Source: a bacterium | GTDB taxonomy: Bacteria > SZUA-79 > Acidulodesulfobacterales > Acidulodesulfobacteraceae | Reading direction: 5' to 3' | Assembly: GCA_021825865.1 (NCBI GenBank) | Contig: JAKAFU010000012.1 | Span: 1 to 50,600, forward strand | DNA: 50,600 nt | Part shown: positions 1-50,600 of the stretch, piece by piece | Position numbering within the stretch: position 1 is the first letter of the stretch | Layout of the letters: the number at the start of each line of letters is the position of its first letter | Program-made: the position numbers and the translations under genes | The notes under the pieces: model-generated | Databases searched by the model: none | Seen by the model: the letters and a program-made list of their open reading frames with translations, nothing else | What the model was told of the DNA's origin: nothing

Positions 1-1
1 T

Positions 2-2761
2 GCTAAAAGGATAACTCTTAACATACGCAAGGTAGATTATGCCGCCCGTATCGGCGGCGATGAATTTATAGTGATTTTTGAAAATATTAATAAAGATAAT
101 ATTGATGAACTTAACCCGCTTCTTGACAGGATTCATGACGCCATTTCCGAACCCGTTGTCGTAGCTGAGGGTATTATTGTAAATGAAGAAGCCAGCATGG
201 GTTTGGTTGTATGTTTCGACGGAAACTGTAATGATACCGCCGAAATAATGCGTAAAGCAGATTATGCGCTATATGCCGCAAAATCAGCCAAAGCCAATAG
301 AAAGACGTGGTGGGTGCTTGCCGATGAAGCAATTCCTGCGGCAGATATTGCTAAAGAATATATTGATACACCATATGGCGAAGAGGCTGCGCGTCTGTTA
401 ATACCGGCTAAAAATAAATTGTTGGATATAAAAGATGAATTTATAGAACTATTTTACGACTCTCTGGCAATTTCAGACGGACCTAAAGAAGTGCTTTCCG
501 AACTGACTAATGAAGAATTTGCCCGCCTTAAATCAGAGCAGGGCAAGCATTTTGAGAAAATGATAGACCCTTATCTGAACATGGAAGAGCACAAAAAAAT
601 AGCAGATGCAGCCGGTATAGTACATGTGGGCAGCGGTGTAGAAATAGACTGGCTGATAAAATCATATGACCTTTATTTGAATATTCTGCAGCATAATCTG
701 ATGGGTTCTATAAGAATGAGGCCGGCTCTTTCTATAATTTCAAGAAGGCTCACTTTAGATGCGCGCTGGCAGATTGAAATATATAAAGTGCTCGAAAAAG
801 AAAGAAATACGGCATTCAAAAAAATTGACGACTTAGTCTGGAAAGCGATAAATTACGGCGAACTTATAGAAGGAACCGTTAATATACTTAGCGGGTTAAA
901 AGAGATTTGCGGAGTCGTTATAGGAAGAACAGACGCTCAGGGAATATTCAGGGCGGAAGCTATAAGCGGCAAACCTATTGAGACTTATTTTACAGAATTA
1001 GATAACGGTATCGGCGAACCTGTCATGCGCGACCCAGAGCGTCCGGAAGGTCAGGGAAAAATCGGAGAGGCTTATCGTACCGGCGAAATTCAAATTGTTG
1101 TAAATTATACAAAGGATAAAAAAGTATTATTGTGGAAGGATCTATATAAATCGCTCAATGCAAAGTCAGCCGCTATGGTACCGTTAAAATTAGACGAAGA
1201 AGTATTTGCCGTGCTTGTAATATTTATTCCTTTTGTCGGAGGATTCGGCAGTCCTGCGCATAAAGAGTTTTTAAGCTATCTGCATCACATAGTTTCTCTC
1301 GGACTTGAAAAATTAAAAACGTCTGCTGATTTACCGGAGGTGCAGAGCGTATCCCAGCGCGGCATCCACCGTGCACTCTTACACGGCGGCGGTTTAGTAA
1401 TGTACTATCAGCCCGTTATTAATCTTAAAACAGGAGAGTTTGTCAAGATAGAAGCCCTTGCGCGTTTAAAGAACGGCGATGCAGTTTTGTCTCCGGGTCA
1501 GTTTCTGCCTTCTTTTAAGGCGGAATGTCTTTATGAGCTTTATAAAAAAGGATTAGAGCTTATGTTTGAAGATTACAGGCTTATGCTTAAAGAAAACATA
1601 AATGTAGATGTTAGTATTAACCTTCCGCCTTACGGTCTTATAGACAAAAGATATGCGGAAATTACAAAAAAAATTATTGACGGCGCTAAAATTTTTGACA
1701 CCGGCAGCTATGCTGAAGATATTCTTACAAAAGACCTGAATATAAAAGATAACGAAGAAATCGATGAAATCAATAGCAAAAACAAATCAACTAATGTTTC
1801 AACCAATATAAGCGATAAAAAATGCTCCGGCAAACTTTGGATTGAGCTTCTTGAAAGCGATGTTCTTGAGCTTAACGATATTGAAAAAAAATTTAAACCG
1901 TGGCTTGAAATGGGGATTCATTTTGCCGAAGACGACCTCGGTTCCGGATACAGTTCGCTTCTGCGTTTGAGGCAGCTGCCGTTTGAACTTGTAAAGATAG
2001 ACCAGGGTTTAGTAAGGGGTGCCCATCATGACCCGTTAACCGTCATAGAACTTATAGCGCATCTTACCGATTTATCTCAGTCATTAGATAGGGTAGTCGT
2101 CGTTGAAGGATTAGAATGCAGAGGATTAATAGAGGCGGCGACTATTCTAGGAGCGGATTTCGGGCAGGGCTACGCTATTGCGAAGCCCATGTCTGTCGAA
2201 GATCTGATTGCTTGGGCGCATAATACGGCTAAGGACGGCGCCGGTTATTATAATTATTCAAATTTATCTATTGTATCTACCAAAAGTTCAAATGCTGGTT
2301 CTGGCGTAAGTTCAGATGTGTATTCAAATTCAACGTCAAATTCAACGTCAGATTCAAACAGCGCTTCTGATTTAATTACGACTTCTGATTCATATAAAAT
2401 TGCCGATTTAAATAAAAACAGAAATTTGACTAATGACGCAACTGACGCAATTAACGCAAATAAAAATGACGTTAGAATTACTTTCCTGGGAGCGCTTGCA
2501 AAACTGCTCCGTTTTGAAAGGCGTTTAAAAGTCGTAGGTATTTCTTCTTTAGATAGCCGCGCTACAATTTCATCAGAGCAATGCGGTCTTGAAGATTGTA
2601 TAGATAAATCAAATTTAAAAGGTACCGACCTTGACGAAGCCCATAAGATGCTGCATAATACCGCAGTTAAATATGATATTCACTCTGCCGAATATCGTTT
2701 AGCACGTGAAAATTTTATAAAATTATTGAAAAAATATCTGCCGATAGATTTAGACGTATAA
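2..2761 (+). CDS. GGDEF-globin-GAF-EAL cyclic-di-GMP turnover protein (5' end outside window)
   Basis: The reading frame is open from base 2, so the gene begins upstream of the window. An intact GGDEF motif lies at bases 53-67, preceded by RI and followed by the usual ADYALYAAK helix. Bases about 480-830 resemble the globin domain of globin-coupled sensors, with an AGIVHVGSG...WLIKSYDLY signature. A GAF-like domain follows (about 890-1320), then an EAL phosphodiesterase domain (about 1370-2240). EAL residues are present: EALARL at 1451, SINLPP, ELLES, DDLGSGYSSL and GLE. By family knowledge, GGDEF makes and EAL degrades cyclic-di-GMP, here probably under haem or gas control. A low-complexity Asn/Lys/Ser insert sits inside the EAL domain, and a Ser/Asn linker (about 2260-2470) leads to a C-terminal helical domain with an LDEAHKMLH motif that may bind metal. 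Sensor assignments are inferred from motifs only; the EAL and GGDEF calls are firm. Confidence 0.88.
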   Translation, partial: AKRITLNIRKVDYAARIGGDEFIVIFENINKDNIDELNPLLDRIHDAISEPVVVAEGIIVNEEASMGLVVCFDGNCNDTAEIMRKADYALYAAKSAKANRKTWWVLADEAIPAADIAKEYIDTPYGEEAARLLIPAKNKLLDIKDEFIELFYDSLAISDGPKEVLSELTNEEFARLKSEQGKHFEKMIDPYLNMEEHKKIADAAGIVHVGSGVEIDWLIKSYDLYLNILQHNLMGSIRMRPALSIISRRLTLDARWQIEIYKVLEKERNTAFKKIDDLVWKAINYGELIEGTVNILSGLKEICGVVIGRTDAQGIFRAEAISGKPIETYFTELDNGIGEPVMRDPERPEGQGKIGEAYRTGEIQIVVNYTKDKKVLLWKDLYKSLNAKSAAMVPLKLDEEVFAVLVIFIPFVGGFGSPAHKEFLSYLHHIVSLGLEKLKTSADLPEVQSVSQRGIHRALLHGGGLVMYYQPVINLKTGEFVKIEALARLKNGDAVLSPGQFLPSFKAECLYELYKKGLELMFEDYRLMLKENINVDVSINLPPYGLIDKRYAEITKKIIDGAKIFDTGSYAEDILTKDLNIKDNEEIDEINSKNKSTNVSTNISDKKCSGKLWIELLESDVLELNDIEKKFKPWLEMGIHFAEDDLGSGYSSLLRLRQLPFELVKIDQGLVRGAHHDPLTVIELIAHLTDLSQSLDRVVVVEGLECRGLIEAATILGADFGQGYAIAKPMSVEDLIAWAHNTAKDGAGYYNYSNLSIVSTKSSNAGSGVSSDVYSNSTSNSTSDSNSASDLITTSDSYKIADLNKNRNLTNDATDAINANKNDVRITFLGALAKLLRFERRLKVVGISSLDSRATISSEQCGLEDCIDKSNLKGTDLDEAHKMLHNTAVKYDIHSAEYRLARENFIKLLKKYLPIDLDV

Positions 2762-3082
2762 TGTAAGCTGATTAGTTATATATACTAATTTTGCCTATTA
2801 ATTCTATCTATATATTAATTTTTATACTAGCAGGTTTATATCTTGAATATGCTAATGTATAATAATATTCAGACTCAGAACGAGGTTAAAACTGATGATG
2901 GTTTATATCCCTTATGTGCTAATATGTAATTATTAATTCTATATAATAACTTTTATACTAATTTTGTATATATTATTTTACAAAATTTTTTAATTTGACA
3001 ATTAAAATTTATTTTTGTAAAATTAATTATATAAAAATATTTTTATATAACGGTACATATAATACAATACATCTGATAAATC
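2762..3082. other. AT-rich intergenic region with imperfect repeats and the arsB promoter
   Basis: No gene is visible. The 13-base word TATACTAATTTTG occurs twice (2781-2793 and 2954-2966), and a longer loose repeat of TATTAATTCTAT followed by TTTTATACTA flanks the middle. An inverted repeat TGAATAT/ATATTCA (2844-2850 and 2865-2871) could be an operator for an ArsR-type repressor, but no arsR gene is in the window. Confidence 0.5.
2995..3023 (+). promoter_or_regulatory. Putative sigma-70 promoter for arsB
   Basis: A perfect -35 TTGACA (2995-3000) is separated by 17 bp from TAAAAT (3018-3023), about 60 bp before the arsB start. Spacing and sequence fit a strong housekeeping promoter. Confidence 0.6.
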
Positions 3083-4399
3083 ATGATTGTTCTTACGCCG
3101 CAGGAATATAAAATCATATTTTCCGTTGCTGTTTTTCTTTTGACGCTTTTTTTGATTGTCAAAAAACCTTACAATATAGGAATAGGCTACAGCGCAATGA
3201 TAGGCGCCGTATTAGCCTTTGCTTTCGGGATTATCAAATATGCCGATATTTTTAAAGTAGTTGATATTGTATGGGACGCGACCTTTACCTTTGTATCCAT
3301 AATTATAATTTCCCTGATATTGGACGAAGCAGGTTTTTTTGAATGGGCAGCCTTGCATGTTGCCAGATTTGCGGGCGGAAGCGGCAGGAAAATGTTTATA
3401 TACGTCATACTTCTCGGCGCTCTTGTCGCTGCTTTTTTTGCAAATGACGGAGCTGCTCTGATTATTACGCCTATTGTTTATGAAAAAATGAAAGCTCTGA
3501 AATTCCAGAGAAAAAATATGCTGCCGTTTATCATGGCAGGCGGATTTATCGCCGATACGGCTTCGCTTCCGTTTAAGATTTCAAATCTTGTAAATATTGT
3601 TTCTACCGATTATTTCAATATAGGTTTTTTTACTTATTTTATAAATATGTTTGCTCCGGACATTTTTTCTATTATAATTTCAACCGGAGCTCTTTATTTA
3701 TTTTTTAGAAAAGATATACCGGTCAGTTATGATGTAAAATCTTTAAAGATGCCGAAGGAAGCCATTAAAGATGAAAAACTTTTTAAGTATTCATTTTTTA
3801 TTCTGCTTTTTCTTTTAGGCGGATATTTTGCAAGCGAATTCCTTAATCTTCCGGTTTCATTTTTTGCTATGGCTTTTGCGCTGCTCTTTGTATTTTTAGG
3901 ACTGAAAAGCCCTGCCGTTAATTTAAAAAGGGTATTTAAAAATGCTCCATGGAGCATAGTAGTATTTTCAATCGGCATGTACCTTGTAGTTTTTGGTCTG
4001 AAGAATGCAGGACTTACGTATATGCTGGGAAGATTTATTAACTATTTTTCACATTACGGCGGTTTTACGCTCACAATGTTTACGGGATATCTGGCGGCGT
4101 TTACGTCTTCTATAATGAATAATATGCCGACGGTTATGATAAATTCTCTTGCTATTCATTCGGCAAATTTAAAAAGCGCAATGCTAAGACCGGCAGTATA
4201 TGCAAATGTAATCGGATGCGATCTGGGTCCTAAAATAACGCCAATCGGTTCTTTAGCGACATTATTATGGCTTAATGTTTTAGAAAGAAAAGGCATTAAA
4301 ATAAGCTGGGGCTATTATTTTAAAGTAGGAATAATTTTAACCGTTCCGGTCTTGTTTTTTACCCTGCTCGGGTTATATCTGAGATTATTTCTGCTGTGA
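3083..4399 (+). CDS. arsB: ArsB-type arsenite/antimonite efflux membrane protein
   Basis: This 438-residue polytopic membrane protein matches the ArsB branch of the ArsB/NhaD ion-transporter superfamily. Recognisable stretches are IGYSAMIGA near the N-terminus, ISLILDEAGFFEWAALH at about 77-93, FANDGAALIITPIVYE at about 119-134 and GFIADTASLPF at about 154-164. About 11-12 hydrophobic segments are present, as in the family, and the length is normal (about 420-430 in known members). ArsB exports arsenite alone or with an ArsA ATPase; neither arsA, arsR nor arsC is adjacent, so it is probably a single-gene transcription unit. There is no clear Shine-Dalgarno before the ATG at 3083. It ends shortly before the cyclic-di-AMP-controlled kdp region, and no functional link to it is evident. 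Confidence 0.92.
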   Translation: MIVLTPQEYKIIFSVAVFLLTLFLIVKKPYNIGIGYSAMIGAVLAFAFGIIKYADIFKVVDIVWDATFTFVSIIIISLILDEAGFFEWAALHVARFAGGSGRKMFIYVILLGALVAAFFANDGAALIITPIVYEKMKALKFQRKNMLPFIMAGGFIADTASLPFKISNLVNIVSTDYFNIGFFTYFINMFAPDIFSIIISTGALYLFFRKDIPVSYDVKSLKMPKEAIKDEKLFKYSFFILLFLLGGYFASEFLNLPVSFFAMAFALLFVFLGLKSPAVNLKRVFKNAPWSIVVFSIGMYLVVFGLKNAGLTYMLGRFINYFSHYGGFTLTMFTGYLAAFTSSIMNNMPTVMINSLAIHSANLKSAMLRPAVYANVIGCDLGPKITPIGSLATLLWLNVLERKGIKISWGYYFKVGIILTVPVLFFTLLGLYLRLFLL

Positions 4400-4441
4400 T
4401 GCAGCTTTCACGCTTATTTGTCCGGTTTTTTACGATTTTTG

Positions 4442-4470
4442 TTGACAATGTTTTTTATTAATTATATGAT
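4442..4470 (+). promoter_or_regulatory. Putative promoter of the riboswitch-kdp transcript
   Basis: TTGACA at 4442-4447, a 17-bp spacer and TATGAT at 4465-4470 make a near-consensus sigma-70 promoter. Transcription would begin around 4477, about 80 nt before the riboswitch aptamer and about 900 nt before kdpF. Confidence 0.65.
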
Positions 4471-4557
4471 TTAATCAAATATATTACATTAAATGAATTA
4501 AAGTTTTATGGTGCAATCATTAATATAAATATATTATAAATAATCGTTCTTTGAAAA

Positions 4558-4867
4558 TTAAAGCTTAATTTCATTACATTTAATATTAACATTGCGGTTA
4601 ATTTTAAATAAATATAATGAAAGCGGAGAAACCAAGTTATTTGGGGCTAGTATTTTTTGTGAATATTTAAATAATTAATTAATCAATTAATTAGCCAATT
4701 AATGGAATAATACGGCGCAATGTGTTTTATTTTTTTGTATATATATGCATATTGTGCTTGGTTAAATTATTATATTAATTACGTGTAGTTTAGATATTTC
4801 TAAAAAATAAGGGATTACTCTTTTTTATTCCTCGCCCGTCAGCTAACTTCGTAAGCTATTAAAGAGT
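4558..4867 (+). promoter_or_regulatory. ydaO/yuaA-type cyclic-di-AMP riboswitch aptamer
   Basis: The conserved blocks of the ydaO class appear in order. P1 is TTAAAGCTT (4558-4566) with AAGCT (4853-4857) and TTAA (4859-4862), the A at 4858 bulged. The next arm is TTTCATTA with TAATGAAA (about 4568-4575 and 4615-4622). Then come GCGGAGAAACC (4623-4633), TTGGGG (4641-4646), an arm TATTTTTT/AAAAAATA (4651-4658 and 4802-4809), AGGGATTACTC, and the diagnostic GCCCGTCAGCTAACTTCG (4834-4851). ACTCTTT (4817-4823) can pair with AAAGAGT (4861-4867). The class normally shuts off potassium uptake and cell-wall genes when cyclic-di-AMP is high, and the next genes are kdp. The unusual part is a 143-nt peripheral insertion between the arms at 4658 and 4802. 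Confidence 0.9.
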
Positions 4868-5217
4868 GCAATTCGATAATTATTTAATATGGGCGGCGTG
4901 TCATGTGTGTGTGTTTATTTTATTAAAAAACGTTTGCTGTAATTAAATAATGAAATTTGTTTATATTGTTCAGTTGTATTGTTTATGTTAATGCCGTATT
5001 ATTTATGTTAGTGCTGTTTATGTTAATATAATCATGTTATATAATACCTTACTCCGGTAATTAATAATATCATTGTATGGTATTATATTATATCAGCGTA
5101 AAGGATATATAAATAGTAAATATCAACAGCAAATACATATAATAAATACAGACGATAAATAGTTTTATATTATCTTTTAATAAGTACAAATAATAAATAG
5201 TTTTTAGTTTTATCTTT
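4868..5217. other. Long riboswitch-to-terminator linker
   Basis: About 350 bases separate the aptamer from the terminator, with no convincing gene. The stretch is very AT-rich and has three short copies of TTATGTTA[AG]TG-like sequence around 4984-5025. Such a long expression platform is unusual for this riboswitch class. Confidence 0.5.
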
Positions 5218-5255
5218 AATAGCCGAAGGTTTTTACGCCTTCGGCTATTTTTTTT
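5218..5255 (+). terminator. Rho-independent terminator upstream of kdpF
   Basis: A perfect 12-bp stem AATAGCCGAAGG (5218-5229) / CCTTCGGCTATT (5238-5249) with an 8-nt loop runs into eight Ts (5248-5255). It lies after the riboswitch and 122 nt before kdpF, so it is the likely control point. Its 5' arm is also complementary to the 3' strand of the aptamer (4847-4860), which would permit an antiterminated state. Confidence 0.9.
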
Positions 5256-5377
5256 GCTTAAAACATTTAAATATTAAAAAATTAAATAATATTTTAATAA
5301 AATTAATAAATTAACGGCATAACTTAATTATACCGTTATGATCTATATAACATTAATAATGATAGAGGAGGGAATAA

Positions 5378-5464
5378 ATGGTAGAAAATACTATTCTTCT
5401 AATAGTTTCGGTAGCAGTGCTGATATATCTGTTTTATGTGCTGATATATCCCGATAAATTCTAG
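5378..5464 (+). CDS. kdpF: KdpF, small subunit of the Kdp potassium ATPase
   Basis: This 28-residue single-span membrane peptide starts at an ATG with a strong GAGGAGGG ribosome-binding site. It ends YVLIYPDKF, matching the typical KdpF ending (hydrophobic helix, then YxLI.PE/DKF). KdpF stabilises the KdpABC complex in the inner membrane. The position directly before kdpA, apart from one more small gene, supports the call. Confidence 0.85.
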   Translation: MVENTILLIVSVAVLIYLFYVLIYPDKF

Positions 5465-5471
5465 TAAATGC

Positions 5472-5569
5472 ATTTGCTGTTTACATATTATATTTGTGCA
5501 GCGTTATCTATTGCGGATAAACAGGTAACTTGCGGTTTATTTGCTGTTTACATGTTATATTTGTGCAGC
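5472..5569. repeat. Two 31-bp direct repeats, 67 bp apart
   Basis: ATTTGCTGTTTACAT followed by a near-identical 16-base tail (ending TTTGTGCAGC) occurs at 5472-5502 and 5539-5569, differing at one base. The copies lie between kdpF and the second small kdp gene. Function is unknown; a local duplication or regulatory sequence is possible. Confidence 0.8.
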
Positions 5570-5670
5570 CGGCGGGGCGCGCCGATATTTATCGTGTAAT
5601 TGTTTGTAAAATTGATTATGCAATAGATAAAATAATTATTTTTATTATGACAATAAAAAGGAGGATTAAA

Positions 5671-5757
5671 ATGTTCGCATTTTTACTGGCATTGGCCGGT
5701 ATTGCTCTAATGTACGCCGTTTTATGGTTTTTGATAGATTTTCTTGACAAACTTTAA
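5671..5757 (+). CDS. Small kdp-associated single-span membrane protein
   Basis: This 28-residue peptide starts at an ATG preceded by AAAAGGAGG with ideal spacing, which decides this start over longer in-frame options from 5530. It is one hydrophobic helix ending WFLIDFLDKL. Tiny proteins ending in a similar xxDxL sequence are found beside kdpF in other bacteria (from memory), but the role is unknown. It sits between kdpF and kdpA, about 195 bp before the latter, and could be a second KdpF-like stabilising subunit. Confidence 0.7.
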   Translation: MFAFLLALAGIALMYAVLWFLIDFLDKL

Positions 5758-5951
5758 TAAATAATATTTTAATTTTAAAATTTTTCAAAATATGCAGAAT
5801 AAACAAAATAATATAATGTCTCAGTATATCAGAGAATCTATTAAGCAATTATTGATATATCGGTAAAATCGACGATTTGCCGGCAATTAGAATAAAAATT
5901 ACAGAAAATTTAAAATAACAATTTAAATAAATTTAACGAGGTTTAAGTAAA

Positions 5952-7676
5952 ATGACTTCTACAGGGATATTACAGATAAGTTTAGTGCTTTTAATAATGG
6001 TTTTAACAGCCATTCCTTTAAGCAGATATCTTGCTCACGTTTTTAAATACGAGCATACTTTCTTAGATAAATTAATTAATCCGTTTGAAAATTTAACGTT
6101 TAAGTTTTTAAAAGTCAATAAAGAAGATGAGATGACATGGACGACTTACTTAAAGATAGGACTTGTTTTCAATTTTCTTATGGCTGCAATCGTATTTCTT
6201 ATACTGCATTATCAGAACTATCTTCCGTTTAATCAGATGCATTATCCGGGTATTCCGTGGGCGCTTGATTTTAATACGGCAATAAGTTTTATAACAAATA
6301 CTAACTGGCAGAATTACGGCGGTGAAGAAGTAATGTCTAATTTTTCACAGATGGCGCTTGTTTTTCTGCAATTTACTTCAGCAGCGACAGGTCTTGTTTT
6401 CGCTGTCGCTTTTATAAGAGGTATTATTAGGCATGAAGCAAAATACGTAGGAAATATTTATGTAGATTTTATTAAGGCTATATACAGAATTTTTATTCCG
6501 CTGTCTATAATATTTGCTATAGTCATGCTTTCGCAGGGCGCTCCTCAAACCTTTACGATGCAGAAAAAGGTAACAAATATAACCGGAACAAAACAGACGC
6601 TGTCGGTAGGACCGGTAGCTTCTATGGTATCTATCGAAAATTTTGGAACTAACGGAGGCGGTTTTTATGATGTTAATGCGGCTCAGCCGTATGAAAATCC
6701 CAATCCGTTTACTAATGCGCTTATAATTTTTATGATGGGCGTAATACCGATAGCTCTTTTTTTCATGTACGGGATAATGATAGACGATAAAAAGCATGCA
6801 TGGACGCTATTCTGGGTAGCGGCAACACTTTTAATAGTCTGCGTCGCCGTGATTTATTCTCAGGAAGCGGCAGGCAATCCGTTTCTTGCGCATCTGGGCG
6901 CTAATGTTACCGCTGCAAAATATAATCCTGGCGGCAATATGGAAGGGAAGCAGGAGCATCTCGGCATTGCGCAGACTTCGCTGTTTGCCGGAGCAACCAC
7001 AGCGTTTACCACGGGTAATGTTGACAGCGCTCATGATAGTTTCATGCCGCTTTCAGGTATGATACTAATGGTTGAAATGATGCTTAACCTCATATTCGGC
7101 GGAAAGGGTGTAGGATTATTAAATATGCTGACTATGGTTATAATAGCGGTATTTATTGCCGGACTTATGGTAGGGCGAACGCCGGAGTTTCTAGGCAAAA
7201 AGATAGGAAAAAAAGAAGTCACGCTTGCGACTCTTGCGATGTTTGCGCACGCTTTTATAATACTCGTGCCGTTCGGTATAGCTATGTCGGTTCCGGCAGG
7301 GCTTGCGGGAATATTTAACCCTGGTCCGCATGGACTTTCCGAAGTGCTGTACGCATTTACGTCAACCGTGGCTAATAACGGGTCTGCTTTCGCCGGTTTA
7401 AACGGAGATACAACGTTCTATAACGTAATATTCGGATTTACCTTAATGTTTGGAAGATATATTCCTATTATATGCCAGGTAGCTATTGCAGGAGCGTTAA
7501 TAAAAAAGAAAAGAATTCCAGAGTCTGCCGGAACCTTTCCTGAACACGGTTTTTTGTTTTATTCGGTCGTAATGGGAACGATAATATTAATCGGAGCATT
7601 GACGTTCTTTCCTGCGCTTGCATTGGGACCTATTGCCGAACATTTTGCAATGGTTAAAGGACATCTGTTTTACTAA
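5952..7676 (+). CDS. kdpA: KdpA, potassium-channel-like subunit of the Kdp ATPase
   Basis: KdpA (574 residues; about 557 in E. coli) forms the potassium-selective pathway of the high-affinity KdpFABC pump in the inner membrane. The four pore-loop regions are recognisable: TNTNWQNYGGE at about 116-126, NFGTNGGGFYDVN at about 232-244, the loop around the GGKGVG stretch at about 384-389, and STVANNGSAF at about 470-479. Ten or so hydrophobic helices are present. The ATG follows a GAGGT ribosome-binding site. Transcription is probably governed by the cyclic-di-AMP riboswitch at 4558-4867. Confidence 0.97.
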   Translation: MTSTGILQISLVLLIMVLTAIPLSRYLAHVFKYEHTFLDKLINPFENLTFKFLKVNKEDEMTWTTYLKIGLVFNFLMAAIVFLILHYQNYLPFNQMHYPGIPWALDFNTAISFITNTNWQNYGGEEVMSNFSQMALVFLQFTSAATGLVFAVAFIRGIIRHEAKYVGNIYVDFIKAIYRIFIPLSIIFAIVMLSQGAPQTFTMQKKVTNITGTKQTLSVGPVASMVSIENFGTNGGGFYDVNAAQPYENPNPFTNALIIFMMGVIPIALFFMYGIMIDDKKHAWTLFWVAATLLIVCVAVIYSQEAAGNPFLAHLGANVTAAKYNPGGNMEGKQEHLGIAQTSLFAGATTAFTTGNVDSAHDSFMPLSGMILMVEMMLNLIFGGKGVGLLNMLTMVIIAVFIAGLMVGRTPEFLGKKIGKKEVTLATLAMFAHAFIILVPFGIAMSVPAGLAGIFNPGPHGLSEVLYAFTSTVANNGSAFAGLNGDTTFYNVIFGFTLMFGRYIPIICQVAIAGALIKKKRIPESAGTFPEHGFLFYSVVMGTIILIGALTFFPALALGPIAEHFAMVKGHLFY

Positions 7677-7779
7677 CGCTAACGGCGGCAGATAGTTCTT
7701 TTAGTTTTAAATTAAATAAAAGTGTTTAATATTAAGCAAATTTTAATTTAATAATAAAAAAATGGAATAGAGGTGTTTT

Positions 7780-8403
7780 ATGGCAAAAGAATTGATAAAA
7801 ATCATTAAAATGACCGTATTGCTTTATCTGTTATGCAGTATCGCATATACATTTTTAATATGGGGAGTAGGAAAAATATTTTTTCCTTTTCAGGCGGGAG
7901 GCAGTATTATGTACAAAAACTCTAAACCTATAGGTTCAATGCTCATAGGAGAAAAATTTACCTCCCCCTATATATTCAACGGAAGACCGTCTTATGCCGG
8001 AAACGGGTATAACGGCACTGAATCAAGCGGTTCTAATTATGCGCCTACAAACGGTAAATATATTGCTATAGAAAAGAAATTTATAGATAATTTTTTAAAA
8101 GAAAATCCTACTGTAAAGAAAGGCGATGTTCCAGTTGATATAGTTACAGGCTCAGGTTCCGGGCTTGGACCGTACATTTCTATAGCCGCCGCTCTTGACC
8201 AGGTTCCGAGAATTTCAAAATTAACCGGAATAAAAGAAGAGACGCTGCGCAAGCTTGTGATGGAACATATCTCAGGCAGGCAATTCGGAATTTTCGGAAC
8301 GCCTGGATTAAATACGGATAAACTTAATCTTATGCTTGCAGGAATTTTAAAGGTTAAAAATAAGAAATTATTTAAAAAGATTTTTCCGGTTCTTGCAGAC
8401 TAG
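7780..8403 (+). CDS. kdpC: KdpC, accessory subunit of the Kdp ATPase
   Basis: KdpC (207 residues) has one N-terminal membrane helix (about 8-32) and an extracytoplasmic domain with the family signatures FNGRPSYAGNGYNGTESSGSN at about 66-86, VTGSGSGLGPYIS at about 122-134, and LVMEHISGR followed by FGTPG near the C-terminus. It supports assembly and potassium affinity of the pump. A GAGGTG site precedes the ATG. The gene lies before kdpB, whereas in most operons kdpC follows kdpB. Confidence 0.96.
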   Translation: MAKELIKIIKMTVLLYLLCSIAYTFLIWGVGKIFFPFQAGGSIMYKNSKPIGSMLIGEKFTSPYIFNGRPSYAGNGYNGTESSGSNYAPTNGKYIAIEKKFIDNFLKENPTVKKGDVPVDIVTGSGSGLGPYISIAAALDQVPRISKLTGIKEETLRKLVMEHISGRQFGIFGTPGLNTDKLNLMLAGILKVKNKKLFKKIFPVLAD

Positions 8404-8498
8404 ATATTAAGAATTTATAACTTAATAATTTATGACTCTTATGGCTCGTAATTCTAAATTTAAAATTTAAATAAAATCAATAATGGAGTGAAATTAAA

Positions 8499-10547
8499 AT
8501 GTCAAACAAAGCGTATCACGTGTCGGCATTTAACAAAAATATATTGAAAACAGCGATTGCAGAATCATTCAGGAAATTAAATCCCAAAGTAATGATTAAG
8601 AATCCTGTTATGTTCGTGGTAGAAATAGGTGCGGTAATTACAACGGCAATTCTTTTTAAAAATTTATTTTTGCATGATTTTAAGTATATGCTGTTTATTG
8701 TTCAAATCACTTTATGGCTGTGGTTTACGATAATTTTTGCAAATTTTGCCGAAAGTATTTCCGAAGGAAGAGGCAAAGCGCAGGCTGAAACACTTAGGAA
8801 GAGTAAAACCGAGGTTATAGCGCGTTTATTAAAAGCCGACGGAAAAGAAGAAAAAATTAAGGCGTCAATGCTTAGAAAAGGCGATATTGTCGTGTGCGAA
8901 ACTAACGACATCATACCAGGAGACGGCGATGTTATAGAAGGTATTGCATCTGTTGACGAATCCGCTATTACAGGAGAATCTGCGCCCGTAATCAGGGAAA
9001 GCGGAGGAGACAGAAGCGCTGTTACGGGAGGAACAAAAGTCCTTTCCGATAAGATTTCTATAAAAATTACATCAAATCCCGGCGAAGGATTTATTGATAA
9101 AATGATAAGTTTAGTAGAAGGCGCTTCACGGCAGAAGACGCCTAACGAAGTAGCTCTGAATATTCTTCTTGTTATGTTTACCGCTCTTTTTCTCGTAGTG
9201 GTTGTAACTATTGAACCTATGGTTGCGTATTATCACGGTTATATTTCGCCGGTTATATATGTTGCTCTTTTAGTGTGTCTTATTCCTACTACTATTGGTG
9301 CGCTGCTTTCGGCGATAGGTATTTCGGGAATGGACAGGTTAGTTAAGCATAATGTTATTGCTATGTCAGGTAAAGCGGTAGAGGCTGCAGGCGACGTAAA
9401 CACGCTTTTACTTGATAAAACGGGAACGATAACGTTCGGAAACAGAATGGCCGTTAATTTTATTCCTGCAGTGGACGTTAATGTTAACGAATTGGCGGAT
9501 TATGCGCAGCTTTCTTCAATCAGCGATGAAACGCCGGAAGGACGTTCCGTCGTGACGCTTGCAAAAAAATACGGTTTAAGAGGCAGACATTTAGACGAGG
9601 ATAATATAAAATTTATACCTTTTTCAGCTATGACAAGAATGAGCGGCGTTGATATTTTAGACAAAAAAGAAAATATCAGAAAAGGAGCCGTTGAAGCAAT
9701 TTCAAATTATGTTATTCAAAACGGCGGAACTGAAGACAAAAGACTTATAGAAACCGCCGCCGATATTTCAAAACAGGGCGGAACTCCTTTAGCTGTCGCG
9801 GTTAATAACCGTATGCTCGGACTTATTCAGCTTAAAGATGTTGTAAAAGGCGGGATTAAAGAAAGAATCAACAGCCTGAGAAAAATAGGCATTAAAACAA
9901 TTATGATTACCGGAGATAATCCGTTAACGGCAAGGGCTATAGCGGATGAAGCAGGGGTTGACGAGTTCGTTTCAGAGGCAACGCCTGAAACAAAAATGGC
10001 AATCATTAAAAAAGAGCAGTCTTTAGGCAAATTAGTAGCCATGACCGGAGACGGCACAAACGATGCTCCTGCTTTAGCGCAGGCAGATGTCGGAGTTGCC
10101 ATGAACACCGGAACAATGGCGGCTAAAGAGGCAGGCAATATGATTGATTTAGATTCAAACCCGACAAAATTGATTGAAATAGTTGAAACAGGAAAACAGC
10201 TCCTTATTACAAGAGGTTCTCTTACTACATTTTCCATTGCAAACGACCTGGCAAAATATTTTGCAATAATACCGGCTATGTTTGCGCCAATTATGCCGTG
10301 GCTTGCACCTCTTAACATAATGGGTCTGTCTTCGCCTGAGTCTGCAATACTGTCGGCTGTTATATTTAATGCAATTATTATAATAATACTTATTCCTCTT
10401 GCTTTGAGAGGCGTCAAATACAGACCTGCTAAGGCGTCTAATATTTTAACGAGAAATCTGTTGATTTACGGACTCGGCGGGGTAATAGCTCCGTTTATAG
10501 GAATAAAACTTATTGATATGCTGATAACCTATTTTCACATTATCTGA
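8499..10547 (+). CDS. kdpB: KdpB, P-type ATPase catalytic subunit
   Basis: At 682 residues this equals the E. coli length. P-type ATPase motifs are in place: TGES (158-161, actuator domain), DKTGT with the phosphorylated Asp at 306, the KGA nucleotide-binding region, TGDNPLTA and [10 protein letters not shown]. KdpB hydrolyses ATP to drive potassium uptake through KdpA. The ATG at 8499 is preceded by GGAGTG. It lies 95 bp after kdpC in the order kdpA-kdpC-kdpB. Confidence 0.97.
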
Positions 10548-10577
10548 TGTCGGCAATATGACGCTGTAAGTTTATTT

Positions 10578-10637
10578 TATGCCTATAAAATATACAAATA
10601 AAATAAATAAATTTTTATTAATTAATTTATAGGCATA
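10578..10637 (+). terminator. Inverted repeat downstream of kdpB
   Basis: A perfect 12-bp inverted repeat, TATGCCTATAAA (10578-10589) and TTTATAGGCATA (10626-10637), encloses a 36-nt AT-rich loop just after kdpB. Only three Ts follow directly, so it may be a weak terminator or a stabiliser of the kdp message end. Confidence 0.45.
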
Positions 10638-10773
10638 TTTAGAATACTTTTAATATAAAATTCAATATAAAATATAATAAACTTAATAAGTTATAGACAT
10701 GGCATTTTAGTTGCATTATAACTTATTAAAATTAGTTTGAAAAAGATTAACTTGATACTGGGAGTTATTAAAA

Positions 10774-11007
10774 ATGCATTCAATTTCGATGTCAACCCTG
10801 AATATTTTTGGAGCAGTAGTAACATTTTTAATGATGATATTTTATTTTCTTGAAGATAAAAGTTCATTATATACATTATTATTCGGTTTTTCCTGCCTGC
10901 TTGCTTCGCTTTACGGTTTTTTGGCAGGAACATGGCCGTTTGGTGTGATAGAATGTCTATGGGGAATGCTTTCGCTTATAAGATGGATTAAAGTTAGAAA
11001 TAATTAA
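10774..11007 (+). CDS. Small conserved-type membrane protein
   Basis: This 77-residue protein has about three hydrophobic segments and ends in a WPFGVIECLWGMLSLIRW stretch followed by basic residues. The WPFGxxExxWxxxxxxRW pattern is widespread in small uncharacterised membrane proteins. A GGGAG site lies 8 nt before the ATG. Its position between kdpB and the KdpD-like gene suggests a potassium-related role, but no function can be assigned. Confidence 0.65.
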   Translation: MHSISMSTLNIFGAVVTFLMMIFYFLEDKSSLYTLLFGFSCLLASLYGFLAGTWPFGVIECLWGMLSLIRWIKVRNN

Positions 11008-11120
11008 TTTATTGAATGATTTAATAAATATATTAACTAAACTCGCAGGGAATATTATACAGGAGGCGTTTAAGTTTGAATTTGATATTTTTTTAAATTT
11101 AGACTTACGAAATTTAAAAT

Positions 11121-12305
11121 TTGAAGATTGAATACAGCAGACCTTCCGCAGATTCTATATTAAATAAAATTAAATATTCTTCAAGCGATACTAACGTTTT
11201 CAGAATATATTTAGGGGCGGTTCCGGGAACAGGAAAAACTTATGCAATGCTTGAAGACGGCAATTATCTGCTTGAGAACGGCATAGATGTTTCAATAGGC
11301 ATAATCGAAACCCACGGAAGAAAGGAAACGGAAAAAGCAATCGGCAAACTTCCGATAATAGCCAGAAAAAAAATAGAATATAAAAATTCAATATTCGACG
11401 AATTAGACGCGGAAGCGATTATCGCAAGGAAACCTAATATCATTTTAATAGACGAACTCGCGCACAATAATATTCCGGGTTCAAAAAATATCAAAAGATA
11501 TCAGGATGCTATTGATATATTTCAATCGGGGATAAGTGTTTTTACGACATTAAATATTTTTCATATAAATTCTATTGCCGAAAAAGTCGAAGCAGAACTG
11601 GGGATTAAGGTTGCCGAAAGGGTGCCTGATTATATTTTAAATTATGTTACGGAAATTATTAACATAGATATACCCGCTAATGAATTGATAAAAAGATTAA
11701 AGGAAGGGAAAATATATTCTAAAGAAAAAATAAATATCGCCCTTGAGAATTTTTTTAAACTTGAAAATCTGATCATCTTAAGAGAACTGTCTTTAAGAAA
11801 AGTTGCCGATGAGCTCAGCGAACAGTCGGCGGATATAGATGATTTAAAAACAAAAAATAAATTAGAATTAAAATCAAATGAAAAAATTCTGGTCCTGATA
11901 AGCTCAAACCCTGATTCTGCAAGACTGCTGAGGATAGGCTCAAAATTAGCAGGCAGGCTTAACTCTAATTTTTATGCACTTCATATAAATTTAAGGAACA
12001 GGCATAAAATTGGAACGAGCAATAAAAATTATGACAAATCGCTTGCAAAGAATATATCGATAGCAGAAAATATGGGAGCGTCAATATTCAGTTTTCAGGC
12101 TGACGATGTTGTGCAGGGCGTGATTGATTTTGTTAAAAAGAATAACGTTTCCCACGTAGTTATAGGCGCTACTAATGTAAAAAAAAATAGAATCGCCAAA
12201 TTTTTTTATAAAAGCGTCGTCAATAAACTTATAGATGCTCTTCCCGATGTTTCTTTTCATGTAGTTCCCACTACGTCTAATAAATTTTCTTCAGACAAAA
12301 AATAA
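11121..12305 (+). CDS. Kinase-less KdpD (KdpD N-terminal plus USP domain)
   Basis: The first about 220 residues match the KdpD sensor domain: Walker A GAVPGTGKT (32-40), THGRKET (64-70) and Walker B IILIDELAHNN (107-117). A universal-stress-type domain follows (about 254-385). The membrane helices, GAF and histidine-kinase domains of full KdpD (about 890 residues) are absent, and no kdpE is nearby, so it cannot act as a two-component kinase. Staphylococcal KdpD binds cyclic-di-AMP through an SxS-X20-FTAxY motif in its USP domain. Here SSN (261-263) and FYALH (284-288) are exactly 20 residues apart, a partial match. The start is a TTG with no Shine-Dalgarno. A good AGGAGGCG site (11061-11068) instead precedes an in-frame TTG at 11076, but three stop codons intervene. 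Confidence 0.85.
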   Translation: MKIEYSRPSADSILNKIKYSSSDTNVFRIYLGAVPGTGKTYAMLEDGNYLLENGIDVSIGIIETHGRKETEKAIGKLPIIARKKIEYKNSIFDELDAEAIIARKPNIILIDELAHNNIPGSKNIKRYQDAIDIFQSGISVFTTLNIFHINSIAEKVEAELGIKVAERVPDYILNYVTEIINIDIPANELIKRLKEGKIYSKEKINIALENFFKLENLIILRELSLRKVADELSEQSADIDDLKTKNKLELKSNEKILVLISSNPDSARLLRIGSKLAGRLNSNFYALHINLRNRHKIGTSNKNYDKSLAKNISIAENMGASIFSFQADDVVQGVIDFVKKNNVSHVVIGATNVKKNRIAKFFYKSVVNKLIDALPDVSFHVVPTTSNKFSSDKK

Positions 12306-12529
12306 CAATAAAGTCTTTGTATATAAAGAAATATTAAAACTATAAACATCGTATATATATTGTCATGGATTAATAATACAATAACAGATAATAATTATTT
12401 AAAATAAGCAGGCAATGTAATATAATAATAAATAATAAAGTTGAAAATACTATAAAACATTATACACTTATTTTGTGTTTATAAAAATTATTTGATTTAT
12501 AAGTTATAAATAATTTCTAAATATAAAAA

Positions 12530-15208
12530 ATGAACGATAAATCATTGCAATTGGAATCATTGGAGCCGGATGCAGAAGTAAACCCTCCGGACTCAGAAGA
12601 AGCAAATCCTCCAAAGGACGACGGTTTGCAAACATCCGCTGATTCTAACCTTCAAACCGTACACGGAATAATTAAAAGCGTTATTTTTTGTAATCAGACG
12701 AACGGTTTTATTATTTTAAGACTTTTTTCCAAAGACAGAACACTAATAGCTTCAGGTAATTTTTTTGATATGCCTGTTGTAGATTCAAAAATTAAACTTA
12801 AAGGCAGGTATGTTTATCATAAAAAATACGGCTATCAGTTTAATTTTGACGAATATGAATTATTTCTTGCCACCACAAAAACTGCCATAATAAACTATCT
12901 ATCTTCCAGTATATTTAAGGGCATAGGCAAATTTTTAGCCGAAGAGATATATGACAAATTTAAAGAAGACACTTTAAATATAATTGATAATGAACCTGAA
13001 AGAATTAGAGAAGTTAAGGGTATAGGCGATGTTAAAATAAATTTTGTAATTGAAGGAATAAAATCAAGCGCTGGACTGAGGCGCGCCATAATGTTTTTCA
13101 AACCGTATCAGTTCAGCGATTATCAGATTAAAGCTGTTTATAATAAATTCAAAGAAAAATCAATTCAATTAGCGAAAGAAAATCCGTATATTTTTACAGA
13201 GATAAAGGGCATAGGTTTCAAAAAAGCGGATATCATGGCTAACAAATTGGGCATTTCTAAACATGACCCCAATAGAATTAAAGAAGCCGTGAAATATCTG
13301 ATAAACGAATTATGTATGAATAACGGCAATACTTTTGTTTATTTTTCCGATATTAAAAATAATATTTCAGAAATGATAGAGGATTTCGGAAATAACGATG
13401 AAACCGGCATAAACGGAGAAATTAACATAAGTGCCGATGCAGACGCGGAACAGGTTAATTTTAATTTTAAAGACCTTAAAAAATTTATTATTGAACTCAG
13501 CACAGCAAAGCAGATAATAATAGACCCGCCATTTTTATTTTCCGATTTTAATAACGAAAACGCCGATGTTTGCCAGACAGATTTTAATATGCGTAAAATA
13601 TATCTTCCTGTTTATTATTATTCTGAATTAAGAATCGCAAAGGAACTGCAAAGGCTTCTGCAGTATGCTCAATATAACACCGAAAGCAATAATAGCGGCG
13701 GCAGTACCGACTGTAATACTGCCAATAAAGATGCAGATGCTGCACCCAATAATTTTTCGGAATTTCTTACCGAAGAGCAGAAAAATGCAGTTATTAACGC
13801 CATAAAATATAAAATATCCATTATTTCCGGCGGACCTGGGACAGGTAAATCTACGATTATCAAAGAAATTTGTAAAATTCATAATGAAAAAAATATTGCC
13901 TTGACGTCTCTTTCCGGAAAAGCGGCTCAAAGATTGGAAGATATAATTTTTGCCGCGGATGAAAAACATAGCGGCAAACACAACGGTTCTGATGCGGAGG
14001 ACGGCACAACCTATAGTATTTCTACAATTCACAGATTGTTAAAAGCGACCATTAACAGAGAAACAAATGAGTCTTATTTCACTTATAATGAAAATAACAA
14101 ACTTCCTTTTGATTTAGTAGTTATTGACGAAATGAGCATGGTTGACGCAGTTATATTTTCGCAGCTGCTTAAGGCTTTGAAGGACGAAGCGAAATTAGTG
14201 CTGGTCGGAGATGTTAATCAGCTGCCGTCTGTTAACCCGGGTGATTTGCTCAGGGATTTAATAAATTTTAATGAAAAAATTATACCTTCCGTTTTTCTCA
14301 CCAAAGTTTTCAGGCAAAATGAAGGCGGTCTTATAAATCTTAATGCGCATAATCTTCTTAATAATAAAAAATTTATTACATATGCAGCAAATAATTTAAA
14401 TGAATTTAAACATGAGGATATCAAAGTTAAGATTAATGAAGGAATAAAAGTTCCTGATAGCAAAAAAACAAAAAAACATAATGAATTTATGATTAAATAT
14501 AAAAAAATATACGATGAAAAAGAAACAGGAAAGGTTTATGTTCTCGAAGATTTTATCGATTTTATAAAAAAAGTAAAAAATAAAAGGATTGAAAAGCAGA
14601 AAACAAATAAAGACGTTTATATTAATAATCATGATAATAATTATAATCATCATGTAGATTTTAATGATATCCAGGTGTTAACTCCAATGCGTAAAGGTGA
14701 GCTGGGTTATTTTAAATTAAATACAATTTTGCAGGAAATTTTCAATCCTATAGAGAATATTAACAGCAGCGAAGATACTTTTATATGTAACGGTGTTCAA
14801 TTCAGGGTGAACGACAGGGTAATACAGACTAAAAATAATTATGACCTTGATGTTTTTAACGGGGATACAGGTGTTATAATAAGTATTGACCATATAGGCA
14901 AAACAATGACAGTGAATTTTTCTAAGCCGGTCGCATACGACTTTTTAGATGTTTACAGCAATTTATCGCTCGCTTATGCCCTGTCTATACATAAATCGCA
15001 GGGCAGCGAATTTGATAATGTAATTATAATATTTCATCAAACGCATTATATGATGCTTAAAAAAAATCTTTTATATACCGCAATAACCAGAGGAAAAAAG
15101 AACGTAGTGATATTTGGCACGTTTAAAGCCTTTTCGATAGCTATGCACTCAAAAATAGAGGAAAGGAACTCCGGTCTTAAAGATAGATTAATAGAAATAT
15201 TTCAGTAA
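12530..15208 (+). CDS. recD2: RecD2-like ATP-dependent DNA helicase (SF1B)
   Basis: This 892-residue protein has an N-terminal OB-like segment (about 43-105), helix-hairpin-helix repeats (FKGIGKFLAEEI, VKGIGDVKI, IKGIGFKKAD; about 130-245) and an SF1B motor. Motor motifs are Walker A GGPGTGKST (434-442), VVIDEMSMVD, LVGDVNQLPSVNPGD, KVFRQNEGG, SIHKSQGSEFDNV and LLYTAITRGKK. This is the RecD2 layout, a 5'-3' helicase acting in DNA repair without RecBC. The first about 42 residues and two internal Asn-rich stretches (about 385-412; the HDNNYNHH region) are lineage-type inserts. There is no Shine-Dalgarno before the ATG. It probably forms its own unit, with pyruvate kinase 51 bp downstream on the same strand. 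Confidence 0.92.
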   Translation: MNDKSLQLESLEPDAEVNPPDSEEANPPKDDGLQTSADSNLQTVHGIIKSVIFCNQTNGFIILRLFSKDRTLIASGNFFDMPVVDSKIKLKGRYVYHKKYGYQFNFDEYELFLATTKTAIINYLSSSIFKGIGKFLAEEIYDKFKEDTLNIIDNEPERIREVKGIGDVKINFVIEGIKSSAGLRRAIMFFKPYQFSDYQIKAVYNKFKEKSIQLAKENPYIFTEIKGIGFKKADIMANKLGISKHDPNRIKEAVKYLINELCMNNGNTFVYFSDIKNNISEMIEDFGNNDETGINGEINISADADAEQVNFNFKDLKKFIIELSTAKQIIIDPPFLFSDFNNENADVCQTDFNMRKIYLPVYYYSELRIAKELQRLLQYAQYNTESNNSGGSTDCNTANKDADAAPNNFSEFLTEEQKNAVINAIKYKISIISGGPGTGKSTIIKEICKIHNEKNIALTSLSGKAAQRLEDIIFAADEKHSGKHNGSDAEDGTTYSISTIHRLLKATINRETNESYFTYNENNKLPFDLVVIDEMSMVDAVIFSQLLKALKDEAKLVLVGDVNQLPSVNPGDLLRDLINFNEKIIPSVFLTKVFRQNEGGLINLNAHNLLNNKKFITYAANNLNEFKHEDIKVKINEGIKVPDSKKTKKHNEFMIKYKKIYDEKETGKVYVLEDFIDFIKKVKNKRIEKQKTNKDVYINNHDNNYNHHVDFNDIQVLTPMRKGELGYFKLNTILQEIFNPIENINSSEDTFICNGVQFRVNDRVIQTKNNYDLDVFNGDTGVIISIDHIGKTMTVNFSKPVAYDFLDVYSNLSLAYALSIHKSQGSEFDNVIIIFHQTHYMMLKKNLLYTAITRGKKNVVIFGTFKAFSIAMHSKIEERNSGLKDRLIEIFQ

Positions 15209-15259
15209 ATCTATAATTCAATTTAGCTGCTTATTTAAAAAATTAGAAAGGAGTTATTT

Positions 15260-16738
15260 ATGTATTTTAGAAAAACCAAGATTGTATGTACTTTAGGTCC
15301 TGCAAGTTCAGATAAAAAAACAATTAAAAGACTTATAGAATCTGGAATGAATGTTGCAAGACTAAATTTTTCGCACGGTGATAACGATACGTTTGAAAAA
15401 CTTATAGACATTATAAGGCAATTATCCGATGATGTAGCAATTCTTGTAGATTTGCCCGGACCTAAAATCAGAACCAAAAAACAATTGCAAGATAAAATAA
15501 TTTTAAAAAAAAATGAAGACATAATACTGTCTAATATAAAAGAATTTTCCGATGAAAAAAATATTGCTATAGATTATAAATACTTAACAAAGGATGTAAA
15601 GAAAGGTAACCTTGTCTTTATAGATGACGGAAAAATAAAACTTAAAGTTATAGATATATTATCCGAAAATGAACTGTCATGCAAAATAATTAAAGAAGGT
15701 GTTTTGAAAACAGAAAAGGGAGTGAATTTTCCAAATATAGAGTTAAGTGTTCCTTCCGTTACCGATAATGATTTTAAATCGCTGAAGTTTGGAGCTGAAC
15801 ATGATGTTGATATGTTTGCTGTTTCATTTGTCAGAAAACCGGATGATATAGCTGAGGTTAAAGATTTTTTGGAAAAAAATTATAGCGGCAAAAAATTTTT
15901 TATAATTTCAAAAATTGAAAAAGCAGAAGCGGTTAAAAATATTTATAAGATAGCAGAGACATCGGACGGAATTATGGTGGCGAGGGGCGACCTCGGCGTA
16001 GAAACGCCGATAGAAACTATTGCGCTAAAACAAAAGATGATAATAGCTGCGGCAAACAATTTGAAGAAACCGGTAATAACGGCAACGCAGATGCTTGAAT
16101 CTATGGTTGCCGATGAGTCTCCGACGAGGGCAGAGGTTACAGACATTACAAATGCAATATTGGACGGTACCGATGCCGTCATGCTTTCTGAAGAAACGGC
16201 AATTGGGCAGTATCCCGACTTAGCCGTGGCTTATATGGAAAAAATAATAGAAACTACGGAAGAGAGTTATTTTTTTAAAAATTTGTGCCGCAATACATAC
16301 AATAATCGAACTTCTGAAACAGGCGTAAACACGGCAGACAATATTGTATCCATTGCATCGGCAAAAATGGCTGTTTCATCCTCATTTATAATTGAAGATT
16401 CTTTTATTGCGGCAATTACAAGAACAGGCTATACTGCAAGTCTGATTTCATCGTTTAGACCACTTACGCCTATAATCGCCGTAGTTCCTGATTTATCTGT
16501 AAAAAGACGGCTGGCGCTTAATTCCGGAGTGTTTTCTATTGTAATGAAAGAAATAGCGGAAAAAAATGTTAAGATTGAAGATATCATTAAATTTATCAAA
16601 GATAATTATAAAAAAATAAGAAATAAAAAATTTAAGGCTGATAATAACTTCAGATACGCAATTATTACCGGCGGACTGCCTTTAGGAGAACCGGGTTCTA
16701 CTGATTTTGCAAGGATAATCGATTTACAGAAATATTAA
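15260..16738 (+). CDS. pyk: Pyruvate kinase
   Basis: Pyruvate kinase (492 residues; usual about 470) makes ATP and pyruvate from phosphoenolpyruvate and ADP, the last step of glycolysis. Signatures: RKTKIVCTLGPAS at the N-terminus, NVARLNFSHG, the active-site strand FFIISKIEKAEA, MVARGDLGVETP and the K+/Mg-site helix PVITATQMLESM, then the C-terminal allosteric domain. The ATG is placed by AAAGGAG 6 nt upstream. It may be cotranscribed with the helicase gene. Confidence 0.97.
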   Translation: MYFRKTKIVCTLGPASSDKKTIKRLIESGMNVARLNFSHGDNDTFEKLIDIIRQLSDDVAILVDLPGPKIRTKKQLQDKIILKKNEDIILSNIKEFSDEKNIAIDYKYLTKDVKKGNLVFIDDGKIKLKVIDILSENELSCKIIKEGVLKTEKGVNFPNIELSVPSVTDNDFKSLKFGAEHDVDMFAVSFVRKPDDIAEVKDFLEKNYSGKKFFIISKIEKAEAVKNIYKIAETSDGIMVARGDLGVETPIETIALKQKMIIAAANNLKKPVITATQMLESMVADESPTRAEVTDITNAILDGTDAVMLSEETAIGQYPDLAVAYMEKIIETTEESYFFKNLCRNTYNNRTSETGVNTADNIVSIASAKMAVSSSFIIEDSFIAAITRTGYTASLISSFRPLTPIIAVVPDLSVKRRLALNSGVFSIVMKEIAEKNVKIEDIIKFIKDNYKKIRNKKFKADNNFRYAIITGGLPLGEPGSTDFARIIDLQKY

Positions 16739-16740
16739 AT

Positions 16741-16804
16741 AAATCACAAAAAATAAACTTAAAATTTTTAAACGGCAATAATTTTAACTTATCTTTTGTG
16801 ATTT
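16741..16804 (+). terminator. Inverted repeat downstream of pyk
   Basis: AAATCACAAAA (16741-16751) and TTTTGTGATTT (16794-16804) form an 11-bp stem directly after the pyk stop codon, with a 42-nt loop. A second tight hairpin ATGACAT-TTT-ATGTCAT follows at 16852-16868. One of them probably ends the pyk transcript, though neither has a long T run. Confidence 0.45.
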
Positions 16805-16947
16805 AGATATGATTTAGGTGTGGGTTATGATTAATTCAAGTTAAGTAAATCATGACATTTTATGTCATTAATGAAAATGTAATTGCCCTTGCCGTAATGA
16901 CCGCGAGATTAGAACAATAAGCAACATCCTAAAAAGATTCACTATAG

Positions 16948-17211
16948 TTAAAATTTGTCGTCGTCGTCATTGTCTTCATCATCTTCATCTTCTTCATCTT
17001 CTTCATCTTCTTCTTCATCTTCTTCTTCAGAATCTTCGGAAATTTCTTCTAAAAGCGAACATAAAAAATCATCATCATCTTCTACACAGTTAAGTTCTAT
17101 CGTGTGATTATTTAATAATTCAATAATCTCTTCATACGAAAATTCGTCGTTTGATTCAATAAAATCATTGATAACATCTAATAAATTGCCAAGCGGCATG
17201 CTGTATTCCAT
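16948..17211 (-). CDS. Small protein with an Asp/Glu-only tail
   Basis: This 87-residue protein follows an excellent GGAGGTGA ribosome-binding site, so it is very likely translated. Residues 1-55 look like a compact helical segment (MPLGNLLDVINDFIESND, then FSYEEIIELLNNHTIEL). Residues 56-87 are almost only Asp and Glu and end DDDDKF. The tail is encoded by a GAA/GAT triplet tract (about 16957-17040 in reverse complement), prone to in-frame length change. I do not recognise the family. Acidic tails often bind basic proteins, metal or RNA polymerase-like partners, but that is only analogy. Confidence 0.75.
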   Translation of the reverse strand: MEYSMPLGNLLDVINDFIESNDEFSYEEIIELLNNHTIELNCVEDDDDFLCSLLEEISEDSEEEDEEEDEEDEEDEDDEDNDDDDKF

Positions 17212-17401
17212 GAGTATTCACCTCCAGTTAAGTTTAATTTGCTGGGACTGACTATTATTTAAAATCAATTTAAGAATTTTTATATTATATTGTAAGGTAT
17301 GTGTTATAAGGCAATAAATATTATTAATTAAATGCAAAGAACAAAATATATAAATGACATCTGTGTCTATGATGCAGTTCTTAAACTAAAACAGCGTGCA
17401 A

Positions 17402-17497
17402 TGGCGGAGAGAGAGGGATTCGAACCCTCGGTACATTCTTTGTAAACATACATTCGCTTAGCAGGCGAACGCCTTCGACCAGCTCGGCCATCTCTCC
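17402..17497 (-). tRNA. tRNA-Ser(GCT), decodes AGC/AGU
   Basis: On the minus strand the acceptor stem GGAGAGA pairs with TCTCTCC, followed by discriminator G and an encoded CCA. The anticodon loop reads CTGCTAA, giving anticodon GCT (anticodon at 17460-17462 of the + strand). The T arm carries GGTTCGAATCC, and a long variable arm (class II) is present, as expected for tRNA-Ser. Confidence 0.97.
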
Positions 17498-17704
17498 GTA
17501 TATAATAAAACAATTTATCTATAGTATCAAATATAAATTAAATTTGCAAATTAAGTTTTTTTGATTTTATCAAAAATCTGCAAGAAGACCTCATTCTGTC
17601 TCACGGCTTAAGTCCCGTCCGGAAGTGTGGGGTGATTGACATTAATTTAATAAAGTTATATGCGATTATAATTCTTTTCAAATAGTATCATAAATAAATA
17701 AGTA

Positions 17705-18940
17705 TCATAAATAAATAATATTTTCATTGTTGTATTGTGTTTTTATAAACAACAATAAGTAATCTCTTAAATGTCTTGTAATAAGAAAATTGTTTTTAAC
17801 GTGTTCATGTCCGTTTAAGCCCAATTTCTCGGCATATTCAGGATTCTGAAGAAGCTGTTTTGCGTAAAGAGCGGTTCCTTCTATAGTCCGCGAAAGCAAT
17901 CCTGAATATTTATGTGTTATTTGGAGAGGTATTCCGCCTACCGCAGAAGCAATTGTAGGTTTTTTCTTCCATAGGCTTTCTGAAACGGTAAGTCCGAAAC
18001 CCTCTTTTATTGATTTTTGCAGAATTACTGTTGACATTCTCTGAATTGCGTTAATTTCAATGTTGCTTGTAGGCGGCAGGTTCAAAATAAAAATATCCTT
18101 GTCGCCGTCAGCTTTTTCAAGAACTTCTTTGTATACTTCCATACCTTCCGGATCGTCGTCGGCAGCGCCGCCAGCCAGGATAAGCTGACAGTCGGTATAT
18201 TTTTTGACTAATCTGTACACATCTATTACACCGAGCGGGTCTTTTAATCTGTCAAATCTTGATACCTGGGTTATTATTTTTCTATCCAAATCTATATTAA
18301 ATCGGTTTGCTACTTCATCAATCTGTTTTCTGTCAAGTTCTTTATTTTTGTCTGATAAAGGGTCTATTGAAGGAGAAATCAGCATCTGAGGAATTTTTAA
18401 TTTTTTTGAAAATAAAGGAGAAGAAAATACGGATGCATCATAAAGCTCTATATATTTTTTTAAAAAATTAAAGGTGTTCACATTAGCTGAACTGATATCT
18501 ATATGACATCGCCATATAAATTTTTTTTCTTTAAACCCTGCCCGTTTTTTTGCCGCTATAAGTCCGATAGGCTGAGGGTCGTGAATAAATATTATATCCC
18601 CGTTTAAATTCATATCGGCTAAATTATCATTTGTAATTTTATCAAAATATTCAAATTCTTCTTTTGTTATAATAACATCTGAAACTCCATGAAGAGAATT
18701 ATGAATTTTTTTTGTAATTTCGAAAAATCTTTCTCCCCCTTTAATAAAATCCCATTCAGCCTTTACATTTACTTCTCTGAGGAGAGGTATCATTCTGCTT
18801 AATATTTCTGCAACGCCTCCGCCGACAGCGGTTGAATTAATATTTTGTATTACTTTTCCCTCTAAATGAGATGCAATTTCTTGAAGTTCATCGACAGTTT
18901 CTTTGCCGACAATCTCGGCGTAATCGTTTATTGAGTTCAT
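17705..18940 (-). CDS. treT: Trehalose synthase TreT-type glycosyltransferase (GT4)
   Basis: This 411-residue retaining glycosyltransferase matches TreT (trehalose glycosyltransferring synthase), which joins an NDP-glucose with glucose to make trehalose. Family features are NSTAVGGGVAEILSRMIPLL at about 35-54, WDFIKGGERFFEITKKIHN at about 63-81, the FIWRCHIDIS strand, the SRFDRLKDP donor-domain start and KEGFGLTVSE...PTIASAVGGIP near 315-345. Trehalose would protect against osmotic or desiccation stress. The gene begins 14 bp after the DUF5752 gene, forming a two-gene operon. There is no Shine-Dalgarno; translational coupling is likely. Confidence 0.88.
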   Translation of the reverse strand: MNSINDYAEIVGKETVDELQEIASHLEGKVIQNINSTAVGGGVAEILSRMIPLLREVNVKAEWDFIKGGERFFEITKKIHNSLHGVSDVIITKEEFEYFDKITNDNLADMNLNGDIIFIHDPQPIGLIAAKKRAGFKEKKFIWRCHIDISSANVNTFNFLKKYIELYDASVFSSPLFSKKLKIPQMLISPSIDPLSDKNKELDRKQIDEVANRFNIDLDRKIITQVSRFDRLKDPLGVIDVYRLVKKYTDCQLILAGGAADDDPEGMEVYKEVLEKADGDKDIFILNLPPTSNIEINAIQRMSTVILQKSIKEGFGLTVSESLWKKKPTIASAVGGIPLQITHKYSGLLSRTIEGTALYAKQLLQNPEYAEKLGLNGHEHVKNNFLITRHLRDYLLLFIKTQYNNENIIYL

Positions 18941-18954
18941 AATAAATCACAAAA

Positions 18955-19611
18955 TTATTGATATTGTTTTACTAATTTTATTATTGCATTTTTGAGCTCG
19001 TTCATTGTATGGGTGTAAGGGTCAAGATTATTAATTTTATCGGCAAGTTCCGTTAATTTAAATTCACTGGCAATCCACATTGAAAAATCATTTTTTCTTT
19101 CTTTTAATCTGAAAGAAGATTCAAAGAAATGATAATATAAGCAATAAATGGATAAGCTCTGCAGAATATTTACAAAATCATCAAGAGAATAAGCGTATTT
19201 TTTTGTATCCATTACGTATGTAACTGATTTGATAAAATTAAATCTGGAAGACATTTCAACCTGTCTTGTTTTCTTGTTTTCAGAAATAAAGCTTTCAATA
19301 ACTTCAATAAGTTTCTGTTTAAATTCTTCCATTGAATTAAAACCGAACATATCGATGCCCGCCAGTTGTTCAGCCAGCAAATTTTCACCAAGCACGTTAG
19401 CAACCCAGTAGGCAAAATCATTGGGAGCTGCCGGCGCAGTATTATGAAATTGAAGCAAGAAATGGTGTGTGTGATAATATAATATCGCATCGTCGGACAT
19501 TCTAATGCCTTTAAGAAAATCGTTCAGATTTAAAGCAAATAAGCCGGTTAATTGAGGAAGACTAAGTTTAACAAAAAATCTGAACGGATATTTTGCCTGA
19601 ACATTGCTCAT
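18955..19611 (-). CDS. DUF5752 family protein
   Basis: The 218-residue protein matches DUF5752: FRFFVKLSLPQLTG near the N-terminus, then IYYHTHHFL-type sequence (LYYHTHHFLLQFHNT at about 44-58) and PNDFAYWVANVLGENLLAEQLAGID at about 63-87. These proteins are commonly encoded next to TreT-like glycosyltransferases, as here, but their biochemical role is unknown. It is the first gene of the operon with treT. No ribosome-binding site is evident. Confidence 0.85.
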   Translation of the reverse strand: MSNVQAKYPFRFFVKLSLPQLTGLFALNLNDFLKGIRMSDDAILYYHTHHFLLQFHNTAPAAPNDFAYWVANVLGENLLAEQLAGIDMFGFNSMEEFKQKLIEVIESFISENKKTRQVEMSSRFNFIKSVTYVMDTKKYAYSLDDFVNILQSLSIYCLYYHFFESSFRLKERKNDFSMWIASEFKLTELADKINNLDPYTHTMNELKNAIIKLVKQYQ

Positions 19612-19866
19612 GATTTTAACAACGCTTTAACAAAAAGGATATATGTTAACAGTAATATTAGTTATATTGAAATTTAAAACCGATATAAAAATACTTTTAA
19701 TAATTTACCAATATTTTAATACTAAATTATCATTAGATATAACTATATTGGATGCAAATACAGTTATATATTTAAACATAAATTAATAGATAGAAATATA
19801 TTAAAAATTTAAAAATCACTCACCTCAATAAAATAGATGTCTGTCTCAAATTATCAAATTAAAAAA

Positions 19867-20247
19867 TTACCTGCCCGGCTCCGCCATATATTTCGCCAGA
19901 AATTTTTTTGCCCATACGAGCTTTGGATTATATGACAGCGCTTTTTTGAGCGAAACAATGCCAAGAGATGGGAAACCTAACCGGTGAAGGGCAATTCCCA
20001 TTTCTCCCCATGCCTTTGCAAAATGCGGTCTTAAAATTATAGCCTTTTGAAAGTGCTGTATCGCTATGTAATTATATCCGCCTTTCAATGCACCCATACC
20101 CTTTTTGAATTGGAAAGCAGGGTTTTTTACATTAATTTTAAGAGCGTAGGCATTTGACTGCATAAATATATTGAAAACGCCAATTGAAAATATTATTAAA
20201 CAAGAAATGATAATAATATTTTTAAATCTCTCAGATATTGAATTCAT
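19867..20247 (-). CDS. Small TPR protein with signal anchor
   Basis: The 126-residue product has an N-terminal hydrophobic segment (about 9-32, possibly a cleaved signal ending near AYA) followed by about two tetratricopeptide-like repeats. The repeats are GGYNYIAIQHFQKAIILRPHFAKAW and HRLGFPSLGIVSLKKALSYNPKL, so it probably acts as a protein-binding scaffold outside the cytoplasm. A GGGAGC site supports the ATG. It stands alone; no partner can be named. Confidence 0.75.
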   Translation of the reverse strand: MNSISERFKNIIIISCLIIFSIGVFNIFMQSNAYALKINVKNPAFQFKKGMGALKGGYNYIAIQHFQKAIILRPHFAKAWGEMGIALHRLGFPSLGIVSLKKALSYNPKLVWAKKFLAKYMAEPGR

Positions 20248-20615
20248 AATAAGCTCCCTATTTTTAATATTTAATATTTATATTTAAAGTTTGCTTTATT
20301 CAATTTTATTTTGATATTTTAATATTTATTTTAATATTATTTATACTTAATGTAATTATATAGAAAAAACTAACTGCGATACCGCTTTACTATTTATACT
20401 ATCTAAAATTATCGCAGATGTCAAGCGGACAAGAAATAAAAAAAAATTGTGATAATAATCAATTTATTTTTATTTTTATTGTTATAATATATAAATATAA
20501 GAATGTATAGAAAGCACTGATATTTAGCAGCTGCAGTTGTAAACAATTATTAAATATTTTTTAAATATCTTTAAAATATTATTAAAAAAAATTAAAAAAT
20601 AACAGCGGTGTAATT
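20248..20615. other. Intergenic region between divergent genes
   Basis: No gene is seen in this AT-rich stretch. It holds the divergent promoters of the TPR gene and the MIP18/DUF59 gene, including the CRP/FNR-like site at 20449-20462 and a TATAAT at 20483-20488. Confidence 0.5.
20449..20488 (+). promoter_or_regulatory. CRP/FNR-like operator with class II promoter geometry
   Basis: GTGAT-AATA-ATCAA (20449-20462) differs by one base from the FNR consensus TTGAT-N4-ATCAA. A perfect -10 TATAAT (20483-20488) lies 30 bp downstream, centre to centre, close to the 32 bp expected when an activator sits at -41.5. No good -35 is present, which fits activator dependence. Confidence 0.5.
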
Positions 20616-20921
20616 ATGCTCACAAAAGAAAGTGTTTTAGAAAACTTGAAAAGTGTTGTAGATCCGGAACTCGAAATAAATATTGTTGACCTTGGGTTGA
20701 TATATGGTATAAAAATTGACGAACAAAATAAGAAAATAGTTCTTAATATGACTTTAACGTCAAGAGGATGCCCATTGAGTAATGTTTTAAAATTTGAAAC
20801 AGAGGAATCTCTAAAAAAAATTGAGGGCGTCGAAGATGCAGAAGTTAATATTGTATGGGAACCTGAATGGAATTATTCTATGCTGAAACCCGATGTTCTT
20901 AAAAAGCTTCAAAATCGATAA
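20616..20921 (+). CDS. MIP18/DUF59 family metal-sulfur cluster assembly protein
   Basis: This 101-residue protein has the full DUF59 pattern: LKSVVDPELEINIVDLGLIYGI at about 11-32, MTLTSRGCPLS with the conserved Cys at about 52, and a C-terminal VWEPEWNYSMLKPD. Relatives (SufT, PaaD, MIP18) aid iron-sulfur cluster assembly. It precedes the NnrS-like gene by 36 bp, so it is probably cotranscribed from the FNR-like promoter and may repair or mature Fe-S proteins during oxygen or nitric-oxide change. Confidence 0.9.
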   Translation: MLTKESVLENLKSVVDPELEINIVDLGLIYGIKIDEQNKKIVLNMTLTSRGCPLSNVLKFETEESLKKIEGVEDAEVNIVWEPEWNYSMLKPDVLKKLQNR

Positions 20922-20957
20922 CAGTGATAAATTATATTGTATTTGGGAGAACAAATA

Positions 20958-22232
20958 ATGAATTCCGGAGATAGCTCTGTCAACATTGCTTTAAAGCATA
21001 TTGAAACCGCATCTATATTTTTAATACTGTTTTTTTGCTATATGTTCATTGATTCAAACAGTTTTTTGACTTATTTTTTTATGAATACAAAAATTATTGC
21101 CCTGACCCATATTTTCACGCTGGGCTTCCTTCTTATGGTAATAATAGGTGCTTCGTATATGCTGATTCCTGTTGCGCTCGGCGTAAAGATAGCCTTTGAT
21201 AAAATATTTTTTTACGTTTATTATGGCTATACCGCATCTCTTATAATTTTTATTGCGGGAATGTATTATTTTAATGCTGAGCTTATAGCGTCCGGAGGCG
21301 TGCTTTTATTTATAGCCGTATTTATTTACGATTTAAATATTATGATAAGTCTGAAGAAAATAAAAAAATGGGATTACACCGGTTTCGGCATTCTGTTTGC
21401 TTATATATACCTTTTTATCGGGCTTTCCGCAGGCGCGTACATGGCTGTTTCTTTTTATTATAATAACATAATAGGCAAATATATTTTTAATTCGTTAACG
21501 AGCCATATTTATATTATGTCCGGCGGTTTTATCGTTATGCTGTTTATTGCAGTATCTTACCGCCTGCTTCCTATGTTTTATATGACAAAAAAGCCCGGAC
21601 ATTCTATATGGATAACAGATTTTGTATTATTAAATTCAGGAATAATTCTGATAATAATATCGTCAATAGCAGACGGTTTTTATAGTTTATTCGGGCAAAA
21701 TCTTTTTTATATAGGTGATTTTTTATTATCGGCGGGAATAATCTTATTTTCTTTTGAATTTTACAGACTAATGAACGGCAGAATTAAGAAAAAATTGGAT
21801 ATTACAATTTTTTACCTGTATGCCGGTATTATTTTTTTACTATCTGCGGTTTTTGCCGGAAATATAATATTATTTTTACCGGCAAGAGCAATAGCCGAAA
21901 ATCAGGGCATTTATTATGCGTTTGGATTTACCGGACTATTCGGTTATGCAGGTATGGTAATAGTAGGTTTTTTGCATAAAATATTTCCATTTCTCATAAG
22001 CCTTAAAAAATTCGAAAAGGTTAAAAAAGGAGCTTATAAAGGTTTAATAAGCAATATGCAGAAAAAGTATCTTCAATATTTTGATGCAATATTATTTATA
22101 GCGGCTATTCCGGTGATGTCTTTTGCTTTACTTATTACAGATGTCAATTTAATAAGGATTTTATCCGGAATATTGGCAGCAGCTTCGTTAATATTTTTCA
22201 TGAATTTATTAATCATGGAAAAAAATGCCTGA
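20958..22232 (+). CDS. NnrS-like / haem-copper-oxidase-like membrane protein
   Basis: The 424-residue product has about 12 hydrophobic segments. It contains THIFTLGFLLMVIIGASYMLIPVALG (read as two parts, TxxFTLGF and GASYxLIPV), reminiscent of NnrS and of the catalytic subunit of haem-copper oxidases and NO reductases. Scattered His residues lie in or near helices. The start at 20958 is preferred over a TTG at 20937 because GGGAGA lies 7 nt upstream. NnrS proteins are linked to nitric-oxide stress. The neighbours (DUF59, hemerythrin, DUF2249) are the usual company of this family, supporting a role in oxygen or NO stress. Confidence 0.6.
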   Translation: MNSGDSSVNIALKHIETASIFLILFFCYMFIDSNSFLTYFFMNTKIIALTHIFTLGFLLMVIIGASYMLIPVALGVKIAFDKIFFYVYYGYTASLIIFIAGMYYFNAELIASGGVLLFIAVFIYDLNIMISLKKIKKWDYTGFGILFAYIYLFIGLSAGAYMAVSFYYNNIIGKYIFNSLTSHIYIMSGGFIVMLFIAVSYRLLPMFYMTKKPGHSIWITDFVLLNSGIILIIISSIADGFYSLFGQNLFYIGDFLLSAGIILFSFEFYRLMNGRIKKKLDITIFYLYAGIIFLLSAVFAGNIILFLPARAIAENQGIYYAFGFTGLFGYAGMVIVGFLHKIFPFLISLKKFEKVKKGAYKGLISNMQKKYLQYFDAILFIAAIPVMSFALLITDVNLIRILSGILAAASLIFFMNLLIMEKNA

Positions 22233-22306
22233 AAAATGTCTTAAAAGTTTGGAATTATGCTGTTTAAAAGCCGATTAATTTACCTTTACTTTTACTTTAA
22301 AAATTT

Positions 22307-22846
22307 CTAATTTCTCCAAACTTTTATTAAATATAAATCGTTTCCTGTATCTTCTGTTAAAAATTTAAATCCTGCATCTTTTAGTCTCGGATATAAATGT
22401 ATTGGTTTTCTGTCGTGAATTATAGATAATGCCGCGTCTTTATCCATATTTTCAATAATTTCGAAAATCTTCAAAAGAGGCTGCGGAGGCTCTAATTCTC
22501 TGACATCAAGCTCTGTTTCTCTGCAGTGGGCGAGTTTTTTTAAATCATCGTCATTGAAATTATTTTCATTTTTCCAATCTTCATCGGCAGCAGGTTTGTT
22601 TTTGTGATTATCTGTTTTGTAGAAAATAATTTCAAATCCGCCGTTAACATGGGTTGCCGTATGTTCAAATCCTTTGTTTCTAAGTACGGAATACAGCGGA
22701 AAAGGTTCAAAACTGTTAATAACCTCTAATGCTTCACCGTCTTTTAGAGACTTTACCGTTTCCATTATTTTTTTAAACGGATCATCCCCTCTTGCTATGT
22801 CTTCTCTCACGTCCAATTTTACTTTTTTTAATTTTTCCGTTTGCAT
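22307..22846 (-). CDS. Protein with two DUF2249 domains
   Basis: The 179-residue protein carries two copies of DUF2249: VKLDVREDIARGDDPFKKIMETV (residues about 9-31) to about 75, and ELDVRELEPPQPLLKIFEII (about 112-131) to the end. Each has the LDVRE start, a DGEAL/DKDAAL turn, and an FPLYSVLRNKGF or IHLYPRLKDAGF helix. The fold resembles SirA/TusA-like sulfur-transfer proteins. It lies 25 bp after the hemerythrin gene in the same operon, a common pairing near NO- and oxygen-response genes. The exact role is unknown. Confidence 0.85.
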   Translation of the reverse strand: MQTEKLKKVKLDVREDIARGDDPFKKIMETVKSLKDGEALEVINSFEPFPLYSVLRNKGFEHTATHVNGGFEIIFYKTDNHKNKPAADEDWKNENNFNDDDLKKLAHCRETELDVRELEPPQPLLKIFEIIENMDKDAALSIIHDRKPIHLYPRLKDAGFKFLTEDTGNDLYLIKVWRN

Positions 22847-22871
22847 TTTATTGTCCTCATTTTTTACTGGA

Positions 22872-23366
22872 TTATTTAACAGTCCTCATTTTGTCCATAA
22901 TTTCATTTTTTTCTTCATTGCTTAATTGCATTTCTGCCATATTAAACAATATATTATCCTCTTTTTCTATATGTTCCGATAGCAGCTGTATCAGGCTGTC
23001 CCCTTCCGATACTATCTTTCCATACTTTCCGTCTGTTGAATATCCGGCTATAGCATCTTTAAATTCTTTAGAAAGCTGTCTTGACTGTTCATGCTCCAAA
23101 AGCATTACATGAATTGGTCCGGTTTCTATCCCTATATAATTTCCAAGGACGGGAAATAAAGCGTTCTCTTCTTTTTTAAAATGTATTTCAAGGTCTTTAT
23201 CAATAAAAGAAGTAATTTCGTGAAGCTGATTTATTAGATTTTTTCTAAGAGAATCGGATGTCTGACCTCCTATTTTTTTTAAATAACCGTCAAGATTTCC
23301 CAAAACAACCCTCACTGCCTCATGATCGCTTTTTAATGCGTCTATCGGATCCAGCATTGTATCCAT
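22872..23366 (-). CDS. Hemerythrin HHE-domain protein
   Basis: The 164-residue protein is a four-helix-bundle hemerythrin. Iron ligands are visible in order: H14 in LKSDHEAV, HEIT at about 49, HFKKEENALFPVL at about 62-74, HVMLLEHEQSRQL at about 86-98, and LSEHIEKEDNILF at about 129-141. Such proteins bind oxygen or NO at a di-iron site; some repair Fe-S centres (RIC/YtfE relatives). GGGAGA before the ATG supports the start. It is first in an operon with the DUF2249 gene. Confidence 0.9.
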   Translation of the reverse strand: MDTMLDPIDALKSDHEAVRVVLGNLDGYLKKIGGQTSDSLRKNLINQLHEITSFIDKDLEIHFKKEENALFPVLGNYIGIETGPIHVMLLEHEQSRQLSKEFKDAIAGYSTDGKYGKIVSEGDSLIQLLSEHIEKEDNILFNMAEMQLSNEEKNEIMDKMRTVK

Positions 23367-23738
23367 AATATTCTCCCGTTATAACGTGATATAAAGTTTG
23401 CTGTCATTATCTATTGTGAATTTATTCTTTTTATTTTTTAATTTTGTAAATTTGATTAATTCTGATACAATATTTCTAAGTTATATTATTATATATTCTA
23501 TTATAAACACATATTATATAACTCAAGATGTATCTATCTATCTATTTATTTATATTATATTATATTATATATTTTTTTTGTTTATATTATATTTGTACTC
23601 ATTTTATATTAATTCATTTTTAAATTTTATCATATATAATATGAATATCAGTGATAAAAATCACATAAATATTTAAAATGAAGAATTATTATTTATAATA
23701 TTATTATAAATATAATAAAATATAAACTTGGAGATGTT
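23367..23738. other. AT-rich divergent intergenic region
   Basis: Between the hemerythrin gene and the lipoyl-protein gene lies a 372-bp region with simple TCTA/TTTA and ATATT repeats (about 23526-23580) and no credible gene. It contains the CRP/FNR-like palindrome at 23651-23664. Confidence 0.5.
23651..23664. promoter_or_regulatory. CRP/FNR-family palindrome
   Basis: GTGATAAAAATCAC is a palindrome except at its two central bases and fits the CRP/FNR half-site layout GTGA-N6-TCAC. It lies 75 bp before the lipoyl-protein start and about 285 bp before the divergent hemerythrin gene. It resembles the site at 20449, suggesting one regulator for the whole cluster. Confidence 0.5.
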
Positions 23739-24188
23739 ATGGCTGAAGTTCAAGGATGTGAATTACCGGAAGATATTTATTACGATACGGAAAAAGATAC
23801 ATGGGCTAAACCTGAGGATAATAATATAGTGATTTTAGGAATGACTGACGTTGCTCAGACCCAGGCGGGAAAAATTCTTCATGTTACATTTAAAAAAATA
23901 GGAACAACGGTTAACAGACGCGGCAATACGGCTACGATAGAAAGCGGAAAATGGGTTGGACCTATTCCGTCGCCTGTTTCGGGTGAAATAATAGAAGTCA
24001 ATGAAAAGCTTTTGAACGACCCTCTTTTATTAAATATACTTCCTTATACCGACGGTTGGGTGACAAAAGTTAAAGCTTCTAATTTAGATGAACTAAAATT
24101 TCTTGTAACAGGGAAAGAAGCTATTGAGCTCTATAGAGAAAAAATTATAAAAGAGCAGATTCAATGTATGAGGTGTTCCAGTCAGTGA
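23739..24188 (+). CDS. GcvH-like lipoyl carrier protein (LbpA-like)
   Basis: The 149-residue protein is a lipoyl-domain protein of the glycine-cleavage H family. The lipoylated lysine is K71 in IESGKWVGPIPSP, followed by VSGEIIEVNEKLL and the DGWVTKV strand. The ESGKWVGP version is seen in lipoate-binding proteins (LbpA) of sulfur-oxidising heterodisulfide-reductase systems and in orphan GcvH copies; no gcvT, gcvP, hdr or lipoate ligase genes are nearby to decide. A C-terminal CxxC (QCMRCSSQ) is an extra feature that could bind metal or be redox-active. A GGAGATG site fixes the start. A CRP/FNR-type palindrome lies upstream. Confidence 0.85.
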   Translation: MAEVQGCELPEDIYYDTEKDTWAKPEDNNIVILGMTDVAQTQAGKILHVTFKKIGTTVNRRGNTATIESGKWVGPIPSPVSGEIIEVNEKLLNDPLLLNILPYTDGWVTKVKASNLDELKFLVTGKEAIELYREKIIKEQIQCMRCSSQ

Positions 24189-24385
24189 GATGAGATTTTT
24201 ACTACGGTATTATGTTGGTAAATATGCAAACAAATGTGCCGGCAAATAAATAAAATATAAAAACTGTTTTATTATGAACAAATGTTGACCGGCAGAATAT
24301 TCGGCATTTCGACAAAATAAATATTCAGATAAAAAAATAAGACATTGCATAAATTAATTAAATTTTATAGTTTATATTAAAAAAA

Positions 24386-24727
24386 ATGAATAGCAAGAGT
24401 GAAGACAGCGGTGCACATAAAGACGGCAATGATAATATCGGCGGTACTGCCGACATAGCTAAGGAAAACAAAAAAGCAATTAAGCATGAAGTAATATTGC
24501 TTGTCTCGAAATGGTGCGAAGAATGTGTTCCTGCCGACAGAGTCTGGAAAACGTTGTTTGATGAAAGAAAGGATTTTACTTATAGACTGATTGATGTCTC
24601 AGAACCTGAAGGCAGACGTATATCTATCAGCTTGTATATAAGAAGTGTCCCTTCAACTATTATCGACGGCAAACTTTCATATGTGGGTATTCCTACCAAG
24701 GAAGATGCCAATGAATTACTTTCATAA
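24386..24727 (+). CDS. Thioredoxin-fold protein with WCEEC active site
   Basis: The 113-residue protein has a low-complexity N-terminus (about 1-33) and then a thioredoxin-like fold. VILLVSKWCEEC carries the CxxC pair C44/C47, and VPST supplies the usual cis-proline (P89). It probably acts as a cytoplasmic disulfide reductase or redox carrier; no signal peptide is visible. It follows the lipoyl protein by about 200 bp and overlaps the next gene by 17 nt. Dithiol/lipoyl neighbours suggest a shared redox function, which is an inference. Confidence 0.8.
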   Translation: MNSKSEDSGAHKDGNDNIGGTADIAKENKKAIKHEVILLVSKWCEECVPADRVWKTLFDERKDFTYRLIDVSEPEGRRISISLYIRSVPSTIIDGKLSYVGIPTKEDANELLS

Positions 24728-27329
24728 GATAATAAAATTTGCAAGAAATATTATGCTTAAACTGTTTAAATTCAAACGGTTGGATAAGTTTATTTTATCT
24801 ATAGCGATATCTGTTTCTATTATGATTGCCGCGGTATCTGCTCTGTTATTATCAAATTTCAGCAATAAAATAATTAATACCGGAACAAAAATTACAAGTT
24901 CTTATATTGCAGATGAAACATTTAATACTATGTTTCAGGTAATGAAAAGAGGATGGAATGAAAAGCAGGTTGCCGAATTTATAAGAGCGTTAAAAAAATC
25001 TTCCGATTCTGAAAAAATGGTAAACGTAAGTATCTTCAGGGGTAAAATTGTTTCTAAGCAGTTCGGTAAAATTTCTCAGCCTGCCGAGAATTCTGTCGTA
25101 ATGCAGTCATTTTTAACAGGTTTGCCTGAATATAAAAAAATCAAAGGTTTATCCGTTTATGCCTATCCGCTAAAAGATAAAGAACTATGTCTTAAATGTC
25201 ATACTATGGCTAAGATAGGCAATGTTAACGGCGTCATTGAAGTTTCATTCAACCCTGTTTATTTAACTAAAAAAATTCAATATTATTATTATGCGCTTTT
25301 AATACTTATATTCTTGCTGCCTATTATAGGCGGAGCATTTGTGGCTTTTATTTTAAGAAAATCCGTTAAAAAAGGCATAAACAGTATTAATAAAGAAGTT
25401 GAAAATATTAATACCGTCAGAGATTTAAAAATGTTAGAGTCCAATCTCTCCGACCTTAAATTTGAAGAGTTTAACAGTGTTTATCAGGGTATCGTAAAAC
25501 TTTCGTCAAAGCTCAGAGATGTTGCTATAGATAAAGACATATTGGAATTCGAAATCAAACTCCTGGAACGTTTTATAATAACTTCCGAAGTGGTAAAAGA
25601 TTGGAAAGAGCATGTTTTTAATCTGCTCATTGAAATGAACAATATTATTAAAGTTTATAATGTATTTTCAATATTCGTGCAGGATGAAGAGCTCATAGAA
25701 TTAGAAGTCTTCTGGAAAGGGGAACCGACAGAAAAAACAAAAATAATATTCAACGAAATGATAAATAAAAATATATACCACGACAGTTTCAGTCCTTTAT
25801 TGAAAGATATGGAAAATATAATGATAACCCATAATATTGCCGATAAAAAGATTAAATTGCCTGAATTGACTGCTGACGATATTTCCGTTAAAACCAAAAA
25901 AATAATACTGAACATGCCTCATATTGGCGGTATTGTCGGGATAGGGGTCCAATCCGAAGAATCTCTTGACAGTACCAGAGAGTTAGTAATAAATAGTGTT
26001 TTGACGACGCTTTTGAATGTCATAGGTTCAATAAAAGCAATTTACAAATATACCAAAGACCTTGAATATTATGCTACGAGAGACGGACTTACGGAACTTT
26101 ATAATCAGAGAGTTTTTAATGAATTCCTTCATTACGAAGCGGAAAGAGCTAACAGAAATAATTCTATCTTCAGTTTGTTGTTTATAGACTTAGATAATTT
26201 TAAATTTATTAATGATATGTATGGGCATAATTTCGGAGATACAATGCTTCAGAATGTTGCAGATATTTTAAATAAATTAAAAAGAAGCGGGGATATCTTA
26301 GCAAGATATGGAGGAGACGAGTTTGCGATAATTCTGCCGGGAGCAGGCATAGAGCAGGCTTATATGATAGCCGAAAGAATCAGAGAGAAAATCGGAACTT
26401 CGCTTTTAAAATATCCCGATGGCAAAAAAAATATTGGAATAACGTCTTCAATAGGCGTTGCATCATATCCTCAGTCCGCAGCTACCGAAAAAGATATTTT
26501 TATGCTTACGGACAATATGATGTATAAAGCGAAGGCCAAAGGCAAAAATCAGGTTTATGTCGCACAGGAAGAAGACATGATTACCGTATATCAGGAAGCT
26601 CGGGAAAAGAGCAATATGGTAATAGATGCACTAAATAAAACAGAAGTCATCGTCCCTTATTTTCAACCGATTGTCGGGTTAAAAGACAATAAGATTCTTG
26701 CCAATGAACTTCTCATGAGAATAAATTATAAAGGGACAACGCTTTCGGCGGGCGAATTTATAGAAGTGGCTGAAGCAATAGGTGTAGCGCATAAATTAGA
26801 CCTTTTATTAATGGAAAAAGCGTTTAAAATGATGAAAGAAAGCGATTTTGACGGGTTTTTATTTGTTAATCTGTCTCCAAAATCATTGATTCTTTCCGAG
26901 TTCATTAAAAATGTTAAAGATATCATTTTAAAATATAATATAAATCCCGATAGAATAGTTTTTGAACTTACAGAAAGAGAAACTATTAAGAATATAACCC
27001 TGCTTGAAAAGTTCGTTACAAATTTAAAATATGAAGGTTTCAGGTTTGCAGTGGATGATTTCGGTTCCGGTTTCAGTTCCTTTCTGTATATTAAACATTT
27101 TCCGGTTGATTTTATCAAAATTGACGGTGAATTTATAAGAAGTATTATGACAGATAAAATCGACAGGGCTTTTGTAATAAGTTCCGTTTCCATAGCAAGG
27201 GAAGTCGGTATAAAAACTATTGCAGAATTTATAGAAAATGATGAAATATTGCAGGAAGTTACAAGATTAGGCGTAGATTACGGACAGGGATTTTTTCTTG
27301 CAAAGCCTGCCCCGGAATTAAAATCATAA
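24711..27329 (+). CDS. Membrane haem-c sensor with GGDEF and EAL domains
   Basis: An 872-residue cyclic-di-GMP protein. The start at 24711 is chosen because AAGGAAG lies 7 nt upstream; it overlaps the thioredoxin gene by 17 nt, so the two are probably coupled. Transmembrane segments at about 26-49 and 191-215 flank a periplasmic domain with the haem-c motif CLKCH (160-164), as in DUF3365-type redox sensors. A GAF-like region follows, then GGDEF (534-538) with inhibitory-site RSGD five residues before it, then an EAL domain. There EAL reads ELL (666-668), but the other catalytic residues remain (VNLSPKS, FELTERE, DDFGSGFSS, KID, AEF, GQGF). It probably links periplasmic redox state to cyclic-di-GMP. 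Confidence 0.9.
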   Translation: MNYFHKIIKFARNIMLKLFKFKRLDKFILSIAISVSIMIAAVSALLLSNFSNKIINTGTKITSSYIADETFNTMFQVMKRGWNEKQVAEFIRALKKSSDSEKMVNVSIFRGKIVSKQFGKISQPAENSVVMQSFLTGLPEYKKIKGLSVYAYPLKDKELCLKCHTMAKIGNVNGVIEVSFNPVYLTKKIQYYYYALLILIFLLPIIGGAFVAFILRKSVKKGINSINKEVENINTVRDLKMLESNLSDLKFEEFNSVYQGIVKLSSKLRDVAIDKDILEFEIKLLERFIITSEVVKDWKEHVFNLLIEMNNIIKVYNVFSIFVQDEELIELEVFWKGEPTEKTKIIFNEMINKNIYHDSFSPLLKDMENIMITHNIADKKIKLPELTADDISVKTKKIILNMPHIGGIVGIGVQSEESLDSTRELVINSVLTTLLNVIGSIKAIYKYTKDLEYYATRDGLTELYNQRVFNEFLHYEAERANRNNSIFSLLFIDLDNFKFINDMYGHNFGDTMLQNVADILNKLKRSGDILARYGGDEFAIILPGAGIEQAYMIAERIREKIGTSLLKYPDGKKNIGITSSIGVASYPQSAATEKDIFMLTDNMMYKAKAKGKNQVYVAQEEDMITVYQEAREKSNMVIDALNKTEVIVPYFQPIVGLKDNKILANELLMRINYKGTTLSAGEFIEVAEAIGVAHKLDLLLMEKAFKMMKESDFDGFLFVNLSPKSLILSEFIKNVKDIILKYNINPDRIVFELTERETIKNITLLEKFVTNLKYEGFRFAVDDFGSGFSSFLYIKHFPVDFIKIDGEFIRSIMTDKIDRAFVISSVSIAREVGIKTIAEFIENDEILQEVTRLGVDYGQGFFLAKPAPELKS

Positions 27330-27677
27330 AAAGCATCCCTATCCTTCTATCTATATCAATAACCAAAAAATAAAATCATAAATAAATAAAAGCGCTAAAA
27401 AACCTCTAGCTAGCCCTAGCTCTATGATTATAACCGATAATTATTATCTAATTATATAACTATCAATTTATATCTATCTTTATAATTCCGTATTCAGTAT
27501 CTAATTATTAAATTATATAAATATCTAAGTATGCAGATATTATATTAATTTAATGTAAATTATTAATTGACTTATATTTTATAATATGATAAAAACTAAA
27601 TATTATTTTTAAATATCGATTTTATTTAAAAATAATAATTAATCATATTAACAATCATTAAAGGAGGAAAGCACATT
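27330..27677. other. AT-rich intergenic region
   Basis: No gene, RNA or clear terminator is seen in this 348-bp stretch. It ends with the AAAGGAGGAAAG ribosome-binding site of the next gene, and a CTAGCTAG word sits near 27408. Confidence 0.5.
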
Positions 27678-28676
27678 ATGGGTTTAAAATTATTTAGAAA
27701 GTTAATCTTCATTTTTATGCTGAGCGTATTTATTATTTCGTTTAGCAGTATAAAATCTCATGCCGCTACTTACGGGGTTTTTACAAATGTTGCAGTAAAT
27801 GTCGGAGGCAGCTATTCGTCTGTGGTAGGTAAAGTTAAAAATGCTTTAAATAATATAGGCTGGAATGTGCTTTCCGTGAAAAGAATTTCGCTTCCCAAGG
27901 GAGATTCTCATATATCTACAGTCGTTGTAGCGAATAATAAATCTTATGACGCATATATGACTGATAACGGTAAAAACCCCGTTGCAGCATTTGGTTTGCC
28001 GCTCAGAGTAAGCGTCTATACAACTCCCACGCAGGGAACGGTTGTTAGTATGGTTAATCTACCGGCTCTTGCAAGAACGTTTTCAGGAAATTCATATATT
28101 CCTTATGCCGCCAAGATAAATAATAAGGTTAAAAGTGCAATTAGGGCAGCTGTTGGAGGTACGGCATCCAATACTCAATTTGGTCCGATGAGAGCGGGCA
28201 GATTTCCTGGCGGTATAGGAGGCGGTTCCTTTCCAGGCAGCGTTGTTGTAGTTCAGAATTACTCAGGAAGTACAAATGCAAATCTTGAAGGTGTTGCGGC
28301 TTTAGTTAAGAAGGGAATTCAAATAAACAAAAGCAGATGGCATTATGCTTATAAAATAAATGACCCGTCATCAGGTTTTATAGAGGTGGGAGTAACACGA
28401 AATTCTACCGAAAGACACAGTATTACAATTGACAGCGGAGTAAGGGCTACAAAAACATATAAAAATCCCGGTATAGACCATAGTTCTGCTTTTCCTGTTG
28501 AAATCTTAGTATATCGTGACGGAAACTATACAAATATAGGCATACTGGGCGAAATGTGGAGGATGAAATATTATTTTTCCGATGCAGGAATGTGGGCATT
28601 TATGCAGCATATGGGAATGCCTGGCTCCATTCAGGGTTCGCTGAAAAAATTAATCCTATACGGCACTGCGTATTAA
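27678..28676 (+). CDS. Secreted protein with two DUF302-like halves
   Basis: The 332-residue product has a clear signal peptide (basic MGLKLFRK, hydrophobic core about 9-24, cleavage near SHA-AT at about 30). The first half (VKNALNNIGWNVLSVKRISL, then AAFGLPLRVSVY and VVSMVNLPALARTF) resembles DUF302, where a lipid-binding-like fold has LPLRVxVY and a YNDPxxLA-type end. A Gly-rich hinge (about 172-190) leads to a second, more divergent half with FPVEILVYRDGNYTNIGIL. The strong AAAGGAGG site shows it is well translated. No partner gene is adjacent; the role is unknown and the family match is tentative. Confidence 0.55.
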   Translation: MGLKLFRKLIFIFMLSVFIISFSSIKSHAATYGVFTNVAVNVGGSYSSVVGKVKNALNNIGWNVLSVKRISLPKGDSHISTVVVANNKSYDAYMTDNGKNPVAAFGLPLRVSVYTTPTQGTVVSMVNLPALARTFSGNSYIPYAAKINNKVKSAIRAAVGGTASNTQFGPMRAGRFPGGIGGGSFPGSVVVVQNYSGSTNANLEGVAALVKKGIQINKSRWHYAYKINDPSSGFIEVGVTRNSTERHSITIDSGVRATKTYKNPGIDHSSAFPVEILVYRDGNYTNIGILGEMWRMKYYFSDAGMWAFMQHMGMPGSIQGSLKKLILYGTAY

Positions 28677-28720
28677 TTTGAAAACAATCATGATTTTATA
28701 ATTTCCATCCCCCTGGAAGA

Positions 28721-28789
28721 AAAACCCCTGTTTAATACTCTTAGCAGCATGTCATATTATTTGATAGCAAGAGATTAAACAGGGGTTTT
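28721..28789. terminator. Bidirectional terminator between convergent genes
   Basis: AAAACCCCTGTTTAAT (28721-28736) and ATTAAACAGGGGTTTT (28774-28789) form a perfect 16-bp stem with A and T tracts at the ends and a 37-nt loop, whose edges (CTCTTA / AAGAGA) extend the pairing. It sits between two genes that end toward each other, so it probably serves both. Confidence 0.85.
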
Positions 28790-28899
28790 ATTTATTCATT
28801 CATTTAAGCGGGAATTAAATTTTACATTTAATTGAACGGCCGGACGAATACTTTTTATATTATTTATTATTAATTTATATTATATCCTACCGTATCGTA

Positions 28900-31548
28900 T
28901 CATCCGCAGTCGGAATAGCCGCACTCTAAACATACAGTACAGCCTTCGGCATGCTTAAGATTTGAACCGCCGCAGGACGGACATGCGCCTCTGAATTGAG
29001 CGTTTGAACCAGATGTATTAATATTACTTTTGTCGCTATTATAATCTTGGTTGTTGCCGTTATTTTTATTTATAATATTAATATTTAAAGTGTTGTCGCT
29101 GCAATTTTGTTTTTTCAGATACGTCATTTCTTTTAAGCTTTTTTCAAGAGCCTTGCCTATGGCATCTGCACAGGAATAAATAATATTCTCTCCAAATCCG
29201 TATGGCTGATTGCACCTTATTCCTTTTAGCTGGCTTATAATTTCTTCGGCATCTATTCCTGAGCGCAATGCCATACTGACCATTCTGCCTATAGATTCTG
29301 TCTGGCTTTGAGCGCAGCCGCCAGACTTACCTATAGAGTTAAAAATTTCAAAAGGTGCTCCATTTTCGTCTTTATTTACGGTAACGTACAAAGGTCCGCA
29401 GCCTGTTACGGTTTTTATCGTCACTCCGTGAATAATATCGGGTCGTTTTCTCGGCTCTATGGATATACATCTTGGTGAATTACCCAATTCAACGGAATTA
29501 TTGCCCGCATTGTTGTTATTTGCAACGTTATTTTCATTTTGTGTTTTTCGTTCCTGTGATTTTGGCGTTGTTAAAACCTGTTCGCGAGAACCGTCTCTAT
29601 AAACGGTAATCCCCTTAAGATTAAGTTTATAAGCCTGCATATAAACTTCTTCAATATCTTCTTTGGTAGCGTCATGAGGAAAATTAACCGTTTTGCTGAC
29701 GGCATTATCCGTATATTTTTGAAAAGCTGATTGAGTTAATACATGCCATTTAGGCAAAATATCATGACTTGTTATAAAAACCGAATTTAAATATTCAAAT
29801 ATTTTTTCTTCTTCTAATTTTTCTCCATTTTTCTCATATAAATTTTTTATTTTAGGATTTATTTTTAAAGGCAATGGATTATGCTGTTTCCAGTTTTGAT
29901 ATGTATTTTTGTCAAATTTACCCTCTTTTGCTATAAAATTTATTAATTCATCGGAGAAAATACCCAGTTCTTCAAATTTATCTTTTAAATTTTTATCAAT
30001 TTCTATTAATGACTGGTTATCTAAAACATGTCTTTCATAACTTAGCGCAAATAAAGGTTCTATTCCGCTTGAAGCCCCGCCTATAATGCTTATGGTGCCT
30101 GTCGGAGCGATTGTGGTAGTAGTCGCGTTGCGCATTGCCTTATATCCGTTTGTTTTCCATATTGAATTTTCAAAATTAGGAAAACTGCCGCGAATTTCCC
30201 CAAGCTCTTGAGATTTTTCTTTCGACTCGCTGTTTATAAATCCCATTATTTTTTCAGCTGTTTGCAATGCGATATTGCTGTTATACGGAATATCCAATTT
30301 TATAAGGGTGTCCGCATATCCCATTAAGCCCAACCCTATTTTTCTGTTTGACAGCGTAGTTTCTTTTATTTTGTCAAGAGGATAATTATTTTTGTCTATA
30401 ACATTGTCTAAAAAATGGGTAGCTATATGAATAGTTTTCCTTAAAGATTCCCAGTCTATTAAACTATCTATAAAATTTGCATAATAATCGGCTGACAAAT
30501 TAGTTTCACTGAACTTTGTTCGAGTGGAGCCCATTATTTCTAATCCGCTTATATTTATGTTTATCGGATGTTTTTTTATAAATTTGCCGATATTTATAGA
30601 ACCAAGATTGCAGGATTCGTAAGGGATAAGCGGCTGTTCGCCGCAAGGATTTGTAGATTCGATCGGACCGGCGGACGGGACAGGGTTAAATTTATTAATT
30701 CTGTCTATAAAAATTATGCCCGGCTCACCGCTTTTCCATGCCAGTTCTATTATTGTATTCAACACTTCTTTTGCGTTGAGGTATTTTACTACTTCTTTGC
30801 TTCTCGGATTTATTAGCGGATATTCTTCGTTTCTTAGCGCTTTATTTATAAAATCTTCGGTAATTGCAACAGATATATTGAAATTATTAAGTTTTGAAGT
30901 ATCTTTTTTAGAGGTTATAAAATCAATGATATCAGGATGGTCTATGTTAAGAATGCCCATATTAGCGCCTCTTCTGGTACCTCCCTGCTTAACTGCTTCC
31001 GTAGCTGCATTAAAAACCTGCATAAACGAAACAGGACCGCTGGATACGCCTTTTGTTGAATGAACGACGTCATTTTTCGGCCGCAGTCTCGAAAACGAAA
31101 ACCCTGTGCCGCCCCCGCTCTGATGGATAAGCGCCGTATTTTTTAATGTTTCGAATATTGAACTCATAGAGTCTTCTATGGGAAGCACAAAACATGCGGA
31201 GAGCTGCTGAAGCGGTCTGCCGGCGTTCATTAAAGTGGGGGAATTCGGAAGAAATCTCAAATTAGACATTTCATCATAAAAATCATATTTCAGCTTTGCG
31301 ATATTTTCTTTAGAGGATTTATAGCTGTAATCTGCTTCGGATATGTTTTCCGCAACCCGCTCAAACATCCCTGAAATATTTTCAATTATAGAACCGTCCG
31401 CATTTTTGGCTAAGTAGCGTTTTTTTAGAACAGTCACGGCATTTTCGCTAAAATTTTTTAATAGGGCATCTTTTTTAATATCCGTCTCACAATCCATTTT
31501 TAAATCTGCAGGTCTTTCAACATTTAAATTCTTCTTAGTAATGTCCAT
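28900..31548 (-). CDS. nrdJ: Class II (B12-dependent) ribonucleotide reductase
   Basis: This 882-residue enzyme reduces ribonucleotides to deoxyribonucleotides using adenosylcobalamin and no oxygen. Visible signatures include the first redox Cys in LSACFVLP (about 119), TGFSFSRLRP, GTRRGANMGIL, and the active-site NPCGEQPLIPYESCNLGSIN (about 300-319). The C-terminus has the TSCPD-type domain (VTGCGPLYVTVN...GGCAQSQTESIGRMVS) and a zinc ribbon (CPSCGG...CLECGY). Start: ATG at 31548 is 5 nt after AGGTG; a GTG at 31554 would add two residues but leaves no spacing. Two NrdR boxes lie upstream. No other reductase class is in the window. Confidence 0.95.
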   Translation of the reverse strand: MDITKKNLNVERPADLKMDCETDIKKDALLKNFSENAVTVLKKRYLAKNADGSIIENISGMFERVAENISEADYSYKSSKENIAKLKYDFYDEMSNLRFLPNSPTLMNAGRPLQQLSACFVLPIEDSMSSIFETLKNTALIHQSGGGTGFSFSRLRPKNDVVHSTKGVSSGPVSFMQVFNAATEAVKQGGTRRGANMGILNIDHPDIIDFITSKKDTSKLNNFNISVAITEDFINKALRNEEYPLINPRSKEVVKYLNAKEVLNTIIELAWKSGEPGIIFIDRINKFNPVPSAGPIESTNPCGEQPLIPYESCNLGSINIGKFIKKHPININISGLEIMGSTRTKFSETNLSADYYANFIDSLIDWESLRKTIHIATHFLDNVIDKNNYPLDKIKETTLSNRKIGLGLMGYADTLIKLDIPYNSNIALQTAEKIMGFINSESKEKSQELGEIRGSFPNFENSIWKTNGYKAMRNATTTTIAPTGTISIIGGASSGIEPLFALSYERHVLDNQSLIEIDKNLKDKFEELGIFSDELINFIAKEGKFDKNTYQNWKQHNPLPLKINPKIKNLYEKNGEKLEEEKIFEYLNSVFITSHDILPKWHVLTQSAFQKYTDNAVSKTVNFPHDATKEDIEEVYMQAYKLNLKGITVYRDGSREQVLTTPKSQERKTQNENNVANNNNAGNNSVELGNSPRCISIEPRKRPDIIHGVTIKTVTGCGPLYVTVNKDENGAPFEIFNSIGKSGGCAQSQTESIGRMVSMALRSGIDAEEIISQLKGIRCNQPYGFGENIIYSCADAIGKALEKSLKEMTYLKKQNCSDNTLNINIINKNNGNNQDYNSDKSNINTSGSNAQFRGACPSCGGSNLKHAEGCTVCLECGYSDCG

Positions 31549-31600
31549 TTTCACACCTATGTTTTATGGTTGTAAAATAAATTAAAAATTAAAGATTCAA

Positions 31601-31640
31601 CAATATGTAGAATGATATTCAAACATTCAACAATATATAG
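31601..31640 (-). promoter_or_regulatory. Tandem NrdR boxes upstream of nrdJ
   Basis: CAATATGTAG (31601-31610) and CAATATATAG (31631-31640), each preceded by ATTCAA, match the core of the NrdR consensus (ACACWATATMTWGTG-like). They are spaced exactly 30 bp, about three helical turns, as in known paired NrdR sites. They lie about 50-90 bp before the nrdJ start. NrdR represses ribonucleotide reductase genes when dATP is high. Confidence 0.75.
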
Positions 31641-31672
31641 TTATTATTTTAAATTGTCAACAGATTTTTTAC

Positions 31673-31690
31673 TTACAATAATTATTGTAA
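31673..31690. promoter_or_regulatory. Perfect 18-bp palindrome in the nrdJ-rubredoxin divergent region
   Basis: TTACAATAATTATTGTAA is fully self-complementary. Its half-site resembles Fur/PerR-family boxes (TTAtAAT...ATTaTAA), which often control rubredoxin-type oxidative-defence genes. It lies about 125 bp from nrdJ and 135 bp from the rubredoxin gene; the regulator is not identified. Confidence 0.45.
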
Positions 31691-31824
31691 ATTCGGCAAT
31701 AATAATTTATAATTAAATTATACTGTTTAACTGGCAGTTTCGTTTTCTATATTTCATAAAAAAGTATAATATAGTATAGAAAGATTAAAATAAAATAATA
31801 AAGTTCAAGAGGGGTGATTTAATT

Positions 31825-31953
31825 ATGCATACGTGGAGATGTGTAGTTTGCGGATATATTTATTACGGCGAAACTCCGCCTGATGAATGTCCTGAATGCG
31901 GTGTTGACTGTACCCAGTTTGAAATGCTTCCCGATGAAGATGTCCGTGTTTAA
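31825..31953 (+). CDS. Rubredoxin-like protein
   Basis: This 42-residue protein has the two knuckles CVVCGY (6-11) and CPECG (22-26) of a rubredoxin iron site, in the short form found at the C-terminus of rubrerythrins (WRCVVCGYIYYGETPPDECPEC). It would be a one-electron carrier in oxygen or peroxide detoxification. A GAGGGGTGA ribosome-binding site lies before the ATG, and a TATAAT at 31765-31770 may be its -10. It is transcribed divergently from nrdJ. Confidence 0.92.
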   Translation: MHTWRCVVCGYIYYGETPPDECPECGVDCTQFEMLPDEDVRV

Positions 31954-32124
31954 ACTATGGTTCAATTTATGTGTTTAATTTAATAGTCAAGTGTTCAATA
32001 ATAAATTTACAAATTAAATAATTAACTAAGTGAAATGTTTTATGCCGTTTCTATTCTTAAAGAAATAGCGGCAATATTATAAATTCAACGGCAAGTCAAA
32101 AAAATAAAAATTTAATCTACTTTT

Positions 32125-32826
32125 ATGATTCATAGCCTTGGCATTTTAACTCATATTTTAGACGCGAATATAATAGTAAAATTCGTTCTTTTAATTCTCG
32201 CTTTTTTTTCTCTGACTTCCTGGGCAATTATTTTTTATAAGCTCCGCTATTTAAATAGAGCTAAAAGAGAAAATAAAGAATTTATAGATATTTTTTGGGA
32301 ATCTAAAAGATTGGACTATGTTATGTCTGCCGCTAAAAATTTGGGTTATAGCCCCGTCGCTTCCATGTTCGAGTCTGCATATAACGAATTAGTGAGTCTG
32401 AAGAAAATAGCCGCGGAGGATAAAGAAAAATCCCTGACCGAGTACGATACCAAATTAAACGGCTCCCACTTGGTTGAAAGAGCCTTAAAAAAATCGCAGC
32501 TTTCTTCAATATCAAAATTAGAATTGACTTTGCCTTTTCTTGCTACGACAGGTTCGACTTCGCCGTTTATCGGCTTATTCGGTACCGTCTGGGGCATCAT
32601 GACATCGTTTGAAAGTATTCAAAAAGCCGGAACGGCCGGACTTGCCGTAGTGGCTCCGGGAATAGCCGATTCGCTTGTTGCTACCGCGGCGGGTCTTTTT
32701 GCCGCTATACCGGCCGTCATAGCCTATAATTATTATACTAACAAGGTTAGAGTGCTTGTCAACGAGATGGATGATTTTGCGTATGAATTTATGACAATAG
32801 TAGAAAAACAAATTTTAAAAGATTAA
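32125..32826 (+). CDS. tolQ: TolQ-type proton-channel subunit
   Basis: The 233-residue MotA/TolQ/ExbB protein has a first membrane helix near 18-38, a cytoplasmic domain, and two C-terminal helices with the family signature FIGLFGTVWGIMTSFESI (about 151-168) and VAPGIADSLVATAAGLFAAIPAVIAYN. TolQR uses the proton gradient to energise outer-membrane constriction at division. It starts a five-gene tol cluster, with tolR 6 bp downstream. No Shine-Dalgarno is seen. Confidence 0.93.
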   Translation: MIHSLGILTHILDANIIVKFVLLILAFFSLTSWAIIFYKLRYLNRAKRENKEFIDIFWESKRLDYVMSAAKNLGYSPVASMFESAYNELVSLKKIAAEDKEKSLTEYDTKLNGSHLVERALKKSQLSSISKLELTLPFLATTGSTSPFIGLFGTVWGIMTSFESIQKAGTAGLAVVAPGIADSLVATAAGLFAAIPAVIAYNYYTNKVRVLVNEMDDFAYEFMTIVEKQILKD

Positions 32827-32832
32827 TGAATC

Positions 32833-33276
32833 GTGTTTGTTCAAAATAACAATAGAGAAGAAAAAAATAATTTGTCTTCAAACTATAAATTTATGGCTGA
32901 AATAAACATCACTCCATTTGTTGACGTGATGCTTGTGCTGCTGGTAATATTTATGGTGACGGCGCCCATGCTTGAGCACGGCATAAAAGTTCATCTTCCT
33001 ACCGCATCGGCGCGTGCAATAAAGTCCCCTGAAAAAACTATAGTAGTTTCCATAAACAGTTCGCGGGAGGTCTATATTAATGCGCTAAAGGTTAGTCTGC
33101 CGACATTATCCTCTAAATTGAGGGCTATCTATAAAAATAGAACCGATAAAGAAATATTTTTAAAAGCCGATTCTTCCATACCTTACGGCGTTGTCATAAG
33201 AGTAATGGCCGCCGTAAAAATGGCAGGTATAAGCAAGATAGGTATGGTAACTAAAAATCCTATACTAAAACGTTGA
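32833..33276 (+). CDS. tolR: TolR/ExbD-type protein
   Basis: The 147-residue protein has a short cytoplasmic start, one membrane helix with the essential Asp in INITPFVDVMLVLLVIFMVTAP (about 24-45), and a periplasmic ExbD/TolR domain. It starts at a GTG 6 bp after tolQ, with coupling likely. Starting at the internal ATG (MAEINIT) would remove the cytoplasmic lead, so the GTG is preferred. Confidence 0.93.
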   Translation: MFVQNNNREEKNNLSSNYKFMAEINITPFVDVMLVLLVIFMVTAPMLEHGIKVHLPTASARAIKSPEKTIVVSINSSREVYINALKVSLPTLSSKLRAIYKNRTDKEIFLKADSSIPYGVVIRVMAAVKMAGISKIGMVTKNPILKR

Positions 33277-33367
33277 AAATATACGTTAAAATATTAAAAT
33301 AAATGTCAAATTTTTTTTACAGTTTTAACAATACGATTATTGATAATTATTATTATAGCAATGTATA

Positions 33368-34207
33368 ATGCATAATGAAGATAAAGCTAAAGGAATAGGA
33401 AAATATTATATTGTATCATTCTTGTTTCATGTGCTCCTAATAGGATTGCTGGTTTTTATTTCAATAAAATTTAAATCTAAGATTCAATCGTTAGGTTCAA
33501 AAGTTGTTGTAAGCGTTGTAAGTACTGTTCCAGGACCGCTAGCTTCCACAAGAGCTTTAACCCATTCTATAAAAAAAAATACCGTACGTGCAGTTAAAAA
33601 GCCTGCAGTCATTCATAATAGGCAGCATAAGGTTGCAATAGAGAAGAAGATTGCATCTGTCCCTGTGATCAGTAAAGCAGTCATACCTATTGCTAAATCA
33701 AAATCATCAATGATTTATCCAAAGAAAGTTGCGCGCCGGCACATAAAACCGCAGCCGCATAAAATTGTTCCTCATAAACCGGTTTATACACCGTCCATGC
33801 AGGTATCATCCAGCGTATATTCGCATTTAAGCACAACTATAAGATTAAACAGCGCTTACAGCAAACTGCAAAGTTCTATGATAGCCGGCAATGTTCATAG
33901 ATTCGGCAGCTATATAAGCAAGATAACAAGCATAATTATTTCAAATTTTAATATTAATTTATCCCAGTATCTGCATTTTAAATCTATAATTGCTTTTAAA
34001 ATAACGAAAGGCGGTCTGGTTTACGATGTAAGATTAATAAAGTCATCCGGAAGCGGTTTTTTTGACGCTCAGTCTATAGCAGCCGTAAAATCATCTGCCC
34101 CGCTGCCGCCTCCGCCGCACGGCTTTATGTCTTACATGAACTCTGAAAATGAAAACAACGGTGTTTTAGCTATTTTTTATCCAAAAGAGATATTAAAAGG
34201 TGAATAG
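33368..34207 (+). CDS. TonB/TolA-like periplasm-spanning protein
   Basis: The 279-residue product has a membrane anchor (about 12-34), a Lys/Pro/His/Val-rich extended linker (about 65-140), and a C-terminal TonB/TolA-type domain with VYDVRLIKSSGSGFFDAQSIAAVKSSAPLPPPP (about 216-248). In the Tol cluster it takes the place of TolA, linking TolQR to the outer membrane. The domain alone cannot separate TonB from TolA; position argues for TolA. Confidence 0.85.
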   Translation: MHNEDKAKGIGKYYIVSFLFHVLLIGLLVFISIKFKSKIQSLGSKVVVSVVSTVPGPLASTRALTHSIKKNTVRAVKKPAVIHNRQHKVAIEKKIASVPVISKAVIPIAKSKSSMIYPKKVARRHIKPQPHKIVPHKPVYTPSMQVSSSVYSHLSTTIRLNSAYSKLQSSMIAGNVHRFGSYISKITSIIISNFNINLSQYLHFKSIIAFKITKGGLVYDVRLIKSSGSGFFDAQSIAAVKSSAPLPPPPHGFMSYMNSENENNGVLAIFYPKEILKGE

Positions 34208-34353
34208 CTTACTTAATATAAATATTATATATAATATATATAATATAAACAGTTCTCACAACCTATTAATGTAAATATAAATTAAGTATTAATAAACATT
34301 ATATAAATATAATATTATATAAAATTAAATAAATTAATAAAAAATGAGAGGAT

Positions 34354-35799
34354 ATGCAAAAGATGTTTCAATCGACAAAAATAAATAATGGCTTAGATGC
34401 AGATGCAGCAAAGATAAAATATACAATCGGTTTTAATTATCTTAAATTTAAATCCTCCAGTCTTATATTTTTTTATCTATTTATTTTTATAGTTGCAATG
34501 TTCTGCGGCATTTTATTTAAGCCGCATAATGCCAGTGCAAAAGTTTATATTAACATATATCAGGCAAGTATAAAAAAAATTAGAATTGCGGTGCCTGATT
34601 TCAAAAATTTAACAAAATACAAACAGCATTCTTCCTTGGCATCCAAATTAGCTCATGTAGTACGCCACGATCTTTCTGTTATCGGTTATTTTCATATAGT
34701 AAATCCGCTGTCTTATCTTGAAAATCCGCAAGATGCCCATCTCATCGCATCTAAAATAAAATATTCCGACTGGACGGTATTAAATACTGAATATTTAATC
34801 AACGGTTCCTATAAAGTTAAAGGCGGCCATATCACTCTTAAAGCTAATCTTATAAGTATATATTCGCAAAAACTTTTGTTTAGCGAGGTTCTGGAAGGCA
34901 GTCTCAGCAAAGACAGGTATCTTGCCAATAAGTTTGCCGATGCCGTTTTAAAATTTTTAACAGGCAAAAAAGGACCGTTTACTACAAAAGTTTTTTTTGT
35001 GGGTGAAAAGAACAACGTGAAAAATATATTTGAAATGGACTTCGGAGGACACAGGGTTAAAAGGATAACCGATAACAACTCTATCAATATATTTCCGTAT
35101 CCTTCCCCGGACGGAAAAAAAATAGCCTACATTTCGTTTAAAGACGGAGACCCCGCCGTATTTATAAAAAATTTGATTACAGGCAGGACAACAAAATTAG
35201 ATTTGCCCGGACCGGCTGATTTTGTGAGCTGGTCGCCTAACGGAAAAAAGCTGGCTTTAGCATTGACCCCCGGTCATTATAATACTCAGATATATACGAT
35301 TAATGCCGACGGTAAAGGTTTAAAAAGACTCACAGATACATTTGGAATAAACACGTCGCCGTCATTTTCTCCAAACGGCAACAGAATTGTTTTTGTTTCA
35401 AACCGCGGCGGCGGACCTCAGATATATGTCATGAATTCAAACGGTTCCGATGTTCATATGATTTCTTTTAACGGCAGCTATTACAATACCAGCCCTGCGT
35501 GGTCGCCAAACGGAAAAAAAATAGTTTTTACATCGTTCATCAACGGAGCTCTTCAGGTATGCATTATTAATCCTGACGGGAGCAATGAAAGACAATTGAC
35601 GGATACTCCTTACGGATGTCATCACCCTTCGTGGACAAGGGATTCGAGAATAATATCTTTTGATACCGAATTTGGAGGCAGAGAAGAAATATATTTAATG
35701 GACACCACTGCAAGCGGAATTATGCTTCTGATGCCGCATATTTTTCCGGAGATGCAAAATTATTATAATCCGGCTTGGACGCTTAAATCGACTTATTAA
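34354..35799 (+). CDS. tolB: TolB, periplasmic beta-propeller of the Tol system
   Basis: The 481-residue protein has an unusually long N-terminus (about 33 residues) before the hydrophobic signal segment (about 34-55), the TolB N-domain (IRIAVPDFKN, LNTEYLINGSYK), and five beta-propeller repeats of the type SPDGKKIAYIS / WSPNGKKLALAL / FSPNGNRIVFVSNRGGGPQIYVMN. TolB binds Pal and outer-membrane partners. An ATG at 34363, better spaced from GAGAGGA, could be the true start. It lies 146 bp after the TolA-like gene. Confidence 0.94.
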   Translation: MQKMFQSTKINNGLDADAAKIKYTIGFNYLKFKSSSLIFFYLFIFIVAMFCGILFKPHNASAKVYINIYQASIKKIRIAVPDFKNLTKYKQHSSLASKLAHVVRHDLSVIGYFHIVNPLSYLENPQDAHLIASKIKYSDWTVLNTEYLINGSYKVKGGHITLKANLISIYSQKLLFSEVLEGSLSKDRYLANKFADAVLKFLTGKKGPFTTKVFFVGEKNNVKNIFEMDFGGHRVKRITDNNSINIFPYPSPDGKKIAYISFKDGDPAVFIKNLITGRTTKLDLPGPADFVSWSPNGKKLALALTPGHYNTQIYTINADGKGLKRLTDTFGINTSPSFSPNGNRIVFVSNRGGGPQIYVMNSNGSDVHMISFNGSYYNTSPAWSPNGKKIVFTSFINGALQVCIINPDGSNERQLTDTPYGCHHPSWTRDSRIISFDTEFGGREEIYLMDTTASGIMLLMPHIFPEMQNYYNPAWTLKSTY

Positions 35800-36076
35800 A
35801 ATTTTAAAATTTTTTTTAAAATTTAGAGTTATTAACAACTTAAAATATATTTGCAGTAAAAACGCACAGAAAGATTAGCAGAGAGATTAACATAAAGATT
35901 AACCGTAGCCATTTTATAATTTTATTGATAAAAGTAGATATATGAAATATATGCCAAATTTTTCTCATTTATAGTTGATAAATTTTCTTAATACATATAA
36001 AATAAAGATAAAAATTCTATTTCTGTAAAATTTATTTACAAAGACAAATTAAAAATAAAATTAGAGGATTGATATT

Positions 36077-36979
36077 ATGCCGATAACAATAAAAGAAAAA
36101 GATGCCGTAAATAAAAAACATATTTTCCATTATTTTAAAATTGTTTCTTTATTATCTTTGTGTATTTTTACGTTTTCTTTTTTATTGTCGGGATGCGCTC
36201 AAATGGAACCGGACACGATACATCATCTTAAAATTCAGGTGCGCAATTTAAACAAAAAGGTTATTAATCTATCGCAAAATTCAACAGATTCAGAGCAGGC
36301 TCTTCATCAAACTCAGGTAAATGTTGCTAATCAGGGCGCAAAAATTGCAAGTATAAAATCAAATCTCAGTTCATTATACGGGAAATATGAAATTATTTCG
36401 CATGATATGAAATTGCTTCAAACGGAATTTAGAAATTATAGAATATTGGTAAATAAAGAATTAATAAAGCTGCTAAAAAAAGAAAAGTTTAAATCTTCCG
36501 CCATATCAAAACAAAAAATAACATCTAAAATTACTCCGAAAATTGCAATCGTTAAAGTTAAACCTGCACATAAAATTTCGGTAAAACAGCTTGCGCTCAG
36601 AAAAGAACTGAAAGAATACGGCAGTGCTAAATCGTATTATAAGAAAGGTTCGTATAAGAAAGCATTAGCTTTATTTAAGAAATATCTTAATAAATATCCT
36701 CAATCTCAAAAGTCGGGTGATGCAAATTATTATAAATCCGTTTCTAATTTCAAATTGAAAAATTACCCTGTGTCTATTCTTGAATTTCATAAATTTACAA
36801 GACTTTATCCAAAAAACAAACATGTAGCTATGGCAATATATCTGCAGGGCATAGGCTTCTCCAAATTGTCCGACCCTTCAGATGCTATTATTTTGTTTAA
36901 ACAGGTTATAGCTGAGTACGGTTCCAGTAAGGCGGCAGCGTTAGCTAAATCGGCATTAGAAAAATTAGCGAAACAGTAA
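36077..36979 (+). CDS. cpoB: CpoB/YbgF-type cell-division coordinator, as a lipoprotein
   Basis: The 300-residue protein has a lipoprotein signal (hydrophobic about 22-37, lipobox LLSGC with Cys40), a heptad-like coiled coil (about 46-115), a basic linker, and C-terminal TPR repeats (YYKKGSYKKALALFKKYLNKYPQS; FKLKNYPVSILEFHKFTRLYPKNKH; DAIILFKQVIAEYGSS). This is the CpoB layout, which couples Tol constriction to peptidoglycan synthesis. E. coli CpoB is soluble; here it carries a lipid anchor. A GAGG site supports the start. No pal gene lies between tolB and this gene, unlike the usual order. Confidence 0.88.
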   Translation: MPITIKEKDAVNKKHIFHYFKIVSLLSLCIFTFSFLLSGCAQMEPDTIHHLKIQVRNLNKKVINLSQNSTDSEQALHQTQVNVANQGAKIASIKSNLSSLYGKYEIISHDMKLLQTEFRNYRILVNKELIKLLKKEKFKSSAISKQKITSKITPKIAIVKVKPAHKISVKQLALRKELKEYGSAKSYYKKGSYKKALALFKKYLNKYPQSQKSGDANYYKSVSNFKLKNYPVSILEFHKFTRLYPKNKHVAMAIYLQGIGFSKLSDPSDAIILFKQVIAEYGSSKAAALAKSALEKLAKQ

Positions 36980-37151
36980 AAATATAAATCTTAAACAACA
37001 AAATATATGCTTTAATTTTATACACGGGTATAAAAAATAATCAGCCATATACTTATATAATATGTACAGCTGATATACCATAATATAAAAATAATATAAT
37101 ATAATTATAATATAGATACAAACTATATGTGAGGGTATAAAAAAGAAAATA

Positions 37152-38201
37152 ATGCCGCAATACGAACATGTGAATAGTCAACCTATTTTTAATCTTGCTA
37201 TAGAATCAAGCTGCGATGATTTTTCCTGCTCAATTCTTAAAAAAGATAATTTAAAAATCAGCATAATTTCAAATGTGGTATATTCTCAAGATTTCATACA
37301 CGGGATCTATGGGGGAGTCGTTCCCGAATTAGCCTCCAGAAATCATATAAAAAGCGCTATTCCGGCTGTAGAAGCGGCATTGTTAAAAGCAGATATGAAA
37401 TTAAAAGATATAAATCTGCTATCCGTTACTTCAGGTCCGGGTCTTGCAGGTTCTCTGCTTGTCGGTCTTATGACAGCCAAAACAATAAGCTATGCGCTTA
37501 AAATTCCCATAGCCGCAGTAAATCATATTGAGGGTCATATATTTAGCCCGTTTCTAAAAATTGATGAATTTTTTCCTTTTATCGCTCTTGTTATATCAGG
37601 AGGACATTCGCATATTTATATCGTAAAATCTCATGAAGATATAAGATTAGTCGGTAAAACGAGGGATGACGCATGCGGGGAAGCATTTGACAAAATCTCC
37701 AATTTTTTGAATTATGGATACCCGGGCGGTAAAATTGTTGACACATTAGCTGAAAAAGGAAATATTAACGCTTTTAATTTTTCGATGCCAATGGAACATT
37801 CCGACAGTTTTGATTTAAGTTTTAGCGGATTAAAAACGCAGGTCATATCGGAAATCAATAAATTGGGCGGACCAAAGGAATTGCAGGAGAATACAGTTTT
37901 TGATATATTTGCATGCCTAAGAGAAACTATAGCAAAAATTTTATATAAAAAAGTTTTGGCTGTGTGCGATTATACAGGCATAAAAAATGTTTCTATTTCC
38001 GGCGGCGTATCGGCAAATTCTAGAATAAGAAGCATCTTTCTTGGAAGTTCTAAGTTAAATGCTTTTTTTCCCGAACCTGCATACAGTACTGATAATGCTG
38101 CTATGATAGGATATACCGGATTTTTTAAAAAAAATATTGACCCAACCAGGAATAAAAAAATATTTTATAGCTTAAACGCGCAGCCTGCTTGGGAATTATA
38201 G
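37152..38201 (+). CDS. tsaD: TsaD, tRNA threonylcarbamoyladenosine synthase subunit
   Basis: The 349-residue protein transfers threonylcarbamoyl to A37 of ANN-decoding tRNAs. Signatures: NLAIESSCDDFSCSI near the start, GIYGGVVPELASRNH, TSGPGLAGSLLVGL, and the metal motif HIEGH (about 118-122). Also present are LVISGGHSH, GEAFDKISNFLNYGYPGG, and near the end ISGGVSANSRIR and YSTDNAAMIGY. Length is normal (about 340). Likely one unit with rsmA downstream. Confidence 0.97.
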   Translation: MPQYEHVNSQPIFNLAIESSCDDFSCSILKKDNLKISIISNVVYSQDFIHGIYGGVVPELASRNHIKSAIPAVEAALLKADMKLKDINLLSVTSGPGLAGSLLVGLMTAKTISYALKIPIAAVNHIEGHIFSPFLKIDEFFPFIALVISGGHSHIYIVKSHEDIRLVGKTRDDACGEAFDKISNFLNYGYPGGKIVDTLAEKGNINAFNFSMPMEHSDSFDLSFSGLKTQVISEINKLGGPKELQENTVFDIFACLRETIAKILYKKVLAVCDYTGIKNVSISGGVSANSRIRSIFLGSSKLNAFFPEPAYSTDNAAMIGYTGFFKKNIDPTRNKKIFYSLNAQPAWEL

Positions 38202-38373
38202 AATTTTATTGATTAAGCTGTATTTACATAGTTTAATATGTTTGCATGTTTGCATGTTTGCGGTTGCAAAGGCTTCATGTTTCAGCCCTAAAACATTTTA
38301 ATGCGCTTGTATGCTAATATCTATTTTCTAATAATATCTTTTAGTTATGCATTAATATCTATCTATACATAAT

Positions 38374-39267
38374 ATGTCTGTCAAAACAAAAGTAAAATTT
38401 GGTCAAAATTTTTTGATAAATAAAGAAATTGCGGAAAAGATAGTAGAGTCCTGCAATTTTACGGAAGACGACAATGTTGTTGAAATAGGACCGGGAGAGG
38501 GCGTTTTAACCGATTTGATAGCAGGTAAGGTTAAAACCCTGACCATTATTGAAATAGACCCCTTTTACCTATCTTATGTCGAGGGGAAATTATATTCGAA
38601 TAACCAAAATTCTAATAGACAAACTGAAGATAGACAAAAAAACAAATGTGATTTAAAATTTTTTAATATCGATGCATTAAAATTTGATTTTATTGAATAT
38701 TCTAAAAGTATGAATTCAAAATTAAGATTAATTTCAAATCTTCCTTATGAAATATCAAGCCCTATAATGGAAAAATTCAACAAAGAAAAAAATGCTTTCA
38801 AAGATTTTACATTAATGTTTCAAAAAGAATTTGCCGGAAGACTTATTGCTAAAAACGATGAATCCGCCAGAAGCGCTTTTAGCGTAATAGTGGAAGCAAA
38901 TTTTGAAACTGAATTATTATTTGATGTTTTTAAAGAAAATTTTCATCCAATGCCGAAAATTGATTCATCCGTGATGAAAATGTTCCCGCTTGATTTAAAT
39001 AAATTTGAGGATTTAAAATATTCGGAAGATATAAAATGGGCTGCGTCTTCCCCATACTTCAGCTATTTAGTTCATCAGCTGTTCAAATTAAGAAGAAAGA
39101 AATTGAGGAATTCGATATATGCTTCTTTTCAGGGCATACCGCCGGATGTGAAGGCAAAAATGTATGAAGATTCAAATATAGATTTGGATAAAAGACCGCA
39201 ATCTTTAACGTTGGAAGAATTTATTAAAATAGCTATAAAATATAGAGACTACCTCGGATTAGAATAA
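38374..39267 (+). CDS. rsmA: RsmA (KsgA), 16S rRNA dimethyladenosine transferase
   Basis: The 297-residue enzyme dimethylates two adjacent adenosines in the 3' hairpin of 16S rRNA. Motifs: KFGQNFLINKEIAEKIV, VVEIGPGEGVLTDLI (SAM site), NLPYEISSPI (catalytic) and the C-terminal RRKKLRNSI. An Asn/Gln-rich insert (about 72-90) interrupts the methyltransferase fold. Housekeeping, single copy as far as seen. Confidence 0.97.
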   Translation: MSVKTKVKFGQNFLINKEIAEKIVESCNFTEDDNVVEIGPGEGVLTDLIAGKVKTLTIIEIDPFYLSYVEGKLYSNNQNSNRQTEDRQKNKCDLKFFNIDALKFDFIEYSKSMNSKLRLISNLPYEISSPIMEKFNKEKNAFKDFTLMFQKEFAGRLIAKNDESARSAFSVIVEANFETELLFDVFKENFHPMPKIDSSVMKMFPLDLNKFEDLKYSEDIKWAASSPYFSYLVHQLFKLRRKKLRNSIYASFQGIPPDVKAKMYEDSNIDLDKRPQSLTLEEFIKIAIKYRDYLGLE

Positions 39268-39409
39268 CGTACGGCAGAACATATAACGTATATATCGTAT
39301 ATATATTTTTCGGAACGGTTATGAAGAAAGAGGAGTCTGTATAGTAATACTATAACAACATAATATGCTAAGTATAAGTATAGGCTTTTAATATTAGAGC
39401 CGGTGAATA

Positions 39410-41023
39410 ATGATAAAAATAAATTCCAAATTTATTTTAATTAATTCTGAAGTATTTCCGTTATTGAAAAATGCCGAACTGCTTATAGACGAAAATACCG
39501 GAAAAATTAAATCGGTGTCGGAAGTGACATGTAAGAAAAAAAATACGGTTAATTCAGAAAAAGATAAAAATTATTCAACGCTGATTATTCCCGGATTATT
39601 AAACGCTCACATTCACACTGAACTTACTATAGAGGCGAACGGCAGCACCCCGCATATATTTTCGGAATGGGTTATTTCACTGATTAAAAAGCGTACGAAT
39701 CTTTCTGCTCAAGAAACGGCAGCCATACGCAAAAAAGCGTATGAAATTTCGATAAAGTCAGGAGTAACTGCAATAGGCGATATTGTACCGCTTGAGCAGT
39801 TTGAAGAATATATTGCTGATTGCGCTATAAACTATAAAGCGGAAAATTATACCGCAGGCAAAGATTTTAAATTGCAAAATTTAAATTCAAAAGATGAAGC
39901 CGGCAAATACGGTATTGCTCATAGCAGTAGCAATAATAATAACACTGGGTACGATAGATACGTTCAATATAGTAAATTTGATAAATACGATGATTATGAC
40001 AACTATGATATAAATAATGATATTACCGTAAAAGAATTTAATATTGAGCATCCAAGAATAAAGTCTTATATTGAAATAATCGGATTAGCTCCTTCGCTGG
40101 CAGATATAAAAATAAAAGAATTAGAAAAAACGCTGAATTATTATTATAAATATTGCAATAATAATGAAAAAAGTAAGCAGCGCGGGTTTTATACGTCTGA
40201 GGTTTACGATAAGGATAATGATTTTCAGCGCAGCGAATATACAGCCGAAGGCACTTTTCTGCCCGGTCTTTCGCCGCATTCCGTCTATTCCGTCTCTAAA
40301 GAGCTTTTTAAAAAATTATCGGAAAAAAATAAAAAATGGAAATTAGACATGGCAATTCATACATCTGAACATAAATCCGAGATTGCGTTTTTGAAAGAAG
40401 GCAGGGGAGATATAGCCGAAAATTTATTAAATGCCCTGCAGTTAGGAGCATTCGGCAATCCTTCTAAAATGTACGGAACGGCGAATTATTCAACGCCGGT
40501 AGATTACTTAAATTCGATGGGAATGCTATCTTCAAAAACTGCCTTGATTCATGCCAACGAAATAACCGAGCATGATATTCAACTAATAAAAAATTCAAGA
40601 GCATCGATAGTTCATTGTCCGAGAAGCAATGATTTTTTTAATTCATCAAGACTGCCGCTGAGAAAAATATTAGATAACAATATAAATGTCGGATTAGGAA
40701 CGGACAGCTTATACTCCAATAGTTCCATAAGTATTTTGGATGAGCTGAAATATGCAAGAAAAATACATAATGAAGAAAATAATTATTGCGTTTTATCAAA
40801 AAAGTTATTCAAAATGGCTACGGTTAATAACGCAGCAATACTGAATATTCCGCATCTAACCGGAACGTTGGAAACCGGTTCCTATGCCGATTTTATAATA
40901 TTTAAAATTCCGGAAGATTTGAAATTAACCGAGGATAATGTTTTTGATAAAATTATAGATTTTGAAGAAAAAGATATATTAAAAGTTTTTATAGGCGGCA
41001 AAGAAGTATATAGAAATGTATGA
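39410..41023 (+). CDS. Amidohydrolase, probably aminofutalosine deaminase-like (MqnX)
   Basis: The 537-residue zinc hydrolase has IIPGLLNAHIHTELT (metal HxH, about 63-73), SPHSVYSVSKEL, HTSEHKSEIAFL, ALIHANEIT, IVHCPRSNDFF and GLGTDSLYSNSSISILDEL. This set, with HTELT and FSEWV after the metal site, is closest to aminofutalosine deaminases of the futalosine menaquinone pathway; methylthioadenosine deaminase is the alternative. No other mqn genes are in the window. A Tyr/Asp/Asn-rich insert (about 165-207) and a second insert (about 244-275) make it longer than the usual 400-440. The gene end lies in a 23-bp tandem repeat. Confidence 0.75.
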   Translation: MIKINSKFILINSEVFPLLKNAELLIDENTGKIKSVSEVTCKKKNTVNSEKDKNYSTLIIPGLLNAHIHTELTIEANGSTPHIFSEWVISLIKKRTNLSAQETAAIRKKAYEISIKSGVTAIGDIVPLEQFEEYIADCAINYKAENYTAGKDFKLQNLNSKDEAGKYGIAHSSSNNNNTGYDRYVQYSKFDKYDDYDNYDINNDITVKEFNIEHPRIKSYIEIIGLAPSLADIKIKELEKTLNYYYKYCNNNEKSKQRGFYTSEVYDKDNDFQRSEYTAEGTFLPGLSPHSVYSVSKELFKKLSEKNKKWKLDMAIHTSEHKSEIAFLKEGRGDIAENLLNALQLGAFGNPSKMYGTANYSTPVDYLNSMGMLSSKTALIHANEITEHDIQLIKNSRASIVHCPRSNDFFNSSRLPLRKILDNNINVGLGTDSLYSNSSISILDELKYARKIHNEENNYCVLSKKLFKMATVNNAAILNIPHLTGTLETGSYADFIIFKIPEDLKLTEDNVFDKIIDFEEKDILKVFIGGKEVYRNV

Positions 41024-41055
41024 GTATATAATGTATGAGTGTATGAGTATATAAT
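41018..41055. repeat. 23-bp tandem repeat over the amidohydrolase stop codon
   Basis: GTATGAGTATATAATGTATG plus AGT (41018-41040) is followed by a partial second copy (41041-41055). It overlaps the TGA at 41021-41023, so a change in copy number would not alter the protein. Confidence 0.7.
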
Positions 41056-41130
41056 ATATAATAGATATTGCCAATGAAAGATTAAAAATTAAAAATGAAA
41101 ATAAATAAAAAAATTAAACATAATAATATA

Positions 41131-41194
41131 CATAAAACATAATATATATAAAAATTAATATGCATAGAACATAATATACATAAATATTAATATA
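41131..41194. repeat. 32-bp imperfect tandem duplication
   Basis: CATAAAACATAATATATATA... (41131-41162) and CATAGAACATAATATACATA... (41163-41194) are adjacent 32-bp copies with about four differences, upstream of panC. Confidence 0.65.
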
Positions 41195-41228
41195 TATAAA
41201 AAATGAGAGTTGTTAAAAGATAAACATA

Positions 41229-42059
41229 ATGGAAATAATAACCTGTATAAAAGACGCTAAAGACCTAAGTAAAAAATTTAAAACCGGCGGTCAGAAAATA
41301 TCATTAGTCCCGACAATGGGGAAACTGCACGAAGGACATCTGAATATCGTTAGAAACGCATTAAAACACGGAAAAGTTTTTGTTTCAATTTATATCAACC
41401 CTATGCAATTCGGACCGTCGGAAGATTTTAACAATTATCCGCGCGACATAGAAGGAGATATAGAAAAATTACGTCGGCTTAATGTGGATTGTGTTTATAT
41501 GCCTGATGACACGATAACTAAAAACAATAAAACTTTTATAATAGATGATTTCCTTTCCGATAAATTGTGCGGCCTATATAGACCGGGTCATTTTCAGGGT
41601 GTTTTAACGATTGTTATGAAACTTCTGTCAATAGTTCAGCCTGATTTTGCTTTTTTTGGTTTAAAAGATTATCAGCAGTATATACTTATTAAAAAAATGG
41701 CTGAAGATTTCTTTATGGACGTGAAAATTATGCCTGTTCCCACCATGAGAGAGGAGTGCGGTCTGGCTATGAGCTCAAGAAATTTCTATTTTAACAGCGC
41801 GGACAAAGAAAGTGCATGCAATTTCTACAAGATATTAAACAATATAAGACTGCTTTTCAAAAAAGGCGAAACATCTGTCGAAAATTTAAAACACCTGACT
41901 ATAAAAGAATTAATAGATAAAAATTTTACCGTAGAATATGTAGAAATTATGGATAAAGAATTAATCGGCAGAAAAACAACGGCAGAAACTGGCGATATCA
42001 TTTTATCGGCAGTGAAATTTTCAGGCGTGAGGCTGATAGATAATATTTTTCTGGAATAA
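41229..42059 (+). CDS. panC: Pantothenate synthetase
   Basis: The 276-residue PanC joins pantoate and beta-alanine with ATP to make pantothenate (coenzyme A pathway). Signatures: LVPTMGKLHEGHLNIVRNA (HxGH, about 27-45), VSIYINPMQFGPSEDFNNYPR, GLYRPGHFQGVLTIV, FFGLKDYQQY and MSSRN. Length is normal. It ends 9 bp from the convergent glpK gene. No panB or panD nearby. Confidence 0.97.
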   Translation: MEIITCIKDAKDLSKKFKTGGQKISLVPTMGKLHEGHLNIVRNALKHGKVFVSIYINPMQFGPSEDFNNYPRDIEGDIEKLRRLNVDCVYMPDDTITKNNKTFIIDDFLSDKLCGLYRPGHFQGVLTIVMKLLSIVQPDFAFFGLKDYQQYILIKKMAEDFFMDVKIMPVPTMREECGLAMSSRNFYFNSADKESACNFYKILNNIRLLFKKGETSVENLKHLTIKELIDKNFTVEYVEIMDKELIGRKTTAETGDIILSAVKFSGVRLIDNIFLE

Positions 42060-42068
42060 AACAGCAGT

Positions 42069-43550
42069 TCACTCCGCCATATTTAAAGCTGCGGAAATTG
42101 CCTGTTTCCATTTATCGTATAATATATTTCTTGTATTTTCGTCCATCTGCGGTTTGAATATCTTTTTTATTCTATAAATTTTTGAATATTCTTCTATTGA
42201 CCATAATCCTGAATATATGCCGGAAAAACCTGCTATACCGAATGCAGTCATTTCAGAAATTGCAGTGCGTTCGACCGGAATTCCCAGAATATCGGATTGA
42301 AACTGCATCAGAAAATCATTTTCGCTTGCTTTCCCGTCAACTCTCAATTTGTAGGGCATGTTAAATAGTTCGTTGATAACGTCTTTTGTAGAATAAGCCA
42401 GAGATTCCAGCGCTGCCCTGACGATATTTTCCTTAGTGGTTTTTCCGGTTATGCCCGTTATAATGCCTCTTGCTTTGCTGTTCCAATATGGAGCGCCAAG
42501 CCCTGAAAGAGCCGGTATAAAATAAACCCCGTCGTTATCAGATAATTTTTTAGCGATATTTGACGTTATGGAGTATGATTTTATGATTTTCAGACCGTTT
42601 TTAAGCCAGCCGATTAATGCTCCGCCTGTAAATATGCTTCCTTCAAGAGCGTAATAAGTTTCATTTTCAATAGTCCATGCGATTGTAGAGAGTAATTTAT
42701 CCGATTTAAAAGGATGTTTCCCCGATTGAGCCATGACAAACAAACCTGTACCGTAGGTGTTTTTTACAATTCCGCCGTCAAAAGATGCGTGCGCAAAGAG
42801 CGAAGCTTGCTGGTCTCCCAGAACTCCGATTATCGGTATTTTCTTATTATGATTACCTTTTAAATATATTTGATTAAGAAATCCGAAATGTGAATTGCTG
42901 CTTTTAACTTCAGGCAGTATATTCGCCGGTATTTTAAAGATATCGATTAATTCGTCATCGTATTGCAGCGTGTTTATATTATACAGCAGTGTTCTTGAGG
43001 CATTTGACGTGTCCGTGAAATGATTTTTCCTTTCTGTTAAATTCCATAAAAGCCATGAGTCAACCGTTCCGAATAAAATATCGCCTTTTAAAATGGATTC
43101 CTTAACGCCTGATATATTATCTATAATCCATTTTATTTTTGTAGCGGAAAAATAAGGGTCTAAAAATAAACCGGTTTTTTCTTTAATAATCTCCGCATAA
43201 TTTTTGAAATCTGCGCAAATCTGTTCTGTTCTGCGGCATTGCCAGACAATGGCGTTGTAAGCCGGTTTTCCGGTTTTTTTGTTCCACAGGATTGAAGTTT
43301 CTCTTTGATTTGTTATGCCGAGTGATAAAATGTTATAATTGTTATTTTTACAGAAATATACCGCTTCCTGCAGCGATTTTAAGGCAGAATGTAAAATATC
43401 GAAAGGATTCTGTTCAACCCATGCCGGAGCAGGAAAAATCTGAGGAAATTCATAGTAAAAATTAGCAATAATTTTGCCTCTGCCGTCAAAAATTATACTT
43501 CTGTTTCCGGTAGTTCCGGAATCAAGAGCAATCACGCATTGCCGTGTCAT
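42069..43550 (-). CDS. glpK: Glycerol kinase
   Basis: The 493-residue FGGY-family kinase phosphorylates glycerol to glycerol 3-phosphate. Signatures: VIALDSGTTGNRSIIFD (ATP site), GITNQRETSILWNKKTGKP, IVWQCRRT, TDTSNASRTLLYNI, GVLGDQQASLFAH and ALEGSIFTGGALIGWL. Length equals the family norm (about 500). There is no glpF or glpD beside it. Glycerol and trehalose genes occur in the window but not together. Confidence 0.96.
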   Translation of the reverse strand: MTRQCVIALDSGTTGNRSIIFDGRGKIIANFYYEFPQIFPAPAWVEQNPFDILHSALKSLQEAVYFCKNNNYNILSLGITNQRETSILWNKKTGKPAYNAIVWQCRRTEQICADFKNYAEIIKEKTGLFLDPYFSATKIKWIIDNISGVKESILKGDILFGTVDSWLLWNLTERKNHFTDTSNASRTLLYNINTLQYDDELIDIFKIPANILPEVKSSNSHFGFLNQIYLKGNHNKKIPIIGVLGDQQASLFAHASFDGGIVKNTYGTGLFVMAQSGKHPFKSDKLLSTIAWTIENETYYALEGSIFTGGALIGWLKNGLKIIKSYSITSNIAKKLSDNDGVYFIPALSGLGAPYWNSKARGIITGITGKTTKENIVRAALESLAYSTKDVINELFNMPYKLRVDGKASENDFLMQFQSDILGIPVERTAISEMTAFGIAGFSGIYSGLWSIEEYSKIYRIKKIFKPQMDENTRNILYDKWKQAISAALNMAE

Positions 43551-43898
43551 AGTAAAGCGCCGTATTAAAAGTAATTATAGTTATATATGTTCATAAACTA
43601 TATATCCGATTATATGTTTTATATATAATTATGTTTATATTACGGCAATATTGTATCAAAATTTTTTTAAAAGAAGAATATAAATTTTACTCCGAATTAT
43701 GACGTAATGATTTCTTTCTTGTAGAAAAGGATAATATATTATATGAATCTCAAACGTTTGTAATGCACTTTAGCAAATAGAAATAAATATTGAACAGTTA
43801 TTTCTATTTGAGTATTTTATTATTGCATGCTACAATACTTCACACATCATGGTTATTAAAGTTATTTAAGCCATATCAGATAAATAATCGACTTAAAA
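43551..43898. other. Intergenic region with inverted repeats
   Basis: This 348-bp divergent region holds no gene. CAAACGTTTG (43751-43760) is a perfect 10-bp palindrome. CAAATAGAAATAA (43774-43786) and TTATTTCTATTTG (43798-43810) form a perfect 13-bp hairpin with an 11-nt loop. Role unknown. Confidence 0.6.
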
Positions 43899-44576
43899 AT
43901 GCCGCCTGAAATTATTAATAACACAGAATTGAGATTGAAAATATTTTTTGATAAGCTTCCTGTTCCCTTGCTCATCATTGACGTTGAGACGGGTCTTATA
44001 ATAGACGCCAATGAAAAAGCTGAAATATTTTACGGTTATACGAAAGACGAATTTCAACGCATGACTATTGCCGCAATAAATCCTTTTATTCCGGCAGACG
44101 ATTTAGCGGCTTTCAGAGCCAAGGCATTAAAGGAAGGTTATAATCGGGCTATTTTTCAACATAAACTTAAAGACGGAAGCATAAAAAATGTAGAAGTAAA
44201 CATATCTTTAATCTTATACAATAACGAACATTATATACTGGCGGTCATAACGGATATAACCGAAAGAATACAAGCGCAGGAACGCGCCAGGCGATTGTAT
44301 GATTTTAATGCGGCTTTAGCTAAAATAAATGAATTTGTGGCAGACAGTAAAGATGAAAACGAGATGTTTAAGTCCATCTGTGAAAGCGCCGTTAAATTAG
44401 GAAATCTTAAACTTGCATATATTGCAAAACCTGATGAACGCGGAAGGCTCCAATTTCCGGCTTCCGCCGGCGAAACAAGATATTTTGACGATGTCTTTAT
44501 TTCTGTTATTCCGGTAATCCGAAAAGGTAAAGAAACAGGGAGAATAAAGGTTTGCATAGATGACATATCATGTTAA
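43899..44576 (+). CDS. Truncated PAS-GAF sensor protein
   Basis: This 225-residue protein has a PAS domain (about 10-125: IFFDKLPVPLLIIDVETGLIIDANEKAEIFYGYTKDEF, ITDITERI) and then the first part of a GAF domain (about 135-205). It breaks off at ETGRIKVCIDDISC, where relatives continue to complete the GAF fold and reach a GGDEF or EAL output. No output domain follows in any frame that I can see, so it is either a decayed cyclic-di-GMP protein or a stand-alone sensor. The GAF segment resembles that of the gene at the left window edge. No ribosome-binding site is visible. Confidence 0.65.
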   Translation: MPPEIINNTELRLKIFFDKLPVPLLIIDVETGLIIDANEKAEIFYGYTKDEFQRMTIAAINPFIPADDLAAFRAKALKEGYNRAIFQHKLKDGSIKNVEVNISLILYNNEHYILAVITDITERIQAQERARRLYDFNAALAKINEFVADSKDENEMFKSICESAVKLGNLKLAYIAKPDERGRLQFPASAGETRYFDDVFISVIPVIRKGKETGRIKVCIDDISC

Positions 44577-44706
44577 AATATAATAAATGCGTTTATGCAA
44601 ACTCAAACAATTTTATTTAAAAAATTATAATTCTGTAAACTATAAATATGCAGTACATAATTAATGTGTGTTTATATTTTCTATTAAATTGTTAAATTAA
44701 AAAACT

Positions 44707-45510
44707 ATGATAACTGTTAACGATTTATCTAAAAATTTAGAACTGTTAAAAAAACAAAATCCATTAGTTCACAATATAACCAACATGGTTGTTACTAACG
44801 TAACAGCTAACGCCTTGCTTGCGATAGGGGCAAGTCCTATTATGGCTTATGCTAAAGAAGAAATAGAAGACATAGTTTCAATATCTAATTCTTTAGTTCT
44901 TAATATAGGGACTCTTACTAAAGATTTAATAGATGTAATGCTTTTTGCCGGAAGCTGCGCCAATAAAAAAGGGATTCCTGTAATATTCGATCCTGTGGGA
45001 GCGGGAGCAAGCTGTTTAAGAAACGATGCTTCTAAAGAAATAATTGCAAACGTAAAACTTTCCATTATTAGAGGAAATGAATCGGAGATAGCTAACTTAT
45101 CGGGTATAAAACTTAAAACTAAAGGTGTAGATTCTTCAGGTCATGTAGAAGATAAAAAAACTTTAGCTAAGGAGCTATCTTTAAAAACTTCTTCCGTAAT
45201 ATGCGTAAGCGGCAAAGAAGATATCATATCTGACGGCTTTACTGCATATTCAGTTAGCAACGGTGATGTATTATTAACTAAAATGACGGGAGCAGGCTGT
45301 ATATCGTCTTCCGTTATGGGAGCATTTGCTTCAATAGATAATAATTATCTCAAAGCTAGTCTGACCGGAGCCGTGCTCATAGGAATATGCGGAGAACGCG
45401 CCGCATTAAAATCAAGACTGTCGGGCTCTTTTCAGTTAGAGTTTTTCAATAATCTTTCCGCATTTGATTCTAATATGCTGTTGAAGTATGCAAAAATTGA
45501 AAAAATTTAA
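44707..45510 (+). CDS. thiM: Hydroxyethylthiazole kinase
   Basis: The 267-residue ThiM phosphorylates hydroxyethylthiazole for thiamine salvage. Signatures: NPLVHNITNMVVTNVTANALLAIGASPIM (about 19-47), PVIFDPVGAGAS, IIRGNESEIANL, VCVSGKEDIISDG-like sequence and MTGAGCISSSVMGAF. Upstream sequence shows no TPP riboswitch, and thiD/thiE are not adjacent, so it appears as a lone salvage gene. Confidence 0.96.
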   Translation: MITVNDLSKNLELLKKQNPLVHNITNMVVTNVTANALLAIGASPIMAYAKEEIEDIVSISNSLVLNIGTLTKDLIDVMLFAGSCANKKGIPVIFDPVGAGASCLRNDASKEIIANVKLSIIRGNESEIANLSGIKLKTKGVDSSGHVEDKKTLAKELSLKTSSVICVSGKEDIISDGFTAYSVSNGDVLLTKMTGAGCISSSVMGAFASIDNNYLKASLTGAVLIGICGERAALKSRLSGSFQLEFFNNLSAFDSNMLLKYAKIEKI

Positions 45511-45557
45511 TAGGTTTATCAAAATTATTTTTTATTATTTTTATCGCATAAAAATAT

Positions 45558-45869
45558 ATGAATATTTCAAAAGAGTCAGAAACAATTCTTGAAGCAGCAA
45601 TTTTAAATGTTCGTCCGGAAGAGTCTCATGCTTTTGAACTTGCATTTACGCAGGCTCAAACTATTATATCCTCAATGCAGGGCTATGTTTCTCATGAGTT
45701 GCGGCGCTGCATCGAAGTTTCCGGTAGATACATCTTATTAGTTTATTGGCAAACGCTTGAAGCTCATACTATAGGATTTCGCCAGTCGTCTGATTATCAA
45801 GAATGGAAAAGACTTTTGCATCATTTCTATGAACCGTTTCCAACGGTGGAGCATTATGAGAATATATAA
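45558..45869 (+). CDS. Antibiotic biosynthesis monooxygenase-fold (ABM) protein
   Basis: The 103-residue ferredoxin-like protein matches the ABM family: EAAILNVRPEESHAFELAFTQAQTIISSMQGYVSHELRRC, then RYILLVYWQTLEAHTIGFRQSSDYQEWKRLLHHFYEPFPTVEHY. Members include haem-degrading and quinone monooxygenases and many of unknown role. It follows thiM by 47 bp, possibly in the same unit. Substrate unknown. Confidence 0.85.
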   Translation: MNISKESETILEAAILNVRPEESHAFELAFTQAQTIISSMQGYVSHELRRCIEVSGRYILLVYWQTLEAHTIGFRQSSDYQEWKRLLHHFYEPFPTVEHYENI

Positions 45870-45987
45870 TTTTCTAGCCTAAATTCTCTTTCTGTGCATT
45901 TCTGAATAATTATGCTATTTTTTTTACATAAATTATTTATTATTGTATAAGATTTAATTTTTTTGTCATTTTTTTGCAATTTATAAA

Positions 45988-46031
45988 TTGACATATTATT
46001 AACTTTCTGCGATACTATCGTTATATGATAG
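45988..46031 (+). promoter_or_regulatory. higBA promoter with overlapping operator
   Basis: TTGACA (45988-45993), a 17-bp spacer and GATACT (46011-46016) form a promoter. The -10 is covered by the palindrome CGATA-C-TATCG (46010-46020), and CTATC/GATAG (46015-46019, 46027-46031) overlaps the start codon. This suits repression by HigA. Predicted transcription start near 46023 would leave the higB message almost leaderless (ATG at 46025). Confidence 0.6.
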
Positions 46032-46312
46032 CGTCCTTTAAAAACAACGAAACAAAATTTATATGGGAAGGACGATTTTCTAAGAAGATAAAGCTTTCTT
46101 CGGATTTGCAGAATATAGCAAGACGAAAATTAAGAATACTTGCTGCTGCGACTACTATTCAAACTTTAAAAATTCCGCCCAACAATAAACTGGAATCATT
46201 AAAAGGCGACAGAGAAGGGCAGTGGAGCATCAGAATAAACGATCAATGGCGTATTTGTTTTGTATGGAAAGATTCCAATGCTTATCAAGTTGAAATAACC
46301 GACTATCATTAA
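46025..46312 (+). CDS. higB: HigB-type mRNA interferase toxin
   Basis: The 95-residue toxin belongs to the HigB branch of the RelE/ParE superfamily: MIASFKN at the start, WEGRFSKK, ARRKLRILAAATTI, PPNNKLESLKGDREGQWSIRINDQWRICFVW and the final ITDYH. These toxins cut mRNA on the ribosome. The antitoxin gene follows 16 bp later, giving the toxin-first order typical of higBA. Confidence 0.95.
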   Translation: MIASFKNNETKFIWEGRFSKKIKLSSDLQNIARRKLRILAAATTIQTLKIPPNNKLESLKGDREGQWSIRINDQWRICFVWKDSNAYQVEITDYH

Positions 46313-46328
46313 TGAAAAGGTGAAAATT

Positions 46329-46643
46329 ATGTTAAAATTAAAAAATATTCATCCAGGTGAAGTTCTTGCAAGCGAATTCTTAGAACCTATGCATATATCG
46401 GCATATAAGTTGTCAAAACAAACCGGTCTTTCTCAAACCAGATTAAGTCAGATAATTGCAGGGAAAAGAAGTGTTACTGCCGAAACCGCGTTAAAATTAG
46501 GTAAATTTTTCAGCGTTCCGGCTGAATTCTGGATGAATTTACAGACGCTGTACGATATTGAAGAAAGTCTTAAACTGCACAATAAAGAATTAAAATTTAT
46601 TACGCCTTATAGCAGTCTTAATAATAAAGATAAAGTTGCTTAA
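46329..46643 (+). CDS. higA: HigA-type antitoxin (XRE HTH)
   Basis: The 104-residue protein is a HigA/VapI antitoxin: IHPGEVLASEFLEPMHISAYKLSKQTGLSQTRLSQIIAGKRSVTAETALKLGKFFSVPAEFWMNLQ, an HTH of the XRE class. It neutralises HigB and represses the operon. The ATG at 46329 is 8 nt after AAGG; a GTG at 46320 is also in frame but lacks spacing. Confidence 0.95.
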   Translation: MLKLKNIHPGEVLASEFLEPMHISAYKLSKQTGLSQTRLSQIIAGKRSVTAETALKLGKFFSVPAEFWMNLQTLYDIEESLKLHNKELKFITPYSSLNNKDKVA

Positions 46644-46736
46644 GTATAAAAGTTATCTTTTATGTTTTAATTGTATGTTCTTATTTTTGACTTTAAATAA
46701 ATACTATAAAGACAATATTTTAAAAGAGGTTTTATA

Positions 46737-46783
46737 TGGTTGCGGGAGTAGGATTTGAACCTACGACCTTTGGGTTATGAGCC
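46737..46783 (-). pseudogene. 3' fragment of initiator tRNA-Met(CAT), probable attachment site
   Basis: Read on the minus strand the 47 bases begin in the anticodon stem (GGCTCATAACCC, anticodon CAT), continue through a perfect T arm (GTAGGTTCAAATCCTAC) and end in TCCCGCA-A-CCA. This matches the 3' half of initiator tRNA-fMet. The 5' half (acceptor strand, D arm) is missing and the anticodon stem no longer pairs. Such fragments are left at the far end of elements that integrate at the anticodon loop of a tRNA gene. Confidence 0.8.
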
Positions 46784-46893
46784 ATAGAGCCTGCATTATA
46801 ACTTATTAATATTGTTATGCTTTTAAAGAGGTTTAATTTTAGTATAGTAAATATATAGTAAAAAGGAAATTTAATCATTTATGTAAAAAAAGT

Positions 46894-46964
46894 GTCAGAT
46901 TAATTTTTGGCAAATAACTTTTTATGTTAATTGACTATTTTGTATGCGGAAAATAAAATCTGAC
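46894..46964. terminator. Inverted repeat, possible bidirectional terminator
   Basis: GTCAGATT (46894-46901) and AATCTGAC (46957-46964) are flanked by an A tract on the left and a T-rich run on the right, enclosing 55 bases. It lies just after the zeta operon end and after the tRNA fragment. It may be a terminator for either strand, or the remnant of a small mobile repeat. Confidence 0.45.
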
Positions 46965-46989
46965 TCTTTTTTCTTTATTTTGTCATCTG

Positions 46990-47190
46990 CTATAAATCGT
47001 CGCAATTTTTATAAATGTCCGGCGTTTCCGACGTAATTTCCCCGCTGGGCAGTTCGTAATAAAGCTTGCCGTTTCTGCTATAGACGTTGGGAATTCCCAT
47101 TTCTAAATTCTCTTTCTGCGCATTTCTGACGGCATTATTCCCCGCCCTTATTATCTCGTCTCTTAATTTGATAAATTCATCATTGCTCAT
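46990..47190 (-). CDS. Small partner protein of the zeta-type kinase
   Basis: The 66-residue protein has a helical N-terminus (DEFIKLRDEIIRAGNNAVRNAQKENLEMG) and a C-terminal beta-type NVYSRNGKLYYELPSGEIT. Small proteins with a helix followed by an xxxRNGKxxxxxPxGE stretch are often encoded next to zeta-like kinases (from memory). Its start codon overlaps the kinase stop codon by 4 nt, indicating translational coupling. It could be the antitoxin or an accessory subunit; no experiment is known to me. Confidence 0.7.
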   Translation of the reverse strand: MSNDEFIKLRDEIIRAGNNAVRNAQKENLEMGIPNVYSRNGKLYYELPSGEITSETPDIYKNCDDL

Positions 47191-47750
47191 ATAGAACCCT
47201 CAAACTGTTTATATAAAAATTCATTTAAAACCGTTAAATAATTTTCTTTGAAATATGCGATTTCTTCAAAGTCGTCTTCTCCATTATAAAATAAAAACCA
47301 TTCATTTGCCATATCTTTATATTCTTTCCAGAATAAATTCCTGCTTCTTTTAAATCTTCTTATAACATCCGACTTCGGAATATCATGCTCTCCCTTTAAA
47401 ACCCTTCCTTTAATCCTCCGAAAATTTATGCTTGAGTTGTCGGTAAATATATAAATAATTATAACGTTATAACCTCTATCTTTTGATTCTTTAATTATTT
47501 TTTTAATGTACGTTCCTGACAAAGTAGTTTCAATTATAAAACTAATGCCTTTAGAAAGATAATCGTAAATATTTTTTAAGAAAATCTTTCCCGCTTCTAT
47601 CCTTTTTTTATTTAAATCGGACGGACTTAAGGCTTTTGCAATTTCGTCGGCGTTGACGAAGGCGAGCCCTTTGTTTTTATTAAAATCTTTAATAAAAGTG
47701 GTCTTTCCGCTTCCGTTTGCCCCAGCTATTATAAATATATTTTTTCCCAT
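47187..47750 (-). CDS. Zeta-toxin-family P-loop kinase
   Basis: The 187-residue protein has Walker A GANGSGKTT (9-17), the zeta-type substrate segment VNADEIAKALSP, FIIETTLSG, and an Arg-rich lid (RVLKGEHDIPKSDVIRRFKRSRNLFW). Zeta toxins phosphorylate UDP-N-acetylglucosamine and block cell-wall synthesis; more distant members have other small-molecule substrates. It is the middle gene of a three-gene minus-strand operon: HTH protein (9-bp gap), kinase, small partner (4-nt overlap). No classical epsilon antitoxin is present. Confidence 0.88.
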   Translation of the reverse strand: MGKNIFIIAGANGSGKTTFIKDFNKNKGLAFVNADEIAKALSPSDLNKKRIEAGKIFLKNIYDYLSKGISFIIETTLSGTYIKKIIKESKDRGYNVIIIYIFTDNSSINFRRIKGRVLKGEHDIPKSDVIRRFKRSRNLFWKEYKDMANEWFLFYNGEDDFEEIAYFKENYLTVLNEFLYKQFEGSI

Positions 47751-47759
47751 AAAGTAATT

Positions 47760-48473
47760 TTATTTTCCGGTCATATAATTTTCAAACTCGTGCAGGGCTT
47801 CACCAATCCCGTAAAACTGAAGATTTTCGCTGAACTTTTCTTGGTCTATTTCCTGATTTGTTTCCAATAATATTTTTATAAAATCGTTTGGGTCAAGAGA
47901 GGTTAGAAATTCATTTACATAGTGAATTATTTTTACGGCATTAGAAAAAGTTGCGGCTATATGGTGTTTTTCATATAGTTTCCTTAAAATGTTTTTTTGT
48001 TCCTCGGTCATTTTAATTTTTGTTCTAAAATCGGTTTTAATTTCAACCTTGTGCCTTTTTAATATTTTTCTCATGCCAGATATATCAAGTCCTGCGCCGG
48101 AACCGTCCCAATCTAAGGCGGAAATAATAGTTTTTTTAACCCCTGCGTTAAGAAGGCTTATTATATCCTCGGTAAGATTAATATCCTCATGTTTAACCCT
48201 GCGATTTTCAAAAATTTTATTAAGGTCTAACCCTGCGAGCTGTGCAAATTGCATAACTCTTGCAAGACCGTAAGATTTAGGAAAATTACATATGTGTTCC
48301 GTTAGGTCAGGGGCTATCATGTAATCGTTGTAAGATGCAGGTTTTTTTGAAGCTTCAATTCCCTCCAAAATTCTATTAAGTCTCATTTTAGATATTCCGT
48401 AATGCTTTATTATATTTGTTTTCTTTAATCCTGTCTTATAACAAGTAATTATATCGTCTTCATTAGCCAGCAT
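47760..48473 (-). CDS. Uncharacterised protein with two HTH-like segments, operon with zeta kinase
   Basis: I do not recognise this 237-residue protein. An HTH-like stretch near the start (IITCYKTGLKKTNIIKHYGISKMRLNRIL, about 8-36) is echoed by a second about 100-140 (IISLLNAGVKKTIISAL ... DISGMRKILKRHK). The rest is helical, with an acidic C-terminus. It is the first gene of the zeta operon, so it may be the repressor or the antitoxin, in the position omega or epsilon holds in omega-epsilon-zeta systems. Confidence 0.65.
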   Translation of the reverse strand: MLANEDDIITCYKTGLKKTNIIKHYGISKMRLNRILEGIEASKKPASYNDYMIAPDLTEHICNFPKSYGLARVMQFAQLAGLDLNKIFENRRVKHEDINLTEDIISLLNAGVKKTIISALDWDGSGAGLDISGMRKILKRHKVEIKTDFRTKIKMTEEQKNILRKLYEKHHIAATFSNAVKIIHYVNEFLTSLDPNDFIKILLETNQEIDQEKFSENLQFYGIGEALHEFENYMTGK

Positions 48474-48591
48474 ATATATGCTCCATTAAAATTACATAAA
48501 CATTAATAATTATATCAAAAATTTTAAAAAAATAAAAAGGTATCGAATGTCCTCTTTGTTTCGGGCAACGATATCGTAAAATATTTTTATT

Positions 48592-48798
48592 ATGAAAGCA
48601 GAAAAGGATGAAAAACAGATTACTGGACTATTAACGATGAAAGAAGCCGCCAGGTATCTCGGCGTGTGCTACCGGACTATGCAGCGTCTTATCTACGAGC
48701 GGAAAATCGGGTTCGTCAAAGTGTATTCAGAATACAGGTTTAGAATTGAGGATTTAGAAAAATTCATAGAAAGAAATTACATCAAACCGGTGAAATAA
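48592..48798 (+). CDS. Excisionase-like helix-turn-helix protein
   Basis: The 68-residue protein is a MerR/excisionase-type HTH: LLTMKEAARYLGVCYRTMQRLIYERKIGFVKVYSEYRFRIEDLEKFIERNYI. Such small proteins direct excision of integrated elements or act as local regulators. Its location just inside the tRNA-fragment boundary supports a mobile-element role. It is divergent from the zeta operon (118 bp apart) and may regulate it. No integrase is seen in the window. Confidence 0.85.
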   Translation: MKAEKDEKQITGLLTMKEAARYLGVCYRTMQRLIYERKIGFVKVYSEYRFRIEDLEKFIERNYIKPVK

Positions 48799-48854
48799 TT
48801 TTTCAATAAAGAATATAGAAATAATAAAAACTGGAAAACGGAGGTAAAATTATC

Positions 48855-49286
48855 ATGGAAATTAGAGAAAAAACAAATATTAAACTTTTCCTGGGAGACG
48901 AAACGGAGAATTATTATATATTGTCGAATTGCAGTATATTCGACTATGGTAATCCCAATCCAGATATCGAACCGGATGGATATAGATATATACTGCCCAA
49001 ACGAAAGTCTTGTTTTCAGTTTAAAGGGCAGGACCAAGAACTTCTGGTTTATGTCGAGAAAGTTGATCGGCAGAATAAACGCGTCTATGTTTCGCAGACC
49101 CACTGGCTATTTATGCGAAACGTAATAGAAAATAGACTCGGCTTGCAAGTTAAGATACTTAAGATGTACCCAGGCAAAGTTACCGTAGCGCGTCTTAGGA
49201 CGCCTGAACAAGAAGTAAATAAAATAGCATTGAAAACTTTAGCCGAAGAAATGCAAGAAAAAATCTATATAAAACCCGCAAAATAA
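48855..49286 (+). CDS. Small protein resembling the S1-KH part of NusA
   Basis: The 143-residue protein begins after ACGGAGGT. Its middle, RYILPKRKSCFQFKGQDQELLVYVEKVDRQNKRVYVSQTHWLF (about 44-86), resembles the end of the NusA S1 domain and start of KH1 (LPRREQxPxExxRPGDRVxxYVxxVxxxxRGPxxxLSRTHPxF). The later KVTVARLRTPEQEVNKIALKTL aligns with the KH1 strand ARDPGxRAKIAVKT. NusA itself is about 400-500 residues with an RNA-polymerase-binding N-domain, which is absent here. It could act on transcription termination or antitermination of the element. This rests on motif reading only. It lies 56 bp after the excisionase-like gene on the same strand. Confidence 0.5.
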   Translation: MEIREKTNIKLFLGDETENYYILSNCSIFDYGNPNPDIEPDGYRYILPKRKSCFQFKGQDQELLVYVEKVDRQNKRVYVSQTHWLFMRNVIENRLGLQVKILKMYPGKVTVARLRTPEQEVNKIALKTLAEEMQEKIYIKPAK

Positions 49287-49606
49287 AGCTCTCTACCCGA
49301 CCAACGATTTAAACAAATGCAGGTAATAACGCTTATATAAACCCCCTGCGGTCAAGCGTGCATACGCTTGTCAGGTCTGGTGATATAAGCGCATGCCGTT
49401 TATGCCGATATAATGCCCTTAGATTGTTTTCTTCTCCGTAGTTTGATTTGCCTAAAACTTTTATTACAGACTTTATAGAAAAAATGATAACGATATAAGC
49501 GGGCAAAATTACAGGCAAAATTACAGGTTTGCCTGTTGATTTATGTCGTGCTATAATTACTAATATGCAACTCGTTGAATTAAATAAATAATTTGAGAGG
49601 ACTAAA
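49287..49606. other. Intergenic region with nested palindrome and repeats
   Basis: No gene. It holds the nested palindrome at 49330-49391, a second copy of GATATAAGCG (49492-49501, first at 49382), tandem GGCAAAATTACA words (49502-49525), and a hairpin CAGGCAAA/TTTGCCTG (49513-49536) that could terminate transcription before the cupin gene. Confidence 0.5.
49330..49391. repeat. 62-nt nested inverted repeat
   Basis: Arms in order from outside: CGCTTATAT/ATATAAGCG (49330-49338, 49383-49391), ACC/GGT (49341-49343, 49379-49381), CCTG/CAGG (49345-49348, 49372-49375), CAAGCGT/ACGCTTG (49353-49359, 49364-49370), with loop GCAT. It would fold into one long imperfect hairpin as DNA or RNA. No T run follows, so it is not a simple terminator. 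Confidence 0.85.
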
Positions 49607-50017
49607 TTGGAAACAGCCGCTATATTTATCAGAACGTCTGAAATAAGCTGGATACCCGCAAGCTCTATTTACGGCGAAAGCGTATTATATGAAGGTAAAG
49701 AAATAGTTTTTGTAAAGCAGCTGACGAACAGGCTTGAAAAAGGGAAAGGGGTAGCGTATTTAATTAAATTCGTTCCTCCCGAAGGCAAGATAATCAGAAC
49801 GGTAGCCGTTGCCCGTTCCGACGAGCATGTTTATATACTTGAAGGCGGACACTGTTTCAGAAACGGAGAACAGAGATTATTTCCGGGAGATTACGTATTG
49901 AATCCCGAAGGTCATCCGCATGCCAATCTGGTCAATATCGAAACAATCGCTCTTGTAATATGCACCGGAGCAACGGACGAAGTAAAAGAGATAACGGTAA
50001 TAGAACCTAAAGTTTAA
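49607..50017 (+). CDS. Cupin-domain protein
   Basis: The 136-residue single-domain cupin contains the metal-binding pattern ARSDEHVYILEGGHCF...GDYVLNPEGHPHANL (about 65-103), including the first-motif H and E and the second-motif histidines. Cupins range from sugar isomerases to anti-sigma-type sensors and dioxygenases; function cannot be told. It starts at a TTG, placed by GAGAGGA 5 nt upstream. The methyltransferase gene follows 30 bp later, so they are probably cotranscribed. Confidence 0.85.
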   Translation: METAAIFIRTSEISWIPASSIYGESVLYEGKEIVFVKQLTNRLEKGKGVAYLIKFVPPEGKIIRTVAVARSDEHVYILEGGHCFRNGEQRLFPGDYVLNPEGHPHANLVNIETIALVICTGATDEVKEITVIEPKV

Positions 50018-50047
50018 AAATACTTATCTTAAATCTGATTTTATATT

Positions 50048-50600
50048 ATGAACAGAAATGAAGTCAAAGAACATTTCGGAAAACAGGCGGGCGGTTATGA
50101 AGAATTAATGGTCAGACTTATTCCCGGATATTTAGAACAGCACGCAATTATATATGATTTGCTTCCCGAAGAAGAAAGAGCTTATAAAGTGCTTGACCTG
50201 GGATGCGGCAACGGAGTTTTATCGGAACAGGTATTAAAAAAATATCCTCATGCCCGTATAGTAGGATTCGATTTAACGGAAGAAATGCTTAAAGCATATA
50301 AAAACAAACTTTCTAAATATTCCGGCAGCTTTGAATTAAAAAAAGGCGATTTTAAAACCGAATCAATCGGGGCTAACTACGATATTATCCTTGCAGGCCT
50401 TAGCCTTCATCATCTTGACCTTGAGCAAAGAAGAAATTTCTATAAAACGATTTATTCCGCATTAAACGCCGGAGGGATGTTTATATCCCGCGATATTATA
50501 ATTGACGAAGACGAAGACGTAAGAACGCAGCAATATGAGCTCTGGAAGAGATTTATCAAATCAAGCGGAGAAGACCCGGAATTTTGGTATTCAAAACATA
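50048..50600 (+). CDS. Class I SAM-dependent methyltransferase (3' end outside window)
   Basis: At least 184 residues from an ATG at 50048 to the window end without a stop. It has the SAM-binding motif VLDLGCGNGVLSEQV, the acidic motif IVGFDLTEEML, GDF, and the post-motif ILAGLSLHHLDLEQRRNFY...LNAGGMFISRD. The N-terminal FGKQAGGYEELMVRLIPGY is typical of small-molecule methyltransferases of the UbiE/methyltransf_25 type. Substrate unknown; cotranscribed with the cupin gene. Confidence 0.9.
   Translation, partial: MNRNEVKEHFGKQAGGYEELMVRLIPGYLEQHAIIYDLLPEEERAYKVLDLGCGNGVLSEQVLKKYPHARIVGFDLTEEMLKAYKNKLSKYSGSFELKKGDFKTESIGANYDIILAGLSLHHLDLEQRRNFYKTIYSALNAGGMFISRDIIIDEDEDVRTQQYELWKRFIKSSGEDPEFWYSKH

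Follow-up and report, generated by a model that had tools for sequence, protein, structure and literature searches.

A predicted c-di-AMP riboswitch led by a boxA-like element in the kdp leader of an uncultivated Gram-negative lineage

The window, the whole 50,600-nt stretch of DNA analysed here, carries a kdp operon on the forward strand with the gene order F-A-C-B. The first gene that the leader described below would control is kdpF (5378–5464; 28 aa; PF09604, 8.8e-10), followed by kdpA (5952–7676; PF03814, 2.9e-215), kdpC (7780–8403; PF02669, 3.1e-55) and kdpB (8499–10547), the last assigned from its position and P-type ATPase domains (PF00122, 1.5e-32; PF00702). Further downstream on the same strand lies a short KdpD (11121–12305) with the sensor domain (PF02702, 5.1e-78) and a weak, partial USP domain (PF00582), for which Pfam gave no HisKA or HATPase match. 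Across the lineage, the KdpD open frames were 213–404 aa long, with the shortest ones truncated at contig ends. A further ORF of 28 aa (5671–5757; MFAFLLALAGIALMYAVLWFLIDFLDKL), predicted to form a single helix, lies between kdpF and kdpA and is possibly a second KdpF-like subunit; small ORFs like it occupy the corresponding position in L126, L129 and L131. Directly 5′ of the kdp promoter is an ArsB/CitM-family transporter gene (3083–4399; PF02040, 4.1e-156), and upstream of the kdp region is a gene for a c-di-GMP-type regulator with protoglobin, GAF, GGDEF and EAL domains (71–2761). Genes at 32125–36979 read as TolQ, TolR, TonB/TolA-like, TolB and YbgF-like, as named from their translations. 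Since this Tol-like cluster points to an outer membrane, we took the host to be Gram-negative; it is uncultivated and probably an acid-mine-drainage bacterium. For Ca. Acidulodesulfobacterales, the presumed lineage here, expression of kdpABC in acid mine drainage has been reported (PMC6776010).

Upstream of kdpF, the initial annotation had described the conserved blocks of a ydaO-type riboswitch, and we confirmed them there: every element of the RF00379 aptamer could be placed within 4563–4867 of the forward strand. The aptamer is closed by a short P1 (GCUU 4563–4566/AAGC 4853–4856), in which a U-A pair is replaced by C-G in the related leader L012. Next to it is an enlarged P2 hairpin (4569–4622), formed by UUUCAUUA (4569–4576) and UAAUGAAA (4615–4622), with compensatory changes in four of the six counted pairs and 100% of cells paired. 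The core helix (GCGGAG 4623–4628/CUUCGU 4847–4852) was paired in 14 of 14 sequences, its outer pair varying between G-U, G-C and A-U, and a small hairpin, CCAA..UUGG, leading into the conserved GGGGC block (4632–4644) fits the RF00379 consensus. Both the P6 hairpin (GGGA..UUCC, 4811–4831), which showed GC to AU covariation, and the conserved core CCCGUCAGCUAAC (4835–4847) belong to the match with the 3′ half of RF00379. The segment 4835–4867 thus holds the core, the 3′ strands of the core helix and P1, and the 3′ strand of a pseudoknot between the P6 loop (ACUCUUU, 4817–4823) and the 3′ tail (AAAGAGU, 4861–4867), of which the inner six pairs were found in all 14 sequences and the outer pair in half of them. 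The hallmarks of RF00379, namely the core motif, P1, the core helix and P6, were therefore all present and paired.

The structure was then evaluated in an alignment of 14 leaders from which the variable arm interiors had been removed. The 34 pairs formed in 95.6% of cells, compared with at most 65.6% in slid controls, a percentage that is biased towards the structure because the structure was drawn from these same 14 sequences. There were nine compensatory pairs (4.7 in shuffles and 0–2 in slid controls) and 32 double-change cells (10.0 in shuffles), and we regard these double changes as stronger evidence for the proposed fold than the paired percentage.

The match to RF00379 across 4558–4867 that the initial annotation had anticipated was not obtained at the curated gathering threshold of 38 bits. 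A whole-window Rfam scan gave nothing over threshold but one tRNA and missed RF00379, and a permissive scan reached 19.1 bits for the aptamer as a whole, below threshold, with the 5′ half placed in an insertion within the aptamer (see below); this placement (4745–4873) was discarded as a misalignment. When the halves were searched separately, the 3′ half (4797–4873) matched RF00379 with 36.1 bits (E=1.5e-7 over 4227 families) and the 5′ half gave a truncated match of 13.1 bits. The window was missed because two arms of the aptamer are enlarged, rather than because the aptamer is absent. In genomes of the same order, RF00379 was found over the cut-off at 12 sites, and short-armed relatives with the same leader scored 54–89 bits. 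A search with the core pattern located the aptamer at 18 places in 16 genomes, and the reversed pattern gave none. The blocks of the window aptamer line up with those of these copies. Weaker RF00379 matches of 15–20 bits (L014, L016, L017 and L021–L023) were without the core motif, look like chance and were set aside. A custom covariance model (R1) still misplaced the 5′ half of the window aptamer, and since it contains the window sequence it is not independent evidence. Thus whole-sequence Rfam scans miss c-di-AMP riboswitches with long arms, which are recoverable via relatives. Judged from sequence and comparison, the assignment of the leader before kdpF to the c-di-AMP (ydaO/yuaA, RF00379) class appears right, and binding of c-di-AMP by the window aptamer would be expected.

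The absence of any diadenylate cyclase gene had been named as an argument against this class; the genome, however, encodes a diadenylate cyclase domain (PF02457, 1.6e-40), so that objection falls away. The ORF reads as CdaA, with DGA and RHRSAIG motifs, and is followed by CdaR-like and GlmM-like ORFs, all judged from the translations. The DAC domain was present in 19 of 19 near-complete genomes of the order. Among the relatives, which are metagenome bins, KdpA was found in 21 of 30 genomes, and genomes without kdpA had no aptamer except G020, in which the copy faces a contig end. Two kdp operons occur in each of the genomes G014 and G018, and every one of these operons has its own aptamer. No aptamer was detected within approximately 1.5 kb upstream of three kdp loci (L126, L129 and L131, in G009, G022 and G028), and the kdp loci of G003, G011 and G025 are truncated by the end of a contig. 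The idea that the riboswitch-less loci keep a full KdpD failed, as KdpD is short there too. Taken together, the cyclase and the RF00379 matches in the leaders of relatives support the earlier proposal of a c-di-AMP riboswitch upstream of kdpF in a Gram-negative bacterium.

The leader also contains the parts expected of a transcriptional switch. A predicted sigma-70 promoter, TTGACA-17-TATGAT (4442–4470, forward strand), agrees with the consensus at 11 of 12 positions and is the best in the region; because promoter-like sites in total were not above shuffles, it is a prediction only. TTGAC(A)/TATA-like pairs are also present upstream of the leaders of relatives. Downstream of the aptamer, an AU-rich linker of about 345 nt leads to an intrinsic terminator on the forward strand, AATAGCCGAAGG..CCTTCGGCTATT with a T-tract (5218–5255; hairpin 5218–5249), whose 13-bp stem has six GC pairs and a dG of −19.9. 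The terminator, AATAGCC..GGCTATT plus a T-run, was found in 17 of 17 distinct leaders, 69–416 nt after the core motif. STnc240 and suhB-like matches at this place were rejected as matches to the terminator hairpin. An antiterminator strand, GCUAUUAAAGA or GCUAUUAAAG(A) (4855–4865, forward strand), is common to P1 and the pseudoknot, and its partner, UCUUUAAUAGC or (U)CUUUAAUAGC (5213–5223, forward strand), overlaps the 5′ arm of the terminator. The two segments are exact complements, GCUAUUAAAG being the perfect complement of CUUUAAUAGC. A complement of 10–12 nt at the terminator arm was found in 16 of the 17 distinct leaders, the top-listed matches of L020 lying elsewhere, and the pairing probability of the antiterminator was 0.98–1.00 in 13 leaders with the aptamer 5′ half absent. 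As the antiterminator strands hardly vary, little covariation comes from them. The leader thus combines an intrinsic terminator with an alternative helix that involves an aptamer strand, and we infer that this expression platform works as a classic c-di-AMP OFF switch.

We consider it probable that a c-di-AMP riboswitch shuts the kdp operon by early termination, in a transcript that starts with boxA. RNA polymerase would start near 4477 and transcribe boxA (4546–4562), after which the aptamer (4563–4867) would fold. At high c-di-AMP, that is when potassium is replete, P1 and the pseudoknot would hold GCUAUUAAAG, the terminator would form and kdp would be off; at low c-di-AMP, under potassium starvation, the pairing of GCUAUUAAAG with CUUUAAUAGC would break the terminator stem and kdpFACB would be read. 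Since the KdpD encoded here is without a kinase domain, the riboswitch may stand in for KdpDE. Potassium uptake through Kdp would thereby be under the control of c-di-AMP in a lineage that is uncultivated and Gram-negative and in which the KdpD kinase is apparently missing.

Between the promoter and the aptamer lies a boxA, GTTCTTTGAAAATTAAA (4546–4562, forward strand), a predicted recruitment site for NusB–S10 that matches the rRNA boxA of the same genome. Neither this element nor the terminator/antiterminator pair is mentioned in the initial annotation. The copies before 16S and 23S read GGTCTTTGAAAACTAAA and GCTCTTTGAAAATTGAA respectively, and the joint 17-mer pattern GNTCTTTGAMAAYTRAA, which was composed to cover the three boxA sites of the window genome, has exactly three sites there: the 16S leader, the 16S–23S spacer (ITS) and the kdp leader. 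In 30 related genomes, the same pattern gave 31 sites compared with none for the reversed control; 14 were in kdp leaders, 13 at rRNA operons, two before repeat arrays and two at contig ends, the last two matching the 16S leader type. Its core, GTTCTTTGA, was present between the promoter and P1 in all leaders with upstream sequence. Among 19 c-di-AMP riboswitches of other phyla, in genomes of Firmicutes type and Chloroflexi type, none had a boxA block within 450 nt of the core. A limited search of the open-access literature found no report of a boxA paired with a riboswitch, and to our knowledge no earlier riboswitch is coupled to one. The boxA-led riboswitch appears to be new, and we regard boxA as a more interesting feature of the leader than the insertion.

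The boxA may recruit NusB–S10, whereupon elongation through the untranslated leader of approximately 900 nt would become processive and Rho-resistant. We give about even chances to the proposal that boxA loads an rRNA-type antitermination complex ahead of the aptamer; at the intrinsic terminator, hundreds of nucleotides downstream, a more processive complex resistant to Rho would then take the ligand decision, and kdp expression would be subject to Nus factors in addition to c-di-AMP. Some of the sister leaders are short, with an aptamer-to-terminator linker of 57 nt in L006, so protection from Rho seems less needed there, which counts against the anti-Rho purpose that Nus recruitment would presumably serve. 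If boxA works as proposed, the leader combines ligand-gated intrinsic termination with processive Nus antitermination, two kinds of control that are mostly investigated separately. It would also offer a natural system in which to follow the effects of an rRNA-type elongation complex on riboswitch timing.

The 17-mer block could instead be a part of the switch itself, with GUUCUUUGA pairing to the AAAGAG strand of the aptamer (UUCUUU/AAAGAG) and rivalling the pseudoknot. Six pairs including one G-U can indeed be drawn from the sequence, and the block forms a small hairpin in the MFE fold. However, the match to the rRNA boxA runs past the hexamer (GAAAATTAAA), the 17-mer consensus elsewhere marks only rRNA operons and CRISPR-type arrays, the hexamer is unchanged in L005 and L007 where its partner is AAAGGG, and the spacing to P1 varies in L012 and L005. 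We therefore think this role unlikely and retain the reading of the block as a boxA. That the likeness to the aptamer arose by chance in an AU-rich leader has a negligible probability: the whole-window scan stayed under threshold and a 14-genome control gave matches in many genomes at E≤10, but the E-value of the 3′ half, the compensatory changes and the retention of the core pattern in 16 genomes with none for its reverse speak against it, and the 54–89 bit matches in relatives already refute it. A further alternative is a decayed riboswitch, in which c-di-AMP sensing has been lost through an A to C change at a junction and a weak P1, leaving kdp to partial read-through. The one core departure of the window aptamer is indeed C at 4833, at the junction before CCCG, which it shares with L015 and L018, whereas 18 of 19 copies in the outgroup carry A; this C could lower ligand affinity, although it concerns a single consensus position that is not decisive on its own, and P1 consists of just GCUU/AAGC. 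The remaining core positions, the helices, the pseudoknot, the terminator and the antiterminator are nevertheless all kept, and one outgroup copy (L180) also has C at the junction yet passes the Rfam cut-off. Decay is accordingly a poor explanation in our view, and a functional c-di-AMP aptamer is preferred.

The insertion at 4658–4802 was proposed in the initial annotation, as a 143-nt element, to be an extra sensor or a ribozyme-like domain. It falls exactly between the base strands (4652–4658 and 4802–4808) of an expanded peripheral hairpin on the forward strand (4652–4808), which pair with each other. The arms in the leaders surpass their dinucleotide-shuffled versions in stability (z −2.6 to −3.8; −3.1 for the window arm) and a long arm is present in every leader found in the genus, both of which would suit a functional second domain of 145 nt, be it a sensor, a protein site or a ribozyme, rather than a neutral extension. 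Against this, the base pairs merely prolong the hairpin, and the distance from GGGGCNANU to the P6 loop is 166–203 nt in the genus of the window, whereas 18–67 nt suffices in sister genera. The extra sequence is AU-rich and differs in both length and sequence between two subclades, and among 4227 Rfam families (E≤10) no plausible match to a ribozyme or a second aptamer was found in 4400–5400. The P2 arm is likewise longer in the window subclade. A second domain is thus not supported and we hold it to be very improbable; the insertion reads as a lengthened, fast-diverging hairpin that may reflect growth of the arm within a genome of AU-rich composition.

The c-di-AMP riboswitch class is on record in Proteobacteria, Cyanobacteria and Verrucomicrobia, and also at kdp; for the kdp riboswitch of Bacillus thuringiensis, which accompanies a truncated KdpD, the OFF logic has been demonstrated (PMC6488665). 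The window leader resembles that of the B. thuringiensis kdpFABC operon in aptamer class, operon, downstream intrinsic terminator, long 5′ UTR and a truncated KdpD in place of a working KdpDE (PMC6488665). Unlike the latter, it is found in a Gram-negative bacterium, its P2 and peripheral arms are enlarged, the linker to its terminator is long, and a boxA lies upstream of its aptamer. In sharing GNTCTTTGAMAAYTRAA with the 16S leader and the 16S–23S spacer, and in lying close to where a long untranslated RNA begins, the boxA of the kdp leader is like that of rRNA operons (PMC5725501, PMC4807359), but it precedes a riboswitch and an mRNA, and Nus binding here is predicted from sequence. A boxA ahead of protein genes is known from gamma-proteobacteria (PMC5725501), and one ahead of CRISPR arrays from Stringer et al. 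2020, as cited in PMC7862264. The CRISPR-array boxA is likewise a non-rRNA use that aids transcription of a long non-coding stretch; the downstream element in the kdp leader differs in being a predicted ligand-controlled terminator. Among the related genomes, boxA-consensus sites lie beside repeat arrays in L200 (1501–3000) and L189 (1083–1382), with repeats spaced at 61–67 nt, which we call CRISPR-type from the repeat form alone. The repeat of L200 ends in AATTTCTACTGTTGTAGAT, which we take to resemble Cas12a repeats.

Follow-up and report, generated by a model that had tools for sequence, protein, structure and literature searches.

Can an aptamer strand govern a terminator whose 5′ arm is made some 350 nt later? 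The question is raised by a kdp operon leader in a 50,600-nucleotide stretch of DNA (the window: GenBank assembly GCA_021825865.1, contig JAKAFU010000012.1, positions 1 to 50,600) from the Acidulodesulfobacteraceae, a family of the Candidatus Acidulodesulfobacterales, which are known from acid mine drainage. A first-pass annotation had suggested that the 3′ strand of an aptamer in this leader can alternatively pair with the 5′ arm of the kdp terminator, making an unusually long switch. Having followed this up in the window and in related genomes, we conclude that the kdp leader is very probably a cyclic-di-AMP (c-di-AMP) riboswitch of the OFF type, acting on an intrinsic terminator through antitermination.

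Results

The kdp operon and the leaders compared

The operon and its predicted promoter comprise the following features.

4442–4470, forward strand: promoter-like TTGACA-17-TATGAT, matching the consensus at 11 of 12 positions
5378–5464, forward strand: kdpF, 28 aa, first gene of the operon, from sequence
5671–5757, forward strand: second 28-aa hydrophobic ORF (MFAFLLALAGIALMYAVLWFLIDFLDKL), between kdpF and kdpA, from sequence
5952–7676, forward strand: kdpA (PF03814, 716 bits)
7780–8403, forward strand: kdpC (PF02669)
8499–10547, forward strand: kdpB (E1-E2 ATPase and hydrolase domains)
11121–12305, forward strand: truncated KdpD with sensor and Usp domains (PF02702 and PF00582 only)

We take the ORF at 5378–5464 to be kdpF by resemblance, and that at 8499–10547 is presumably kdpB, a name given from its position. 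The genes run kdpA-kdpC-kdpB (5952–10547) instead of A-B-C, with the truncated KdpD downstream; a domain search of the window found no kinase domain in the KdpD beside the operon. By a simple motif, a similar second hydrophobic ORF is present in 16 of 21 upstream regions, the three riboswitch-less kdp loci among them. Directly upstream of the kdp promoter lies an ArsB-type permease gene (3083–4399). Between that gene and the kdp leader, the terminator scan found a weak forward stem at 4367 only, inside the end of the gene.

The leader was compared across 30 genomes of the family, which hold 23 kdpA copies. Three of these (G001, G011 and G027) were left out because contigs end upstream of kdpA. 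Among the 20 readable upstream regions, 17 have both aptamer and terminator and three (G010, G014 and G015) have neither. An eighteenth leader comes from G021, where kdpF lies near a contig end and kdpA gave no match. Leaders were located by strings taken from the first ones seen, and the relevant stretch was inspected in all 20 readable regions; searches independent of those strings (Rfam and the model R1 described below) added only G021 and a weak match in G012. One contig, G025a, starts inside the aptamer and lacks the side with P1 and the boxA-like element, so that counts for these parts run to 17 rather than 18. The 18 leaders are related, and near-duplicates include G018/G020 and G002/G006.

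The aptamer is recognized through its relatives

The aptamer of the window is made up of these parts.

4558–4566, forward strand: 5′ strand of P1, pairing with 4853–4862 with A4858 bulged; in the RNAalifold core of ten relatives
4569–4622, forward strand: hairpin TTTCATTA...TAATGAAA with an enlarged loop, from sequence; the helix has two-sided changes in relatives
4623–4628, forward strand: 5′ strand of P2, GCGGAG, pairing with 4847–4852
4643–4647, forward strand: GGGGC core, pairing with GCCC 4834–4837, from the RNAalifold consensus and sequence
4650–4808, forward strand: AT-rich insert in a peripheral aptamer hairpin, against about 15 nt in the shortest relatives
4817–4823, forward strand: ACTCTTT, pseudoknot partner of AAAGAG 4861–4866 (six pairs)

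The Rfam c-di-AMP model RF00379 (ydaO/yuaA) gives the window aptamer 19.1 bits under relaxed limits, against a gathering score of 38. No Rfam riboswitch was found in the window at the gathering score, and none in its whole genome at E 0.001; other members of the genus also fall under the RF00379 gathering score. In sister genera, 11 copies found at the corresponding locus pass at 71–89 bits, and a twelfth, cut by its contig (G025:C64), scores 54 bits. Identification of the window aptamer therefore rests on its relatives. The low score is explained by long AT-rich insertions that are absent from the high-scoring sister-genus copies. A model built from compact copies only, with none from the window's genus (R1), matches every one of the six leaders readable in that genus, with scores of 27–45 bits and in three cases as two separate halves. 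Across the 30 family genomes R1 returned 22 matches, 21 of them at the 18 leaders, and no other convincing aptamer copy. The match in G012 (E 0.058) was rejected as a further aptamer for want of a CAGCTAA core.

RNAalifold on ten compact relatives recovered core P1, P2 (GCGGAG/CTTCGN), a GGGC/GCCC helix and further hairpins, with two-sided changes in nine of 39 pairs. The five core P1 pairs are formed in 83 of 85 cells over 17 leaders, both misses falling in G009, and in G019 a P1 pair has changed on both sides from U-A to C-G. P2, whose last pair is G-U, A-U or G-C, is paired in 108 of 108 cells over the 18 leaders, as are the six pairs of the pseudoknot ACTCTTT/AAAGRG (108/108). The window has the same parts; its peripheral hairpin carries about 160 nt of inserted AT-rich sequence, and a second hairpin is longer. 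From GTTCTTTGA, a motif just upstream of P1, to AAAGAG it measures 320 nt. Over this stretch most of the complete compact copies have 134–159 nt, and G019 has about 200 nt.

The window thus has in common with RF00379 all core helices, the CAGCTAA core and the ACTCTTT/AAAGAG pseudoknot, which we take to be a feature of that family. It departs from RF00379 generally in the large AT-rich inserts of its genus and in the 3′ strand of P2. For comparison 30 RF00379 loci were taken, 26 of them outside the family, and the aptamer core was missed at two loci (L187 and L204). The P2 3′ strand is CTTCG in the window and CCTCG or CCCCG in 21 of 24 outside loci; one of the 24, G219, has CTTCG. CTTCG and the GCTATTAAAG that follows both fit the terminator arm. 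On this anatomy, the window leader would carry a c-di-AMP riboswitch aptamer and be expected to bind that ligand. A diadenylate cyclase domain (PF02457) is encoded in 27 of the 30 family genomes, the window's among them.

An aptamer strand with two partners

Four further features describe the switching strand and what follows it.

4847–4866, forward strand: switching strand CTTCG-TAA-GCTATTAAAG-AG, forming the 3′ side of P2, P1 and the pseudoknot in the predicted bound state and the 5′ arm of the antiterminator in the predicted unbound state
4867–5213, forward strand: AT-rich spacer of 347 nt with short tandem repeats, folding no better than shuffles (z 0.1)
5214–5228, forward strand: antiterminator 3′ arm CTTTAATAGCCGAAG, with CTTT outside the terminator hairpin; found in 18/18 leaders as CTTTAATAGCCGRRG
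5218–5255, forward strand: intrinsic terminator AATAGCCGAAGG..CCTTCGGCTATT and T run, from the terminator scan and family pattern search

The two segments proposed to pair are present as CTTCGTAAGCTATT (4847–4860) and AATAGCCGAAG (5218–5228), and in the terminator scan the latter is the 5′ side of a hairpin with a T run behind it. The 11-bp duplex put forward for them is correct and too short: the sequence allows 15 bp with the 3-nt bulge TAA, between CTTCG-TAA-GCTATTAAAG (4847–4864) and CTTTAATAGC-CGAAG (5214–5228). The added pairs join AAAG (4861–4864) to CTTT (5214–5217), which lies immediately 5′ of the terminator stem; a sixteenth pair, A4865 with T5213, is available in the window. The gap between the two arms of the 15-bp helix is 349 nt.

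Two weak Rfam matches on the terminator, to STnc240 and the suhB sRNA, were below threshold and look like generic terminators.

A duplex as good as that of the window, anywhere in the spacer, arose in 7 of 1,000 dinucleotide shuffles of the downstream region and in 1 of 1,000 shuffles of the aptamer strand. The shuffle test covered six of the 18 leaders; in the five others, 0–7 of 1,000 regions and 0–24 of 1,000 strands reached the observed energy, the G019 duplex being matched by 6 and 24, respectively. The likelihood of a chance duplex in the window alone is low, not negligible, and this evidence is suggestive rather than conclusive. A different explanation could draw on the 7/1,000 shuffles that reach the window's duplex energy: the terminator would be constitutive, or would guard kdp from read-through of the upstream gene, with a coincidental complementarity and an aptamer that acts otherwise, for example on translation. 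We hold the pairing to be real because all 15 of its pairs are possible in 18/18 leaders despite spacers that range from 55 to 402 nt.

Conservation favours the antiterminator

Summed over the 18 aptamer-bearing kdp leaders of the family, the antiterminator is paired in 270 of 270 cells. Its aptamer-side bases are invariant; the terminator-side strand varies at two positions, from A to G only and opposite U, with pairing retained, and the bulge between the segments is TAA, CAA or CAG. Covariation between the two arms had been suggested as a check. Over the 18 leaders no pair has changed on both sides, the paired positions being almost constant, and this outcome is uninformative rather than positive. 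There is little room for change, since one strand serves both aptamer and antiterminator and its partner serves the terminator too.

A constitutive terminator would conserve AATAGCC for the sake of its own stem, but CTTT, outside the hairpin, is likewise present in 18/18 leaders; none of the ten columns preceding it is invariant. In seven leaders, all related, position 9 of the terminator stem is an A.C mismatch, and the antiterminator A-U pair at that position is retained. The invariant CTTT and these mismatches favour conservation for a putative antiterminator over conservation for the terminator only.

Within the family, neither aptamer nor terminator turns up alone. The three aptamer-less kdp loci also lack the terminator, and neither R1 nor Rfam, both independent of the antiterminator string, found a convincing family aptamer without that string. 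The terminator pattern AATAGCCGRRG-N3..14-CGGCTATTTTT, sought with no mismatches allowed, has 18 matches in the 30 family genomes, exactly the 18 leaders. A stock terminator of these bacteria is ruled out by this search, since every exact match sits in an aptamer-bearing kdp leader. By itself CTTTAATAGCCGRRG is less specific, with 25 matches in the family, 18 in the leaders and seven elsewhere. The seven look like chance, as all lie inside open frames of 278–565 aa; they are without the terminator pattern. The terminator pattern, like the boxA pattern below, was derived from these leaders and matched exactly, so that looser copies elsewhere would escape.

Predicted folds suit a decision made during transcription

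Fold energies were computed with a program that ignores the pseudoknot, tertiary contacts and ligand. For RNA ending before the terminator 3′ arm, the free minimum-energy fold has 10 or 15 antiterminator pairs in 18/18 leaders, and the antiterminator fold beats the best aptamer fold by 2.3–15.2 kcal/mol (6.6 in the window), the aptamer fold of G025a being weakened by its missing P1 side. Once the 3′ arm is included, the difference runs from −6.5 to +7.4 kcal/mol and aptamer plus terminator is favoured in 15 of 18 leaders (window +3.9). With the full terminator the antiterminator is still the lower in G004, G009 and G026a, and the free fold retains some antiterminator pairs in G004, G006 and G019. 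On the whole, these modelled energies match what would be expected of a switch decided during transcription.

That the minimum-energy folds choose the antiterminator in every leader before the 3′ arm is made also argues against a constitutive terminator, and the translational route meets a further obstacle: the kdpF start codon is 123 nt past the terminator, a distance at which the aptamer could not simply sequester it. Taking these points with the conserved CTTT and the strict co-occurrence, we consider a constitutive terminator very improbable.

Antitermination by the aptamer strand, our preferred reading, would work as follows. The strand 4847–4864 would have two alternative partners. With c-di-AMP bound, a state that we infer to mean enough K+, the strand would be locked in P2, P1 and the pseudoknot; the terminator arms would then pair with each other, transcription would stop at about 5255 and kdp would be off. 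Without ligand, CTTTAATAGC-CGAAG (5214–5228) would capture the strand on leaving the polymerase, no terminator would form and kdp would be transcribed. In the window's genus, AT-rich insertions would have enlarged the aptamer hairpin and the aptamer–terminator spacer and left the parts unchanged. The sequences themselves show both partners, their conservation, the co-occurrence of aptamer and terminator, energies consistent with a switch and, elsewhere in the genome, a domain for c-di-AMP synthesis; that the ligand binds, which way control runs and that the switch is active in the cell are what we infer.

The direction proposed by the first-pass annotation (bound, terminator free and kdp off; unbound, kdp on) is supported by the anatomy, the fold energies, the association of aptamer with terminator and the OFF logic of Bacillus thuringiensis BMB171, whose kdp c-di-AMP riboswitch is a tested OFF switch in the sections of Wang et al. 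(2019, PMC6488665) used here. We looked for points in favour of the opposite sign, in which c-di-AMP would promote read-through by freeing the aptamer strand, and found none. Because the antiterminator strand lies inside the conserved P2, P1 and pseudoknot, ligand binding should block the antiterminator instead, and the sign of the B. thuringiensis switch, on that same account (PMC6488665), also speaks against an ON switch. We give it hardly any chance.

The long spacer belongs to one genus

Between the aptamer end and CTTT there are 347 nt in the window. The range is 335–402 nt over the six leaders of its genus that could be read and 55–156 nt over the 12 others. The unusual length noted at first is therefore real for the window's genus and is not a feature of the switch itself. 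Among the 26 RF00379 loci outside the family, eight have a terminator-like hairpin within 700 nt; three of these are convincing (G080, G333 and G152), with stems of 8–10 at 43–55 nt from the CAGCTAA core. Given sister leaders of 55–156 nt, these outside loci and a B. thuringiensis terminator directly after its aptamer, we read the long gap as a genus-level expansion. It looks like the later stretching of an ordinary switch, since the same pairing is kept in relatives with a much shorter gap.

Tandem repeats account for part of the spacer's growth: of units about 38 nt apart, G005 has four copies and the window two, these being the leaders examined. Structure in the six long spacers is not supported (fold z 0.1 to −3.2, 30 shuffles each); most of them fold hardly better than shuffled sequence, if at all.

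The repeats of about 38 nt lie just 5′ of the terminator, at 5140–5204 in the window and at 3184–3365 in L111, and the window and its close relative G005 do not have the same number of them. Beside these repeats are strings reading CTTTTAATAA, which nearly match the antiterminator arm CTTTAATAG.

Such growth could also mean decay: in the window's genus, long insertions would have destroyed or impaired the switch, and only the compact versions of the sister genera would work. The AT-rich swelling of spacer and aptamer is confined to this genus and is partly made of tandem repeats (two leaders examined), and the window aptamer scores below the Rfam gathering score, both of which a relic would explain. 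Yet all six readable members of the genus keep 15/15 antiterminator pairs, P2, the pseudoknot and the terminator despite spacers of 335–402 nt, and we accord a degenerating relic little weight. The leaders form a natural series in which a single switch has spacers of 55 to 402 nt and in which the limit of aptamer–terminator distance for cotranscriptional switching becomes measurable.

A boxA-like element precedes the aptamer

One more element lies at the start of the aptamer.

4546–4562, forward strand: boxA-like GTTCTTTGAAAATTAAA, just 5′ of aptamer P1, for which the 3′ tail of the aptamer is a possible pairing partner (P0)

The motif GTTCTTTGA is found in 17 of the 18 leaders, usually as GTTCTTTGAAAATTAAA; the eighteenth (G025a) is cut by the contig start. 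It begins 17 nt before the P1 GC in 14 of the 17 and 18, 26 and 27 nt before it in the rest, and by simple consensus only, a promoter-like hexamer pair stands 5′ of it in 16 of the 17 leaders reaching it. The three aptamer-less kdp loci are without the boxA-like element (best 3–5 mismatches in 14), and GTTCTTTGA within one mismatch is absent from the stretch examined at the 26 aptamer loci outside the family, of which L204 is probably misplaced. The pattern GTTCTTTGAMAWWTWAA has 18 matches in the 30 genomes of the family, of which 16 fall in the kdp leaders compared here; a reversed control has none.

The likeness is to ribosomal RNA operons. In a comparison of 16S–23S spacers, for which five of six genomes searched showed a 16S gene, GTTCTTTGAAAATT is identical (14/14 bases) to an element of G003 and G010, one base off (13/14) G000's own and likewise one change off in G009 and G011. 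Upstream of 16S no match comes closer than two mismatches (G000 and G003) or three (G009, G010 and G011). The G000 spacer element sits between the second tRNA and 23S rRNA, which we take to be the place of the second rrn boxA, and we assume from their position that the spacer elements of these genomes are boxA. The kdp element has the same GTTCTTTGAAAATT as the G003 and G010 rRNA spacers; as a putative NusB/S10 site it differs from rRNA boxA in standing in an mRNA leader, ahead of a riboswitch, and in its potential to pair with the aptamer 3′ tail as well.

A NusB gene is encoded, and the untranslated leader runs for about 900 bases from the predicted promoter to kdpF; by analogy, a NusB–S10 loading site would suit a leader of that length and could counter Rho. 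Tentatively, and with more doubt than confidence, we suggest a riboswitch with a built-in boxA: Nus factors would load on GTTCTTTGAAAATT early, tether the leader at the RNA exit channel and shield the RNA from Rho, and the tethered P1 strand would meet its partner hundreds of nucleotides later. There is a model of this kind for rRNA, outlined in the portion of PMC10250234 considered here. In it, RNA anchored through boxA is kept at the exit channel until its partner, transcribed much later, appears; the tethered boxC is proposed to find its 16S trailer partner in this way. If true, the boxA reading would explain how the RNA folds in time although some 350 nt separate the arms of the switch and the aptamer closes over about 290 nt. 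The element would then be the first Nus loading site in a riboswitch leader known to us; a search of open-licence papers turned up no other.

A purely structural role is also possible, since an 8-bp pairing of the boxA-like element with the aptamer 3′ tail can form in 17/17 leaders. Moreover, the sign of any Nus effect on the kdp leader could go either way, because in one mRNA, suhB, Nus factors can promote Rho termination (according to the part of PMC5725501 drawn on here).

Discussion

This leader is best explained as an OFF riboswitch for c-di-AMP, ahead of kdp, whose long-range antitermination is conserved; the switch has been lengthened in the window's genus and may include a boxA. Its closest counterpart is the kdpFABC riboswitch of B. 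thuringiensis BMB171 (Wang et al. 2019, PMC6488665), with which, on the sections of that paper used here, it shares the aptamer class, the operon, the position ahead of kdpF, an intrinsic terminator, a truncated KdpD downstream and the expected OFF logic. The two differ in layout. According to the same sections, the B. thuringiensis aptamer spans +28 to +171 and the terminator follows directly at +172 to +227 (PMC6488665), whereas in the window's family 55–402 nt separate aptamer and terminator, 347 nt in the window.

As far as those sections go, kdp-linked c-di-AMP riboswitches occur in 12 species, all with an N-terminal-only KdpD, and the 2019 survey describes the arrangement as seemingly restricted to Bacillales (PMC6488665). 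The window's family, which appears to belong to a phylum other than that of B. thuringiensis, is probably outside Bacillales, and kdp c-di-AMP riboswitches in such a family are new. Control of kdp by c-di-AMP would thereby extend to a family apparently well outside Bacillales. A truncated KdpD again accompanies the riboswitch in the window, suggesting that kinase loss and riboswitch gain go together more widely.

The proposed mechanism also resembles the transcription-terminating OFF riboswitches with P1-strand antiterminators treated in the part of Barrick and Breaker (2007, PMC2258182) relied on here. In both, bases of the switching helix would pair with the expression platform without ligand, and binding would free the terminator. 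Unlike that type as described there, the antiterminator of the window would also invade P2 and the pseudoknot strand, and its arms are 349 nt apart.

A kdp-linked match exists in another family as well. The genome G080 has eight RF00379 matches. One of them (L179) shares its strand with a kdpA gene 0.9 kb downstream, and a terminator lies 55 nt from its aptamer core.
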